Positions 1 to 45,662 of a stretch of 45,662 bases of DNA are shown here, piece after piece. The position numbers and the translations under genes are program-made. Position 1 is the stretch's first letter, and each line of letters begins with the position of its first letter. Location: positions 1-45,662 of the forward strand of contig NZ_JAMHIV010000053.1 in NCBI RefSeq assembly GCF_023897065.1, written 5' to 3'. This DNA comes from Crossiella sp. SN42. GTDB lineage: Bacteria > Actinomycetota > Actinomycetes > Mycobacteriales > Pseudonocardiaceae. The notes beneath the pieces were generated by a model. The model saw only the letters and a list, made by a program, of their open reading frames with translations, did no database searches and was not told the origin of the DNA.

Positions 1-138
1 CACCGCCAGGTACCCGGGATAACCCAGGCCCTCCAACTGCCGGACAGCGCTTACCGCGTCCGGCAGTGCGAGATCGGCGCGCCCCTGCTGCAACGCCAGG
101 CGGCACAAGGCGGTCCACACCCCCCCCCCCCCCCCCAC
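1..138 (-). CDS. Possible partial CDS, unknown function
   Basis: An open minus-strand frame runs off the left edge. It starts at one of two GTG codons (136-138 or 118-120) and reads WTALCRLALQQGRADLALPD and onward, an alanine/leucine-rich helical pattern that could be part of a TPR-like protein. About 85% of its codons end in G or C, but the plus-strand frame scores nearly as well. No ribosome binding site is visible because a G17 run lies just upstream. A stop at 175-177 closes the frame upstream. Too short to identify. Confidence 0.2.
   Translation of the reverse strand, partial: MGGGGGVWTALCRLALQQGRADLALPDAVSAVRQLEGLGYPGYLAV
120..136. repeat. Homopolymer tract of 17 C
   Basis: Seventeen consecutive C residues on the plus strand (G on the minus strand), lying between the left-edge frame and the 10-bp repeat cluster. 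A run this long is prone to slippage. It may be a real variable tract or a sequencing or assembly error, and the frame of the left-edge ORF depends on its exact length. Confidence 0.9.
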
Positions 139-165
139 CGCCCCGAACCGCCTCGAAAACGTCCC

Positions 166-247
166 TGGGACGGCTCAAGCCGTCCCAAGCCCCCAAGCCG
201 TCCCAGGGCTGACCTGCGATGGGACGCCTGGGACGGCTGGGACGGCT
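166..247. repeat. Cluster of 10-bp direct and inverted repeats upstream of xis
   Basis: The decamer TGGGACGGCT occurs at 166-175, 229-238 and 238-247. Its complement AGCCGTCCCA occurs at 178-187 and 196-205. A partial copy, TGGGACG, lies at 220-226. The first direct and inverted pair forms a near-continuous palindrome with a 2-base centre. The cluster ends 32 bases before the xis start. It is probably a binding region for a regulator or for the excision/integration proteins of the element, although a role as iterons for replication is also possible. Confidence 0.75.
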
Positions 248-279
248 ACCCCCCTCAGTTCGACCACCGGAGGTGCCGC

Positions 280-528
280 ATGAGTACGCACCCGTTGAGC
301 TCGGTTGCTGCCTCCGCAGGCGGCAACCCGATCAAGCTGCTCTACCGGATCGATGAGGCCATTGCGGTGCTCGGACTGGGCAAGACCGCCCTGTACGAGC
401 TGATTCGGTCCGGGCGGCTCAAGTCGGTGCAGGAAGGCCGGGCGCGGCTTATCCCGGCTCGCGCCATTCAGGAGTACGTGGCGCTGCTGGAACGAGAGGC
501 GGGGGTGACCTATGGCAAAACGGCGTAG
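280..528 (+). CDS. xis: Excisionase-like helix-turn-helix protein (Xis)
   Basis: An 82-residue protein with a single MerR/excisionase-type winged helix fold. The core from about residue 22 (LYRIDEAIAVLGLGKTALYE, then LIRSGRLKSVQEGRARLIPA) matches the 'excisionase family DNA-binding' pattern, in which the first helices read DNA and the wing carries basic residues. Such proteins bend DNA beside the attachment site and steer the integrase towards excision. The ATG at 280 has a GGAGG ribosome site 7 bases upstream. The gene overlaps the integrase start by 17 bases, so the two are probably translated together. The order xis-int beside a tRNA gene is typical of actinomycete integrative elements such as pSAM2. 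Confidence 0.85.
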   Translation: MSTHPLSSVAASAGGNPIKLLYRIDEAIAVLGLGKTALYELIRSGRLKSVQEGRARLIPARAIQEYVALLEREAGVTYGKTA

Positions 529-1681
529 CCGCGGAGATGGTGGCCTGCACTACGACAAGACCCGACAGCGCTGGATTGCGTCGGTGACCGTCGGTTGGAA
601 GCCGAACGGCAAGCGGGACGTCAAGAAGGCCAGCGGGGTCACCAAGACCGAGGCCAAGAACAAGCTCGATGACATCCTGCGCGATCTCAAGGACGGCCTT
701 CCCGCGGCCGACGGCAAATTGACGGTTCAGGGGGTCATCGAGAACTGGCTGACCTACGGACTGGTCAAGCAGAGCGCCACCACTGTGGACAAGCTGAGGG
801 CACTGTCCAAGAAGCACCTGTATCCCACGCTGGGGCGAAGAAAAGCCGTCGAGCTATCCGCGGACGAAATCGACGAGGTGCTGTTGGCCAAGGCGAAGGT
901 TCTCAGCACGCGTACCTTGCAGGACCTCCGGGCAATCCTGGTTCGCTCGTTCAACCGTGCCTGGAAGCGGGACAAGGTGAAGCGGAACGTCGCGCTGTTG
1001 TGCGAGGTGCCCACCGGCCGTCCCGGGCGGCCGTCCCGATCCCTGGATTTCGACCAGGCCGAGGCTGTCCTCGTTGCGGCAGAACGGGACAACTCCACAA
1101 TCGGCAACTACATCGTCGCCTCGCTCGTTTCCGGTGCTCGAACCGAAGAAGCTCGAGCGCTGATCTGGCGGGACGTGCATCTCAAGGGCAAGCCTGATGC
1201 GCAGCCGGAGCCGATACCGCCCACGATCGACGTGTGGCGGTCCGTGCGGGCCAGCGGTGACACGAAGACGACGAAGTCCCGAAGGTCGCTCGTGCTTGCC
1301 CACCGGGCCGTGTGCGCGCTGGAATCGCAGCGGAAGATCCAGCGGAAGCAGAAGCAGGAGGCAGGGAAGAACTGGCGGAATACCGGCATCGTGTTCGCCT
1401 CGGAAACGGGTACTCAGCTCGACGCCGCGAACGTCCGCCGCGGTTTCCGGCGCATCCTGAAGGCCGCTGGGCTCAACCCGTACGCCTGGTGCCCGCGCGA
1501 GCTGCGACACAGCTTCGTCTCGCTGCTGTCCGAGAGCGGGCTGTCGCTCGACCAGATCGCCCGGCTGCTGGGGCATTCCGGGACGGAGGTCACCGAGAAG
1601 GTCTACCGGCACCAGCTCCGGCCGGTGCTCCAGTGGGGCGCGGAGGTGATGGACGACATCTTCCCGTCCGACGCCGCGTAG
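512..1681 (+). CDS. int: Tyrosine recombinase (site-specific integrase)
   Basis: A 389-residue phage-type integrase. Residues 1-60 form the arm-binding domain (RWIASVTVGW, KTEAKNKLDD), about 70-165 the SAM-like core-binding domain, and 180-389 the catalytic domain. Catalytic residues visible are Arg210 (GARTEEARAL), a basic TKTTKSRR loop near 251-258, Arg332 in PRELRHSF, His355 (LLGHSG) and Tyr365 (VYRHQ). The usual HxxR motif reads RELR here, with Arg329 in the histidine position, a variant I recall as common in actinomycete element integrases. The start overlaps xis. The gene converges on tRNA-Pro, its likely target. Length and domains look complete, so it may still be active. Confidence 0.95.
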   Translation: MAKRRSRGDGGLHYDKTRQRWIASVTVGWKPNGKRDVKKASGVTKTEAKNKLDDILRDLKDGLPAADGKLTVQGVIENWLTYGLVKQSATTVDKLRALSKKHLYPTLGRRKAVELSADEIDEVLLAKAKVLSTRTLQDLRAILVRSFNRAWKRDKVKRNVALLCEVPTGRPGRPSRSLDFDQAEAVLVAAERDNSTIGNYIVASLVSGARTEEARALIWRDVHLKGKPDAQPEPIPPTIDVWRSVRASGDTKTTKSRRSLVLAHRAVCALESQRKIQRKQKQEAGKNWRNTGIVFASETGTQLDAANVRRGFRRILKAAGLNPYAWCPRELRHSFVSLLSESGLSLDQIARLLGHSGTEVTEKVYRHQLRPVLQWGAEVMDDIFPSDAA

Positions 1682-1746
1682 CTCCGGCGGTGGGTGCCGG
1701 GCCGGATCGGAACCCGTAGTCACCCAGTTAGTCACTCAACAACGAA

Positions 1747-1782
1747 TCAGGGCCGGTCCGCAGCGATGCGGACCGGCCCTGA
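1747..1782. terminator. Perfect 15-bp hairpin between int and tRNA-Pro
   Basis: TCAGGGCCGGTCCGC at 1747-1761 is fully complementary to 1768-1782, with a 6-base loop AGCGAT. It lies between the two convergent genes and can end transcription from both sides. There is no T-run, which is normal for high-G+C actinobacteria. Confidence 0.8.
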
Positions 1783-1783
1783 G

Positions 1784-1861
<78 letters not shown>

Positions 1862-1883
1862 ATTAAGCGGAACGAGAGAAATA

Positions 1884-2846
1884 CTAGCGGATGTTCGCCC
1901 GTACTCCGAATCGGGGGTTCCCACCGGCCCTGAGCAGGCTCGGGTCGGTCTCCGCCGAGCGCGGCACCAGCGTCAACAGGCTCGCCTCCGGCGGGCAGGC
2001 GAACCGCGCGGGCGCGTACGGCGAGGTGCCCAGGCCGGCCGAGACATGCAGCCAGGTGCGCTCGCCCCAGCGGGAGGCGCCCTTGACCCTGGAGCGGTCC
2101 AGGCCGCAGTTGGTGACCAGGGCGCCGTAGCCGGGCACGCAGAGCTGGCCGCCGTGGGTGTGACCGGCCATGACCAGGTCGTAACCGTCCTCGGCGAAGG
2201 CGTCCAGCACGTGCGGTTCCGGTGAGTGGGTCAGGCCCAGGCGCAGGTCGGTGTGGTGATCCGGCCTGCCCGCGATCTCGCTGTACTGGTCGCGGTGCAG
2301 GTGCGGGTCGTCCACGCCCGCGGCCTGGATGGTCAGGCCGGCGATGGTCAGGTTGCGGCGGACGTGGGTGAGGTCCTGCCAGCCGCGTTCGGTCAGCGCG
2401 GCGCGCAGGTCGCGCCAGGGCAGCGGGACGCCGTGCACGCGCTTGGTCTTGCTGGAGGGCAGCAGGTAGCGGGCCGGGTTCTTCGGCCTCGGCCCGTAGT
2501 AGTCGTTGCTGCCCCAGACGAACAGGCCGGGCAGGTCCAGCAGCGGGCCCAGCGCGCGCAGCACCGCGGGCACCGCCTTGGGGTGGGCCAGGTTGTCGCC
2601 GGTGTTGACCACCAGGTCGGGCTCCAGCTCGGCCAGTGCGGCCACCCAGCGCTGCTTGGACTGCTGGCCGGGCAGCATGTGCAGGTCGGAGACGTGCAGC
2701 AGGCGTAGCGGGCGGGCGTTGTCGGAGAGCACCGGCAGCGTCGCGTGCCGTAGCGTCCACATCCGCCGTTCGATCGCGGTGGCGTAGCCCAGTGCCGCGC
2801 CGCCGAGTGCCGCCGTGCCGAGCAGGATCCGACCCAGGGTGTTCAC
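1884..2846 (-). CDS. Membrane-anchored metallophosphoesterase
   Basis: A 320-residue calcineurin-like phosphoesterase. An N-terminal hydrophobic segment (about residues 6-24) probably anchors it with the catalytic domain outside. Metal-binding motifs are DLHM (the DxH motif), GDN, GSND in place of the usual GNH(D/E), and GHTHGGQ near the C-terminus. This is the YkuE-like branch, often acting on phosphodiester or lipid-linked substrates; the substrate here is unknown. In Mycobacterium the equivalent gene (Rv3683) also sits beside ponA2. The GTG start at 2846 has a TACCCT hexamer ending 7 bases before it, suggesting a leaderless transcript. Its promoter is back to back with that of the YqeY-like gene. 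Confidence 0.9.
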   Translation of the reverse strand: MNTLGRILLGTAALGGAALGYATAIERRMWTLRHATLPVLSDNARPLRLLHVSDLHMLPGQQSKQRWVAALAELEPDLVVNTGDNLAHPKAVPAVLRALGPLLDLPGLFVWGSNDYYGPRPKNPARYLLPSSKTKRVHGVPLPWRDLRAALTERGWQDLTHVRRNLTIAGLTIQAAGVDDPHLHRDQYSEIAGRPDHHTDLRLGLTHSPEPHVLDAFAEDGYDLVMAGHTHGGQLCVPGYGALVTNCGLDRSRVKGASRWGERTWLHVSAGLGTSPYAPARFACPPEASLLTLVPRSAETDPSLLRAGGNPRFGVRANIR

Positions 2847-2853
2847 CCTTACC

Positions 2854-2897
2854 AGGGTACGTAATGCGCCGTGGTGGCTTTTTCGCAGGAGTAACCT
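2854..2897. promoter_or_regulatory. Divergent pair of -10 elements for leaderless starts
   Basis: On the minus strand TACCCT (2854-2859) ends 7 bases before the phosphoesterase GTG. On the plus strand TAACCT (2892-2897) ends 8 bases before the ATG at 2906. That spacing puts transcription start at or next to the start codon. No clear -35 boxes are seen. Confidence 0.5.
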
Positions 2898-2905
2898 GCC
2901 TGGTC

Positions 2906-3376
2906 ATGGCGGAGCTGAAGGCGAAACTACAGGCCGATCTGGCCGCGGCGATCAAGCAGAAGGAAACCCTGGTGGTGGCGTCGCTGCGGATGGCGCTCGC
3001 GGCGATCACCACCGAGGAGGTCTCCGGCAAGGCCGCCAGGGAGCTGACCGACGACGAGGTGCGCAAGGTGCTCACCCGCGAGGTGAAGAAGCGCAAGGAG
3101 GCCGCCGAGGCCTTCGCCGGCGCCGGGCGGGCCGAGCAGGCCGCGGCCGAGCGCGCCGAGGGCGAGGTGCTCTCGGCCTACCTGCCCGCGCAGCTCACCG
3201 ACGAGGAGCTGACCGAGCTGGTCGGCCAGGTGGTGACCGAGCTCACCGCGCAGCTGGGCGAGAAGCCCGGCCCCAAGCAGATGGGCCAGGTCATGAAGGC
3301 GGCCAACGCGAAGGTGGCCGGCCGCGCCGAGGGCGGCCGGGTGGCCGCGCTGGTGAAGGCCAGCCTGCTCGGCTGA
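2906..3376 (+). CDS. GatB/YqeY domain protein
   Basis: A 156-residue protein starting MAELKAKLQADLAAAIKQKE and matching the YqeY family throughout. It has conserved TLVVASLRMALAAI, then the charged KVLTREVKKRKEAAEAF helix and the C-terminal helical domain PKQMGQVMKAANAKVAGRAE. The C-terminal part is related to the tRNA-binding tail of the GatB amidotransferase subunit, but a biochemical role is not established. The ATG at 2906 matches the family start. An AGGAG lies rather far upstream (14 bases), and TAACCT 8 bases upstream suggests leaderless transcription. A strong hairpin follows the stop. Confidence 0.9.
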   Translation: MAELKAKLQADLAAAIKQKETLVVASLRMALAAITTEEVSGKAARELTDDEVRKVLTREVKKRKEAAEAFAGAGRAEQAAAERAEGEVLSAYLPAQLTDEELTELVGQVVTELTAQLGEKPGPKQMGQVMKAANAKVAGRAEGGRVAALVKASLLG

Positions 3377-3391
3377 GTCCACCTGAGACGC

Positions 3392-3430
3392 CGAAACGGG
3401 GTCCGTCCACTGTGGACGGACCCCGTTTCG
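3392..3430. terminator. Bidirectional terminator hairpin
   Basis: CGAAACGGGGTCCGTCCAC (3392-3410) is the exact complement of 3412-3430, a 19-bp palindrome with a single central base (effectively about a 17-bp stem with a 5-base loop). It separates the convergent YqeY-like and penicillin-binding protein genes and ends in GTTTCG on one side. Confidence 0.85.
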
Positions 3431-3444
3431 CTTGTGCGCCTTGG

Positions 3445-5889
3445 TCAGCCGCCGCCGGTCGGCTCGACCGGGTCGATGGTGACGCCGCCGCTGGGCGGCG
3501 GTTCGGTCTCACCGGGCGGCGGGTCGGTGGTGCCGGTGGGCGGCGGCACCACGCCGGTGCTCACCCACAGCGTGATCGTCTCCCCCGGCAGCGCGGCGCC
3601 GCGCGGGTTCTGCCCGATCACGGTGCCCTTGGGCTGGGCCCCGTTGCGGTTCTGGGTGGTCACCTTGTACCCGGCGGACTGGAGCTTCGAGGTGGCCTCG
3701 TTGACCATCATGCCCACCACGTTGGGCACCTTGGCCTCGTCGCCGCCGTTGAGGTAGCGCGGATCCGCCCCGGGCAGCTGCTGCACCGGCTGGTTGCCGT
3801 GGATGGCGCCCATCGCGTCGAACCAGGTCGGCGCGGAGACCGAGGAGCCGAAGATGCCGCCCTGGGTGTTGCCGCCGCACAGCCGGGGCGGGTTGCCCTT
3901 GCAGATCACCTGCGGCCGGTTGCCGTCGTTGAAGGTCAGCACCGCGCCCGCGTACTGCGGGGTGGCGCCGACGAACCCGGCGGACTTGTGGTCCTGGGTG
4001 GTGCCGGTCTTGCCCAGCATCGGCCGGTTCCACTCCTTGGGCCGCGCGCCGGCCGCGGTGCCACCGGGCAGGTCGTCCTTGCTCAGCCCCTGCACCATGC
4101 CGTTGGCCAGGCCCTCCGGCACCGCCTGCTCGCACGGGGCCTCGTTGAGCTGGAGCGGCTTGCCGTTGCGGTCCAGCACCTGCTCGATCGGGCTCGGCGG
4201 GCACCACACGCCGCCGCTGATCATCGTCGCGGACACGTTGGCCAGCTCCAGCGTGCTCACCGCGGCCGGGCCGAGGGTGAACGCGCCCTTGTTGTTGCGC
4301 CAGTAGTCCGATTGCGAGCGGTTCAGATCGTCCCGTTTGGACTTGGGGTCCGGCTTCACCCCGGCCACGTTGAGCTGCATGGTCTCCCGCAGCCCCAGCC
4401 TGCTGGCCATGTCGACCACCGGGCCCATGCCCACCCGCTCCTCCAGGATGACGAACCCGGTGTTCGGCGAGGTGGCCAGCGCGGTCTGCAGGGTCATCTG
4501 GGGCGGGTAGTTGTCCCCGGCGTTGCTCAGGCAGTACCAGCGCTCACCGCCACCGGCGGGCGGGCAGCGGGTGGCGCCGCCCTTGAACACCTTGGAGGTG
4601 TAGGAGGTCGGGGTGTCGATGGTGTTGTTGATGCCCATGCCGCGCTCCAGCGCCGCGGCCGCGGTGAAGATCTTGTAGATCGAGCCCGCGCCGAACTTGT
4701 TCGCCGCCGCGCTGGGCAGCGCGTAGGTGGTCTGCCCCTTGTCCTGGTCCAGGCCGTAGTCCCGGTTGGCCACCAGGGCCAGCACCTTGTGCTTGTCCTT
4801 GCCCGGCTGCACCACCGCCATCGTGTTGGCCACCCCGTTGGCGTCCTTGGGCACCCGGCCCTGCACCGCCTTCTTCGAGGCCTGGGTGACCCTGGGGTCC
4901 AGGGTGGTCTTGATGGTGAAACCGCCGCGCTTCAGCGTGTCCTCGGAGTACCCGATCTTGCTCAGGTAGTCGATGACGTACTTGCAGAAGAACCCGTTGT
5001 CCGGCCCCGCGCCGATGCAGCCGTAGGGCGGGTTGCGGAAGTCCGGGCTGGTGCCCAGCGGCTCCTTCTTGGCCGTCTCGGCCACGTCCACCGGGATCCG
5101 GCCCTGCCGCCCCATCTCGCCGATCACCAGGTTCCGCCTGGTCAGCGCGGCCTCGGGGTTGCGCTTGGGGTTCAGGCCGCTGGGCTCGTTGACCATGCCG
5201 GCCAGCAGCGCGGCCTGGGCGATGGTGAGCTTGTCCGGGGTGGTGTCGAAGTAGGTCTTGGCCGCCGCGGCCACCCCGTAGGTGCTCGCGCCGAAGGGCA
5301 CGATGTTGAGGTACCTGGTGAGGATCTCGTCCTTGGTGAGCTTGCGCTCCAGCTGCAGCGCGATGCGCATCTCGCGCAGCTTGCGGGCCGGGGTCTGCTC
5401 CTGCGCCTTGGCCTGCTCGACCTTGTTCGTGGCCACCACGTGCGTCAGGTAGTTCTTCACGTACTGCTGGGTGAGCGTGGAACCACCCTGGGCGACCTTG
5501 CCCTCCACCGTGTTGGTCACCAGCGCGCGCATCGCGCCGCGCCAGTCCACGCCCTCGTGGTCGTAGAAGCGCTGGTCCTCAATGGACACGATCGCGGCCT
5601 TCATGGTGTCCGCGATCTTCTCCGGCCCGGCGAGCACCCGGTACTGGTCGAACAGGTAGGCGATCTGGTTGCCCTGGGCGTCGAGCACGGTGGTCAGCAG
5701 TGGCGGGTCCTTCTGGACCAGATCTGAAGAGATGCTGTCGACTGTGTCACTAGCGCGGTTGGAGACCACCCCCAGCGCGCCCACCGCAGGAAACAACATG
5801 CCGGCGAGTAGCACTCCAGCCAGCACACATAGCCCCAACAACTTGACCAAAGCCGCCCGCACGCCCACGCGGGACAGCGTACGCTTCAC
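3445..5889 (-). CDS. ponA2: Bifunctional class A penicillin-binding protein with PASTA domain (PonA2 type)
   Basis: An 814-residue membrane protein that polymerises and cross-links peptidoglycan outside the membrane. A signal anchor lies at about 12-40. The glycosyltransferase-51 domain has EDQRFYDHEGVD (catalytic Glu104), GGSTLTQQ (135-142), and RKLTKDEIL followed by RYLNIVPFG. The transpeptidase domain has SIYK (Ser403/Lys406), SPN (474-476) and KTGT (627-630). A single PASTA domain follows (about 705-770: VPNVVGMMVNEA to LWVSTG), then a proline-rich tail. It is divergent from the whiB4-type gene, an arrangement known for Mycobacterium ponA2 and for the Streptomyces wblA neighbourhood. Cysteine pairs in the transpeptidase part (441/453, 563/586) could form disulfides. 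Confidence 0.95.
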   Translation of the reverse strand: MKRTLSRVGVRAALVKLLGLCVLAGVLLAGMLFPAVGALGVVSNRASDTVDSISSDLVQKDPPLLTTVLDAQGNQIAYLFDQYRVLAGPEKIADTMKAAIVSIEDQRFYDHEGVDWRGAMRALVTNTVEGKVAQGGSTLTQQYVKNYLTHVVATNKVEQAKAQEQTPARKLREMRIALQLERKLTKDEILTRYLNIVPFGASTYGVAAAAKTYFDTTPDKLTIAQAALLAGMVNEPSGLNPKRNPEAALTRRNLVIGEMGRQGRIPVDVAETAKKEPLGTSPDFRNPPYGCIGAGPDNGFFCKYVIDYLSKIGYSEDTLKRGGFTIKTTLDPRVTQASKKAVQGRVPKDANGVANTMAVVQPGKDKHKVLALVANRDYGLDQDKGQTTYALPSAAANKFGAGSIYKIFTAAAALERGMGINNTIDTPTSYTSKVFKGGATRCPPAGGGERWYCLSNAGDNYPPQMTLQTALATSPNTGFVILEERVGMGPVVDMASRLGLRETMQLNVAGVKPDPKSKRDDLNRSQSDYWRNNKGAFTLGPAAVSTLELANVSATMISGGVWCPPSPIEQVLDRNGKPLQLNEAPCEQAVPEGLANGMVQGLSKDDLPGGTAAGARPKEWNRPMLGKTGTTQDHKSAGFVGATPQYAGAVLTFNDGNRPQVICKGNPPRLCGGNTQGGIFGSSVSAPTWFDAMGAIHGNQPVQQLPGADPRYLNGGDEAKVPNVVGMMVNEATSKLQSAGYKVTTQNRNGAQPKGTVIGQNPRGAALPGETITLWVSTGVVPPPTGTTDPPPGETEPPPSGGVTIDPVEPTGGG

Positions 5890-6102
5890 CCATTTTGGTG
5901 ACCCGATTCACACACTTTCGAGTGCTGGGATGTAACGGGTAGGCAAACCCGTCTTGGACCTGGAACCAGAACCCTCTACAGTCCGTCAACGTCGAACGAC
6001 AGCACACCGGCGGGTGCGCCACTCCCGTGGCACACCTCATGCGGACCTCGGAGCTGGGGAGCACCGAGCGTAGTCGCGACGACGCGTAGGAGCTGGGGGA
6101 AC
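5890..6102. promoter_or_regulatory. Divergent intergenic region ponA2-whiB4
   Basis: A 213-base region of lower G+C that must hold both promoters and the long whiB4 leader typical of wblA-type genes. It contains an inverted repeat ACGGGT-AGGCAA-ACCCGT at 5935-5952. A GGGGGA ribosome site lies just before the whiB4 ATG at 6103. No convincing -35/-10 pair was identified. Confidence 0.5.
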
Positions 6103-6429
6103 ATGGAGTTCAACCAGGGGGACTGGCGAGTGCGGGCCTCGTGCAGGGATGAGGACCCGGACCAGCTTTTCGTCCGAGGTGCAGAGCAGCGCAAGGCCAA
6201 GCTCGTGTGCATGGGGTGCCCCGTGCGGACGGAATGCCTGGCCGAGGCGCTGGACAGTCGAATCGAGTTCGGTGTCTGGGGTGGCATGACCGAGCGGGAG
6301 CGCCGTGCTCTGCTCCGCCGCCGTCCGGACGTCGTGTCCTGGGCGGAGCTGCTGGAGTCCGCCCGCCGCAAACACCTTGACTTCGACGAGGTCGAGGAAG
6401 CCGACTACCGCGTGGGCCTGCCCGGCTGA
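6103..6429 (+). CDS. whiB4: WhiB-family iron-sulfur regulator (WhiB4/WblA type)
   Basis: A 108-residue protein with the four cluster-binding cysteines Cys14, Cys36, Cys39 and Cys45 (C-x21-C-x2-C-x5-C), the turn GVWGG (57-61), and a basic C-terminal segment (ERRALLRRR) that contacts DNA. WhiB proteins carry an oxygen- and NO-sensitive [4Fe-4S] cluster and regulate transcription with the principal sigma factor. Divergent placement beside a PonA2-type protein and the convergent pair of ArsA-like ATPases identify it as the orthologue of mycobacterial whiB4 (redox response) and Streptomyces wblA (development and secondary metabolism). The ATG has a GGGGGA ribosome site. Confidence 0.93.
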   Translation: MEFNQGDWRVRASCRDEDPDQLFVRGAEQRKAKLVCMGCPVRTECLAEALDSRIEFGVWGGMTERERRALLRRRPDVVSWAELLESARRKHLDFDEVEEADYRVGLPG

Positions 6430-6463
6430 TCGCCTCCCGGTTGCCCGGTCACCGACCCTCCAG

Positions 6464-7603
6464 TCACCGACCGGCCAGCCGGGCGCCGATCTCCCGCAGT
6501 CCGTCGATGTCGTGCACATCGGCGGGCAGCGCGGGCACCCCGATCATCGCCACGCCCGGGTGAGCCTTGGTGAAGCGAGCGAGCAGCCTTCGCTCACGCT
6601 CCGCTACGGCCACCCGGTCCGCGTGCAACCGCAGCACGGCCGCGGCCAGCGGCGCCGAACCACCGCGTTCGAGGTCCTCGGCCGCGGCGAGCGCGCGCGA
6701 GGCCGGCAGGTCGGCGAACACCGGGTGGGTCCGGTTGGCGACCAGCCCGGCCAGTGGCATGCCCTCACCGGCCAGGCGGTCCACGAAGTAGGAGGCCTCG
6801 CGCAGCGCGTCCGGCTCCGGCGCGGCCACCACCAGGAACGCGGTGCCCGGCGAGCGGAGCAGCTCGTAGGTGGCCTGCGCGCGCTGCCGGAAGCCGCCGA
6901 ACATGCTGTCGAAGGCCTGCACGAACGCCGAGGCGTCGTTGAGCAGCTGCCCGCCGATGATCGTCGAGATCACCTTGGTGAACAGGCCGAAGCCCGCGCC
7001 GACCAGCCGCCGGATGCCCCGCCCGCCCGCGCGGGCCGGTGCGGACAGCATCCGGATGATCTTGCCGTCGAGCACTGTGGACAGTCGCTGCGGCGCGTCC
7101 AGGAAGTCCAGCGCGGACCGGCTCGGCGGGGTGTCCACCACCACCAGGTCCCACTCGCCGGTGTGCGCCAGCTGTCCCAGCTTCTCCATCGCCATGTACT
7201 CCTGCGTGCCGGAGAACGAGGAGGAAATGGTCTGGTAGAAGGGATTGCGCAGGATCTGCTCGGCCCGGTCCGGCCCGGCGTGGGAGAGCACCATCTCGTC
7301 GAAGGTGCGCCGCATGTCCAGCATCATCGCGTGCAGCGAGCCCTCCGTCCCTTCCGGACGGTCCACCACGGTCACCTCGCGCGGGTGGTTGCCCAGCTCG
7401 GTCAGGCCGAGGGACTGGGCCAGCCTGCGCGCCGGGTCGATGGTGAGCACCACGGTGCGGCGGCCGCGCTCGGCCGCGCGCAGGGCCAGCGCCGCCGCGG
7501 TGGTGGTCTTGCCGACCCCGCCGGAGCCGCAGCACACCACCACCTTGGTCTGCGTGTCGTCCAGCAGGTCGTCGATGTCCAGCAACGGCGGACGGGCGTT
7601 CAC
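6464..7603 (-). CDS. ArsA-like anion-transporting ATPase, second gene of pair
   Basis: A 379-residue P-loop ATPase of the ArsA/Get3 family. It has deviant Walker [10 protein letters not shown] (26-34), a signature [12 protein letters not shown], and switch [13 protein letters not shown] (about 162-174). The middle is hydrophobic and glycine-rich. It matches the second of the two paired ATPases beside whiB4 in actinobacteria (Rv3680 type). Despite the family name, no arsenical channel gene is near, so arsenic export is not supported. A role in redox control or in membrane-protein handling with the partner ATPase is more likely. Its ATG overlaps the partner's stop by 4 bases, implying translational coupling and probably a heterodimer. 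Confidence 0.9.
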
Positions 7604-8592
7604 CGGACCCCCTGCTCGATCAGCAGCTCGCTCAGCTCGTACAGCCCCGCGGTGTCCACCCCGTCGGTGAGATCGGGCAGCTCGACCACGGGCAGGTCAA
7701 CCTCGGCCAGCTGGTTGCGGGCGCTGAGCTCGGCTCGCACCCGGATCGCGTGCTCCACCGTCTCGTCCACCAGACCGTCCACAATGGCCTCATCCAGGTT
7801 CAGGCCCGCCGCGAGCAGTCCCGACTTGATCCGGGCCGCGTCCACCCGGCCACCGGCCGCGGCGCCCACCGAGCGCGCGGGCAGCCGGGGCGGGCGCACC
7901 CTGTTCATGATCACCGCACCGGGCCGGAGGTCGGCGGCGTCCAGCTCGCCGACCGCGTCCATGGTCTCCCGCACCGGCATCTCCTCCAGCAGGGTCACCA
8001 GGTGCACGGCGGTGTCCCCGGAGTGCAGCAGCCGGATCACGCCCTCGCTCTGGTTGCGGATCGGGCCCACTTTCGCCAGATCGGCCATCGCCCTGGTCAC
8101 GTCCAGGAACTTGACCACCCGGCCGGTCGGCGGCGCGTCCACCACCACCGCGTCGTACTCGTGCCGCCCGCGCTCGCCGGTGCGGCCGACGCACTCCTTG
8201 ATCTTGCCGGTGAGCAGCACGTCCCGCAGGCCGGGCGCGAGCGTGGTGGCGAACTCCACCGCGCCCATCCGGCGCAGCGTCCGCCCGGCGAAGCCCAGGT
8301 TGTAGAACATGGACAGGTACTCCAGCAGCGCCGCCTCGGCGTCCACCGCCAGCGCCCGCACCTCGCCGCCACCGGGCGCGGCCGCGATCCGCTCCTCGGA
8401 GTAGGGCAGCGGCGCGCGGTCGAAGACCTGGGCGATGCCCTGCCTGCCCTCCACCTCCACCAGCAGCACCCGCCGCCCGCCGGTGGCCAGCGCGAGCGCC
8501 AGCGCGGCGGCGATCGTGGTCTTGCCGGTGCCGCCCTTGCCGGTGACTATGTGCAACCGGGCGCGGCTGAGCTCCTCGGTCCAGGCCATCAC
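7600..8592 (-). CDS. ArsA-like ATPase, first gene of pair
   Basis: A 330-residue ATPase with Walker [10 protein letters not shown] (18-26) and the switch motif [13 protein letters not shown]. It is shorter than its partner downstream and overlaps it by 4 bases. It corresponds to the Rv3679 type. The start is GTG at 8592 followed directly by ATG at 8589. The sequence before it reads TAGGCT-GATCAC-GTG, a -10 hexamer six bases from the start codon, which suggests a leaderless mRNA beginning at the GTG. A small membrane-protein gene in the same orientation lies 38 bases upstream and may form an operon with the ATPases. Confidence 0.9.
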
Positions 8593-8598
8593 GTGATC

Positions 8599-8604
8599 AG
8601 CCTA
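8599..8604 (-). promoter_or_regulatory. -10 element TAGGCT for the ArsA-like operon
   Basis: TAGGCT on the minus strand, followed by GATCAC and then the GTG at 8592. The same GATCAC-start context recurs at 8882, 12250 and 27953. Confidence 0.45.
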
Positions 8605-8630
8605 GGTCGGCGGGCGCGCGCGTGCGGCTT

Positions 8631-8882
8631 CTAGCCCGCGAGCATGAGGAAAAGCACGGCGATGGCCTCGGCCGCGACCAGGGCCCAGGCCCAGGTGGAG
8701 GGCAGCGCGAAGGCCACCAGCAGGGCCAGTGCGGCGACCACCGCCACCGAGATCAGCCCAGCCTGCACCACGGCCGCGTGCGTGGTCCGCTTCCGGTCCC
8801 TGACCTGCGCCATGGCGACCAGGGTGAGGATGAGTCCGCCCACGATGAACAGGACGGTCGCGGTGATGCGCCAAGTCTCCAC
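8631..8882 (-). CDS. Small integral membrane protein
   Basis: An 83-residue protein with three predicted membrane helices: about 7-26 (TATVLFIVGGLILTLVAMAQ), 38-60 (VVQAGLISVAVVAALALLVA) and 64-82. A short charged loop RDRKR separates the first two. No conserved motif is recognised. It precedes the two ArsA-like ATPase genes on the same strand, so it could be their membrane partner; this is inference from position. The GTG start at 8882 lies 6 bases after TACCGT. Confidence 0.7.
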   Translation of the reverse strand: METWRITATVLFIVGGLILTLVAMAQVRDRKRTTHAAVVQAGLISVAVVAALALLVAFALPSTWAWALVAAEAIAVLFLMLAG

Positions 8883-8888
8883 GTGATC

Positions 8889-8928
8889 ACGGTATCCCGT
8901 CAGGCAACAGCTGGTCCCGCACTAGGCT
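8889..8928. promoter_or_regulatory. Divergent -10 elements between the small membrane gene and the DUF4177 gene
   Basis: Minus strand: TACCGT (8889-8894), GATCAC, GTG at 8882. Plus strand: TAGGCT (8923-8928), then 7 bases, then ATG at 8936. Both spacings predict leaderless transcripts. Confidence 0.5.
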
Positions 8929-8935
8929 CTGGTCC

Positions 8936-9094
8936 ATGACGAAGTGGGAGTACGCCACGGTTCCGCTGCTGACCCACGCGACCAAGCAGATCCTCGACCA
9001 GTGGGGCGAGGACGGCTGGGAGCTGGTGTCTGTGCAGCCGGGACCCACCGGTGAGCAGCTGATCGCCTTCCTGAAGCGCCCGAAGGGCAACTGA
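8936..9094 (+). CDS. DUF4177 small protein
   Basis: A 52-residue protein that small-gene cut-offs would miss. It starts MTKWEYATVPLLTHATKQIL and has the family signature W-E-Y-x-x-V-P-L-L and D-x-W-G-x-D-G-W-E-L-V-x-V, then ends AFLKRPKGN. DUF4177 proteins are soluble alpha/beta proteins of unknown function. The stop is 2 bases before the RidA-like gene, so the two form an operon; the same pair lies between the ATPases and crp in Mycobacterium (Rv3678A and Rv3678c). TAGGCT lies 7 bases before the ATG and no ribosome site is present. Confidence 0.88.
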   Translation: MTKWEYATVPLLTHATKQILDQWGEDGWELVSVQPGPTGEQLIAFLKRPKGN

Positions 9095-9096
9095 GC

Positions 9097-9555
9097 ATGG
9101 CCGGCTGGAAGCAGCGACTGGTCGAACTGGGCATCGAGCTGCCCGCGGTGGCCGCCCCGGTGGCCGCCTACGTGCCCGCCGTGCGCAGCGGTGCGCACGT
9201 CTACACCTCGGGCCAGCTGCCCATCGTGGCCGGCGCGCTGGCCGCGACCGGCAAGGTCGGCGCCGAGGTCAGCCCGGAGGAGGCCAAGCGGCACGCGCGC
9301 ACCTGCGTGCTCAACGGCCTGGCCGCCATCGACGCGCTGGTCGGGCTGGACTCGATCGTCCAGGTGGTCAAGGTGGTCGGCTACGTGGCCTCCGCGGACG
9401 GCTTCACCGGCCAGCCCGCGGTGATCAACGGGGCCTCCGAGCTGCTCGGCGAGGTCTTCGGCGAGGCCGGGGTGCACGCACGGGCCGCGGTCGGGGTGTC
9501 CGAGCTGCCGCTCGGCGCGCCGGTCGAGGTCGAACTGATCGTCGAGATCGCCTGA
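9097..9555 (+). CDS. RidA/YjgF-family protein
   Basis: A 152-residue member of the RidA (YjgF/YER057c/UK114) family, in the actinobacterial branch of about 150 residues. It has [12 protein letters not shown] near 35, the central [20 protein letters not shown], and the C-terminal [20 protein letters not shown], in which the arginine matches the enamine/imine-binding residue of RidA. RidA hydrolyses reactive enamines to ketones and ammonia, but activity in this long branch is not established. It is probably a trimer. It follows the DUF4177 gene by 2 bases and ends before a strong terminator. Confidence 0.9.
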
Positions 9556-9561
9556 TCCGCT

Positions 9562-9591
9562 GACCCGCCGCCACCGGTGTGGCGGCGGGTC
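9562..9591. terminator. Bidirectional terminator hairpin
   Basis: GACCCGCCGCCAC (9562-9574) pairs perfectly with 9579-9591 around a 4-base loop CGGT. It sits between the RidA-like gene and the convergent TPR-like gene. Confidence 0.85.
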
Positions 9592-9596
9592 CCACC

Positions 9597-10841
9597 TCAG
9601 CCCGGCAGCGCGGCCAGCGCCTCCACGAGTGCGGCCCGCTGCTCCTTGGCCAGCAGCCGGTAGGGCCGGGCGGCCATCCGGTCCGCGCGGGTGTCGATCC
9701 GCTGCTTCACCGGGTCCTCGCCGGGCAACGCGGCCGCCTGCGCCGCGCTGAGCCCCTCCGCGCCCGCCGCCGCGGTGTGCGTGTCCACCCGGTGGTAGCG
9801 CAGCGCGCACAGCCCGTCGACCAGCCGGGCAGGCGCCGTGCGCGCCGAGCGGGCGCCCACCCAGGCGTCGAAGGCCGCGCCGTCGGAGGTGCCGACCGCG
9901 CCGCCCACCACCAGCTCCACCAGGGACAGCGCGAGCTCCGGCGCCGGCCACAGCTTCGCCGCGGTCCGGTCCACCACCTCCACCACCTCGCGCAGCATCG
10001 CCACACAGCGCGGCGCGGCCAGCACCGCCCGGCCCTGCCGGCACAGCCAGCCCTGCGCGGCCAGCTCGTCCAGCACCGCCTCCAGGTCCGGCGTCCGCGG
10101 GTGCACCGCGTGCGCCACCGGCAGCAGCACCGGCCCGGACAGCAGCAGGGTGCGCAGCTCCAGCAGCAGCTCCCCGCCGTCGGGCAGCCCGTGCTCGGCG
10201 GTCACCGCCGCCCCGCCGCCCTCGGCCGCGGCCTGGTAGATCGCGGTGAGCAACCGGTTCAGCTGCCGGTGCACCGCCCGCGCGGTGAGCACCGAGTCGG
10301 TGGCCTCCCAGGCCCACAGCTGCGGGTCACCCGGCTCGGCCCCGCCGCCGCGCAGCCGCAGCGCGGTGGCGAAGCAGTGCCGGGCCGCGGCCCACTCGCC
10401 CGCGTCGTAGTAGCACTGCCCGGCGTGCTGGAAGATGAAGTGGAAGTGCGTGCCCAGCTCCGGCGTGCGGCTGCCGTCGACCAGGCAGCGGTCGAACTCG
10501 GCCATCGCCTCGGCGAAGCGGCCCTGCCACTGGAACACGTGCGCCAGCCTGCTGCGCGCCAGCACCTCCGAGGCGGCCGGGCCGTGCTCCTCGGCCAGCC
10601 GCAGCGCGGTGGACAGGTGCCGCTCGGCCAGGTCCAGACGGCGCAGGATGCGCGCGGCCACCCCGATCATGGTGTGGTGCTGGCGGGCCACCGCCGGGTT
10701 GCCGGGCACCGGCTGCGCGGCGGCCCGGTCCAGCCAGGCGGTCAGCGCGGCCGGGTCGTCCGAGCGCTCCCACAGGGTTTCCGGGTCGATGTGGTAGGCG
10801 AACAGCGGACTCGCCATCGGGTCTGTCGGTTGTGCCGTCAC
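9597..10841 (-). CDS. TPR-like protein of unknown function
   Basis: About 414 residues from the GTG at 10841 (or 406 from the ATG at 10817; neither has a good ribosome site). Residues about 40-170 are helical repeats of tetratricopeptide type (RRLDLAERHLSTALRLAEEH, QGRFAEAMAEFDRCLVDGS, DAGEWAAARHCFATALRLRG). The remainder is alanine/leucine-rich with no recognised domain and ends RPYRLLAKEQRAALVEALAA. Cytoplasmic. The upstream oxidoreductase stop is 4 bases before the GTG, so it is the last gene of a three-gene operon with a membrane-anchored protein and a Gfo/Idh/MocA enzyme. Confidence 0.75.
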   Translation of the reverse strand: MTAQPTDPMASPLFAYHIDPETLWERSDDPAALTAWLDRAAAQPVPGNPAVARQHHTMIGVAARILRRLDLAERHLSTALRLAEEHGPAASEVLARSRLAHVFQWQGRFAEAMAEFDRCLVDGSRTPELGTHFHFIFQHAGQCYYDAGEWAAARHCFATALRLRGGGAEPGDPQLWAWEATDSVLTARAVHRQLNRLLTAIYQAAAEGGGAAVTAEHGLPDGGELLLELRTLLLSGPVLLPVAHAVHPRTPDLEAVLDELAAQGWLCRQGRAVLAAPRCVAMLREVVEVVDRTAAKLWPAPELALSLVELVVGGAVGTSDGAAFDAWVGARSARTAPARLVDGLCALRYHRVDTHTAAAGAEGLSAAQAAALPGEDPVKQRIDTRADRMAARPYRLLAKEQRAALVEALAALPG

Positions 10842-10845
10842 GGTC

Positions 10846-11748
10846 TCAGGCGACCCACCCGGCGCGGCCGACGATGTCGTCGAGCACCCGTTGCAGGTGC
10901 AGTCCCCTGCGCACATCGCACGGGTGCTCGGTGGCGCCGCAGTCGATCAGCGCCAGGAACTCGTCCAGCAGCGCGGTGAAGCAGTCCTGCGCGCTGAACT
11001 CGCCACTGCCCAGCGCCCGGTGCCCGTGCTGCCCGTAGACCGCGATGTCGACCACGCTGGGCTGGATCGGCAGCCGCAGGGACAGGGTGAGCGTGCTGCT
11101 GGCGCCGCCGTCGTGGCCGAGCACCAGGTGGCACAGGTCGTCCTGGCCGCGGTGCGCGGCGATGACCTGTTCGACCGGGCCGAGCGCGGCGTCCAGCAGG
11201 TCGATGGCGTGCGGGCCGATGTCCAGCACCGCGCCGTCGGTCTGCCGCCACGGCGAGGCCGAGTAGGGGCCGCCGAGCACCGCGCCGGTCAGCCAGCGCA
11301 CCGAGCCGCCGGTCCAGCCGCCCAGCCGGTGCAGCTCGGCCAGCCAGTTCCGGACCTCGGGGGAGTAGCGCCGGGTGAGCAGCAGCAGCGAGGCAAGGCC
11401 CCGCCCGGTCACCTCGTCGGTCAGCCGCTGGGCCTGTTCGACGTTGCCCGCCAACGGCTTCTCCAGGATCAGGTGCTTGCCCGCCCTGGCCGCCTGGAGC
11501 GCCAGCTCGCCCTGCACCGCCGGTGGCACCGCGAACGCGACGGCGTCCACAGTGGACAGAAGTTCGTCGAAGGAGTCCGCGGTCTCCGCGCCGTGCGGCT
11601 CGGCGAGCTCCTTGGCCGCCGCCCGCCGCCGGGCCCACACCGCGGCCAGCCGGGTGCCAGGGTGATCCGCGATTCCTGGCGCGTGCACCGCCCGCGCCCA
11701 TGGACCCGCGCCGACCAAGCCGATCTTCAGCTGTTCGTCCACGGGCAC
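10846..11748 (-). CDS. Gfo/Idh/MocA-family oxidoreductase
   Basis: A 300-residue NAD(P)-dependent oxidoreductase. An N-terminal Rossmann fold (KIGLVGAGPWARAVHAPGI, residues 8-26) is followed by the family's AGKHLILEKPLAG segment, whose EKP lysine contacts cofactor and substrate. A C-terminal alpha/beta domain with DGAVLDIGPHAIDLLDAALG holds the conserved histidine region. Members act on sugars, inositols or related polyols; the substrate cannot be told here. At 300 residues it is slightly shorter than usual. It lies between a membrane-anchored protein (12 bases upstream) and the TPR-like gene (4 bases downstream). Confidence 0.88.
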   Translation of the reverse strand: MPVDEQLKIGLVGAGPWARAVHAPGIADHPGTRLAAVWARRRAAAKELAEPHGAETADSFDELLSTVDAVAFAVPPAVQGELALQAARAGKHLILEKPLAGNVEQAQRLTDEVTGRGLASLLLLTRRYSPEVRNWLAELHRLGGWTGGSVRWLTGAVLGGPYSASPWRQTDGAVLDIGPHAIDLLDAALGPVEQVIAAHRGQDDLCHLVLGHDGGASSTLTLSLRLPIQPSVVDIAVYGQHGHRALGSGEFSAQDCFTALLDEFLALIDCGATEHPCDVRRGLHLQRVLDDIVGRAGWVA

Positions 11749-11761
11749 ATCCTGCCGGGTT

Positions 11762-12226
11762 TCACCGCGCGTCGCGGAACACCCTCACCGGAACTTCGAT
11801 CCGGCCGCCCTCGGCGAACTCCAGCCGCACCGCCTCCCTGGCCCACCGCACGGTCATCCCGGTGTCGGTCCGCCAGCCCTGGGGCACCTCGACCACGTGC
11901 CCGCGCGGCACCTCGTCGCCGTTCCTGCGCCCCAGCCACACCTCGAACGACCGGCCCCCGGAGACCAGGGTGCCGACCCGCTTGACCGCCAGCGCGTGGC
12001 CCTCGTAGCCCCCGGCGGCGGCCACCGCGGTCGGCGGCGACTGGAGCTGCACCGTGGTGCGCACCGGCAGCACCAGCGCGAGCGTGACCACCACGGTCAG
12101 CACGGTGCCCAGCACCGCACCACCCAGCACCAGGCTCAGCTTGAGCAGGCAGCCCGCGCCACGCCACCGCGGCAGGCTGACGTCCGGTGGCTGGGATGGG
12201 ACGTTCGGCACACTCACACCGGACAT
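11762..12226 (-). CDS. Membrane-anchored protein of unknown function
   Basis: A 154-residue protein. After a short proline-rich cytoplasmic tail it has one transmembrane helix (about 28-55: LKLSLVLGGAVLGTVLTVVV) and an extracellular beta-rich domain of about 95 residues (GHALAVKRVGTLVSGGRSFE, then EFAEGGRIEVPVRVF). No family is recognised. It is the first gene of the operon with the oxidoreductase and TPR-like protein. A G-rich stretch before the ATG can act as ribosome site. Confidence 0.75.
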   Translation of the reverse strand: MSGVSVPNVPSQPPDVSLPRWRGAGCLLKLSLVLGGAVLGTVLTVVVTLALVLPVRTTVQLQSPPTAVAAAGGYEGHALAVKRVGTLVSGGRSFEVWLGRRNGDEVPRGHVVEVPQGWRTDTGMTVRWAREAVRLEFAEGGRIEVPVRVFRDAR

Positions 12227-12236
12227 CCTGCCCCCC

Positions 12237-12242
12237 TACTCT
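12237..12242 (+). promoter_or_regulatory. -10 element TACTCT for the NUDIX-MBL operon
   Basis: TACTCT, then GGATCAC, then the ATG at 12250: a 7-base gap that predicts a leaderless mRNA and shares the GATCAC context seen at 8592, 8882 and 27953. Confidence 0.5.
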
Positions 12243-12249
12243 GGATCAC

Positions 12250-13080
12250 ATGCCGCAGCTGCCCGAGGACATGGTCCTGCCGGAGGGATTTGTGCCGTCG
12301 CAGGCTCCCCAGCCGCCGGCCGAGCCCAGGGACTCGGCGACCGTGGCCCTGGTCAGGGACACCGACGGCGGCCCGGAGGTGTTCCTGCTGCGCCGGGTGC
12401 TCGGCATGGCCTTCGCCGGTGGCATGACCGTCTTCCCCGGCGGCGGGGTGGACAAGCGGGACGCGGACACCTCGGTGGCCTGGGCCGGGCCGACCCCGGC
12501 CTGGTGGGCGCGCGCGTTCGGCTGTTCCGCCGAGCTGGCGCGGGCGCTGGTGTGCGCGGCGGTCCGGGAGACCTTCGAGGAGGCCGGGGTGCTGCTGGCC
12601 GGGCCGGACGCGGACAGCGTGGTCGCCGACGCCACCCCGTACGCCGACGCCCGGCAGGAGCTGGTGGAGCGCAAGCTGTCGCTGGCGGAGTTCCTCACCG
12701 AGGCCGGGCTGGTGCTGCGCGCCGACCTGCTGCGGCCGCTGGGCAACTGGGTGACCCCGCCGGAGGAGCCGCGCCGCTACGACACCCGGTTCTTCCTGGC
12801 CGCGCTGCCCACCGGCCAGCGCGCCGACGGCAGCACCACCGAGGCCGACCACGCCGCCTGGCAGCGCCCCCAGGACGCCATCGCCGACTGGGCCGCCCGG
12901 CGCAGCGGCCTGATGCCGCCGACCTGGGTGACCCTGTCCCAGCTGGCCGAGCACCGCAGCGTGCGCGAACTGCTGGCCGCCGAGCGCCAGATCACCAAGA
13001 TCACGCCGAGGGTGGTGCGCCGCAACGGGAACCTGCACGTGGCGCTGCCCGGCGACGCCGACTACCCGGAGGCATCGTGA
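12250..13080 (+). CDS. NUDIX hydrolase
   Basis: 276 residues. The NUDIX motif is split: MTVFPGGGVDKRD near 60 and VRETFEEAGVLL near 115 supply the metal-binding REx2EExG part, with an insert of about 40 residues between the glycine turn and the helix, as in the NUDT19/RPP8-like branch that hydrolyses CoA derivatives. The C-terminal half (WVTPPEEPRRYDTRFFLAAL) is typical of that branch. Substrate unproven. The start at 12250 (MPQLPEDMVLP) is preferred over an upstream in-frame ATG because of the promoter position. The stop overlaps the next start by 4 bases. Confidence 0.85.
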   Translation: MPQLPEDMVLPEGFVPSQAPQPPAEPRDSATVALVRDTDGGPEVFLLRRVLGMAFAGGMTVFPGGGVDKRDADTSVAWAGPTPAWWARAFGCSAELARALVCAAVRETFEEAGVLLAGPDADSVVADATPYADARQELVERKLSLAEFLTEAGLVLRADLLRPLGNWVTPPEEPRRYDTRFFLAALPTGQRADGSTTEADHAAWQRPQDAIADWAARRSGLMPPTWVTLSQLAEHRSVRELLAAERQITKITPRVVRRNGNLHVALPGDADYPEAS

Positions 13081-13856
13081 CCCACCCGGCCTACGGCACG
13101 CTGCGCCAGGTCACCGCGAACGCGGCCGTGCTGCTCGCGCCCAACCCGAACGTGATGACCCTGGACGGCACCAACACCTGGCTGCTGCGCGCCCCCGGCG
13201 TCACCGACTGCGTGGTGGTCGACCCCGGCCCACTCGACGAGGACCACCTGGCCAAGGTCGCCGCGCACGGACCGGTCTCCCAGGTGATCATCACCCACCA
13301 CCACGGCGACCACACCGACGGCGCGGCCCGCTTCGCCGAGCTGACCGGCGCGCCCACCCACGCGGCCACCCCCGCGCACCGGCACAACGGCGGTGGCGAC
13401 CTGGTGGACGGCCAGCTCATCGAGGCCGCAGGCCTGCGCCTGCGGATCTGGGCCACCCCCGGCCACACCGCCGACTCGGTCTGCGTGCTCGTCGAGGACG
13501 ACGGCTCGATGCTCACCGGCGACACCGTCCTGGGCCGGGGCACCACCATCGTGGCGCACCCGGACGGCCAGCTCGGCCCGTACCTGGACACCCTGCGCCG
13601 CCTGATCACCCTGCCCGCGGGCACCAGGGCGCTGCCCGCGCACGGCCCGGAACTGCCCGACCTGGCGCAGGTCGCCGCCTACTACCTGACCCACCGCGAA
13701 CAGCGCCTGGACCAGGTCCGCCAGGCCCTGGCCACCCTCGGCCAGGACGCCTCCGCCCGCGCCGTGGTCGAGCTGGTCTACGCCGATGTCGACAAGTCGC
13801 TGTGGCCGGCCGCCGAGTGGTCCGTGCTGGCCCAGCTGGCCTACCTGCGCGGCTAG
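13077..13856 (+). CDS. Metallo-beta-lactamase-fold hydrolase (LACTB2-like)
   Basis: 259 residues from the GTG at 13077, overlapping the NUDIX stop by 4 bases. The zinc motif THHHGDHTDG is at 73-82, followed by TPGHTADSVCV and LTGDTVLGRGTT, which provide the remaining ligands. The N-terminal NPNVMTLDGTNTWLL is characteristic of the LACTB2/Rv3677c group. LACTB2 homologues have nuclease or thioester-hydrolase activity. There is no signal peptide, so it acts in the cytoplasm and is not an antibiotic beta-lactamase. The C-terminal winged-helix-like segment (VVELVYADVDKSLWPAAEWS) is typical. The 3' end overlaps the convergent clamp gene by 4 bases. Confidence 0.9.
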   Translation: MTHPAYGTLRQVTANAAVLLAPNPNVMTLDGTNTWLLRAPGVTDCVVVDPGPLDEDHLAKVAAHGPVSQVIITHHHGDHTDGAARFAELTGAPTHAATPAHRHNGGGDLVDGQLIEAAGLRLRIWATPGHTADSVCVLVEDDGSMLTGDTVLGRGTTIVAHPDGQLGPYLDTLRRLITLPAGTRALPAHGPELPDLAQVAAYYLTHREQRLDQVRQALATLGQDASARAVVELVYADVDKSLWPAAEWSVLAQLAYLRG

Positions 13857-14956
13857 TTCGGCTGCCGCAGCGGCACCACCAGGTACCGCAGCCGCACCGC
13901 CCCCGGCGTGACGTGGCTGAACATGGTGCCCCTGATGCCGGGCTGGATGTCGATCCGCACCTCGTCCCCGCCGAACCAGCGCAGCGTCTCCAGCAGGTAC
14001 TTCGCCTGGTAGCCGCGGCTGACCCGGTTGCCGTGCACCCCGGCCTTGACCGTCTCCTCGGCCTCCCCGGCCTGCGGGTCGCTGCCACGCACCCGCAGCT
14101 CGCCGTCCCCGGTCTCCAGGGTCACCGCGCCGCGCGCCCCGGCGTACGGCGCGACCCGGCGCACCGCACCGGCCAGCGCGGCCCCGTCCAGGGTCAGCGA
14201 GCACTCGACGTCGCGGGGGAACAGCTTGTCCTCATCCGGCAGCACACTGGCCAGCACCGCGGTGGTGACCGTGGCCGAGCCCCAGGTCAGCGCGGCCCGG
14301 TCGGCATCGGCGTGCACCGTCACCCGCTCCGCGGTGCGCGCCTGCTTGGCCACCTCGGTGAACAGCGCGGCCGGGATCAGCACGTCCAGGTCCTCGTCCA
14401 CCCCGAGCCAGGGCAGGTCGGCCGCCGCCATCCGGTACCGGTCGGTGGCCACCGCCACCAGCCGCCCGGCCTTGGCCCGCAGCCGCACCCCGGTGAACAC
14501 CGGCAGCGCGTCGTCCCGGCTGGCCGCCGAGGCCACCGGCAGCACCGCCGCGTGCAGATCCGCCCCGCGCACACTGCCCGCCGCGGCGGGCGGCGCGGGC
14601 ACCCCGGGATGGCTGTCCGCGGCCAGCAGCGGCAGCGCGAACCGGCCGCCGGGTGTGCGGATGGCCAGCCTGCTGCCCTCCACCACCAGCCGCACATCGG
14701 GCGAGTCCAGCGCGGCCAGCGTCTCGGCCAGCGGCTTCGCCGGCACCAGCACCTGCCCGTCGGTGTGTGCCACGGCCTCGGCGTGCAGCCGGACCCCGCG
14801 CTCCCGGTCGGTGCCTGCCAGCGTCACGCCGGTGGCGTCCGCGGTCAGCAGCAACCCGGCCAGCACCGGGTCGAGGGTGCGGCCGGGCAGCAGCCGGGAC
14901 AGGTCGGCGGTGGCGGCGGCCAGCGCGGCGGTGGTCGCGGTCAGGTCCAGGGACAT
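13853..14956 (-). CDS. DnaN-like DNA sliding clamp paralogue
   Basis: A 367-residue protein resembling the DNA polymerase III beta subunit over its full length, with three clamp domains (about 1-120, 121-245, 246-367). Recognisable are VLVPAKPLAETLAAL in domain 1, FTGVRLRAKAGRLVAVATDR with YRMA in domain 2, and YQAKYLLETLRWF and the C-terminal YLVVPLRQPN in domain 3, close to the canonical clamp ending YLVMPVR. No dnaA, recF or gyrB is near, so this is not the oriC-linked clamp but an extra copy. It may serve repair or a specialised polymerase. Alanine-rich and divergent. TAGCGT lies 6 bases before the ATG. Confidence 0.88.
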   Translation of the reverse strand: MSLDLTATTAALAAATADLSRLLPGRTLDPVLAGLLLTADATGVTLAGTDRERGVRLHAEAVAHTDGQVLVPAKPLAETLAALDSPDVRLVVEGSRLAIRTPGGRFALPLLAADSHPGVPAPPAAAGSVRGADLHAAVLPVASAASRDDALPVFTGVRLRAKAGRLVAVATDRYRMAAADLPWLGVDEDLDVLIPAALFTEVAKQARTAERVTVHADADRAALTWGSATVTTAVLASVLPDEDKLFPRDVECSLTLDGAALAGAVRRVAPYAGARGAVTLETGDGELRVRGSDPQAGEAEETVKAGVHGNRVSRGYQAKYLLETLRWFGGDEVRIDIQPGIRGTMFSHVTPGAVRLRYLVVPLRQPN

Positions 14957-14962
14957 GCGGGC

Positions 14963-15023
14963 ACGCTATGCCCCCGCACCGACACTTTTGGGCGAGCACG
15001 GAGAGTGATCAACTTATTACACT
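14963..15023. promoter_or_regulatory. Divergent -10 elements for leaderless starts
   Basis: Minus strand: TAGCGT (14963-14968), 6 bases, ATG at 14956 of the clamp-like gene. Plus strand: TACACT (15018-15023), 6 bases, ATG at 15030. Each places the transcript start at the initiation codon. Confidence 0.5.
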
Positions 15024-15029
15024 GCCCGC

Positions 15030-15617
15030 ATGGGGGAGGAGAGTCAGCCGGGGCGGAAGAAGCGCGAACCGGCGATCACGGTGGCCATCCTGACCACGGC
15101 GGGGGCGCTGCTGGGCACGATCATCACCACCGGCGGCGGCCTGCTGACCGGCCTGCTCAAGCCGGGCGGCGAGACGGTCCGGACGGAGACGGTGACGGTC
15201 CACCCGGCCCCGGCCGGGGTCGTGAACGGCGAGCTGAGCCTGCTGGAGCTGGAACCGCTCAGCAGCGGGCCCTTCGCCAAGGAACCGGCCAAGGTCTCCG
15301 GCCAGGTGGTCGGCGAGGCGCTCAGCCAGAACTACGTGCAGTCGGGCGTGGTGTACGTGCAGCACTACCAGGCGCCCGCGGACTACCGCGGCTTCCACGC
15401 CCAGCTGGCCGTCGACGACCGCAGCGACCACGAGGGCCCGGTCCTGTTCGAGCTGCTGGACGAGGCGGGCAAGCCGGTGACCGGCAAGCGGGTGGCCAAG
15501 GGCAAGACCGAGGAGATCACCGCGCCGGTCGCGCCGGGCAAGAAGTTCTCCCTGCACGTCTCCGCGCAGACCGGGGGAGCCCAGGTGGCCTGGCTCCGCC
15601 CGGTGCTGCGCAGGTGA
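15030..15617 (+). CDS. Membrane-anchored protein of unknown function
   Basis: 195 residues. A charged, basic N-terminus (EESQPGRKKREP) leads into one transmembrane helix with a GG-rich end (about 16-43: TVAILTTAGALLGTIITTGG). An outside domain of about 140 residues with many alternating beta strands follows (LSLLELEPLSSGPF, VVYVQHYQAPADYRGF, KKFSLHVSAQTGGAQVAWLR). This resembles a carbohydrate- or ligand-binding beta sandwich, but no family can be named. It converges on the MFS gene with one base between the stops. Confidence 0.75.
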   Translation: MGEESQPGRKKREPAITVAILTTAGALLGTIITTGGGLLTGLLKPGGETVRTETVTVHPAPAGVVNGELSLLELEPLSSGPFAKEPAKVSGQVVGEALSQNYVQSGVVYVQHYQAPADYRGFHAQLAVDDRSDHEGPVLFELLDEAGKPVTGKRVAKGKTEEITAPVAPGKKFSLHVSAQTGGAQVAWLRPVLRR

Positions 15618-15618
15618 C

Positions 15619-16881
15619 TCAGCGGGAGACGGCGACCTCGGCCGGGACCGCGCAGTCCGCGGCCGAGACCGAGGGCAGCGCGTCCCGCACGGTGCGCCGC
15701 CGCAGCCACACGCCACCGGCCAGCAGCAGACCGGCCACGGTCGCCGCGGCGAAGGCCAGCGGCGGGCCGGAGAGCTCGATCAGCTGGCCGCTGACCGACT
15801 GACCGGCGGCCAGGCCCAGCGTCACCGAGGTGATCACCCAGCCGAAGGCCTCGGTGGAGCTGCCCGCGGGGGCGACCTCGTCCACCGCCAGGGAGTGCGC
15901 GGTGGCCTGCGGGGTGATCAGGGTGCCGACCACCAGCAGCGCGATGGCCAGCCCGGCCAGCGAGGTCTGCCAGACCAGCAGCAGGATCAGCAGCGAGAAC
16001 GCGCCGAGCAGCACCGGCAGGCGCAGGTACATCGGGCGCGGCACCGGGCGCAGGCCGTAGAGCACGCCCGCGACCACCGAGCTGACCGACCACAGGCTCA
16101 GCAGCATGCCGCCCACCGAGCTGGGGTGACCGGCCGCGGTGACCGCGGCCGGGACCGCGATCTCGACGAAGCCGATGGTCACGCCGAAGCCGAAGGCGGC
16201 CAGCGCCACCGTGCGCATGCCGGGGTTGAGCACGCCGAACAGGCCGGTCCCGCCACGGGGCTCGGTGTTGCGACGCCAGGCCCGCACGGCCGGGGTGAGC
16301 GCGAAGCCGACCGCGCCGATGACCATCGAGCCCGCGCCGATCACCACGCCGGTGCCCGCCCACGGCAGCGCCATGAGCAGACCGGCGATGGCCGGGCCGA
16401 GGATGAAGAAGACCTCCATGCTGATCGCCTCGTAGGAGTAGGCGGCCTGCCGGGCCGGGCCCGGCGGCAGCAGCCTGCTCCACAGGCTTCGCGAGGAGGA
16501 GCTGACCGAGGGCTGGCTCACGCCGAGCGCGAGCGCGATCGGCATCAGCAACCACACCGGCGCGCCCGCCTCCACCGCGGTCACGCCCATGGTGGTGAAC
16601 AGGGCGAGCAGCGCGGCCGCGATGAGCAGCGGGCGGGTCGGGCCGAACCGGTCGACCAGGCGGCCCTGGACCACCGAGCCGATCGCGGCGCCGGTCAACG
16701 CCGAGGCGGAGACCAGGCCGGCCGCGGCGAAGGAGCCGGTGGCCTGCCGGACGTAGAGCATGAGCGCCAGCCCGACCATCGCGACCGGGAGGCGCCCGAG
16801 CAGCGCGGCCAGCACCGGGAGGCGGGCTGCCGGGGTGCTCAGGGCCGCGCGGTAGGACGCGAAAGACACAGACTGGGACAT
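15619..16881 (-). CDS. MFS transporter (drug-exporter type)
   Basis: A 420-residue protein with about 12 membrane helices. The segment RLVDRFGPTRPLLI after helix 2 is the MFS loop 2-3 signature (GxxxDRxGxR). The overall shape resembles small-molecule or sugar-efflux exporters of actinobacteria, often controlled by TetR-type repressors; the substrate is unknown. The ATG at 16881 is within 3 bases of an inverted repeat array (GTACCAG/CTGGTAC), so expression is probably repressed by a dedicated regulator. No such regulator gene lies next to it. Confidence 0.9.
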   Translation of the reverse strand: MSQSVSFASYRAALSTPAARLPVLAALLGRLPVAMVGLALMLYVRQATGSFAAAGLVSASALTGAAIGSVVQGRLVDRFGPTRPLLIAAALLALFTTMGVTAVEAGAPVWLLMPIALALGVSQPSVSSSSRSLWSRLLPPGPARQAAYSYEAISMEVFFILGPAIAGLLMALPWAGTGVVIGAGSMVIGAVGFALTPAVRAWRRNTEPRGGTGLFGVLNPGMRTVALAAFGFGVTIGFVEIAVPAAVTAAGHPSSVGGMLLSLWSVSSVVAGVLYGLRPVPRPMYLRLPVLLGAFSLLILLLVWQTSLAGLAIALLVVGTLITPQATAHSLAVDEVAPAGSSTEAFGWVITSVTLGLAAGQSVSGQLIELSGPPLAFAAATVAGLLLAGGVWLRRRTVRDALPSVSAADCAVPAEVAVSR

Positions 16882-16883
16882 GT

Positions 16884-16918
16884 GTACCAGTCTGTCAGCT
16901 CTGGTACGCGGGTACCAG
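16884..16918. promoter_or_regulatory. Operator-like repeats upstream of the MFS gene
   Basis: GTACCAG at 16884-16890, CTGGTAC at 16901-16907 and GTACCAG at 16912-16918. The last two form the palindrome CTGGTAC-GCGG-GTACCAG, typical in size for a TetR-family dimer site. The first two form a wider inverted repeat reaching to 3 bases from the start codon. Binding here would block the promoter directly. Confidence 0.6.
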
Positions 16919-17179
16919 TTATTTTCCGGTGCGGTTGGTCACGACACGCTGAGTCACGATGTTGTAACGAACGTCCGGGTTTCGGGTGAATCCACGCAAC
17001 TCCGGCAGGGACTTCGCCGTCCTTGAGGGTGACAGCGCTTGAACAAAACCGCTGGAAGACCCACTGTTGGCGCTGTGCCCGTCATAACTGGGCTGCTCAG
17101 GCATCCAACAGGCACATGCTTCACAATCGAACTTGAAAAAGTTCCCTCGGCGACCGGTTCGGGGCCGGGCCAAGGGACC
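16919..17179. other. Non-coding stretch between the MFS and crp genes
   Basis: About 260 bases of visibly lower G+C than the neighbours. A minus-strand frame ending at 16919 exists (tail VRYNIVTQRVVTNRTGK), but its codon ends are not G/C biased and its upstream part overlaps crp, so I do not call it a gene. No tRNA, riboswitch or repeat was recognised. It may hold an unannotated small RNA. Confidence 0.4.
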
Positions 17180-17255
17180 GCGTGGCTGGTCGGGGGATTG
17201 GCCACGCACCAAAAGGAGGCTGGCGCGCCGCGTCGGGGGCGGCGTCCAGCCTCCT
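17180..17255 (-). terminator. Tandem hairpins downstream of crp
   Basis: AGGAGGCTGG (17214-17223) pairs with CCAGCCTCCT (17246-17255), with a further partly paired GC-rich interior. A second hairpin GCGTGGC/GCCACGC (17180-17186 with 17201-17207) follows. On the minus strand, after the crp stop at 17281, the first hairpin is followed by TTTTGG. Confidence 0.75.
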
Positions 17256-17280
17256 CTTGTGTCTTGCGTTCTTTGAAGTG

Positions 17281-17955
17281 CTACCGCGCCCGGCGCGCCA
17301 TCCGCTCCGGGTCCAGGATCAGCACGCTCTTGCCCTCCAGCCGCAACCAGCCACGGTGGGCGAAGTCGGCCAGCGCCTTGTTCACGGTCTCCCGCGAGGC
17401 GCCGACGAACTGCGCGATCTCCTCCTGTGTCAGGTCGTGGGTGACCCGCAACAGGCCACCCTCCTGGCTGCCAAAACGCTGCGCGAACTGCAACAACGCC
17501 TTGGCAACCCGACCGGGCACATCGGTGAAGATCAGGTCGGCCAGCATGTTGTTCGTCCGGCGCAGCCTTCTGGCCAGCACCCGGAGCAGCTGCTCCGCGA
17601 TCTCCGGCCGTTTGTTGATCCACTCGCGGAGCGCAGGCCGATCCATGGTCAGCGCACGCACCTCGGTCACCGTGGTGGCCGTGGAAGTCCTCGGTCCCGG
17701 ATCGAAGATGGACATCTCGCCGAACATGTCGGAAGGCCCCATGATGGCCAGCAGGTTCTCCCTGCCGTCCGGCGACTTGCGCCCGAGCTTCACCTTTCCC
17801 GACTGCAGGATGTACAGCCGGTCGCCGGGCTCTCCTTCCGCGAAGATCACATGGCTGCGCGGGAAGTCCACAGCCTCCAAAGAACTGGCCAGCGCCTCAG
17901 CGGCAGCCTGATCCACGCCCTGGAAGATGCCCGCGCGGGCCAGGGTCTCGTCCAC
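17281..17955 (-). CDS. crp: Crp/Fnr-family cAMP receptor protein
   Basis: A 224-residue global regulator equivalent to Mycobacterium Rv3676 and Streptomyces Crp. The N-terminal cyclic-nucleotide domain (about 10-120) has [20 protein letters not shown] and the cAMP pocket GE (79-80) with RT (89-90). A long dimer helix follows (about 110-140). The C-terminal winged helix has the recognition element [20 protein letters not shown] (176-195). An AGGAGG ribosome site precedes the ATG. Tandem hairpins follow the stop. A candidate Crp site (GTG-N8-CAC) lies upstream of acs in this window. Confidence 0.96.
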
Positions 17956-18064
17956 CTCGTCCCTCCTGTCGAGACGCGGCGGTCACGTGTTCTCGCCGTA
18001 GCCACTGGAGCGGGCCACGACGACGTGCCGCCGATCACTCCGAGCAGTCTAGGACGTCATCCGG

Positions 18065-18343
18065 CTAGGGTCGGCTACGGACACGGCGTGGCCGTCGCTG
18101 GGCCCCCCGTCCGCCGAGTCTCCGGAGCCGGAAAAGTTCCAGCGCCCGGCCGATGCCGTGCCCGTACAGGGCACGCACCTCATCCGGACGGGCCTTCTCC
18201 AGAAACTCCTCGACCTCGTCCTCTTGCACGGCAACATGCCGCAGCCGGTCCTCCACGCGCTCCATGAACAGCGCGAAGAACATCACCATCAGCGGAACGA
18301 CGAGTACAAACCAGGCAGCCATGATGAGCCGATAGTGGCCCAT
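18065..18343 (-). CDS. Small conserved membrane protein next to nth/crp
   Basis: 92 residues from the ATG at 18343, with a GGAGGG ribosome site. One strongly hydrophobic segment lies near the N-terminus (about 6-27: LIMAAWFVLVVPLMVMFFAL). An acidic region follows (VQEDEVEEFLEKARPDEV), then a basic C-terminus. A small membrane protein occurs at this place between crp and nth in mycobacteria (Rv3675). Function unknown. The acidic part is predicted cytoplasmic. Confidence 0.75.
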   Translation of the reverse strand: MGHYRLIMAAWFVLVVPLMVMFFALFMERVEDRLRHVAVQEDEVEEFLEKARPDEVRALYGHGIGRALELFRLRRLGGRGAQRRPRRVRSRP

Positions 18344-18381
18344 ACACCCTCCGTAAGCGCCACCGGGGTCCCCCACGGACG

Positions 18382-18410
18382 TAAACACCTTCGTGTGCAG
18401 TCCGTAGGCT
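18382..18410 (+). promoter_or_regulatory. Predicted nth promoter
   Basis: TAAACA (18382-18387) and TAGGCT (18405-18410) are 17 bases apart. The -10 ends 6 bases before the GTG at 18417, predicting a leaderless mRNA. Confidence 0.5.
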
Positions 18411-18416
18411 GATGGG

Positions 18417-19181
18417 GTGGCAGCAGAGGTTTCCCGGCTGGCGTTGGTGCGACGAGTGCGGCGCATGGTGCGGGCGCTCGCCGAGGGCTACCCGGACGCG
18501 CACTGCGAGCTCGACTTCACCAACCCGCTGGAACTGGCCGTGGCCACCATCCTGTCCGCCCAGTGCACGGACAAGCGGGTGAACGAGGTCACACCCGCCC
18601 TGTTCGCCAGGTACCGCACCGCGGCGGACTACGCGGGCGCGGACCGCGCGGAGCTGGAGGAGTACATCCGGCCCACCGGCTTCTTCCGCAACAAGGCCGC
18701 CTCGATCATGGGCCTGGGCGCCGCGCTGGTGGAGAAACACGCTGGTCAGGTGCCCAAGCGGCTGGTCGACCTTGTGCAGCTGCCCGGGGTGGGCCGCAAG
18801 ACCGCCAACGTCATCCTGGGCAACGCCTTCGGGGTGCCCGGCATCACCGTGGACACCCACTTCGGCCGGCTGGTGCGCCGCTGGGGCTGGACCACCGAAA
18901 CCGACCCGGTGAAGGTCGAGAAGATCATCGGCGAGCTGGTCCCGCGCAAGGAGTGGACCATGCTCTCGCACTGGATCATCTTCCACGGCCGCCGCGTCTG
19001 CCACGCCCGCAAACCCGCCTGCGGGGCCTGCTTCCTGGCCAAGGAGTGCCCCTCCTACGGCGAGGGCGAGCTGGACCCGGTCAAGGCCGCCGAGCTGGTC
19101 AAGGGCCCGGAGGCGCCGCACCTGCTGGCCCTGGCCGAGCGGGAGCGGGCGCCGCGCCGGAAGACGGGTGCCGCTCGGTGA
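18417..19181 (+). CDS. nth: Endonuclease III
   Basis: A 254-residue DNA glycosylase/AP lyase that removes oxidised pyrimidines in base excision repair. The helix-hairpin-helix [14 protein letters not shown] (122-135) contains catalytic Lys128, and the catalytic Asp146 lies in [10 protein letters not shown]. The [4Fe-4S] cluster motif is Cys195-x6-Cys202-x2-Cys205-x5-Cys211. The GTG start at 18417 has no ribosome site but a well-placed -10. The stop overlaps the thioredoxin-like gene by 4 bases, beginning a tight four-gene unit (nth, TlpA-like, NUDIX, MarP-like). Confidence 0.96.
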
Positions 19182-19801
19182 TCCCCCGGGTGCGGTGGTT
19201 CGTGCTGATCGTGGTGCTGGTGGTGGCCGCGGTCATCGCGCTGTGGCCGCGAAACCCCGAGGTCCCGCAGGCAGGCGCCGAGCGGACCACGGCGGCCGAG
19301 CCCGACCTGGCCCCCTACCGGGACAAGGCCAAGCTCGCGCCCTGCCCGCAGCCGGGACCCACCGACGGCGTGGTCGCGCAGCTCTCCGGCGTCCGGGTGC
19401 CCTGCCTGGGCCAGGAGGGCGTCACCGACCTCGGCCACGCCCTCAGCGGCAAGGCCACCCTGGTCAACGTGTGGGCCACCTGGTGCACCCCGTGCCGCGA
19501 CGAACTGCCCGTGCTGGCCGAGTACGCGGCGGGCGAGGGCGCGGTGCCGGTGCTCGGGCTTCAGGTGCGCAACGATGGCCGGGCCGCCGGGCTGGAGCTG
19601 CTGGCGGCGCTCAACGTCCGGCTGCCCTCGGTGGCCGACGCGGACGGCGCCGCGGCCGCCGCGCTCAAGCTGCCGCCGGTGCTGCCCGCCAGCTACCTGG
19701 TGCGCCCGGACGGCGAGATCCGCAGAATCACCGACCCGCTGCTGTTCACCTCGGCCGAGCAGGTGCGCAAGGCGGTCGCCGACAACCTGGGGGGCGCGTG
19801 A
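19178..19801 (+). CDS. TlpA-like membrane-anchored thioredoxin
   Basis: 207 residues from the GTG at 19178. An N-terminal membrane anchor (about 6-24: [16 protein letters not shown]) is followed by an extracellular thioredoxin fold with active site [14 protein letters not shown] further cysteine pair (APCPQPG and VPCLGQ) precedes the fold. The cis-proline region is [16 protein letters not shown]. Likely reduces disulfides of exported proteins. It corresponds to Rv3673c in Mycobacterium. The 4-base overlaps with nth upstream and the NUDIX gene downstream show translational coupling. Confidence 0.92.
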
Positions 19802-20502
19802 GTACCCACGGACCACTTGTCGACCCGGCCGAGCTGCCCGACTGGCTCGCCCCGCTGGTCAAGACGACCGCGGAGATCGACCACTCGGCGTTCACCCGGT
19901 TCAACCCCAAGGCCGGGCCGGACGTGCGCAAGGCCGCGGTGCTGATCCTGCTCGGCGAGGAACACCCCGGCGCGGGCCCGGACGTGCTGCTGATCCGCCG
20001 CGCGGACGGCCTCAACTCCCACCCCGGCCAGGTCAGCTTCCCCGGCGGCGCGGTCGACCCCACCGACGCCGACGTGGTCGAGGCGGCGCTGCGCGAGGCC
20101 CAGGAGGAGGCCGGGGTGCTGCCGGAGAGCGTGCGCCCGGTCGCGCTGCTGCCCGAGCTCTACATCACGCCCAGCGGGTTCATGGTCACCTCGGTGCTCG
20201 GGCACTGGGAGAAGCCCGGCCCGGTCGCCCCGGTGGACTTCGGCGAGACCGCCGCGGTGGCCAGGGTGCCCATCGCCTACCTGGCCGACCCGGCCAACCG
20301 GTTCAAGGTCCGGCACTCCTCCGGCTGGCTCGGTCCCGCCTTCGCCGTGCCGGGCATGCTGGTCTGGGGTTTCACCGCCGGACTGCTCGCCGGGGTCATC
20401 AAGCTGGCCGGCTGGGAGCAACCGTGGGACGAGAAGGACGTCAGAGACCTTGAGGCGTCCTGGCGGGCCGTCGAGCAGCTGGCAGGCGAGGAGAGCGCGT
20501 GA
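19798..20502 (+). CDS. NUDIX hydrolase, CoA pyrophosphatase type
   Basis: 234 residues from the GTG at 19798. The CoA-pyrophosphatase signature LNSHPGQVSFPGGAVDP is followed directly by the NUDIX box (GGAVD to REAQEEAGV). The NudL/NUDT7 branch hydrolyses CoA and its oxidised or acyl forms to 4'-phosphopantetheine and 3',5'-ADP. The segment ITPSGFMVTSVLG is also typical. Cytoplasmic. Overlaps both neighbours by 4 bases, in the same order as Rv3672c beside marP in Mycobacterium. Confidence 0.92.
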   Translation: MSTHGPLVDPAELPDWLAPLVKTTAEIDHSAFTRFNPKAGPDVRKAAVLILLGEEHPGAGPDVLLIRRADGLNSHPGQVSFPGGAVDPTDADVVEAALREAQEEAGVLPESVRPVALLPELYITPSGFMVTSVLGHWEKPGPVAPVDFGETAAVARVPIAYLADPANRFKVRHSSGWLGPAFAVPGMLVWGFTAGLLAGVIKLAGWEQPWDEKDVRDLEASWRAVEQLAGEESA

Positions 20503-21683
20503 ACTGGGTCGACCTCCTGGTGCTGCTGCTGGCACTCGTGGCGGCGTTGTCCGGGGCCAGGCAGGGCGTGATCATCGCCGCGCCCGCGATCCTGGGCGCG
20601 CTCGGCGGCGCGCTGCTCGGCCTGGTGCTGGCGCCGATCGCGGTCGCCCAGTTCACCAACGTCACCGTGCGGGTGGTGGTGCTGGTCGCGGTGATCGTGC
20701 TGCTCGCGGTGCTCGGTGAGACCCTGGGCGTGCTGATCGGGCGGCCACTGCGGGAGAAAATCCACCAGTCCCGGATCGTCTGGCTGGACAACACCCTGGG
20801 CGCGATCACCCAGGGCGCGGTGGTCTTCGTGGTGGCCTGGCTGCTCGCGGTGCCGCTGACCTCGGTGGCCGGCCTGCCCGGCCTGTCCTCGGCGGTCAAG
20901 GGCTCGGCCGTGCTGGGCACCGTGGACGAGGTGATGCCGCAGGCGGGCAAGGACCTCTCCGGCGAGCTGCGGCGGCTGCTCAACGTCTCCGGCTTCCCGA
21001 CCATGCTCGACCCGTTCAGCACCACCCCGCGCACCGACGTCGGCCCCGCGGACGCCGCGCTGGGCAACAGCCCGGTGGCCAAGCAGGTCCAGGCCAGCGT
21101 GCTCAAGGTCAGGGCACAGGCCTCGTCCTGCTCCAGGGCGCTGGAGGGCACCGGCTTCGTGGTCGCCCGCGGCCGGGTGATGACCAACGCGCACGTGGTG
21201 GCCGGCGCGGACACGGTGGCCGTGGAGGTCGGCCGCGGGCAGTTCGACGCCACCGTGGTGCACTACGACCCGCAGACCGACCTGGCCGTGCTGGACGTGC
21301 CCGACCTGACCGCCGCGGCGCTGCCCTTCGCCCCCGCCGACGCCAAGTCCGGCCAGGACGGCATCGTGCTCGGCTACCCGCTGGACGGCCCGTACACCGC
21401 CACCGCGGCCCGCGTGCGGGACCGGATCCAGCTGCGCGGCCCGGACATCTACGAGTCCCGCACCGTGACCAGGGACGTCTACACCGTGCGCGGCACCGTG
21501 CGCAGCGGCAACTCCGGCGGCCCGCTGGTCGACCCGCAGGGCCGGGTGCTCGGCGTGGTCTTCGGCGCGGCCGTGGACGACCAGGAGACCGGGTTCGTGC
21601 TCACCGCGGACGAGGTCGCCGACGAGGTCAAGAACGCGCCGGGCATGACCCGGCGGGTCTCCACCGGGGCCTGCGCGCGCTGA
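20499..21683 (+). CDS. marP: MarP-like membrane serine protease
   Basis: 394 residues. The N-terminal CvpA-like part has four predicted helices (about 3-20, 25-50, 57-80, 100-122). The C-terminal trypsin-fold domain has the triad His232 (TNAHVV), Asp261 (TDLAVLDV) and Ser339 (SGNSGGPL). Cys211 and Cys392 are placed like the disulfide-forming pair of the mycobacterial MarP (Rv3671c), which keeps periplasmic homeostasis in acid and oxidative stress by activating a peptidoglycan hydrolase. GTG start overlapping the NUDIX stop by 4 bases. Last gene of the nth unit. Confidence 0.93.
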   Translation: MNWVDLLVLLLALVAALSGARQGVIIAAPAILGALGGALLGLVLAPIAVAQFTNVTVRVVVLVAVIVLLAVLGETLGVLIGRPLREKIHQSRIVWLDNTLGAITQGAVVFVVAWLLAVPLTSVAGLPGLSSAVKGSAVLGTVDEVMPQAGKDLSGELRRLLNVSGFPTMLDPFSTTPRTDVGPADAALGNSPVAKQVQASVLKVRAQASSCSRALEGTGFVVARGRVMTNAHVVAGADTVAVEVGRGQFDATVVHYDPQTDLAVLDVPDLTAAALPFAPADAKSGQDGIVLGYPLDGPYTATAARVRDRIQLRGPDIYESRTVTRDVYTVRGTVRSGNSGGPLVDPQGRVLGVVFGAAVDDQETGFVLTADEVADEVKNAPGMTRRVSTGACAR

Positions 21684-22208
21684 TCAGGCGCTCTGCTGCT
21701 GCTGTTCCTCCGCGCCGCCACCGCGGCGGGGGATCAGCTGCGAGGTGTCCTTGAGCGTCTCGATGGTCCGCTTGGGGCCGCGGATGGTGCGCACCCTGCG
21801 GTAACCGAGGAAGCCGAACAGGCCCGCGGTGACCAGCATCAGCACGAACACGATGCCGAACCCGCCCCAGCGCGGCAGCCACACCGACAGCAGCTCGCCA
21901 AGGGTGAAGAACAGGAAGAACAGGCTGAAGGCGAGCACGGCCAGGGCGAGGATGAAGTACACGCTGCCCTTGACGCCCTTCTTCACCTCCGCGCCCAGCT
22001 CGGTCTTGGCGAGCTCCAGCTCGCTGCGGATCAGTGTCGACAGGTGGGTGGTCGCCTCGCGGACCAGGCCGCCGATCGACTGCTCACCTGGCGCGGCCTC
22101 GAAGTCCGACAGCGGGATGGACGGGACGGGCGGCAGCCCGGCGCCGTCGGGGCTGCTGCCGCTGGCGTTGTGCTGGGCGCGGGTCACGCCGGACATGTTG
22201 CCATGCAC
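21684..22208 (-). CDS. Phage-holin-like membrane protein (DUF1469 type)
   Basis: 174 residues from the GTG at 22208, or 170 from the ATG at 22196. A low-complexity N-terminus is followed by GGLVREATTHLSTLIRSELE and LAKTELGAEV, the conserved amphipathic helix of actinobacterial 'phage holin family' proteins. Two membrane helices follow (about 85-107 and 117-138), with RRVRTIRGPKRTIETLKDT after them. Despite the family name no lysis role is expected. It is similar to Rv3669, next to marP. It begins 4 bases after the nhaA stop, hence an operon with nhaA. Confidence 0.82.
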   Translation of the reverse strand: MHGNMSGVTRAQHNASGSSPDGAGLPPVPSIPLSDFEAAPGEQSIGGLVREATTHLSTLIRSELELAKTELGAEVKKGVKGSVYFILALAVLAFSLFFLFFTLGELLSVWLPRWGGFGIVFVLMLVTAGLFGFLGYRRVRTIRGPKRTIETLKDTSQLIPRRGGGAEEQQQQSA

Positions 22209-22212
22209 CCGC

Positions 22213-23421
22213 TCAGTCCACAGTTTCCGTGTCCCGGTGCGCCTTGCTCCGGCGCACCAGCATCAGCGCGGCCAGCAGCGCGGCCGCCGCGGAGGCCACC
22301 AGCACCGCGGCCTTGGCCACCTCGGCCTCGGCCGGTGGCAGCGCCAGCTCGGCGATGAGCAGGCTCACGGTGAACCCGACCCCGCCGAGCATGGCCACCG
22401 CGGCCATGTCCCGCCAGGTCAGCTCGTCCGGCTTGGTGGCCAGCTTCAGCTTCACCGCGACGTAGGTGAAGCCGAAGATGCCCAGCAGCTTGCCCACCAG
22501 CAGCCCGGCGATCACCGCCAGCGCGATCGGGTCCTGGGTGAGCATCCGCAGCGCGTCCGCGCCGATCGGCACCCCGGCGGCGAAGAGCGCGAACACCGGC
22601 ACCGCCAGCCCCGCCGACCACGGCTGCAACCGGTGCTCCAGCCGCAGCGCGGGCGCCTCCCGCTCGTACGGGTCGGGCCGGACCCTGGTCAGCAGGCCCA
22701 GCGCCACCCCGGCGATGGTGGCGTGGATGCCGCAGGCGTGCACCGCGTACCAGGTGAGCAGGCCGATCGGCACGTACAGCCAGGAGCTGCGGATCCGCTT
22801 GTGCTGCAGGTAGGCGTACAACGCGCACAGCAGGATCGCCGCGCCGAAGGCGAGCAGGTCGAACTTGGCGGTGAAGGCGACCGCGATCACCGCGATGGCG
22901 CCCAGGTCGTCCACCACGGCCAGGCTGAGCAGGAAGATCCGCGCGCTGCTGGGCATGCCGGAGCCGGTCAGCGCGAGCACGCCGAGGGCGAAGGCGATGT
23001 CGGTGGCCACCGGGATGGCCCAGGCCCCTTCGGCGCCGGGGGTGCCCGCGGAGATCGCCAGCGCGATCATGGCGGGCACCATCATGCCGCCCATCGCGGC
23101 GATCACCGGCAGCAGCGCCGAGCGCAGGTCGGCCAGCTCGCCCACCACCAGCTCGCGCTTGAGCTCAAGGCCGACCACGAAGAAGAACAGCGCGAGCAGC
23201 CCGTCCTTGGCCCACTCGCCCACGGTCAGGTTGAGGTGCAGGGCCGCCGGGCCGATCTCGAGGTCGCGCAGTGCCCGGAAGGACTCGCCCCACGGCGAGT
23301 TGGCCCACAGCAGGGCGATCGCGGTGGCGGCCAGCAGCACAAAACCACCGACGGTCTCGATGCGCAGGTAGCGGGCGAACTCGGCGGCGGCGGCCTTGGG
23401 GCGGGGCAGACGAGCAAGCAC
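22213..23421 (-). CDS. nhaA: Na+/H+ antiporter NhaA
   Basis: 402 residues from the GTG at 23421, with about 12 membrane helices. The family signatures are LFFFVVGLELKREL, PVATDIAFALGVLAL and VVDDLGAIAVIAV, the last containing the Asp pair that binds Na+ and protons. GIHATIAGVALGLL and AMLGGVGFTVSLLI are further conserved blocks. Exchanges internal Na+ for external protons, giving sodium and alkaline pH tolerance. Streptomyces also carries an nhaA beside acs in this region. Confidence 0.94.
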   Translation of the reverse strand: MLARLPRPKAAAAEFARYLRIETVGGFVLLAATAIALLWANSPWGESFRALRDLEIGPAALHLNLTVGEWAKDGLLALFFFVVGLELKRELVVGELADLRSALLPVIAAMGGMMVPAMIALAISAGTPGAEGAWAIPVATDIAFALGVLALTGSGMPSSARIFLLSLAVVDDLGAIAVIAVAFTAKFDLLAFGAAILLCALYAYLQHKRIRSSWLYVPIGLLTWYAVHACGIHATIAGVALGLLTRVRPDPYEREAPALRLEHRLQPWSAGLAVPVFALFAAGVPIGADALRMLTQDPIALAVIAGLLVGKLLGIFGFTYVAVKLKLATKPDELTWRDMAAVAMLGGVGFTVSLLIAELALPPAEAEVAKAAVLVASAAAALLAALMLVRRSKAHRDTETVD

Positions 23422-23571
23422 GGGCGGCTCCAGAGGGGTCGACGAAGACTGTCGCCGACCAGACTTCCCGGCACACCCTGACGGAATCTTAACGCCACGA
23501 CCGGCCGGAATATAGGTGCTTAGCACAACGAAGTGACCCAAAGCACCAGGACAGAGCCGCCGCGGCCTGCC

Positions 23572-23577
23572 TAGGGT
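23572..23577 (+). promoter_or_regulatory. -10 element TAGGGT for the TauE/SafE gene
   Basis: TAGGGT ends 6 bases before the GTG at 23584, predicting a leaderless mRNA. Confidence 0.4.
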
Positions 23578-23583
23578 CGAGGC

Positions 23584-24378
23584 GTGCCGCCGAAGGAGTC
23601 CGAGCGCCCGCAGGCCCTGCGGCTGATCCTCATCGGCCTGGCCGCCGGGGTGCTCGCCGGGCTGTTCGGGGTGGGCGGCGGCATGGTGATCGTGCCCGCG
23701 CTGACCGCGCTGTGCGGCCGGGACCAGCGGCAGGCGGTGGGCACCTCGGTGATGGCCATCGGCCCGCTGGCCATCTCCGGCACGGTCGGCTACCTGGCCG
23801 CGGGCGAGGTGGACGTCTTCGTCGCGGTGCCGCTGGCGCTGGGCACCATGATCGGCGCCTGGCTGGGCGCGGCGCTGCTGGACCGCTTCCCGCTGGCCCT
23901 GCTGCGCTGGCTGTACGCGGTGCTCGCGCTGGTCACCGCGATCCGCTTCCTCACCGGCCCCGGCATCACCGCCGGTCAGGTCGAGCACGACCTGCTCGCG
24001 CTGTCCCTGCTCATCCCGATCGGCGTGCCCATCGGCGTGCTGGCCGGGCTGACCGGCATCGGCGGCAGCACCGCGATGGTGCCGGTGATGCAGCTGGGCT
24101 ACGGCCTCGGCTCGGCCATGGCCAAGGGCACCTCGCTGCTGGTGGTGCTGCCCTCCTCGGTGCTGGGCGCCTGGCGCAACCTGCGCAACGGCAACGGCTC
24201 GCCGCGCGACGCCTGCTGGATCGGCGGCGCGGGCATGGCCACCGCGGTCGCCACCAGCTTCCTCTCGGTGGCACTTGATCCCAGAATGTCCGATTTGCTC
24301 TTCGGTGGGCTGCTGGTGCTGGTTGCGATTCGGACAGTTTGGCCGGATGTCCGGCGGATGTGCACTCGTTCGGGCTAG
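23584..24378 (+). CDS. TauE/SafE-family anion exporter
   Basis: 264 residues with about 8 membrane helices and the duplicated family motif: [20 protein letters not shown] in the first half and [20 protein letters not shown] in the second. Family members export sulfite, sulfonates or related organic anions. The substrate cannot be told, and no sulfur metabolism genes are adjacent. Monocistronic between nhaA (divergent) and the proline-rich protein. Confidence 0.9.
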
Positions 24379-24469
24379 CCTGCGCGGCTGATGGGTTCGG
24401 TGGAACGGACGGGCGGTCCGCTGCGTCGACTCCTTCGACCGGGCCAGCGAGTGACTGGGGAAGACCAAG

Positions 24470-25162
24470 ATGAAGAGCATTGTCCGCTGGGTCGTGGTGG
24501 CGGGAATCGGGTTCATCATGCTGATCGTGGGGATCAGCGAGATGAACGCGACCGAGGTCACCTGCGGCAGCAAGGTGATGAAGCCGGGTGACACCTGCAC
24601 CACCACCGCTCGCCGCAGCCGCACCACGACCACCAGGACCTACGCCGAGCAGCGGGACTCCGACCGCACCTTCGGCCTGGTGATGACCATCATCGGCCCG
24701 ATCCTGATCGTCGGCGGTGGCCTGATGACGCTGCTCGTGATCAACAAGAACAAGCGGCTCAAGGCCGAAGCGGCCGCCGGCGGCGCCTACCCGGCGCCCG
24801 GTCAGGGCGGGTTCCCGCCGCCGGACCAGCAGGGCTACCCGCAGCCCGGCTACCCGCCGCAGGGCTTCCCGCAGACCGGGGCCCAGCCGCAGCAGGGCTT
24901 CCCCCAGACCGGCCCGCAGCCGCAGCAGGGCTTTCCGCAGACCGGCCCGCAGCCGCAGCCCGGGTTCCAGCAGCCCGGCTACCCGCCGCAGCAGCCGCAG
25001 TGGGGCCAGCCCCAGCCCGGTTACCAGCCGCAGCCCGGCTTCCAGCCCCAGCCCGGCGGCTACCCGCCGCCCGGCCCGCAGGCGCCGCCCGCCTACCAGC
25101 AGCCGCAGCCCGGCCAGTACCCGCCCGGCTACCAGCCGCCCGCGCCGTACCAGTCCTCCTGA
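24470..25162 (+). CDS. Proline/glutamine-rich membrane protein
   Basis: 230 residues. Two transmembrane helices (about 5-24 and 68-92) flank a loop of about 43 residues with two cysteines (TCGSK and GDTCTT) that could form a disulfide outside. From residue 105 the cytoplasmic tail is almost only P, Q, G, Y and F with repeats such as [11 protein letters not shown] and [11 protein letters not shown]. Similar P/Q-rich tails are common in actinobacterial envelope and polar-growth proteins and may mediate phase-separated assemblies; that role is inferred. A TAGCCT at 24377-24382 gives a possible promoter with a leader of about 80 bases. Confidence 0.8.
24860..24958 (+). repeat. Three tandem 33-bp coding repeats
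   Basis: Units at 24860-24892, 24893-24925 and 24926-24958 encode QGFPQTG(A/P)QPQ. Only a few bases differ, mostly at third positions, so the array is recent and may vary in copy number between strains. Confidence 0.9.
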
Positions 25163-25169
25163 ACAGCGC

Positions 25170-25206
25170 GAAGGCGCCGTTCCCCAGCCCGGGGAACGGC
25201 GCCTTC
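25170..25206. terminator. Bidirectional terminator hairpin
   Basis: GAAGGCGCCGTTCCCC (25170-25185) pairs perfectly with 25191-25206 around AGCCC, followed by GGCGTTTTC. It serves the proline-rich gene and the convergent acs gene. Confidence 0.9.
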
Positions 25207-25215
25207 GGCGTTTTC

Positions 25216-27207
25216 TCAGTCCTCGCTGGCCGAGCCCTTCTGCAGGCCCGCGCTGATCAGGTTCATCACCGTGGAGTCCGCCAGCGTGGTGACGTCGCCG
25301 ACCTGCCGGTTCTCCGCGACATCGCGCAGCAGTCGGCGCATGATCTTGCCGGAGCGGGTCTTGGGCAGCTCCGGCACGACCATGATCTGCCGCGGCTTGG
25401 CGATCGGGCCGATCTCCTTGGCCACGTGGTTGCGCAGCGCCTGCACGGCCTCGTCGCCACCGTCCACCGCGTCCCCGCGCAGGATCACGAAGGCCACGAT
25501 GCCCTGGCCGGTGGTCGGGTCGGTCGCGCCCACCACCGCGGCCTCGGCCACGGTCGGGTGCGAGACCAGCGCCGACTCCACCTCGGTGGTGGAGATGCGG
25601 TGGCCGGAGACGTTCATGACGTCGTCCACCCGGCCGAGCAGCCAGATCGCGCCGTCGGCGTCGTACTTGGCGCCGTCACCGGCGAAGTAGAAGCCCTGGG
25701 ACTCAAAGCGCGACCAGTAGGTCTCCCGGAAGCGCTGCTCGTCGCCCCAGATCCCGCGCAGCATGGACGGCCACGGCTGGTCCAGCACCAGGTAGCCGCC
25801 ACCGCCCTTGCCGACCTCCTCGCCCTGGTCGTCGACCACCTTCGCGCCGATGCCGGGCAGCGGGCCCATCGCCGAACCGGGCTTGGTGCTGGTCACCCCG
25901 GGCAGCGGGGAGATCATGATCGCGCCGGTCTCGGTCTGCCACCAGGTGTCCACGATCGGCGCCTTGTTGCCGCCGACGTGCTCCCGGTACCACATCCAGG
26001 CCTCGGGGTTGATCGGCTCGCCGACGCTGCCCAGCACGCGCAGCGAGGACAGGTCGTACTTGGCCGGGATGTCCGCGCCCCACTTCATGAAGGTGCGGAT
26101 CAGCGTCGGGGCGGTGTAGTAGATCGACACCCCGTACTTCTGCACGATCTCCCAGTGCCTGCCCTCGTGCGGGGTGTTCGGCGTGCCCTCGTAGACCACC
26201 TGGGTCGCGCGGTTGGCCAGCGGCCCGTAGACGATGTAGGAGTGCCCGGTCACCCAGCCGATGTCCGCGGTGCACCAGTAGACGTCGGTGTCCGGCTTGA
26301 GGTCGAAGACGTTGCGGTGGGTGTAGCTGGCCTGGGTGAGGTAGCCACCCGAGGTGTGCAGGATGCCCTTGGGCTTACCGGTGGTGCCCGAGGTGTAGAG
26401 GATGTAGAGCGGGTGCTCGGCGTCGAAGGCCTCCGCGGTGTGCTCGGTGGACTGGCTGTCCACCAGCTCGTGCCACCACAGGTCGCGGTCCTGCGTCCAG
26501 TCGATGTCCGAACCGGTGCGGCGCACCACCAGCACGTGCTCCACGCTGGGGTTGCTGGCCACCGCCTCGTCCACGGCCGGCTTGAGCGCGGCCGGGTTGC
26601 CCCGCCGGTACTGGCCGTCGGTGGTGATCACCAGGCGGGCCGAGGCGTCCTCGATCCGGGAGCGCAGCGCCTCGGCGGAGAAGCCGCCGAAGACCACGCT
26701 GTGGGTCAGGCCGAGGCGGGCGCAGGCGAGCATGGCGAAGATCGCCTCGGGCACCATCGGCATGTAGATGGCCACCCGGTCGCCGGCCACCAGGCCGAGC
26801 GAGGCCAGCGCGTTGGCCGCCTTGCTGACCTCGTCCTTGAGGTTGGCGTAGGTGATGGTGCGGGTGTCGCCGGGCTCGCCCTCCCAGTGGATGGCGACCT
26901 GCTCGCCGTGGCCGGACTCCACGTGCCGGTCCACGCAGTTGTAGGCGACGTTGAGCTTGCCGCCGGTGAACCACTGCGCGAACGGCGCGTTCGACCAGTC
27001 GAGGACCTGGGTGAACGGCGTGTGCCAGTGCAGCTGCTGGGCCTGCTCGGCCCAGAACGCCTCCCGGTCCGCCGCCGCCTGCTCGTACAGGGCGGGCGTG
27101 GCGTTGGCCTGGGCGGCGAACTCGTCGCTTGGCGGGAACGTCCTGCTTTCGGTGAGCAGGTTGTCCAAGGTGTTGCTCGATCCTGCGTCGCCGCTAGGCG
27201 GGGTCAT
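25216..27207 (-). CDS. acs: Acetyl-CoA synthetase (AMP-forming)
   Basis: 663 residues from the ATG at 27207, chosen because GGGAGGG lies 8 bases upstream; an in-frame ATG 21 codons earlier lacks a site. Converts acetate, ATP and CoA to acetyl-CoA via acetyl-AMP. Motifs are the P-loop [20 protein letters not shown], the acyl-adenylate core [16 protein letters not shown], the hinge aspartate in [15 protein letters not shown], and the C-terminal [13 protein letters not shown]. The lysine of that last motif is the known acetylation switch and catalytic residue. Adjacent to nhaA in the conserved actinobacterial order. A GTG-N8-CAC site about 50 bases upstream suggests Crp control. Confidence 0.96.
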
Positions 27208-27256
27208 CGCGTGCGCCCTCCCTGCATCGTCGGTGCTGGCTGCGGGGCAAACGGTA

Positions 27257-27270
27257 GTGTCCGCCGTCAC
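27257..27270. promoter_or_regulatory. Candidate Crp binding site upstream of acs
   Basis: GTG-TCCGCCGT-CAC fits the GTG-N8-CAC core of actinobacterial Crp sites. The right half TCAC is exact; the left half is GTGT instead of GTGA. It lies 50 bases before the acs start. Confidence 0.35.
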
Positions 27271-27319
27271 CCGCGAGTAGCCCTGCCCCTAAAAAGGTTT
27301 AGACCACTCCAGCCATGCT

Positions 27320-27333
27320 CACTCAAAAGAGTG
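27320..27333 (-). terminator. Weak hairpin after the GNAT gene
   Basis: CACTC-AAAA-GAGTG, a 5-bp stem with 4-base loop, lies 6 bases beyond the GNAT stop. On the minus strand the loop reads TTTT. A larger pairing CCACTC (27304-27309) with GAGTGG (27329-27334) is an alternative. Confidence 0.3.
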
Positions 27334-27338
27334 GCTAG

Positions 27339-27953
27339 TCAGACGGGTGCTGGGGCGTCCGCGAGCCGCTTGCGCAACGCCGCCCGCGCGTCCGGCCACT
27401 CTCCGGCGAGCATCGAGTACTGCACGGTGTCGCGCAAGGTCCCGTCCGGCCGGATCCGATGCTGGCGGAGCAGGCCCTCCCGTTGCGCGCCAAGGCGTTC
27501 GATCGCGCGCTGGGAGCGCTCGTTGCGCACGTCGGTGTGCCACACCACCCGCAACGCGGCCAGCTGCTCGAAGGCCCGGCCCAGCAGCAGCAGCTTGGCC
27601 TCGGTGTTCAGCGCGGTGCGCTGGAACTCCGTGCCGATCCAGGTGTGCCCGATGGCCAGCGCCCGGTGCGCGGGGGTGATCTCGTAGTAGGAGGTGACCC
27701 CGGCGACCCGGCCGGTGGGCAGCGCGATCTGCGCGTAGACCAGGCGGTCGCCGTCGGCCTGGGCGGCCAGGTGGCTTTCGATGTAGGCGGTGGTGGCGGC
27801 CAGGTCGCTGGGCCAGCGCGCGGACAGGTGCGTCCACACCGAGGGGCCGCGGCCCGCGGCGTGCAGGCCGGGCGCGTGCTCCAGGGTCAGCGGTTCCAGG
27901 CGCACGTGGTTGCCGGTCAGGGTCGGTTGGCGCCACCAGTCGATGTTGTCCAC
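27339..27953 (-). CDS. GNAT-family N-acetyltransferase (RimJ/RimL-like)
   Basis: 204 residues. The acetyl-CoA fold covers most of the protein: VRLEPLTLEHAPGLHAAG at the start, VAGVTSYYEITPAHRALAIG, then GHTWIGTEFQRTALNTEAK, and WHTDVRNERSQRAIERLGAQ with the helix that follows the pyrophosphate loop. RimJ/RimL-like enzymes acetylate protein N-termini or small amines; the substrate is unknown. The GTG at 27953 is preceded by TACCGT-CGATCAC, a leaderless context. Divergent from the Fic-like gene. Confidence 0.88.
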   Translation of the reverse strand: MDNIDWWRQPTLTGNHVRLEPLTLEHAPGLHAAGRGPSVWTHLSARWPSDLAATTAYIESHLAAQADGDRLVYAQIALPTGRVAGVTSYYEITPAHRALAIGHTWIGTEFQRTALNTEAKLLLLGRAFEQLAALRVVWHTDVRNERSQRAIERLGAQREGLLRQHRIRPDGTLRDTVQYSMLAGEWPDARAALRKRLADAPAPV

Positions 27954-27960
27954 GTGATCG

Positions 27961-28049
27961 ACGGTAGGAGCCCGCAGTGGCCTGCAAAACGGCCACCAGG
28001 AAGCGATTCTGGCAGGCCAATTCGAGTTGTCGGCTCAGCCGGGTACGCT
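27961..28049. promoter_or_regulatory. Divergent -10 elements for the GNAT and Fic-like genes
   Basis: Minus strand: TACCGT (27961-27966), CGATCAC, GTG at 27953. Plus strand: TACGCT (28044-28049), 8 bases, GTG at 28058. Both predict leaderless mRNAs. Confidence 0.45.
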
Positions 28050-28057
28050 CCGCCGTC

Positions 28058-28813
28058 GTGAGTCCGCTCGCCACCGATCCGTTGCGTCCACTGCTCGAAC
28101 TGCCCGGCGTGGCCGAGGCGGTGGAGTCGTCGCGGTTCGCCATCGCCGAGGTGCACCGGCACCCGGCCAACCGGCGTGGCTGGCCCACCACGGCCGCCGA
28201 GGCCTCCGTGCGCGCGGCCAGGGCCTCGGCCGTGCTGGACGGCGGCAGCGCGGAGATCCCGGCCGCGGGCGAGGTGAGCGATCCGGTGCTGGCCGGTTCG
28301 CTGCGGGTGGCCGAGTCCGTCGGCCTGCTGCTGACCACCTGGCAGCGCGCCCCGCTGCAGGCGCTGGCCCGGATGCACGTGCTGGCCGCCACCGACCTGG
28401 TGCCGGGCTCCGACCCGGAGCTGCTCGGCCGCCCCACCGCCGACCCCGCGGTCACCGCCCGGCTGGACCTGCTGGCCCAGCTGGTGGCGGGAGGCAGCAA
28501 GGTGCCCGGCCCGGTGGTCGCCGCGGTGGTGCACGGCGAGCTGCTCACCCTGGTGCCCTTCGCCGAGGCCAACGGCGTGATCGCGCGCGCGGCCGCCCGG
28601 CTCACCTGCATCGCCACCGGCCTGGACATGAAGGGCCTCGGCGTGCCCGAGGTGTCCTGGATGCGGCACCAGGAGGCCTACCTGGCCGCCGCCCGCGGTT
28701 TCGCCTCCGGCGAGCCGGACGGGGTCGCGGCCTGGATCGTGCACTGCTGCCAGGCCCTGGAGGCCGGCGCCAGGGAAGCCACCTCGATCGCCGAGGCGGC
28801 CGCGGCTAACTAA
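28058..28813 (+). CDS. Fic-like protein with degenerate active-site motif
   Basis: 251 residues from the GTG at 28058. The segment HGELLTLVPFAEANGVIAR (159-177) aligns with the Fic core HxxFExIHPFxxGNGRxxR, keeping P167, F168, E170, N172, G173 and R177 but replacing the catalytic histidine by Val166, the glycine by Ala171 and the first arginine by Val174. Residues 55-63 (ARASAVLDG) resemble the Fic inhibitory helix (SSxIEG). So it probably keeps the Fido fold but not AMP transfer. It may be an inactive partner, a binding protein, or an enzyme with different chemistry. Similar proteins are sometimes annotated 'oxidoreductase' without evidence. Convergent with murQ, with 15 bases between. Confidence 0.65.
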   Translation: MSPLATDPLRPLLELPGVAEAVESSRFAIAEVHRHPANRRGWPTTAAEASVRAARASAVLDGGSAEIPAAGEVSDPVLAGSLRVAESVGLLLTTWQRAPLQALARMHVLAATDLVPGSDPELLGRPTADPAVTARLDLLAQLVAGGSKVPGPVVAAVVHGELLTLVPFAEANGVIARAAARLTCIATGLDMKGLGVPEVSWMRHQEAYLAAARGFASGEPDGVAAWIVHCCQALEAGAREATSIAEAAAAN

Positions 28814-28828
28814 GCCGCGGCCCCGGCG

Positions 28829-29761
28829 TTACGCGGTGGCCGCTCGCAGGCTGTCCAGCGCGTGCCGGACGTGCCCGCTGCTGGCCCGCAGCGCCTGGTT
28901 GGCCGCCGCGGTGTCCACCCCGGAGAGCAGGCACACCAGCGCGGTCTTCACCTCGCCGTCAGCGGCCAGCAGCGCCGCCGAACAGGTCTTCTCGTCCAGC
29001 CCGGTCGCCTCGCCGAGGATGACCAGCGAACGGCCGCGCAGCTTGGCGTTGGTGGCCTTCATGCTGACCATCAGGTTCGAGTAGGTCCGGCCCAGCCGCA
29101 CCATCACCGCGGTGGAGAAGGCGGTCAGCACCAGCTTCTGCGCGGTGCCCGCCTTCATCCTGGTGGAGCCCGCGATGGCCTCCGGCCCGGTGTCCACGGC
29201 CAGCCGCACGTCCACGTCCACCCCAGCGATCGCCGCGGGGTTGGCCGAGACCAGCCCGGTGCGGGCGCCCAGCCGCCGGGCCGCGGCCAGTGCGGAGAGC
29301 ACGAACGGGGTGCGGCCGGAGGCGGCCAGGCCGAGCACGAAGTCCTTGGGGGAGGCGTGTTCCTCGATCACCGCGGCCCCGGCCGCCACGTTGTCCTCGG
29401 CGTCCTCCACCGCCTGCCGCAGCGCGGCCGCGCCGCCGGCGTGGTGGGCCATGAACCAGTCCGGCGGGGTGCTGAAGGTGGGCACCAGCTCGGCCGCGTC
29501 CAGCGTGGCCAGCCTGCCCGAGGTGCCCGCGCCCACGTAGTGCACGCGGCCGCCCGAGCGCAGCGCCTCCACCGCGAAGTCCACCGCCCTGGCCAGCTCC
29601 GGCAGCACCTCCGCGACCGCGCCGGGCACCAGCTGGTCCTCGGCGTTGATCATGCGCAGCACGTCCACCGTGGGCAGCTGGTCGAGTTCGAGCGTGCGGG
29701 GGTTGCGGCGCTCCGTTGGCGAGTCCACCCGGACCGAGGGGCGCGGCTTGGGAAAGCTCAT
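28829..29761 (-). CDS. murQ: N-acetylmuramic acid 6-phosphate etherase
   Basis: 310 residues. Cleaves the lactyl ether of MurNAc-6-phosphate to GlcNAc-6-phosphate and D-lactate, the committing cytoplasmic step of MurNAc recycling. SIS-fold motifs are VHYVGAGTSGRLATLDAAEL (with the first catalytic Glu), VEDAEDNVAAG (second catalytic Glu region), GLAASGRTPFVLSAL and GSTRMKAGTAQKLVLTAF. The C-terminal helical segment contacts the partner in the dimer. Full length. Start overlaps the murR stop by 4 bases, so both are made from one mRNA. The C-terminal TAANQALRASSGHVRHAL is typical. Confidence 0.96.
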   Translation of the reverse strand: MSFPKPRPSVRVDSPTERRNPRTLELDQLPTVDVLRMINAEDQLVPGAVAEVLPELARAVDFAVEALRSGGRVHYVGAGTSGRLATLDAAELVPTFSTPPDWFMAHHAGGAAALRQAVEDAEDNVAAGAAVIEEHASPKDFVLGLAASGRTPFVLSALAAARRLGARTGLVSANPAAIAGVDVDVRLAVDTGPEAIAGSTRMKAGTAQKLVLTAFSTAVMVRLGRTYSNLMVSMKATNAKLRGRSLVILGEATGLDEKTCSAALLAADGEVKTALVCLLSGVDTAAANQALRASSGHVRHALDSLRAATA

Positions 29762-30693
29762 TTGCCGGTCTCCCGCTGACGGCGCCTGCCGTCGGGGCGC
29801 GGCCCGAGCCGGTGACCGCTGACCGCCTCGAAGGTGACCTCCAGGGCCGCCGTGGCCGACTCGTGGTGGCGCTGGGCCACCCCGACGAACAGGCAGTCGA
29901 TCACGGTGAGCTGGGCGATCCGGCTCGCGGTCGCCCCGGAGCGGAAGGTGGTCTCCCTGGCCGCGGTGGTCAGCACGTAGTCGGCGACCTCGGCGATCGG
30001 CGAGCGCGGGAAGTTGGTCAGCGCGACCGTGGTCGCGCCCCGGCCCCTGGCCACCCGCAGCGCCTCCACGGTGTCCGCGGTGGCTCCGCTGTGCGAGATG
30101 CCCACCGCGACATCGCCCTTGGACAGCACCGCGGCCGAGGTCAGCGCTATGTGCGTGTCGCTCCAGGCGAAGCTGATCCGGCCGATCCGGTGCAGCTTCT
30201 GCTGCAGGTCCATCGCGACGAAGGCGCTGGCGCCCACGCCGTAGACGTCCACCCGGCCCGCCGCTGACATCGCCTCCACGACCTTCTCCAGCTCGACCAC
30301 GTCCAGCTGGTCCGCGGTCTCCTCGACCGCGCGGGCGTCGGCGAAGGAGACCTTGCTGACCACCTGGCGCAGGTCGTCGCCCTGGCCGATGTCGCTGCCG
30401 AGGTCCCGGTCGGCACGGGCCGCGGTGCGCGCGGTGTCCGCGGCCAGCGCTATGCGCAGGTCCGGGTAGCCGCCGACGCCGATGGCCTTGCAGAAGCGGG
30501 TGACGGTGGTCTCGCTGGTGCCCGCGGCCTCAGCGACCTCCGTGATGGAGCGGTGCGCGACCACGGCGGGGTCGCCGAGCACCACCTGGGCCACTCGCTG
30601 CTCGGCCCGTGCGAGTCCCGGGAACAGGGAGCGGATCCGTACCAACGGACTCGCGTCAGCGATGTCCGGGGCCGAGCCAAGAGAAGAGGCCAT
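29758..30693 (-). CDS. murR: RpiR/MurR-family transcription regulator
   Basis: 311 residues. The N-terminal HTH_6 domain (about 15-90) contains ITEVAEAAGTSETTVTRFCK and AIGVGGYPDLRIAL. The C-terminal SIS domain (about 130-260) has DVYGVGASAFVAMDLQQKL and VAVGISHSGATADTVEALRVA, which bind a phosphosugar. In other bacteria MurR represses muropeptide genes and is released by MurNAc-6-phosphate. Coupled to murQ by a 4-base overlap. The -10 TAAGTT (30700-30705, minus strand) ends 6 bases before the ATG and overlaps a candidate MurR box, which would allow autoregulation. Confidence 0.92.
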   Translation of the reverse strand: MASSLGSAPDIADASPLVRIRSLFPGLARAEQRVAQVVLGDPAVVAHRSITEVAEAAGTSETTVTRFCKAIGVGGYPDLRIALAADTARTAARADRDLGSDIGQGDDLRQVVSKVSFADARAVEETADQLDVVELEKVVEAMSAAGRVDVYGVGASAFVAMDLQQKLHRIGRISFAWSDTHIALTSAAVLSKGDVAVGISHSGATADTVEALRVARGRGATTVALTNFPRSPIAEVADYVLTTAARETTFRSGATASRIAQLTVIDCLFVGVAQRHHESATAALEVTFEAVSGHRLGPRPDGRRRQRETGK

Positions 30694-30696
30694 GTC

Positions 30697-30710
30697 GGAA
30701 ACTTACTAAC
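30697..30710. promoter_or_regulatory. murR -10 region overlapping candidate MurR box C
   Basis: Plus strand GGAAACTTACTAAC preceded by TC. It contains the shared TCGGAAACT core and, on the minus strand, the -10 hexamer TAAGTT 6 bases from the murR ATG. A small palindrome CTAAC-A-GTTAG (30706-30716) adjoins it. Confidence 0.5.
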
Positions 30711-30795
30711 AGTTAGGCGGAGAATCAACAGGTCATCTGGTGTCTTCCTGCCGTCTCAACCCACTGTAACCCCGTTACTGGCGGATGTTGAGGAA

Positions 30796-30818
30796 GAACT
30801 TTCGGTAACTGAAAAAGG
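30796..30818. promoter_or_regulatory. Candidate MurR box A
   Basis: GAACTTTCGGTAACT followed by GAAAAAGG, an imperfect inverted repeat (TTTC with GAAA). Shares the T(C/G)GG(A/T)AACT core with boxes at murR and before nagZ, and the adjoining AAAAAGG also occurs at the nagZ site. Confidence 0.45.
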
Positions 30819-31138
30819 GCAAAATGTCACCGATGTCCTTCGATCGAACGACATCGCGGATTCATGTTCAGCCGCAGGTCAGGGCCGCTGGCCGGGACAT
30901 GGAATGTCAGATCTACCTTAAGTCTGCCAAGATCATCGGCTTGGTGCACACAATGCCCCGCCGGACTCCGTTCGGAGTAGTCGGCCAGCCGGATTAGGCC
31001 GTTCGTGACTCCGAATCGTTACGCCCCGGTGTCACCCCCGGGACCAGGGGTTGACGTGCCCGAACCCGTTCCGACACCGGTACGTGTTGTGCCCGGTGCG
31101 GACGGGTCCTGGAGAGTGGTGAGTGCTTCACCACATCG
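30819..31138. other. Intergenic region between the hydrolase gene and murR
   Basis: 320 bases without a recognisable gene and with lower G+C near murR. It holds the end of the hydrolase operon. GTGGTGA-GTGCT-TCACCAC (31116-31134) is a 7-bp hairpin directly after the hydrolase stop and may be its terminator. ACTCCG-TT-CGGAGT near 30970 is a short palindrome. Confidence 0.4.
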
Positions 31139-32878
31139 TCATCGGCTGACCGCGGTCCAGCCTCGCGCGGAGAGCTGTTCGGGGTGCCGTTCGCCGTCCA
31201 GCAGCAGGCCCCGGTGGTCGCTGACCCGGATGCCGTCCAGGAACACGCCCCGGCCGGTGTACTGCTTGTCGCTGGCGTAGCGCCAGCGCAGGGTCACCGA
31301 GGCGGCCTCGGGCAGCGTGGCGGAAACCCGCCACCAGGACCGGTGGCCCGAACCGGCCAGCGCGGTCACCGCCCCCTCCGGCGCGCCGGGACCGCTCGCG
31401 GTCAGGCTCAGCGGCTGCCAGCTCGCCCCGCCGTCCACGCTGGCCTCCACGGTCAGCTTGTCAGTGGCCTCGGTGTCGACGAACGCGCTGAAGCCCAGCC
31501 GGGCCGGGCCGCGCTGGTAGAGCGCCGGGCCGCGCAGCTCGGCGGACTGCTCCTCGTTGACTGCGGTGAACCAGGCCTCCGCGCCGTGTCTCGGCTTGAC
31601 CGCCAGCGACTGGGCGAAGCCCTGGGCCAGCGCGCGGCGGGCCGGGTTGTTCGAACCCCAGGCCCGGGAGGGGTGCACCCGGTTGGACAGCAGCACCGCC
31701 ACCGACCGGGACACCGGGTCGATGACCAGCGAGGTGCCGGTGAACCCGGTGTGCCCCGCGGTGCGCGGGCTGGACAGGCCCTCCATGTACCAGCGCTGGT
31801 CCAGCTCGAAGCCCAGGCCGTGCGCGTTGTCCGGGAAGCCGGTGTTGTGGTTGGTCATCATCTGCCGCAGCGTGCGCTCGCGCAGGATCCGGTGCCCCCG
31901 GTAGGTCCCGCCGTTGAGGATGGCCTGGCCGAGCACCGCGAGGTCGTCGGCGGTGCCGAACACCCCGGCGTGCCCGGCGACCCCGCCGAGGGACCAGGCG
32001 TTCTCGTCGTGCACCTCACCGCGCACCAGGCCGCGGGCCGGCACGGTCATGAACTCCGTGGCCGCGGTGCGCTCCTTGGCCGCCGGGTTGTAGCCGGTGT
32101 CCCGCATGCCCAGCGGCCCGGTGATCCCCTTGTGCACCAGCACATCGAGGGGGTCGCCGGTGACCTTCTCCACCAGCACGCCGAGGGCGATCAGGTTCAG
32201 GTCGGAGTAGATGTAGGCCTTGCCGGGCGGCTGCTGGAGCTTCGCGGTGAGCGCGCCCAGGATCCGGCTGGGCTTGTCCGGGTGGTCCCGCCACAGCGGC
32301 AGGAACGGCGGCAGCCCCGAGGTGTGCGTGAGCAGCTGCTCGACCGTGATCGCGGCCTTGCCGTTGGCCGCGAACTCGGGCAGGTAGCTGGCCACCGTGC
32401 GGGAGAGGTCCACCCGGCCGGCCTCGACCTGCTGCATCACCACGATCGAGGTGAACAGCTTGGAGATCGAGGCCAGGTCGAAGATCGTGTCGGTGCGCAT
32501 CGGCGCCTGCTGCTCGGGCGGCAGCTCGGTCCCGGCGGCGTCGGCGTAGCGCAGCGCCTGGCCGGTGGCGGTCCTGGTGACGATCCGCCCGTCGTGCACC
32601 AGCAGCGTCACCGCGCCCGCGAACAGCGGTTTCGCCGCGCCCTGCGGCTGCGTCCAGCCCCTGATCTTGGCCAGCGCGGCGTTGATCGGCGCCGGGTCCA
32701 GCCCCGCGCGCTCCGGGGCAGACTCGCGCAGGGTGGTCCAGGCGGGCGCGAAGCCCGGGTGCGGGCGGTCGAAGCGGCCGGACACCCCGCCACTGTCGCC
32801 CACCGGCCCGGCCGAGGCCGGTAGACCCGCGGTGAGCAGCGCGAGCAACAGCGCGGGCACGATCATCCGGCGACGCAT
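31139..32878 (-). CDS. Secreted serine hydrolase of beta-lactamase fold (AmiE/YbbE-like) with C-terminal beta domain
   Basis: 579 residues. Sec signal peptide (1-23, cleavage near ASA-G). The beta-lactamase/PBP4* domain (about 50-430) has SISK (Ser137/Lys140), YSD in AYIYSDLNLIALG, and HTG in TAGHTGFTGTSLVID. A beta-rich region of about 145 residues follows (FVDTEATDKLTVEASVDGGA, WRVSATLPEAASVTLRWRYA), likely for binding sugar or cell wall. In Bacillus, YbbE (AmiE) of this fold lies with nagZ and namZ and removes the peptide from MurNAc; position here argues for the same. A penicillin-binding or esterase role cannot be excluded. GGGAG precedes the ATG; 9 bases separate it from namZ. Confidence 0.85.
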   Translation of the reverse strand: MRRRMIVPALLLALLTAGLPASAGPVGDSGGVSGRFDRPHPGFAPAWTTLRESAPERAGLDPAPINAALAKIRGWTQPQGAAKPLFAGAVTLLVHDGRIVTRTATGQALRYADAAGTELPPEQQAPMRTDTIFDLASISKLFTSIVVMQQVEAGRVDLSRTVASYLPEFAANGKAAITVEQLLTHTSGLPPFLPLWRDHPDKPSRILGALTAKLQQPPGKAYIYSDLNLIALGVLVEKVTGDPLDVLVHKGITGPLGMRDTGYNPAAKERTAATEFMTVPARGLVRGEVHDENAWSLGGVAGHAGVFGTADDLAVLGQAILNGGTYRGHRILRERTLRQMMTNHNTGFPDNAHGLGFELDQRWYMEGLSSPRTAGHTGFTGTSLVIDPVSRSVAVLLSNRVHPSRAWGSNNPARRALAQGFAQSLAVKPRHGAEAWFTAVNEEQSAELRGPALYQRGPARLGFSAFVDTEATDKLTVEASVDGGASWQPLSLTASGPGAPEGAVTALAGSGHRSWWRVSATLPEAASVTLRWRYASDKQYTGRGVFLDGIRVSDHRGLLLDGERHPEQLSARGWTAVSR

Positions 32879-32887
32879 GGATCTCCC

Positions 32888-34156
32888 TCAGCGGTAGAGC
32901 AGGTACTGGGCGCGGTGCTTGCGGAACTCGGCCTGCTCCTGCGCGTAGGAGCCGACGATCTCCGCGGTGCCCGCGCCGCGGTCGACCATGTCCTTGAGCC
33001 GCTCGGTGCCCCAGAGCTTGTGGATGAAGTTGTCCGGCCGCCAGCCGAACAGCCCCGGGTACAGCCGCTTGGCCTCCACGATCATGGCCACCCCGGCCCG
33101 GATCGGGTCGAAGGCGCGCGGATCGGTGATGACCAGCTGCACGCCGCCGCAGCTGAGGTTGACGTGCTTGTTGAAGGTGGGCACGAAGTAGTTCTCGCGG
33201 AACACCACGCCGCGCAGGCCCAGCGCGTTGAGCGCCTCCGCCCACTTCCAGTCGATCTTGGGCAGGCCGATGGTCTCGAACGGCCGCGTGGTGCCCCTGC
33301 CCTCCGACAGCAGCGTGCCCTCGAACAGGCAGGTGCCCGGGTAGACCAGCGCGGTCTCCGGTGTGGGCATGTTCGGGCTGGGCGGCACCCAGGGCAGCCC
33401 GGTGCCGGCGAACAGCGTCTCCCGCCGCCAGTTCCGCACCTGGACCACGTCGAGCTGCTCGACCCGCTTGCCGGTCTCGGCGGGCAGGAAGGTGTCGTTG
33501 TACAGCCGGGCCAGCTCGCCCATGGTCATGCCGTGCCGCAGCGCGATCGGCTTGCGGCCCACCCCGGAGGCGTGCTTCGGGTCCAGCTGCGGGCCGTGCG
33601 CCTGGCCGCCGATCGGGTTGGGCCGGTCCAGCACCAGCACCGCCGCGCCGGTGAGCACGGCGGCGTGCATCGCGGTGTAGAGCATCCAGATGTAGGTGTA
33701 GAACCGCACCCCCACGTCGGCGATGTCGAAGACCACCACCTCGACGTTGGCCTTGCGGTACATCTCGGCCAGCTTCACCGCGGTCGCCCCGTAGGCGTCG
33801 TAGACCCGGACCCCGGTGCGCGGATCGTCGTACTCGCCCTCGGAGCCACCGGCCTGGGCGGTGCCGCGGAAACCGTGCTCGGGGCCGAACACGCCGACCA
33901 GGTTCACCGAACCCGAGGTCACCATGGCGTCCACCAGGTGCCCGAGCCCGTCGGAGAGCACCCCGGTCGGGTTGGTCACCACCCCGACCCTGCGCCCCTT
34001 CAGCTGCGCGAAGTCGTTGTCCGCCAACCGGTCCGCCCCGGTCCGCACCCGCCCCCGGCCGCCGCTCTCCGGCTCGGCCTGCGCGGATCCGGCGGTCAGC
34101 AGCGGCACCGACAGGGCCGAGGCGGCCAAGAAGCCGCGCCTGCTCACACCGTCCAT
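32888..34156 (-). CDS. namZ: Exo-beta-N-acetylmuramidase NamZ (DUF1343, GH171), Tat-exported
   Basis: 422 residues from the ATG at 34156, which has GGGAG 10 bases upstream. A GTG at 34177 overlapping the nagZ stop is an alternative start. The N-terminus VSRRGFLAASALSVPLL is a twin-arginine signal. Family motifs are LKGRRVGVVTNPTGVLSDG, VFGPEHGFRGTAQAGG (with a probable catalytic Glu), VFDIADVGVRFYTYIW and GLPWVPPSPNMPTPETALVY. NamZ (Bacillus YbbC) releases MurNAc from the non-reducing ends of peptidoglycan fragments, complementing NagZ, which releases GlcNAc. Both sugars then enter recycling. Sits between nagZ and the AmiE-like gene. Confidence 0.92.
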   Translation of the reverse strand: MDGVSRRGFLAASALSVPLLTAGSAQAEPESGGRGRVRTGADRLADNDFAQLKGRRVGVVTNPTGVLSDGLGHLVDAMVTSGSVNLVGVFGPEHGFRGTAQAGGSEGEYDDPRTGVRVYDAYGATAVKLAEMYRKANVEVVVFDIADVGVRFYTYIWMLYTAMHAAVLTGAAVLVLDRPNPIGGQAHGPQLDPKHASGVGRKPIALRHGMTMGELARLYNDTFLPAETGKRVEQLDVVQVRNWRRETLFAGTGLPWVPPSPNMPTPETALVYPGTCLFEGTLLSEGRGTTRPFETIGLPKIDWKWAEALNALGLRGVVFRENYFVPTFNKHVNLSCGGVQLVITDPRAFDPIRAGVAMIVEAKRLYPGLFGWRPDNFIHKLWGTERLKDMVDRGAGTAEIVGSYAQEQAEFRKHRAQYLLYR

Positions 34157-34173
34157 TGTGGAGTTTTCTCCCG

Positions 34174-35952
34174 TCACCAGCTGAGGCCGAAACCGAACGG
34201 GTACTTGGTCTGCGCCGGGTCGCCGACCACCGGCACGCTCACCGGCAGCTTGCCGCTGGGCGCGAGCTCACCGAAGAGCACCTTGGTCAGCGACTCCATC
34301 GACACCGCGGTGGTCGAGTAGGTGGTCAGCCAGGTCTTGGCGTCCTCGATGGCCACGTCGTACGGGTCCCGCACGGCCACCCCGACCACCGGCTTCCCGG
34401 TCGCGGCAAGGCGTTTGACCAGCTCCCGCTGCTGCGCGTCGGTGGTCGCCCGGTTGGTCAGCACCACGATGAGGTCCTGGCCCTCGGCGGCGGCCACCGC
34501 CTTGGCGATGGTCGCCTCGGTCGGCTTCTCCCCGGTGACCTGCACCGTCGGCGTCACCCCGCGCGCGGCCAGCCGCGGCGCGAGCGCGTTCGCCGTGCTC
34601 CAGCCGGTGACCAGCACCTTGCCGGGCTTGGTTTTCAGCGGCAGCAGGTTCGCCTCGTTGCGCACCGCGGTCACCGTGCGGTCGGTGATCCGCTGCGCGG
34701 TGGCCAGGTGCTCGGGGATGCCCACGATCGAGTCCACCTTGGACTCATCCACCAGCGGGTGGGTCAGCGCGCCGCGCTTGAGCTTGAGCAGCAGCACCCG
34801 CAGCAGGCTCTCCTCGATCCGCCGCTCGCTGATCTCCCCGCTGCGCACGGCCTTGAGCACCGCGTTGATCGCCACGTCCAGGTTCTTCGGCATCAGCAGC
34901 ACGTCCACGCCCGCCTTGAGCGCCATCACCGGGATCTCGGCGTCGGGGTGCTTGAGCCGCACCGCCTCCATCTGCAGTGAGTCGGTGATGATCACCCCGC
35001 GGTAGCCGAGCTTGCCGCGCAGGGTGTCGGTGAGCATCTTCTTCGACAGCGTGGCCGGCTCACCCGAGTCGTCCAGCTTCGGCGTCACGATGTGCGCGCT
35101 CATGATCGAGTCCACGCCCGCCTTGATCGCGGCCTGGAACGGCGGCGCGTCCAGCGCGGCCCACTGCTCCGGGGTGTGGTTGATCTCCGGCAGCACGTAG
35201 TGGCTGTCCTGGTTGGTGTCGCCGTGGCCGGGGAAGTGCTTCACCGTGGCCGAGACGTTCTGCCCGAGCCTGCCCTGCTGGTAGCCCTTGACCTGCGCGG
35301 TCACCTGCTGCGAGACCAGCTTCGGGTCGCTGGAGAAGCTGCGCACCCCGATCACCGGGTTGGCCGGGTTGACGTTGACGTCGGCATCCGGCGCGAAGTT
35401 CTGGTTGATTCCGACCGCGCGCAGCTCCCGGCCGGTGATCGCGGCGGCCTGCCTGGCCAGTTCGGTGTCCCTGGTCGCGCCCAGCGCCATGCTGCCGGGG
35501 AACAGCGTCGCAGGCGAGCCGAGGCGGGTGACCACACCCTGCTCCTGGTCGGTGGAGATCAGCAGCGGCAGCCGCGCCCCGCTGCTCATCGCCGCCCGCT
35601 GCAACCCGTTGGACAGCGCGGCGACCTGCTTCGGGTTGACGAAGCTGTCCGTCCAGTTGAAGTAGATGACCCCGCCCAGGTGGTACTTGCGCACCACCTC
35701 CGCCGGGGTGTCCACGCCGAACTCGGTCCGGTTCTTCGGGTGCGGCGAGTCCGCGTTCGGTCCGTAGGCGTAGGTGACGAAGAGCTGCCCGACCTTCTCC
35801 TCCAGGGACATGCCGCGCATCCGCGCCGCCGCGGCCTGTTCCCCGGTGGCCTGCGCCGAGTCCGGTGCCGCGCTCGCGGGGAAGACCCCCATGACGGTGA
35901 CCGCGGTCAGCGCCGACAGCGCCGCCGCGAGGGGCCGGCGTACCTGGTGCAC
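34174..35952 (-). CDS. nagZ: Secreted beta-N-acetylglucosaminidase NagZ (GH3)
   Basis: 592 residues, two-domain secreted form like Bacillus YbbD. Signal peptide 1-29 (ASAA). GH3 barrel with KHFPGHG...DSH (238-251), whose Asp/His pair acts as general acid/base in the NagZ subgroup, and nucleophile Asp324 in GVIITDSLQMEAV. A C-terminal alpha/beta domain (about 400-592) has VLVTGWSTANALAPRLAARG. Removes GlcNAc from muropeptides. GTG start with GGGAGG upstream. An inverted repeat and MurR-like box (35974-36000) lie just before it, so nagZ-namZ-hydrolase may have its own promoter besides read-through from the ABC genes. Confidence 0.95.
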   Translation of the reverse strand: MHQVRRPLAAALSALTAVTVMGVFPASAAPDSAQATGEQAAAARMRGMSLEEKVGQLFVTYAYGPNADSPHPKNRTEFGVDTPAEVVRKYHLGGVIYFNWTDSFVNPKQVAALSNGLQRAAMSSGARLPLLISTDQEQGVVTRLGSPATLFPGSMALGATRDTELARQAAAITGRELRAVGINQNFAPDADVNVNPANPVIGVRSFSSDPKLVSQQVTAQVKGYQQGRLGQNVSATVKHFPGHGDTNQDSHYVLPEINHTPEQWAALDAPPFQAAIKAGVDSIMSAHIVTPKLDDSGEPATLSKKMLTDTLRGKLGYRGVIITDSLQMEAVRLKHPDAEIPVMALKAGVDVLLMPKNLDVAINAVLKAVRSGEISERRIEESLLRVLLLKLKRGALTHPLVDESKVDSIVGIPEHLATAQRITDRTVTAVRNEANLLPLKTKPGKVLVTGWSTANALAPRLAARGVTPTVQVTGEKPTEATIAKAVAAAEGQDLIVVLTNRATTDAQQRELVKRLAATGKPVVGVAVRDPYDVAIEDAKTWLTTYSTTAVSMESLTKVLFGELAPSGKLPVSVPVVGDPAQTKYPFGFGLSW

Positions 35953-35973
35953 CGTTGCCTCCCTGGTCAGATC

Positions 35974-36000
35974 GAGTTTGGGAAACTCTTCACAAAAAGG
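35974..36000. promoter_or_regulatory. Candidate MurR box B upstream of nagZ
   Basis: The perfect inverted repeat GAGTTT-GGG-AAACTC (35974-35988) contains TGGGAAACT and is followed by TTCACAAAAAGG. The core and the AAAAAGG flank resemble box A near murR. Confidence 0.5.
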
Positions 36001-36056
36001 ACTGGATTGCCTGCAAGTTACTGACGTGATCTGGACGGGTCAACGCCCGTACGGCC

Positions 36057-36914
36057 TCATTTGAACCCGGTCTGCGCGATGCCCTGCACGATTTGCCGCT
36101 GCATCAACAGGAAAACCACCAACACGGGTGCCATTGTCACCACACTCATCGCCAAGATCAGGTTGGTCGGGACCACCTCCTCCGCGGCGAAGCGCGCCAG
36201 CGCCACCTGCAAGGTGTACGTGTGCTCGTCCTGGGCCACCACCAGCGGCCACAGGAAGTCGTTCCACCGCCACACCACCGAGAAGATCGCCACCACCGCC
36301 AGCGCCGGGCGGCACAGCGGCAGCACCACCCGCAGGAAGATCCGCGGCTCCCCGGCCCCGTCGATGCGCGCCGCCTCGATCAGCTCATCCGGGATGGTCA
36401 GCATGTACTGCCGCAGCAGGAACACCCCGGTCGGCGTGGCCACCGCCGGGATGATCAGGCCCCACAGCGAGTTCACCAGCCCCAGGTCGGCCACCACCTG
36501 GTAGACCGGGATGAAGATGACCTGCAACGGCACCATGATCGTGCCCAGGATGACCAGGAACAGCGTGGTCCGGCCGCGGAAGTTGTACTTGGCCAGCGCG
36601 TAGGCCGCCATCGTGTTGACCACCAGCGTCAGCACCGTGGCCGCCACCGTGACCAGCACGCTGTTGCGCAGGTAGATGACGAAGTTGAAGCGGCCCAGCG
36701 CGTCCACGTAGTTGTCCGGCCGGAAGCTCTCCGGCAGCAGCCGCGGCGGCCGCAACGCCAGCTCGGTGCTGGTCTTGAACGAGGACAACACCGTCCACAC
36801 CACCGGCGCCAGCACCACCAGCGCCAGCGCGACCAGCCCCGCGTAGGCGAACACCCGCCCCACCGCAGGCGCGGGCCGCGCACCCACCCCGGTCCAGCGC
36901 GGCGGCCTGCTCAC
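36057..36914 (-). CDS. Sugar ABC transporter permease (MalG/CUT1 type)
   Basis: 285 residues from the GTG at 36914, overlapping the other permease stop by 4 bases. Six predicted membrane helices. The EAA loop EAARIDGAGEPRIFLRVVLP contacts the ATPase. The N-terminal pattern (FAYAGLVALALVVLAPVVWT, then SSFKTSTEL) is typical of the second CUT1 permease. Last gene of the importer; a 104-base gap with a regulatory repeat leads to nagZ. No ATPase gene is present, so a shared MsiK-type ATPase is expected, as in other actinobacteria. Confidence 0.93.
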   Translation of the reverse strand: MSRPPRWTGVGARPAPAVGRVFAYAGLVALALVVLAPVVWTVLSSFKTSTELALRPPRLLPESFRPDNYVDALGRFNFVIYLRNSVLVTVAATVLTLVVNTMAAYALAKYNFRGRTTLFLVILGTIMVPLQVIFIPVYQVVADLGLVNSLWGLIIPAVATPTGVFLLRQYMLTIPDELIEAARIDGAGEPRIFLRVVLPLCRPALAVVAIFSVVWRWNDFLWPLVVAQDEHTYTLQVALARFAAEEVVPTNLILAMSVVTMAPVLVVFLLMQRQIVQGIAQTGFK

Positions 36915-37747
36915 ACCGCCTCCCTGCGCCGGGCCAGCCCGAACTGCACCAGCGTGACCAGCAGGATCACCAGGAACAACAGCACCGACCCGGCCGAGGC
37001 CAGCCCGTAGCTCACCGGCGGCTCGAACCCGCGCTGGTAGATGTACTGCACGATCAACGTGGTCGCGCCCAGCGGACCACCGCCGGTGAGGCTGTACAGG
37101 AAGTCGAAGGACTGGAACCCGGCGATGGTGGCCAGCACCAGCACCACCAGCGTGGTCGGCCGCAACAACGGCACCGTGAGCAGCCGGAACCGCTGCCAGG
37201 CCCCGGCCCCGTCCAGCGCGGCCGCCTCGTGCAGGTGCGGATCGATCGCCTGCAACCCGGCCAGCAGGATCAACGTGTAGAAGCCCAGGTGGATCCACAC
37301 CCCGACACCGACCGCGGCGACCATCGCCAGCACCGGGTCGACCAGCCAGCCGCGCCCCTCCAGCAGCCAGCCCCACACCAGGCCGACCACCACCGGGGAG
37401 AGCACCATCGGCAGGAAGAAGGTGGCCCGGAAGAACCCCTTGCCGCGCAGCCGCCGGTTGAGCAGCACCGCCAGGCCCAGCGCGGCCAGCACCGAGATCA
37501 GCACGTAGGCCAGCACGAACACCACCGTGTTCTGCACCGCGGCCCAGAACTGCTCATCGGAGAGCAGCCGCCGGTAGTTCTCCAGGCCCACCGGGCGGAA
37601 GGTGCGGCCGTTGCGGCTGTCGTAGAAGCTGATGTTGACGCTGTTCAGCGCCGGGTAGATGGTGAAGACCCCGAAGATCAGCAGGTTCGGCAGCAGGAAC
37701 AGGTACGGCGCGAGCCGCTGCCCCCACCCGACCCGCCGTCCGATCAC
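36911..37747 (-). CDS. Sugar ABC transporter permease (MalF/CUT1 type)
   Basis: 278 residues with six predicted helices, starting near APYLFLLPNLLIFGVFTIYP. The EAA loop is HEAAALDGAGAWQRFRLLTV. It pairs with the MalG-type permease encoded next. Start overlaps the binding-protein stop by 4 bases, giving strict order and coupling. Together they would move MurNAc, GlcNAc-MurNAc or a related amino sugar across the membrane; that substrate is inferred from the flanking genes. Confidence 0.93.
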   Translation of the reverse strand: MIGRRVGWGQRLAPYLFLLPNLLIFGVFTIYPALNSVNISFYDSRNGRTFRPVGLENYRRLLSDEQFWAAVQNTVVFVLAYVLISVLAALGLAVLLNRRLRGKGFFRATFFLPMVLSPVVVGLVWGWLLEGRGWLVDPVLAMVAAVGVGVWIHLGFYTLILLAGLQAIDPHLHEAAALDGAGAWQRFRLLTVPLLRPTTLVVLVLATIAGFQSFDFLYSLTGGGPLGATTLIVQYIYQRGFEPPVSYGLASAGSVLLFLVILLVTLVQFGLARRREAV

Positions 37748-39042
37748 CGCCCACTGACCTCCGCATGCGCTTGCTCACTCACCGCGCGCACGGTCCGCGC
37801 CGCGTCATCCGGCGAGCTCCGCCCGGCCAGCATCTTGCCGACCTCGTCCCGCAACGCGTTCGCGGTGCGCACGAACGCCGCGGAGGAGTTCGTCGTGTAC
37901 GCCTCCGCGGGCACCAGTTTCGCCTCGGCCAGGAAGACCCGCATGTCGTCCACCCGCTCCGGATAGCTGATCCCCGGGGTCACCAGGTCCTTGCGGGTGG
38001 GCAGGAACTGGGCCTTGGCCGCCAGCTCCCGCTGCCGCTGCGCCCCGTTCATCCACTCGATGAACGCCACCGCCGCCGCCGGGTGCTTGGCCTGCTTGAA
38101 CGAGACCATGAACTTCCCGCCGGGGAAGCCGCCGCACCGCGCCGCACACGGGTTCGGCGCCGCCGCCCAGCGGAACTGGCTGGTCTTGGCGAACTGGCTG
38201 ACCTGCCAGTTCCCCGACAGGTACACCGGGGCGTGCTGGGCGAGGAAGATCTCGTTGGCGCCCTTGTACCGGGTGCCGGACTCCAGCCAGAAGTCCGTCG
38301 GCATCGAACCCCTGGCGTGCAGCTCGGCGAACAGCTTCAACGCCTCCGCCGCCCGCTCCACCGCCAGCGCGGGACGCCCCTCCAGGTCGAAGAAGGTGGT
38401 GCCGAACTGGCTGAGCATGGTGGAAAGGCGGTGCCCCGACTTGTCCATCGCGATGGCGTACGGCGTGCCGGTCGCCTTGCGCACCTTCTCCGCCGCGTCC
38501 ACCAGCTCGGTCCAGGTCCACCGCTCCGGCACCGGCACCCCGGCCTTGGCGAACAGGTCCAGGTTGACGAACGGCCCGTTCAGCGTCAGGTCGCTGGGCG
38601 CGCCGAGGAACTCCCCGCCGGGACCGCGCACCGCACGGGCGGCATCGGGCAGGAACGCCTCCGGGAAGGTCGGATCGGCCAGGTAGGGCCGCAGGTCGAG
38701 CAGGTCCGCGCGGTAGGGGTTGAGGTCCTGGGTGCGCGCCACGTCGGGGGCGTTGCCGCCGGAGATCCGCGCCTGCAGCGTGCGCTCCAGATCGGCGTAG
38801 GCGACCAGCTGCAGGTTCACCCGCGCGCCGGTGGCCACCTCGAACTTCTCAATCGTTTGCCGAGTCGCGATCTCATCGGCCCCGTCGGTGAAGTACAGGT
38901 AGTCCAGCTCCACCCCGCGCAACTGGTCCGGACTCGCCGGCCGGGCGTCGGTGGGCGCGGTCGCCTCAGGCACGCCCGGCGCGCAGGCGCACAGCACGAG
39001 CAGCACCACGAACAGGGCGCCGATCCCGCGCACCGACCGCAT
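37744..39042 (-). CDS. Sugar-binding lipoprotein of ABC transporter
   Basis: 432 residues from the ATG at 39042 (GGGAGG upstream). Lipoprotein signal with lipobox LCAC near residues 17-20. The mature part is a family-1 solute-binding protein: QTIEKFEVATGARVNLQLV, LERTLQARISGGNAPDVART, GAPSDLTLNGPFVNLDLFAK and YLSGNWQVSQFAK. Many tryptophans and tyrosines, as for sugar ligands. First gene of the importer operon. It likely captures MurNAc or small muropeptides released by NagZ, NamZ and the hydrolase. Confidence 0.92.
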   Translation of the reverse strand: MRSVRGIGALFVVLLVLCACAPGVPEATAPTDARPASPDQLRGVELDYLYFTDGADEIATRQTIEKFEVATGARVNLQLVAYADLERTLQARISGGNAPDVARTQDLNPYRADLLDLRPYLADPTFPEAFLPDAARAVRGPGGEFLGAPSDLTLNGPFVNLDLFAKAGVPVPERWTWTELVDAAEKVRKATGTPYAIAMDKSGHRLSTMLSQFGTTFFDLEGRPALAVERAAEALKLFAELHARGSMPTDFWLESGTRYKGANEIFLAQHAPVYLSGNWQVSQFAKTSQFRWAAAPNPCAARCGGFPGGKFMVSFKQAKHPAAAVAFIEWMNGAQRQRELAAKAQFLPTRKDLVTPGISYPERVDDMRVFLAEAKLVPAEAYTTNSSAAFVRTANALRDEVGKMLAGRSSPDDAARTVRAVSEQAHAEVSGR

Positions 39043-39526
39043 ACCGCCTCCCCCAGTCCCACCTGTCGTGGCGGACGCTAGAGAAGCCGCGGCGGTTGTG
39101 GCTACGCCCATCCGAGCGGTGTCCCCCGAATTCCGTTTTCCTTCGAACGCGATGGTGGCGCCCAACGGCTTCCGCCGAGGGCGCCACCAACTGCGTGAAC
39201 AGTCAGGTTACCAAGCGTGCATCTCGTGTCGTACAAACCTGAGCTCGACGTCCGGCGTCCCGGTACGTAGCCCCTAGACGACAAGCCTCCCGCGGCGTGC
39301 TGCGCGTGGGTGCCCGCTGTTCACGCACGGAGCCCAGTGGGGTGGCTGGTACTTCTCTTCGTATCAGCCCTGGCCAGTTGAGGTCCGCACCTCCATGTGT
39401 AGTCCGTGAGGGCGGTCACAGCAAGGGCTCAGACGGGTGCACCGTTTCAGAGCCGGGGATAAACGGAAGGTGTCGGACACCAGGCCCGTTGCGGCCCTTC
39501 CGGCCGAGGTCAATCCCCGAGGCGGA
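39043..39526. promoter_or_regulatory. Leader and intergenic region before the ABC importer
   Basis: 484 bases with no gene recognised. A long hairpin lies at 39153-39189: TGGTGGCGCCC pairs with GGGCGCCACCA, with an inner CGGC-TTCC-GCCG stem. In the importer mRNA it would be a leader structure or attenuator. On the minus strand TAACCT (39205-39210) is a possible -10 and overlaps TTGGTAACC, a weak match to the MurR box. GGTGTC-G-GACACC (39469-39481) is a short palindrome after the HAD gene stop. Confidence 0.45.
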
Positions 39527-40381
39527 TCAGTCGCCGAACTCAGTATTGCCGCCCCGCCCACGCCGGTGCCGCCGTATCCCGTACCAGGCCGCACCCGCCG
39601 CCGCGACCACCCCGAGCCCCACCGCCGCGGCCGCCACCGTGGTGCCCGAAGGCGTCGGGATCCGGGCCCGCAACGACACCGGATCGGAGAAGGTCAACAC
39701 CGGCCAGCCCCGCTGCGCGGCCAGTTTCCGCAGCGCACGGTCGGGGTTCACCACCGTCGGATGCCCCACGGCCTCCAGCAGCGGCAGATCGGTGATCGAG
39801 TCGGAGTACGCGTGACAGGCGCTCAGGTCGTACCCGTGCACCTCGGCCAGCTCCCGCACCGACACGGCCTTGTTCTCGCCGTAGCAGTAGAAGTCGACAT
39901 CTCCAGAGTAGCGACCCTCGGTAACCACCATCCGGGTACCGACCGAGTGCGTCGCCCCCACCATCTTCGCGATCGGCGCCACGATCTCCGCGCCAGAAGC
40001 GGACACGACCACCACGTCATGCCCCTCCTGCTTGTGCTCCCCGATCAGCTGCGTCGCCTCGGCGTAGACCAGCGGATCGACGATGTCGTGCAAGGTCTCG
40101 TCCACGATCGACCGGACCTGCTCCACATCCCACCCGGTGCACAACGCGGTGATGTGCGCCCGCATCCGGTCCATCTGGTCCGCATCCGCCCCAGCCAGCA
40201 TGAACACGAACTGCGCGTACGCGCTCTTGAGCACCGCCCGCCGATTGATCAACCCCTCCTGGAAGAAGGGCCTGCTGAAGGCAAGCGTGCTGGACTTCGC
40301 GATAACCGTCTTGTCCAGGTCGAAGAACGCGGCAACCCGCTTGCCAGCAGCGCTGATGCCATTGCCACGAGGTTCGGTCAC
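39527..40381 (-). CDS. HAD-IB family phosphatase with C-terminal membrane anchor
   Basis: 284 residues from the GTG at 40381 (VTEPRGNG); longer in-frame starts exist upstream but add residues unlike the family. HAD motifs are AAFFDLDKTVI (nucleophile Asp), VVVVSASGAEIV (motif II), and GENKAV and YSDSITDLPLLEAVG (motifs III and IV). A C-terminal helix (about 250-272: VAAAAVGLGVVAAAGAAWYG) and basic tail anchor it. SerB-like fold; proposed substrates are phosphorylated lipids or small molecules, but none is shown. It corresponds to Rv3661, also beside ssd and the 6C RNA. TATGCT ends 6 bases before the GTG. Confidence 0.88.
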   Translation of the reverse strand: MTEPRGNGISAAGKRVAAFFDLDKTVIAKSSTLAFSRPFFQEGLINRRAVLKSAYAQFVFMLAGADADQMDRMRAHITALCTGWDVEQVRSIVDETLHDIVDPLVYAEATQLIGEHKQEGHDVVVVSASGAEIVAPIAKMVGATHSVGTRMVVTEGRYSGDVDFYCYGENKAVSVRELAEVHGYDLSACHAYSDSITDLPLLEAVGHPTVVNPDRALRKLAAQRGWPVLTFSDPVSLRARIPTPSGTTVAAAAVGLGVVAAAGAAWYGIRRHRRGRGGNTEFGD

Positions 40382-40393
40382 CCGACCAGCATA
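40382..40393 (-). promoter_or_regulatory. -10 element TATGCT for the HAD gene
   Basis: TATGCT (40388-40393, minus strand) followed by GGTCGG and the GTG at 40381: a leaderless arrangement that also supports this start. Confidence 0.4.
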
Positions 40394-40470
40394 GGTGTCA
40401 GCCAGATAGCGATGCGGTTGCGAGCCGTGTCGCTCGAACGGACGAGAAGCATCACCCACCCACGGGGGGA

Positions 40471-40476
40471 TACAGT
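40471..40476 (+). promoter_or_regulatory. -10 element TACAGT for the 6C RNA
   Basis: TACAGT in gatacagtagacgcg lies about 7 bases before the likely RNA start near 40483. No good -35 is evident. Confidence 0.45.
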
Positions 40477-40482
40477 AGACGC

Positions 40483-40570
40483 GTCCGGCTGAGCCGGATG
40501 AGTTCAGTCCGACCCCCCGGGGCTGAACTCCTGACGACCCCCGTCCCTCCCCCCTGGCGGGGGTCGTCCC
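40483..40570 (+). ncRNA. 6C small RNA
   Basis: Two adjacent hairpins whose loops carry runs of six C. The first is GAGTTCAG (40500-40507) with CTGAACTC (40523-40530), loop containing ACCCCCC. The second is GACGACCCCCG (40533-40543) with CGGGGGTCGTC (40558-40568), loop containing TCCCCCC. This is the defining structure of the actinobacterial 6C RNA (B11 in M. tuberculosis), located there too between the ssd gene and the HAD gene. 6C RNAs pair with G-rich ribosome sites of target mRNAs and affect growth and DNA replication or secretion genes. The second hairpin also acts as terminator. Confidence 0.88.
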
Positions 40571-41403
40571 ATGTCCGGACCCGGTTCCGCACAGTGACCA
40601 CCCAAGTCACTCCCCAACTTGCCAGAACCCGGCCCCCACCGCACACTCGCGCCCCGCGCCCCGCGCCCCGCGCCCCGCGCCCCGCTGCGCCGCCTGACGT
40701 CACGCCGCGCTCCTGCGCCCGCCGTGCCTCACCACCCAGCGCCCCCGGCGCGTCTAGCCGCAGGCCGCCGTCACCACACGACGCGGCTCATCGCCCCGCG
40801 CTTCGTCACCGCCAGACCAACCGCCCCGTCACCACACCCGACCTGCCCCGTCTCACGCCACCACCGCCCCCGCCGCCTGCCATCACCCGCCTGCTTCACC
40901 CCGCCGCACGGCCCACCTAGCCTGCCCTGCCGCACGCCATCACCCCGCGGCCTCGCCCCACCGCCCGCCGCCCGTCCCGCACGCGCCCTCACCCGCGCCG
41001 CATTCGCCTACCCAGCGCCGCCCCCTCCCGTTCCGCCCTCCTGCTGCACCCGCCCCTCCTGCTCCGCTCCGCCCCTCCCGTTCCGCCCCTCCCGCCTCGC
41101 CTCGCCCTGCCTCGCCCTGCTCGGCCCCCATCCCGCCCCACCTCGTCCTGCTCGGGCCCCTCCCGTCTCGCTTCGCCCCACCCCGCCACCTCTCTCTGCC
41201 GCCCGCCCGCGCGCGAGGGGATCCCCCACTTCCAGCCTGCCCCATCCCACGCCCCCAACCAGCCAAAACCCCCTCCAAGATCGCGACTTATCCCCAACGC
41301 CCCACCTATCCACAGCCCCCACCCCACGCGCTGGATCCCACCCCCCAACCCCCGCCACGGTGGACCCACACCCGCAACCCGCGGCACCACCCCAGGGGGA
41401 CAC
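40571..41403. repeat. C-rich, G-poor low-complexity intergenic region
   Basis: 833 bases with no credible gene. C far exceeds G on the plus strand (for example, about 10 G in 41041-41100, most of the rest C and T). It includes five tandem GCGCCCC heptamers (40649-40683) and degenerate repeats of the kind CCGCCCCTCCCGTTCCG (about 41040-41175). Open frames here on either strand have repetitive, low-complexity translations. A GGGGGA ribosome site for ssd lies at its right end. Confidence 0.8.
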
Positions 41404-42468
41404 ATGCCAGAAACCCGTCCATTGGTCATGGTCAACGAGGACACCCTGCTCGACGAGGTCCTCCGCGTGGCGGCCGCCGCCGGCCGCGACGTCGAATGCG
41501 TCCCCGACCTCACCGCCGCCCGCCAGCGCTGGGCCCGCGCCCCGCTGGTCGTGCTCGACGACGACGGCCTCACCCAGTGCGCCACCGCCGGCATGCCCCG
41601 CCGCAACGGCATCTACGTCCTCTGCCGCACCGACCCGCCGCCGGACATCTGGGCCCGCGCCCTGGCCGTCGGCGCCGAACAGGTCAGCTGCCTCACCGAA
41701 GCCGAACCCTGGCTCTCCGCCGCACTGGCCCGAGCCGACGAGGTCGAGGACGAACCGGACGGCCGCGTCATCGCCGTGCTCGGCGGCCGCGGCGGCGCAG
41801 GAGCCTCGGTGTTCGCCGCCGCCCTCGCCCTCACCGCCGCCGACCGCGGCAACCCGTCCATGCTGCTGGACTGCGACCCGCTCGGTGGCGGCCTGGAGCT
41901 CGTGCTCGGCGGCGAGAAACGCGAAGGCGTCCGCTGGTCCGGCATCACGGTGAACCGCGGCAACCTCGCCAGCACCACCCTCCGCAAAGCCCTGCCCCGC
42001 TTCGGCCGCAACCAGCTCACCGTGCTCTCCTGCGACGACCAGACCACCGAACTGGAACCACAGGCCGTCGACCAGGTGCTCGACGCTGGTCGCCGCGGTG
42101 GCGGCACTGTCGTCTGCGACCTGCCCCGCCAGTTCGACCAGCCCGCCCGCACCGTCCTGGACGCCGCCGACCTGGCCGTGCTCGTCGTACCCGCCGAGGT
42201 CCGCGCCTGCACCGCCGCCGCCCGTGTCGCCGAGCGCGCCAGGCAGCGCGGCACCCCGCTGGCCATGGTCGTCCGCGGCCCGGCGCCGACCGGGCTGTCC
42301 GTCCGCGACGTCGAAGCCGCCGTCCGGCTCCCCGCCCTGGTCACCATGCGGCCCTTCAGCGGCCTGGAAGCCGCCCTGGACACCGGCGGTCTGCCCCACC
42401 GGCCCCGCGGCCCACTGGCCCGCGCCGCCCGCCGGGTCCTCGACCGCGCCGAGGATGGCCGCGACTGA
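41404..42468 (+). CDS. ssd: Septum-site-determining/CpaE-like protein Ssd
   Basis: 354 residues. The N-terminal receiver-like region (about 1-110) is followed by a MinD/ParA-type domain beginning VIAVLGGRGGAGASVFAAAL, LLDCDPLGGGLELVLGG and VVCDLPRQFDQPARTVLDAAD. The nucleotide loop reads GGRGGAGAS: the catalytic lysine usual before the serine is Ala, so ATP hydrolysis is doubtful. This is the helicase/secretion-neighbourhood CpaE-like family (Rv3660c), linked to septum placement and dormancy responses in Mycobacterium and encoded before tad genes. It probably positions the secretion machine. Followed closely by the TadA-type ATPase. Confidence 0.88.
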   Translation: MPETRPLVMVNEDTLLDEVLRVAAAAGRDVECVPDLTAARQRWARAPLVVLDDDGLTQCATAGMPRRNGIYVLCRTDPPPDIWARALAVGAEQVSCLTEAEPWLSAALARADEVEDEPDGRVIAVLGGRGGAGASVFAAALALTAADRGNPSMLLDCDPLGGGLELVLGGEKREGVRWSGITVNRGNLASTTLRKALPRFGRNQLTVLSCDDQTTELEPQAVDQVLDAGRRGGGTVVCDLPRQFDQPARTVLDAADLAVLVVPAEVRACTAAARVAERARQRGTPLAMVVRGPAPTGLSVRDVEAAVRLPALVTMRPFSGLEAALDTGGLPHRPRGPLARAARRVLDRAEDGRD

Positions 42469-42469
42469 C

Positions 42470-43627
42470 ATGGAAGTCGATCCGGGCCTCATCGACCGGG
42501 TGCGCACCAGGATCGCCCGCCTCGGCGGCGCCCTCACCCCGGCCGCCCTCGCCGACGCCGTCCGCGCCGAGACCGGCGGTCTGGTCACCGACGCCGACCT
42601 GCTCGACACCCTCCGCCTGCTCGATCGCGAACTCATCGGCGCCGGCCCGCTGGAACCGTTGCTACGCCTGGAAGGCACCACCGACGTGCTGGTCACCGGC
42701 CCCGGCCGGGTGTGGGTCGACCGCGGCCACGGACTGACCCGCACCGAGGTCGTCCTTCACGACGAGGACGCCGTCCGCCGCCTGGCCCAGCGACTGGCGC
42801 TGGCCGCGGGCCGTCGGCTCGACGACGCCCAGCCATTCGTCGACGGCTGGCTCCCCGGCGGCGTCCGGCTGCACGCCGCCCTGTTCCCGATCGCCGCCGG
42901 CGGCACCTGCATCTCACTCCGCGCGCTGAAACCCGCCACGCACGACCTGACCACTCTGCGCGAGCTCGGCACCATCGACGAACCCACCGAGAACCTGTTG
43001 CGCCGCATGGTCAAAGCCCGCCTGAGCTTCCTCATCACCGGCGGCACCGGCTCCGGCAAGAGCACCCTGCTCAACGCGCTGCTGGGTTGCGTCGACCGAG
43101 GCGAACGAATAGTCACCGTCGAGGAGGCCGAAGAACTGCACCCCACCCATCCGCACGTGGTCCGCCTGGTCGCCCGACCACCCAACATCGAGGGAGCGGG
43201 CGAGATCACCCTGCACGAGCTGGTCCGCCAGGCCCTGCGCATGCGACCCGACCGCCTGGTCCTCGGCGAGGCCCGCGGCGCCGAAGTCGCCGACCTGCTC
43301 GCGGCCATGAACACCGGCCACGAAGGTTGTGCCGGCACCCTGCACGCCAACTCACCCACCGAGGTCCCCGCCCGCCTGGAAGCCCTCGCCGCGCTCGGCG
43401 GCCTGTCCCGCCCGGCCCTGCACAGCCAGCTGAGCGCCGCCCTCCAGGTGGTCCTGCACCTGCGTCGCGACGACCAGGGCAACCGGGTCCTCGCGGCCAT
43501 CGGCGTCCTGGACCGCGCCGACGACTACATCCGCATAGTGCCCGCCTGGCAACAAAACCAGGGCTGGTCGGCCGCCAAAACCCGCCTCACCACCTTGCTC
43601 CGCACCCGAGAACCGGCAACCGCATGA
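42470..43627 (+). CDS. tadA: TadA/CpaF-type secretion ATPase
   Basis: 385 residues from the ATG at 42470 (GAGG 15 bases upstream; an ATG at 42455 is the alternative). Type II/IV secretion ATPase: an N-terminal domain (about 1-100), then RRLDDAQPFVDGWLPGGVRL, Walker A ITGGTGSGKSTLLN, the Asp box TVEEAEELHP, Walker B RLVLGEARGAEVADLL, and the His box TGHEGCAGTLHANS. Powers assembly or export of a Tad-like pilus or secretion apparatus at the inner face of the membrane. Overlaps tadB by 4 bases. Confidence 0.93.
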   Translation: MEVDPGLIDRVRTRIARLGGALTPAALADAVRAETGGLVTDADLLDTLRLLDRELIGAGPLEPLLRLEGTTDVLVTGPGRVWVDRGHGLTRTEVVLHDEDAVRRLAQRLALAAGRRLDDAQPFVDGWLPGGVRLHAALFPIAAGGTCISLRALKPATHDLTTLRELGTIDEPTENLLRRMVKARLSFLITGGTGSGKSTLLNALLGCVDRGERIVTVEEAEELHPTHPHVVRLVARPPNIEGAGEITLHELVRQALRMRPDRLVLGEARGAEVADLLAAMNTGHEGCAGTLHANSPTEVPARLEALAALGGLSRPALHSQLSAALQVVLHLRRDDQGNRVLAAIGVLDRADDYIRIVPAWQQNQGWSAAKTRLTTLLRTREPATA

Positions 43628-44454
43628 CCCCAGCCGCCGCCCTCTGCCTAGCCCTCGCCGTCCTGTTCTGGCCCCCCAGAACCAGCCACCACCGCCTGGC
43701 CCAACTCCACCCACCCCCACCCCGGCAACCCCGAAACCATCCCGCTCGCCCGCTCCTGCTGATCCCACCCGTCCTGGCAACCCTGCTCGCCGAAATCGGC
43801 GGCCTGCTGGCCGCAACAGCCCTCACCTGGACCCTGCACCGCCACCACACCCGCACCCGCGAACACCGCAAGGCCCGCCACGCCGACACCGCCCGAGCCG
43901 ACACCCTCAACCTGCTGGTAACCCAGCTGCGCACCGGCACCCACCCGGCCCTGGCCGCCGAAGCAGTCGCCAAGGAAGCCGACCCAGCCGTCATCCCCAC
44001 CCTGACCGCCCTGGCCACCGCCGCCCGGCTGGGCGCTCACCCCAGCCACACCGACAACCGCCTGCTCCGCGCCTGGAACACCGCCCACAACCACGGCATC
44101 CCACTGGCCGACCTACTGGACGCCGAACGCCGCGACCTGGAACAGCGAACCCGCTTCACCGCTCAGGTCGAGGCCCGCCTGGCAGGCGCCAGAGCAACCG
44201 CCACCATCCTCGCCACCCTGCCCGCGCTCGGAATCCTGTTGGGCGAAGCCATGAACGCCCATCCCCTGCACGTCCTCACCGCAACCCCAGCAGGCCAGTT
44301 CCTGCTCCCCATCGGCGCCCTGCTGATTTGCACCGGCCTGGAATGGAGCGCCCGCCTGACCGCCAACACCACCCACCCCACCCCGCCCCGACCCAGAAAC
44401 CCACCATGCCAACCCACGCCGCAGCAGCACTCCTCCTCGCCCTCGCCCTCCTGA
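43624..44454 (+). CDS. tadB: TadB-like membrane platform protein
   Basis: 276 residues from the ATG at 43624, overlapping the ATPase stop. A type II secretion F domain with a first helix near 3-16, a second near 44-70, and two C-terminal helices (about 198-215 and 222-240: ATATILATLPALGILLGEAM, TPAGQFLLPIGALLICTGLE). The cytoplasmic part has TLNLLVTQLRTGTHPALAAE and GIPLADLLDAERRDLEQRTR, the normal F-domain pattern. The last 35 residues are proline-rich and overlap tadC. Codons are unusually C-rich at third positions, as in the flanking tracts. Confidence 0.85.
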   Translation: MTPAAALCLALAVLFWPPRTSHHRLAQLHPPPPRQPRNHPARPLLLIPPVLATLLAEIGGLLAATALTWTLHRHHTRTREHRKARHADTARADTLNLLVTQLRTGTHPALAAEAVAKEADPAVIPTLTALATAARLGAHPSHTDNRLLRAWNTAHNHGIPLADLLDAERRDLEQRTRFTAQVEARLAGARATATILATLPALGILLGEAMNAHPLHVLTATPAGQFLLPIGALLICTGLEWSARLTANTTHPTPPRPRNPPCQPTPQQHSSSPSPS

Positions 44455-45110
44455 CCCTGCCACCCCGCCCCAACCACCGAGCCCGCCTCAACCTCCCACC
44501 CACACCCCACCAAACCCGCAATTTCCCAGTCCTACCAACACTTCTAGCCCTCGTAACCGCAACCACGGCGCTCCTCATCAGCCTCCACCCAGCCCTGAGC
44601 CTCCTCCTGTCCGCCACGGTCGCGCTGATCAGCCACGCCCTCCACAACCGCGCCACCCAACCCCCACCTCAAGACCCCCTGTCCCTGGCCACCGCCTACG
44701 ACCTGCTGGCCGCCTGCCTCCGCGCCGGCCTCCCCATCCCGCAAGCCCTGCGCCTCGCCGCCGCCGAGCTGACCGGCCCACCCGCCACCGCCCTCAACGA
44801 CACCGCCGTCCTCCTCACCCTGGGCGCCACCCCCGCCCAGGCCTGGACCCCAGCCACCCACCTCCCAGCCCTGTCCCGCCTCGCCCGCGCCGCCCGCCAC
44901 ACCGCCCGCTCCGGCGCCGCCCTCGCCGACACGGCAACCAACCTCGCCACCCAAATCCGCACCGAAACCGAACACCAAGCCGAAGCCCGAGCCCAGCGCG
45001 CCACCGTCCTCATCACCGCCCCCCTGGCCCTCTGCTTCCTCCCCGCCTTCCTCTGCCTGGGCATAGCCCCCACCGTCCTAGGCCTAGCCCAAACCCTCTT
45101 CTCCCCTTAA
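44406..45110 (+). CDS. tadC: TadC-like membrane platform protein
   Basis: 234 residues from the ATG at 44406, which overlaps tadB by 49 bases in another frame. Helices lie at about 3-18, 42-57, 60-78 and 203-230 (TVLITAPLALCFLPAFLCLG). The F-domain core is ATAYDLLAACLRAGLPIPQA, then AARHTARSGAALADTATNLA. Together with TadB it forms the inner-membrane platform on which the ATPase acts. In most actinobacteria a small Flp-like pilin and TadE-like genes come next; none is seen here. Confidence 0.83.
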   Translation: MPTHAAAALLLALALLTLPPRPNHRARLNLPPTPHQTRNFPVLPTLLALVTATTALLISLHPALSLLLSATVALISHALHNRATQPPPQDPLSLATAYDLLAACLRAGLPIPQALRLAAAELTGPPATALNDTAVLLTLGATPAQAWTPATHLPALSRLARAARHTARSGAALADTATNLATQIRTETEHQAEARAQRATVLITAPLALCFLPAFLCLGIAPTVLGLAQTLFSP

Positions 45111-45662
45111 CTCCAAAGCCCCACCCGCACGGCCACACCGGACCAAGCCCAACTCCAGCGACCCTTCCCGTGGCGCTCGAGCTCCGCCAGGTAGTCCGTT
45201 GACACGTCGGTGGCCCCACACGTCACCTAGCGGGCACCCACCCGCCCAGCGCCGCGCCACAGCGTTCCCGGCAACACCAAGCCCCTACACCGGTCAGCAC
45301 GCCGAGGCACACCCGCACACCGATGCCCGCGTCCAACTGCAACGTGCCCCCACTCGAACTCGCACCTACTCCCTAAGCCGAACCGCAAACCTCGCACCCC
45401 ACACGCCCCAACCCTGGCGCTCCGGCCTCTGCGCCCTGGCCCGGCCCCACGTCTCTCGTCCGGGCCGCGCACCCCACGCACCGAGCCCACGCAAGGCGCT
45501 CCGCGCCCCAGAACTCGGGCCCAGACCCCAGGCGCTGCGCACAAAGTCCAGGCCCCACAATCACCCCCGCGCCCCGCGCCCCGCGCCCCGCGCCTCATGC
45601 GTCCGGCCCACGACCGCCGCCCTGCTCGCCGCAGCCCGTCCTGCCCTGGTTCGTCCGCCCCG
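45111..45662. repeat. C-rich, G-poor non-coding region after tadC
   Basis: 552 bases to the window edge with no recognisable gene on either strand. Composition resembles 40571-41403. Three tandem GCGCCCC heptamers at 45569-45589 repeat the array found before ssd. A pilin-like hydrophobic segment was looked for on both strands and not seen. Confidence 0.7.

Follow-up and report, generated by a model that had tools for sequence, protein, structure and literature searches.

According to the part of PMC5061867 available to us, the ybb cluster of Bacillus subtilis consists of murQ murR murP amiE nagZ ybbC, and Streptomyces coelicolor carries MurQ and MurR at SCO4305-4308 with MurP missing, its murQ mutant accumulating MurNAc-6P. 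In the MurT-MurK-MurQ system of Tannerella forsythia, as presented in the portions of PMC7670621 and PMC10465942 consulted, MurNAc is imported unphosphorylated and then passes through a kinase to MurQ, MurT representing a transporter family of Bacteroidetes. A 2026 preprint (PMC13041923, in excerpt) posits MurNAc uptake in mycobacteria via an unknown transporter. With MurP missing and MurNAc-6P accumulating in the first of these sources and the transporter unknown in the last, the import and phosphorylation of MurNAc in MurP-less actinobacteria looks, from these excerpts, like a question still open.

The window that we analyzed, 45,662 nucleotides of Crossiella sp. SN42, contains a related set of genes, all on the reverse strand. 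The MurNAc-6-phosphate etherase gene murQ (28829..29761) scores 370.7 bits on NF003915, for which the cut-off is 168, and passes the curated equivalog cut-off of TIGR00274 (306.2 against 302), and its product matches the solved MurQ 4s12 at 4.8e-73. Overlapping the start of murQ is murR (29758..30693), encoding an RpiR/MurR-type regulator with HTH_6 and SIS domains; the MurR/RpiR NCBIfam models score best on it yet remain under their own cut-offs, and murR is linked to murQ across the genera whose loci we compared. The exported serine hydrolase at 31139..32878 belongs to the beta-lactamase family (PF00144, 235 bits; signal judged by eye), its best NCBIfam model being PBP4B (191.6 against a cut-off of 385); we presume it to be AmiE/YbbE-like from synteny, and its amidase activity is a prediction going beyond the family assignment. 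The exo-beta-N-acetylmuramidase gene namZ (32888..34177), which we take to be the ybbC of B. subtilis, has a Tat-like signal (by eye) and both NamZ_N and NamZ_C over cut-off (PF07075, 237 bits; PF20732, 173 bits). The GH3 beta-N-acetylglucosaminidase gene nagZ (34174..35952; PF00933, 302 bits) has the N and C domains of the family, a KHFPGHG..DSH loop and an export signal (both by eye), scores 172.3 bits on NF003740 (cut-off 207), and has B. subtilis YbbD/NagZ (3bmx, 2e-92) among its solved relatives. Upstream, a CUT1 importer comprises a MalG-like permease G (36057..36914; PF00528, start from the gene call), a MalF-like permease F (36911..37747; PF00528, 64 bits) and a solute-binding lipoprotein (37744..39042; SBP_bac_8 PF13416, 107 bits; lipobox by eye), so that the binding protein and both BPD_transp_1 permeases are present. 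The gene set of murQ, murR, an AmiE-like hydrolase, namZ and nagZ with a CUT1 importer that a sequence-only reading of this DNA had proposed is confirmed, the AmiE-like and NagZ labels being the two less secure ones.

That reading had further stated that the window encodes neither a kinase nor an ABC ATPase, which holds for the 30 of 40 called ORFs covered by our Pfam scan (the ten left out being mostly short): no sugar kinase, PTS protein or ABC ATPase scored over cut-off among them. A T2SSE secretion ATPase gave a sub-cut-off match to ABC_tran (20.3 against 25) and weak matches, also below cut-off, to P-loop kinase-like families, and two ArsA-type ATPases are not of the ABC type. The ATPase of the importer must come from elsewhere. 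Streptomyces CUT1 importers share the ATPase MsiK, and the Crossiella importer resembles them in that no ATPase accompanies its binding protein and permease pair; unlike there, no free-standing MsiK-like ATPase was found among the five best UgpC/MalK-type matches, each of which adjoins its own permease pair (the best being SugC-like, 1e-157). The earlier expectation of an unlinked MsiK-like ATPase therefore stands as to the ATPase being unlinked and is weakened, among these five, as to a free-standing MsiK. Candidates for the partner ATPase lie at C14:106534 and C41:15867. A MurP-type PTS elsewhere in the genome, which the same reading had named as a finding that would overturn it, was rejected as the source of MurNAc-6-phosphate: the one EIIC match genome-wide (431 residues) lacks EIIB, which is a separate 98-residue ORF, and no MurP-type EIIBC fusion was found.

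As that reading had anticipated, unlinked kinases do occur, two candidates being found. AnmK lies on another contig, at G000:C7:30771-31871 (PF03702, 325.8 bits, cut-off 24; NF007146, 527.5 bits, cut-off 440) and is directly followed by a sodium:solute symporter of the SSF family, whose closest solved relative is 5nv9; an early idea that this symporter is MurT-like was dropped. The second, a BadF/MurK-type kinase at C14:145438-146319, falls in the BadF family and has 8zo3 and 8ow9 among its relatives. In alignments, 8zo3, a MurNAc/GlcNAc kinase, has Asn before the catalytic Asp, where human NagK has Thr; the MurK specificity residues failed to separate the kinases and the site is not diagnostic. 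AnmK acts on anhydroMurNAc, so free MurNAc would need another kinase, for which the BadF protein of MurK/NagK type is our guess as the probable one.

Of 150 Pseudonocardiaceae genomes, 130 have murQ, and 127 of these also carry the symporter, against 0 of the 20 that lack murQ, a pattern that, with its position beside AnmK, makes the question of MurNAc uptake testable in this family. AnmK is present in 124 of the 150, every one of them murQ-positive, and in 118 of these 124 it lies on the same strand as the symporter and less than 500 bases away; three murQ genomes have the symporter and lack AnmK. Six genera vary in murQ and the symporter covaries with it in four (g5, g35, g37 and g42), while g3 and g39 include murQ without the symporter. 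The g3 exception is probably a contaminant contig. The murQ of G048, still counted as murQ-positive, is probably contamination, as it lies on a contig (C298) with low third-position GC and within a single ORF holding both BadF and MurQ. The genes are found together in G138 (BadF, murQ, AnmK and symporter, consecutive) and in G042 (murQ, AnmK, an amidohydrolase and the symporter). As the symporter tracks murQ and follows AnmK, the two are our best candidate for the route supplying MurQ in Pseudonocardiaceae, and from this co-occurrence and linkage the symporter is a candidate carrier of MurNAc or anhydroMurNAc.

Outside the family the picture differs. The symporter was found in 2 of 66 murQ genomes, both times with AnmK and murQ; for most other families of the order it is thus no solution to the uptake question, and other importers are found close to murQ there. 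In 5 of the 18 regions read from those families, CUT1 importers unrelated to that of Crossiella lie near murQ, and in two of the five a BadF kinase comes next, whereas controls at the same threshold gave 0 of 36 loci. The earlier proposal that an ABC importer replaces MurP thus gains from these families and loses in Pseudonocardiaceae, where the symporter beside AnmK tracks murQ and the importer is missing from all 35 informative loci of other genera. We put slightly better than an even chance on a reading in which the symporter is the missing (anhydro)MurNAc importer of MurP-less Pseudonocardiaceae and the MurQ pathway has repeatedly changed importers within the order, among them PTS EIIBC, a symporter or an oligopeptide-type ABC, each alongside AnmK, and a CUT1 ABC alongside a BadF kinase; the Crossiella insertion would, at that same slight preference, be one more such addition.

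The nagZ-namZ-amiE-murR-murQ block is common to Pseudonocardiaceae; the importer at this locus is restricted to Crossiella (5 of 5 genomes, four loci read and G086 judged by coordinates, against 0 of 35 loci from other genera). Of the 36 other-genus loci read, one is cut off and 35 include nagZ and its upstream side; no CUT1 match was found in the 36, and the ABC as a family-wide MurNAc importer was rejected. A scan of genome contigs returned one locus, from Crossiella sp. S99.2, probably the same sequence as G108:C22. The importer lies between a probable Ms1 RNA gene (39150..39459, likewise on the reverse strand, with a HAD gene on its other side) and the probable promoter of nagZ itself. The Ms1 assignment comes from a conserved block across 37 aligned intergenic sequences in the HAD-hexosaminidase interval, a synteny that agrees with the part of PMC9130861 available; the region matched no Rfam family.

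This promoter (TTGACC-N17-TAACTT, 36015..36043, reverse strand) has been kept within the 104 bases separating permease G from nagZ. The same pattern precedes nagZ at 19 of the 39 loci, 15 of which (L103 included) belong to the 35 from outside Crossiella; a consensus promoter scan of 30400-39700 returned no site, so the nagZ promoter is proposed from its conservation, with a motif picked once the sequences were in view. A conserved promoter/operator-like motif, TTAGTAAGTTTCC, lies just upstream of the murR start (30697..30709, reverse strand), and GTAA[CG]TT precedes murR at 36 of the 39 loci, 32 of which belong to the 35 from outside Crossiella. The AGTAASTT form, chosen after the sequences had been seen, occurs twice in the window against 0.09 expected. 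This motif common to nagZ and murR is missing in front of the lipoprotein gene, and the ABC genes lie upstream of the promoter that nagZ has retained, which weakens the view that they belong plainly to the MurR regulon or form one operon with nagZ.

That the ABC is the organism's MurNAc importer, with an unlinked MurNAc kinase acting on the sugar ahead of MurQ, as the sequence-only reading proposed, appears possible but unlikely. Its adjacency to nagZ-namZ-amiE throughout Crossiella, the CUT1-BadF neighborhoods of other families and the MurK-like kinase in the genome speak for it; against it stand the presence of the symporter-AnmK pair in Crossiella itself, the importer's absence from other genera, the missing motif, and G006. 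In the latter, which has no murQ over cut-off, NamZ, AnmK or symporter, Ms1, a related binding protein (the one part of the importer seen there, at a contig start) and nagZ follow one another, with 3 bases separating the binding-protein gene from nagZ. The binding-protein tree groups Crossiella with both G006 copies (support 97/96), one copy being a long branch. A related binding protein so close to nagZ in a murQ-less genome favors a GlcNAc-type ligand.

We consider it more doubtful still that the importer carries an unrelated sugar and reached its site downstream of the Ms1 gene by chance insertion. Homologues elsewhere are 44-51% identical, and in 7 of the 8 outside Crossiella and G006 the gene after the permease encodes a conserved protein of ~880 residues (no Pfam match in the two scanned), which makes a different sugar the probable cargo of the wider importer family. 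This neighbor raised our estimate for the chance insertion and lowered both the share given to GlcNAc and our overall confidence. The promoter motif kept by nagZ as its own fits such an insertion too, as do the lipoprotein's solved relatives, mixed sugar binders (best E 8e-17) that give no pointer to the ligand; its predicted structure is poor (mean pLDDT 42). An unrelated cargo accords less well with the arrangement preserved in all five Crossiella genomes, with G006, a second genus in which a related binding protein immediately precedes nagZ at this site, and with the lack of any match to the ~880-residue protein in the Crossiella loci read or the G006 loci. From sequence, GlcNAc or a GlcNAc-containing disaccharide is the leading candidate cargo, at less than an even chance, with MurNAc and something else each less probable again and about equally so.

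Overall, we favor, somewhat above evens, a ybb-type block with external supply from AnmK and the symporter and a later ABC addition. The locus would be the counterpart, in Pseudonocardiaceae, of the Bacillus ybb block for scavenging muropeptide sugars: acting outside the cell on cell-wall fragments, the AmiE-like protein would remove peptide, NagZ GlcNAc and NamZ MurNAc, the symporter would import (anhydro)MurNAc, and AnmK would phosphorylate it, providing MurNAc-6-phosphate from outside the locus for MurQ to convert to GlcNAc-6-phosphate, under regulation by MurR. The CUT1 importer, which we infer to have joined the block in the Crossiella lineage, would most likely carry a sugar freed by the neighboring hydrolases, using an ATPase that belongs to a different operon; MurNAc could travel by both ABC and symporter.

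Compared with the Tannerella route, as given in the excerpts of PMC7670621 and PMC10465942, the predicted order of unphosphorylated import, MurNAc kinase and MurQ is alike, whereas the part of MurT falls here to two candidates, a sodium:solute symporter and a CUT1 ABC. S. coelicolor shares MurQ and MurR without MurP; here co-occurrence provides a candidate transporter and kinase pair, while none is named in the part of PMC5061867 consulted. The B. subtilis ybb cluster, as set out in that same part, has the same five gene functions next to a transporter; the Crossiella locus differs in having no murP, in a genome where no MurP-type EIIBC was found, in that its kinase and likely transporter are unlinked, and in the ABC importer that appears to have been added in Crossiella.

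As we scanned the window against protein families, the eight minus-strand genes of the sequence-only reading were borne out: MurQ, MurR, NamZ and the GH3 NagZ were backed, as were the CUT1 binding lipoprotein (37744..39042) and its two permeases (F, 36911..37747; G, 36057..36914), while the hydrolase in the AmiE position was assigned to the beta-lactamase family. No sugar kinase, PTS protein or ABC ATPase exceeded the cut-off in the 30 open reading frames scanned of the 40 called; for kinase and ABC ATPase, the reading had claimed as much for the window. The genome belongs to Crossiella (family Pseudonocardiaceae), judging by its lipoprotein, which is 85% identical to the counterpart in Crossiella sp. 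S99.2. The lipoprotein gene lies at the muropeptide locus in each of the five Crossiella genomes covered (the window and three more genomes read, and the fifth, G086, judged by coordinates). An ABC importer adjoins the hydrolases of the murQ block in Crossiella, but not in 36 loci from other genera that we read for gene order: none has a CUT1 match at a threshold of 1e-8. NagZ, NamZ, AmiE, MurR and MurQ come in the same order at 35 of them, the 36th (L112) ending before nagZ. In Crossiella, the three ABC genes are placed between the HAD-IB gene and nagZ, and the importer is, as gene order indicates, probably an insertion at this locus. A phage-type integrase gene (512-1861) adjoins a tRNA gene elsewhere in the window, an arrangement like that at the border of integrated elements.

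The interval after the HAD gene contains a conserved stretch of some 310 bases. We identify this as probable Ms1 RNA by its synteny, which matches the flanking annotations in an excerpt of the published account (PMC9130861), including a HAD-IB hydrolase and a beta-acetylhexosaminidase and naming Crossiella. A 6C RNA (40498-40572; RF01066, 74.1 bits) lies upstream of the HAD gene; of six further loci scanned, five have it too. Within the 104 bases after permease G, nagZ keeps a promoter-like TTGACC-N17-TAACTT. This pattern is seen before nagZ in 19 of 39 loci, or 15 of 35 once Crossiella is set aside; for GTAA[CG]TT before murR, the counts are 36 of 39 and 32 of 35, respectively. In the whole window, the motif AGTAASTT, picked after viewing the sequences, has just two occurrences where 0.09 would be expected, one preceding nagZ and the other at murR. 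None lies before the lipoprotein gene, and the ABC genes are thus not visibly under control shared with nagZ and murR.

Lipoprotein homologues are present in 14 of the 150 genomes of the family, the five Crossiella and nine others, the latter at 45-60% identity. In seven of the eight importers outside Crossiella and G006 (loci L119, L120, L121 and L123-L126, L122 being the exception), the gene after permease G encodes a conserved protein of roughly 880 residues, without a Pfam match in two examples scanned; this neighbour speaks for another sugar as cargo of the wider importer family. A tree built from 19 binding proteins groups Crossiella with both copies of G006 (support 97/96), one of which is a long branch and less surely placed. 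G006 has no murQ over the cut-off, NamZ, AnmK or symporter. Its Ms1, binding protein and nagZ genes are consecutive, with 3 bases separating the binding protein gene from nagZ, and the usual downstream genes come next; the contig begins at this site, and no permease is seen there. In this clade the importer seems to go with nagZ rather than murQ, a pattern resting on one genome, G006, and this would favour GlcNAc or a GlcNAc-containing product as its cargo.

For the unlinked kinase that had been called for, the genome encodes AnmK (G000:C7:30771-31871; PF03702, 325.8 bits; NF007146, 527.5 against a cut-off of 440) and two BadF-family kinases, both on contig C14. The first of the latter adjoins a GH4 gene and permease-like genes (L014 9617-15479), a set that resembles the chitosan operon of Streptomyces. 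The second (C14:145438-146319) shares 44-50% identity with kinases of two other genera that adjoin a SIS protein and, in one of these genera, also a GntR-UTRA regulator. Solved relatives of this second kinase include 8zo3, a MurNAc/GlcNAc kinase, and 8ow9, a T. forsythia MurNAc kinase. A MurP-type EIIBC was not found in the genome, as the sole PTS EIIC match lacks an EIIB, which is encoded separately. The predicted shared, MsiK-like ATPase stood in part: the importer likely shares the ATPase of another operon, but all five UgpC-type candidates (two over the cut-off of 432 bits, the best-scoring being SugC-like, and three at 377-409) adjoin permease pairs of their own.

Directly downstream of AnmK, Crossiella encodes a 507-residue sodium:solute symporter, and this pair goes with murQ across the family. 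While murQ exceeded the cut-off in 130 of the 150 genomes, AnmK was found in 124 and the symporter in 127, each time with murQ, both counts being made without correction for relatedness. The murQ genomes without the symporter are G073, G011 (74% complete) and G048, where the contig with murQ is probably a contaminant. Among six genera varying in murQ, the symporter varies alongside in four (g5, g35, g37 and g42), and g3 and g39 each contain a murQ genome without it (G048 and G073, respectively). The symporter follows AnmK on the same strand within 500 bases in 118 of 124 cases; the gap is 537 bases in G147 and 1.2 to 2.3 kb in G042, G075, G098 and G118, with a NagA-like amidohydrolase in between in G042, and in G035 the two are on different contigs, AnmK near a contig end. 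In Crossiella, the pair (G000:C7:29106-31871, L127) lies, by eye, between SMC-like and FtsY-like genes.

Three genomes (G037, G078 and G119) have murQ and the symporter without an AnmK match, which suggests that the symporter cargo may be phosphorylated by another kinase, most simply as free MurNAc. BadF-family matches (E below 1e-10, a cut-off placed at a gap in the match list) were found in 128 of the 130 murQ genomes versus 4 of the 20 others, and in G138 a BadF kinase, murQ, AnmK and the symporter stand in a row. On the contamination-like contig of G048, a single 569-residue open reading frame (L116 8790-10499) has both BadF-kinase and MurQ matches and is possibly a natural kinase-etherase fusion.

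Beyond the family, only 2 of 66 murQ genomes of the order have the symporter, both with AnmK and murQ nearby; it is the solution of the family and not a general one. We read 18 murQ regions from these 66 genomes, picked for score, nearby AnmK and diversity and not at random. A CUT1 importer lies near murQ in five of them: G239 and G245 in the order MurR-MurQ-SBP-F-G-BadF kinase, G215 with NamZ and AmiE, G161 with NagZ, SIS and amidohydrolase genes, and G297 (the binding-protein calls for G245 and G215 were made without a Pfam scan). In four of the five, the binding proteins group apart from that of Crossiella in a tree with flagged long branches, so the recruitment looks independent. Other regions have a PTS protein (EIIBC in G315, EIIBCA in G216), oligopeptide-type ABC genes (G196, G203 and G155) or the symporter (G302 and G186) near murQ, and a BadF kinase sits between AmiE and MurR-MurQ in G153; in the rest, viewed by eye, no importer was recognised as a partner of murQ.

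In the titles and abstract beginnings listed for open-licence papers on the transporters and kinases of the pathway, neither the AnmK-symporter pairing nor a CUT1 MurNAc importer is described. According to an excerpt of PMC13041923, M. smegmatis uses MurNAc in a MurQ-dependent way, and an unknown transporter is posited for its uptake.
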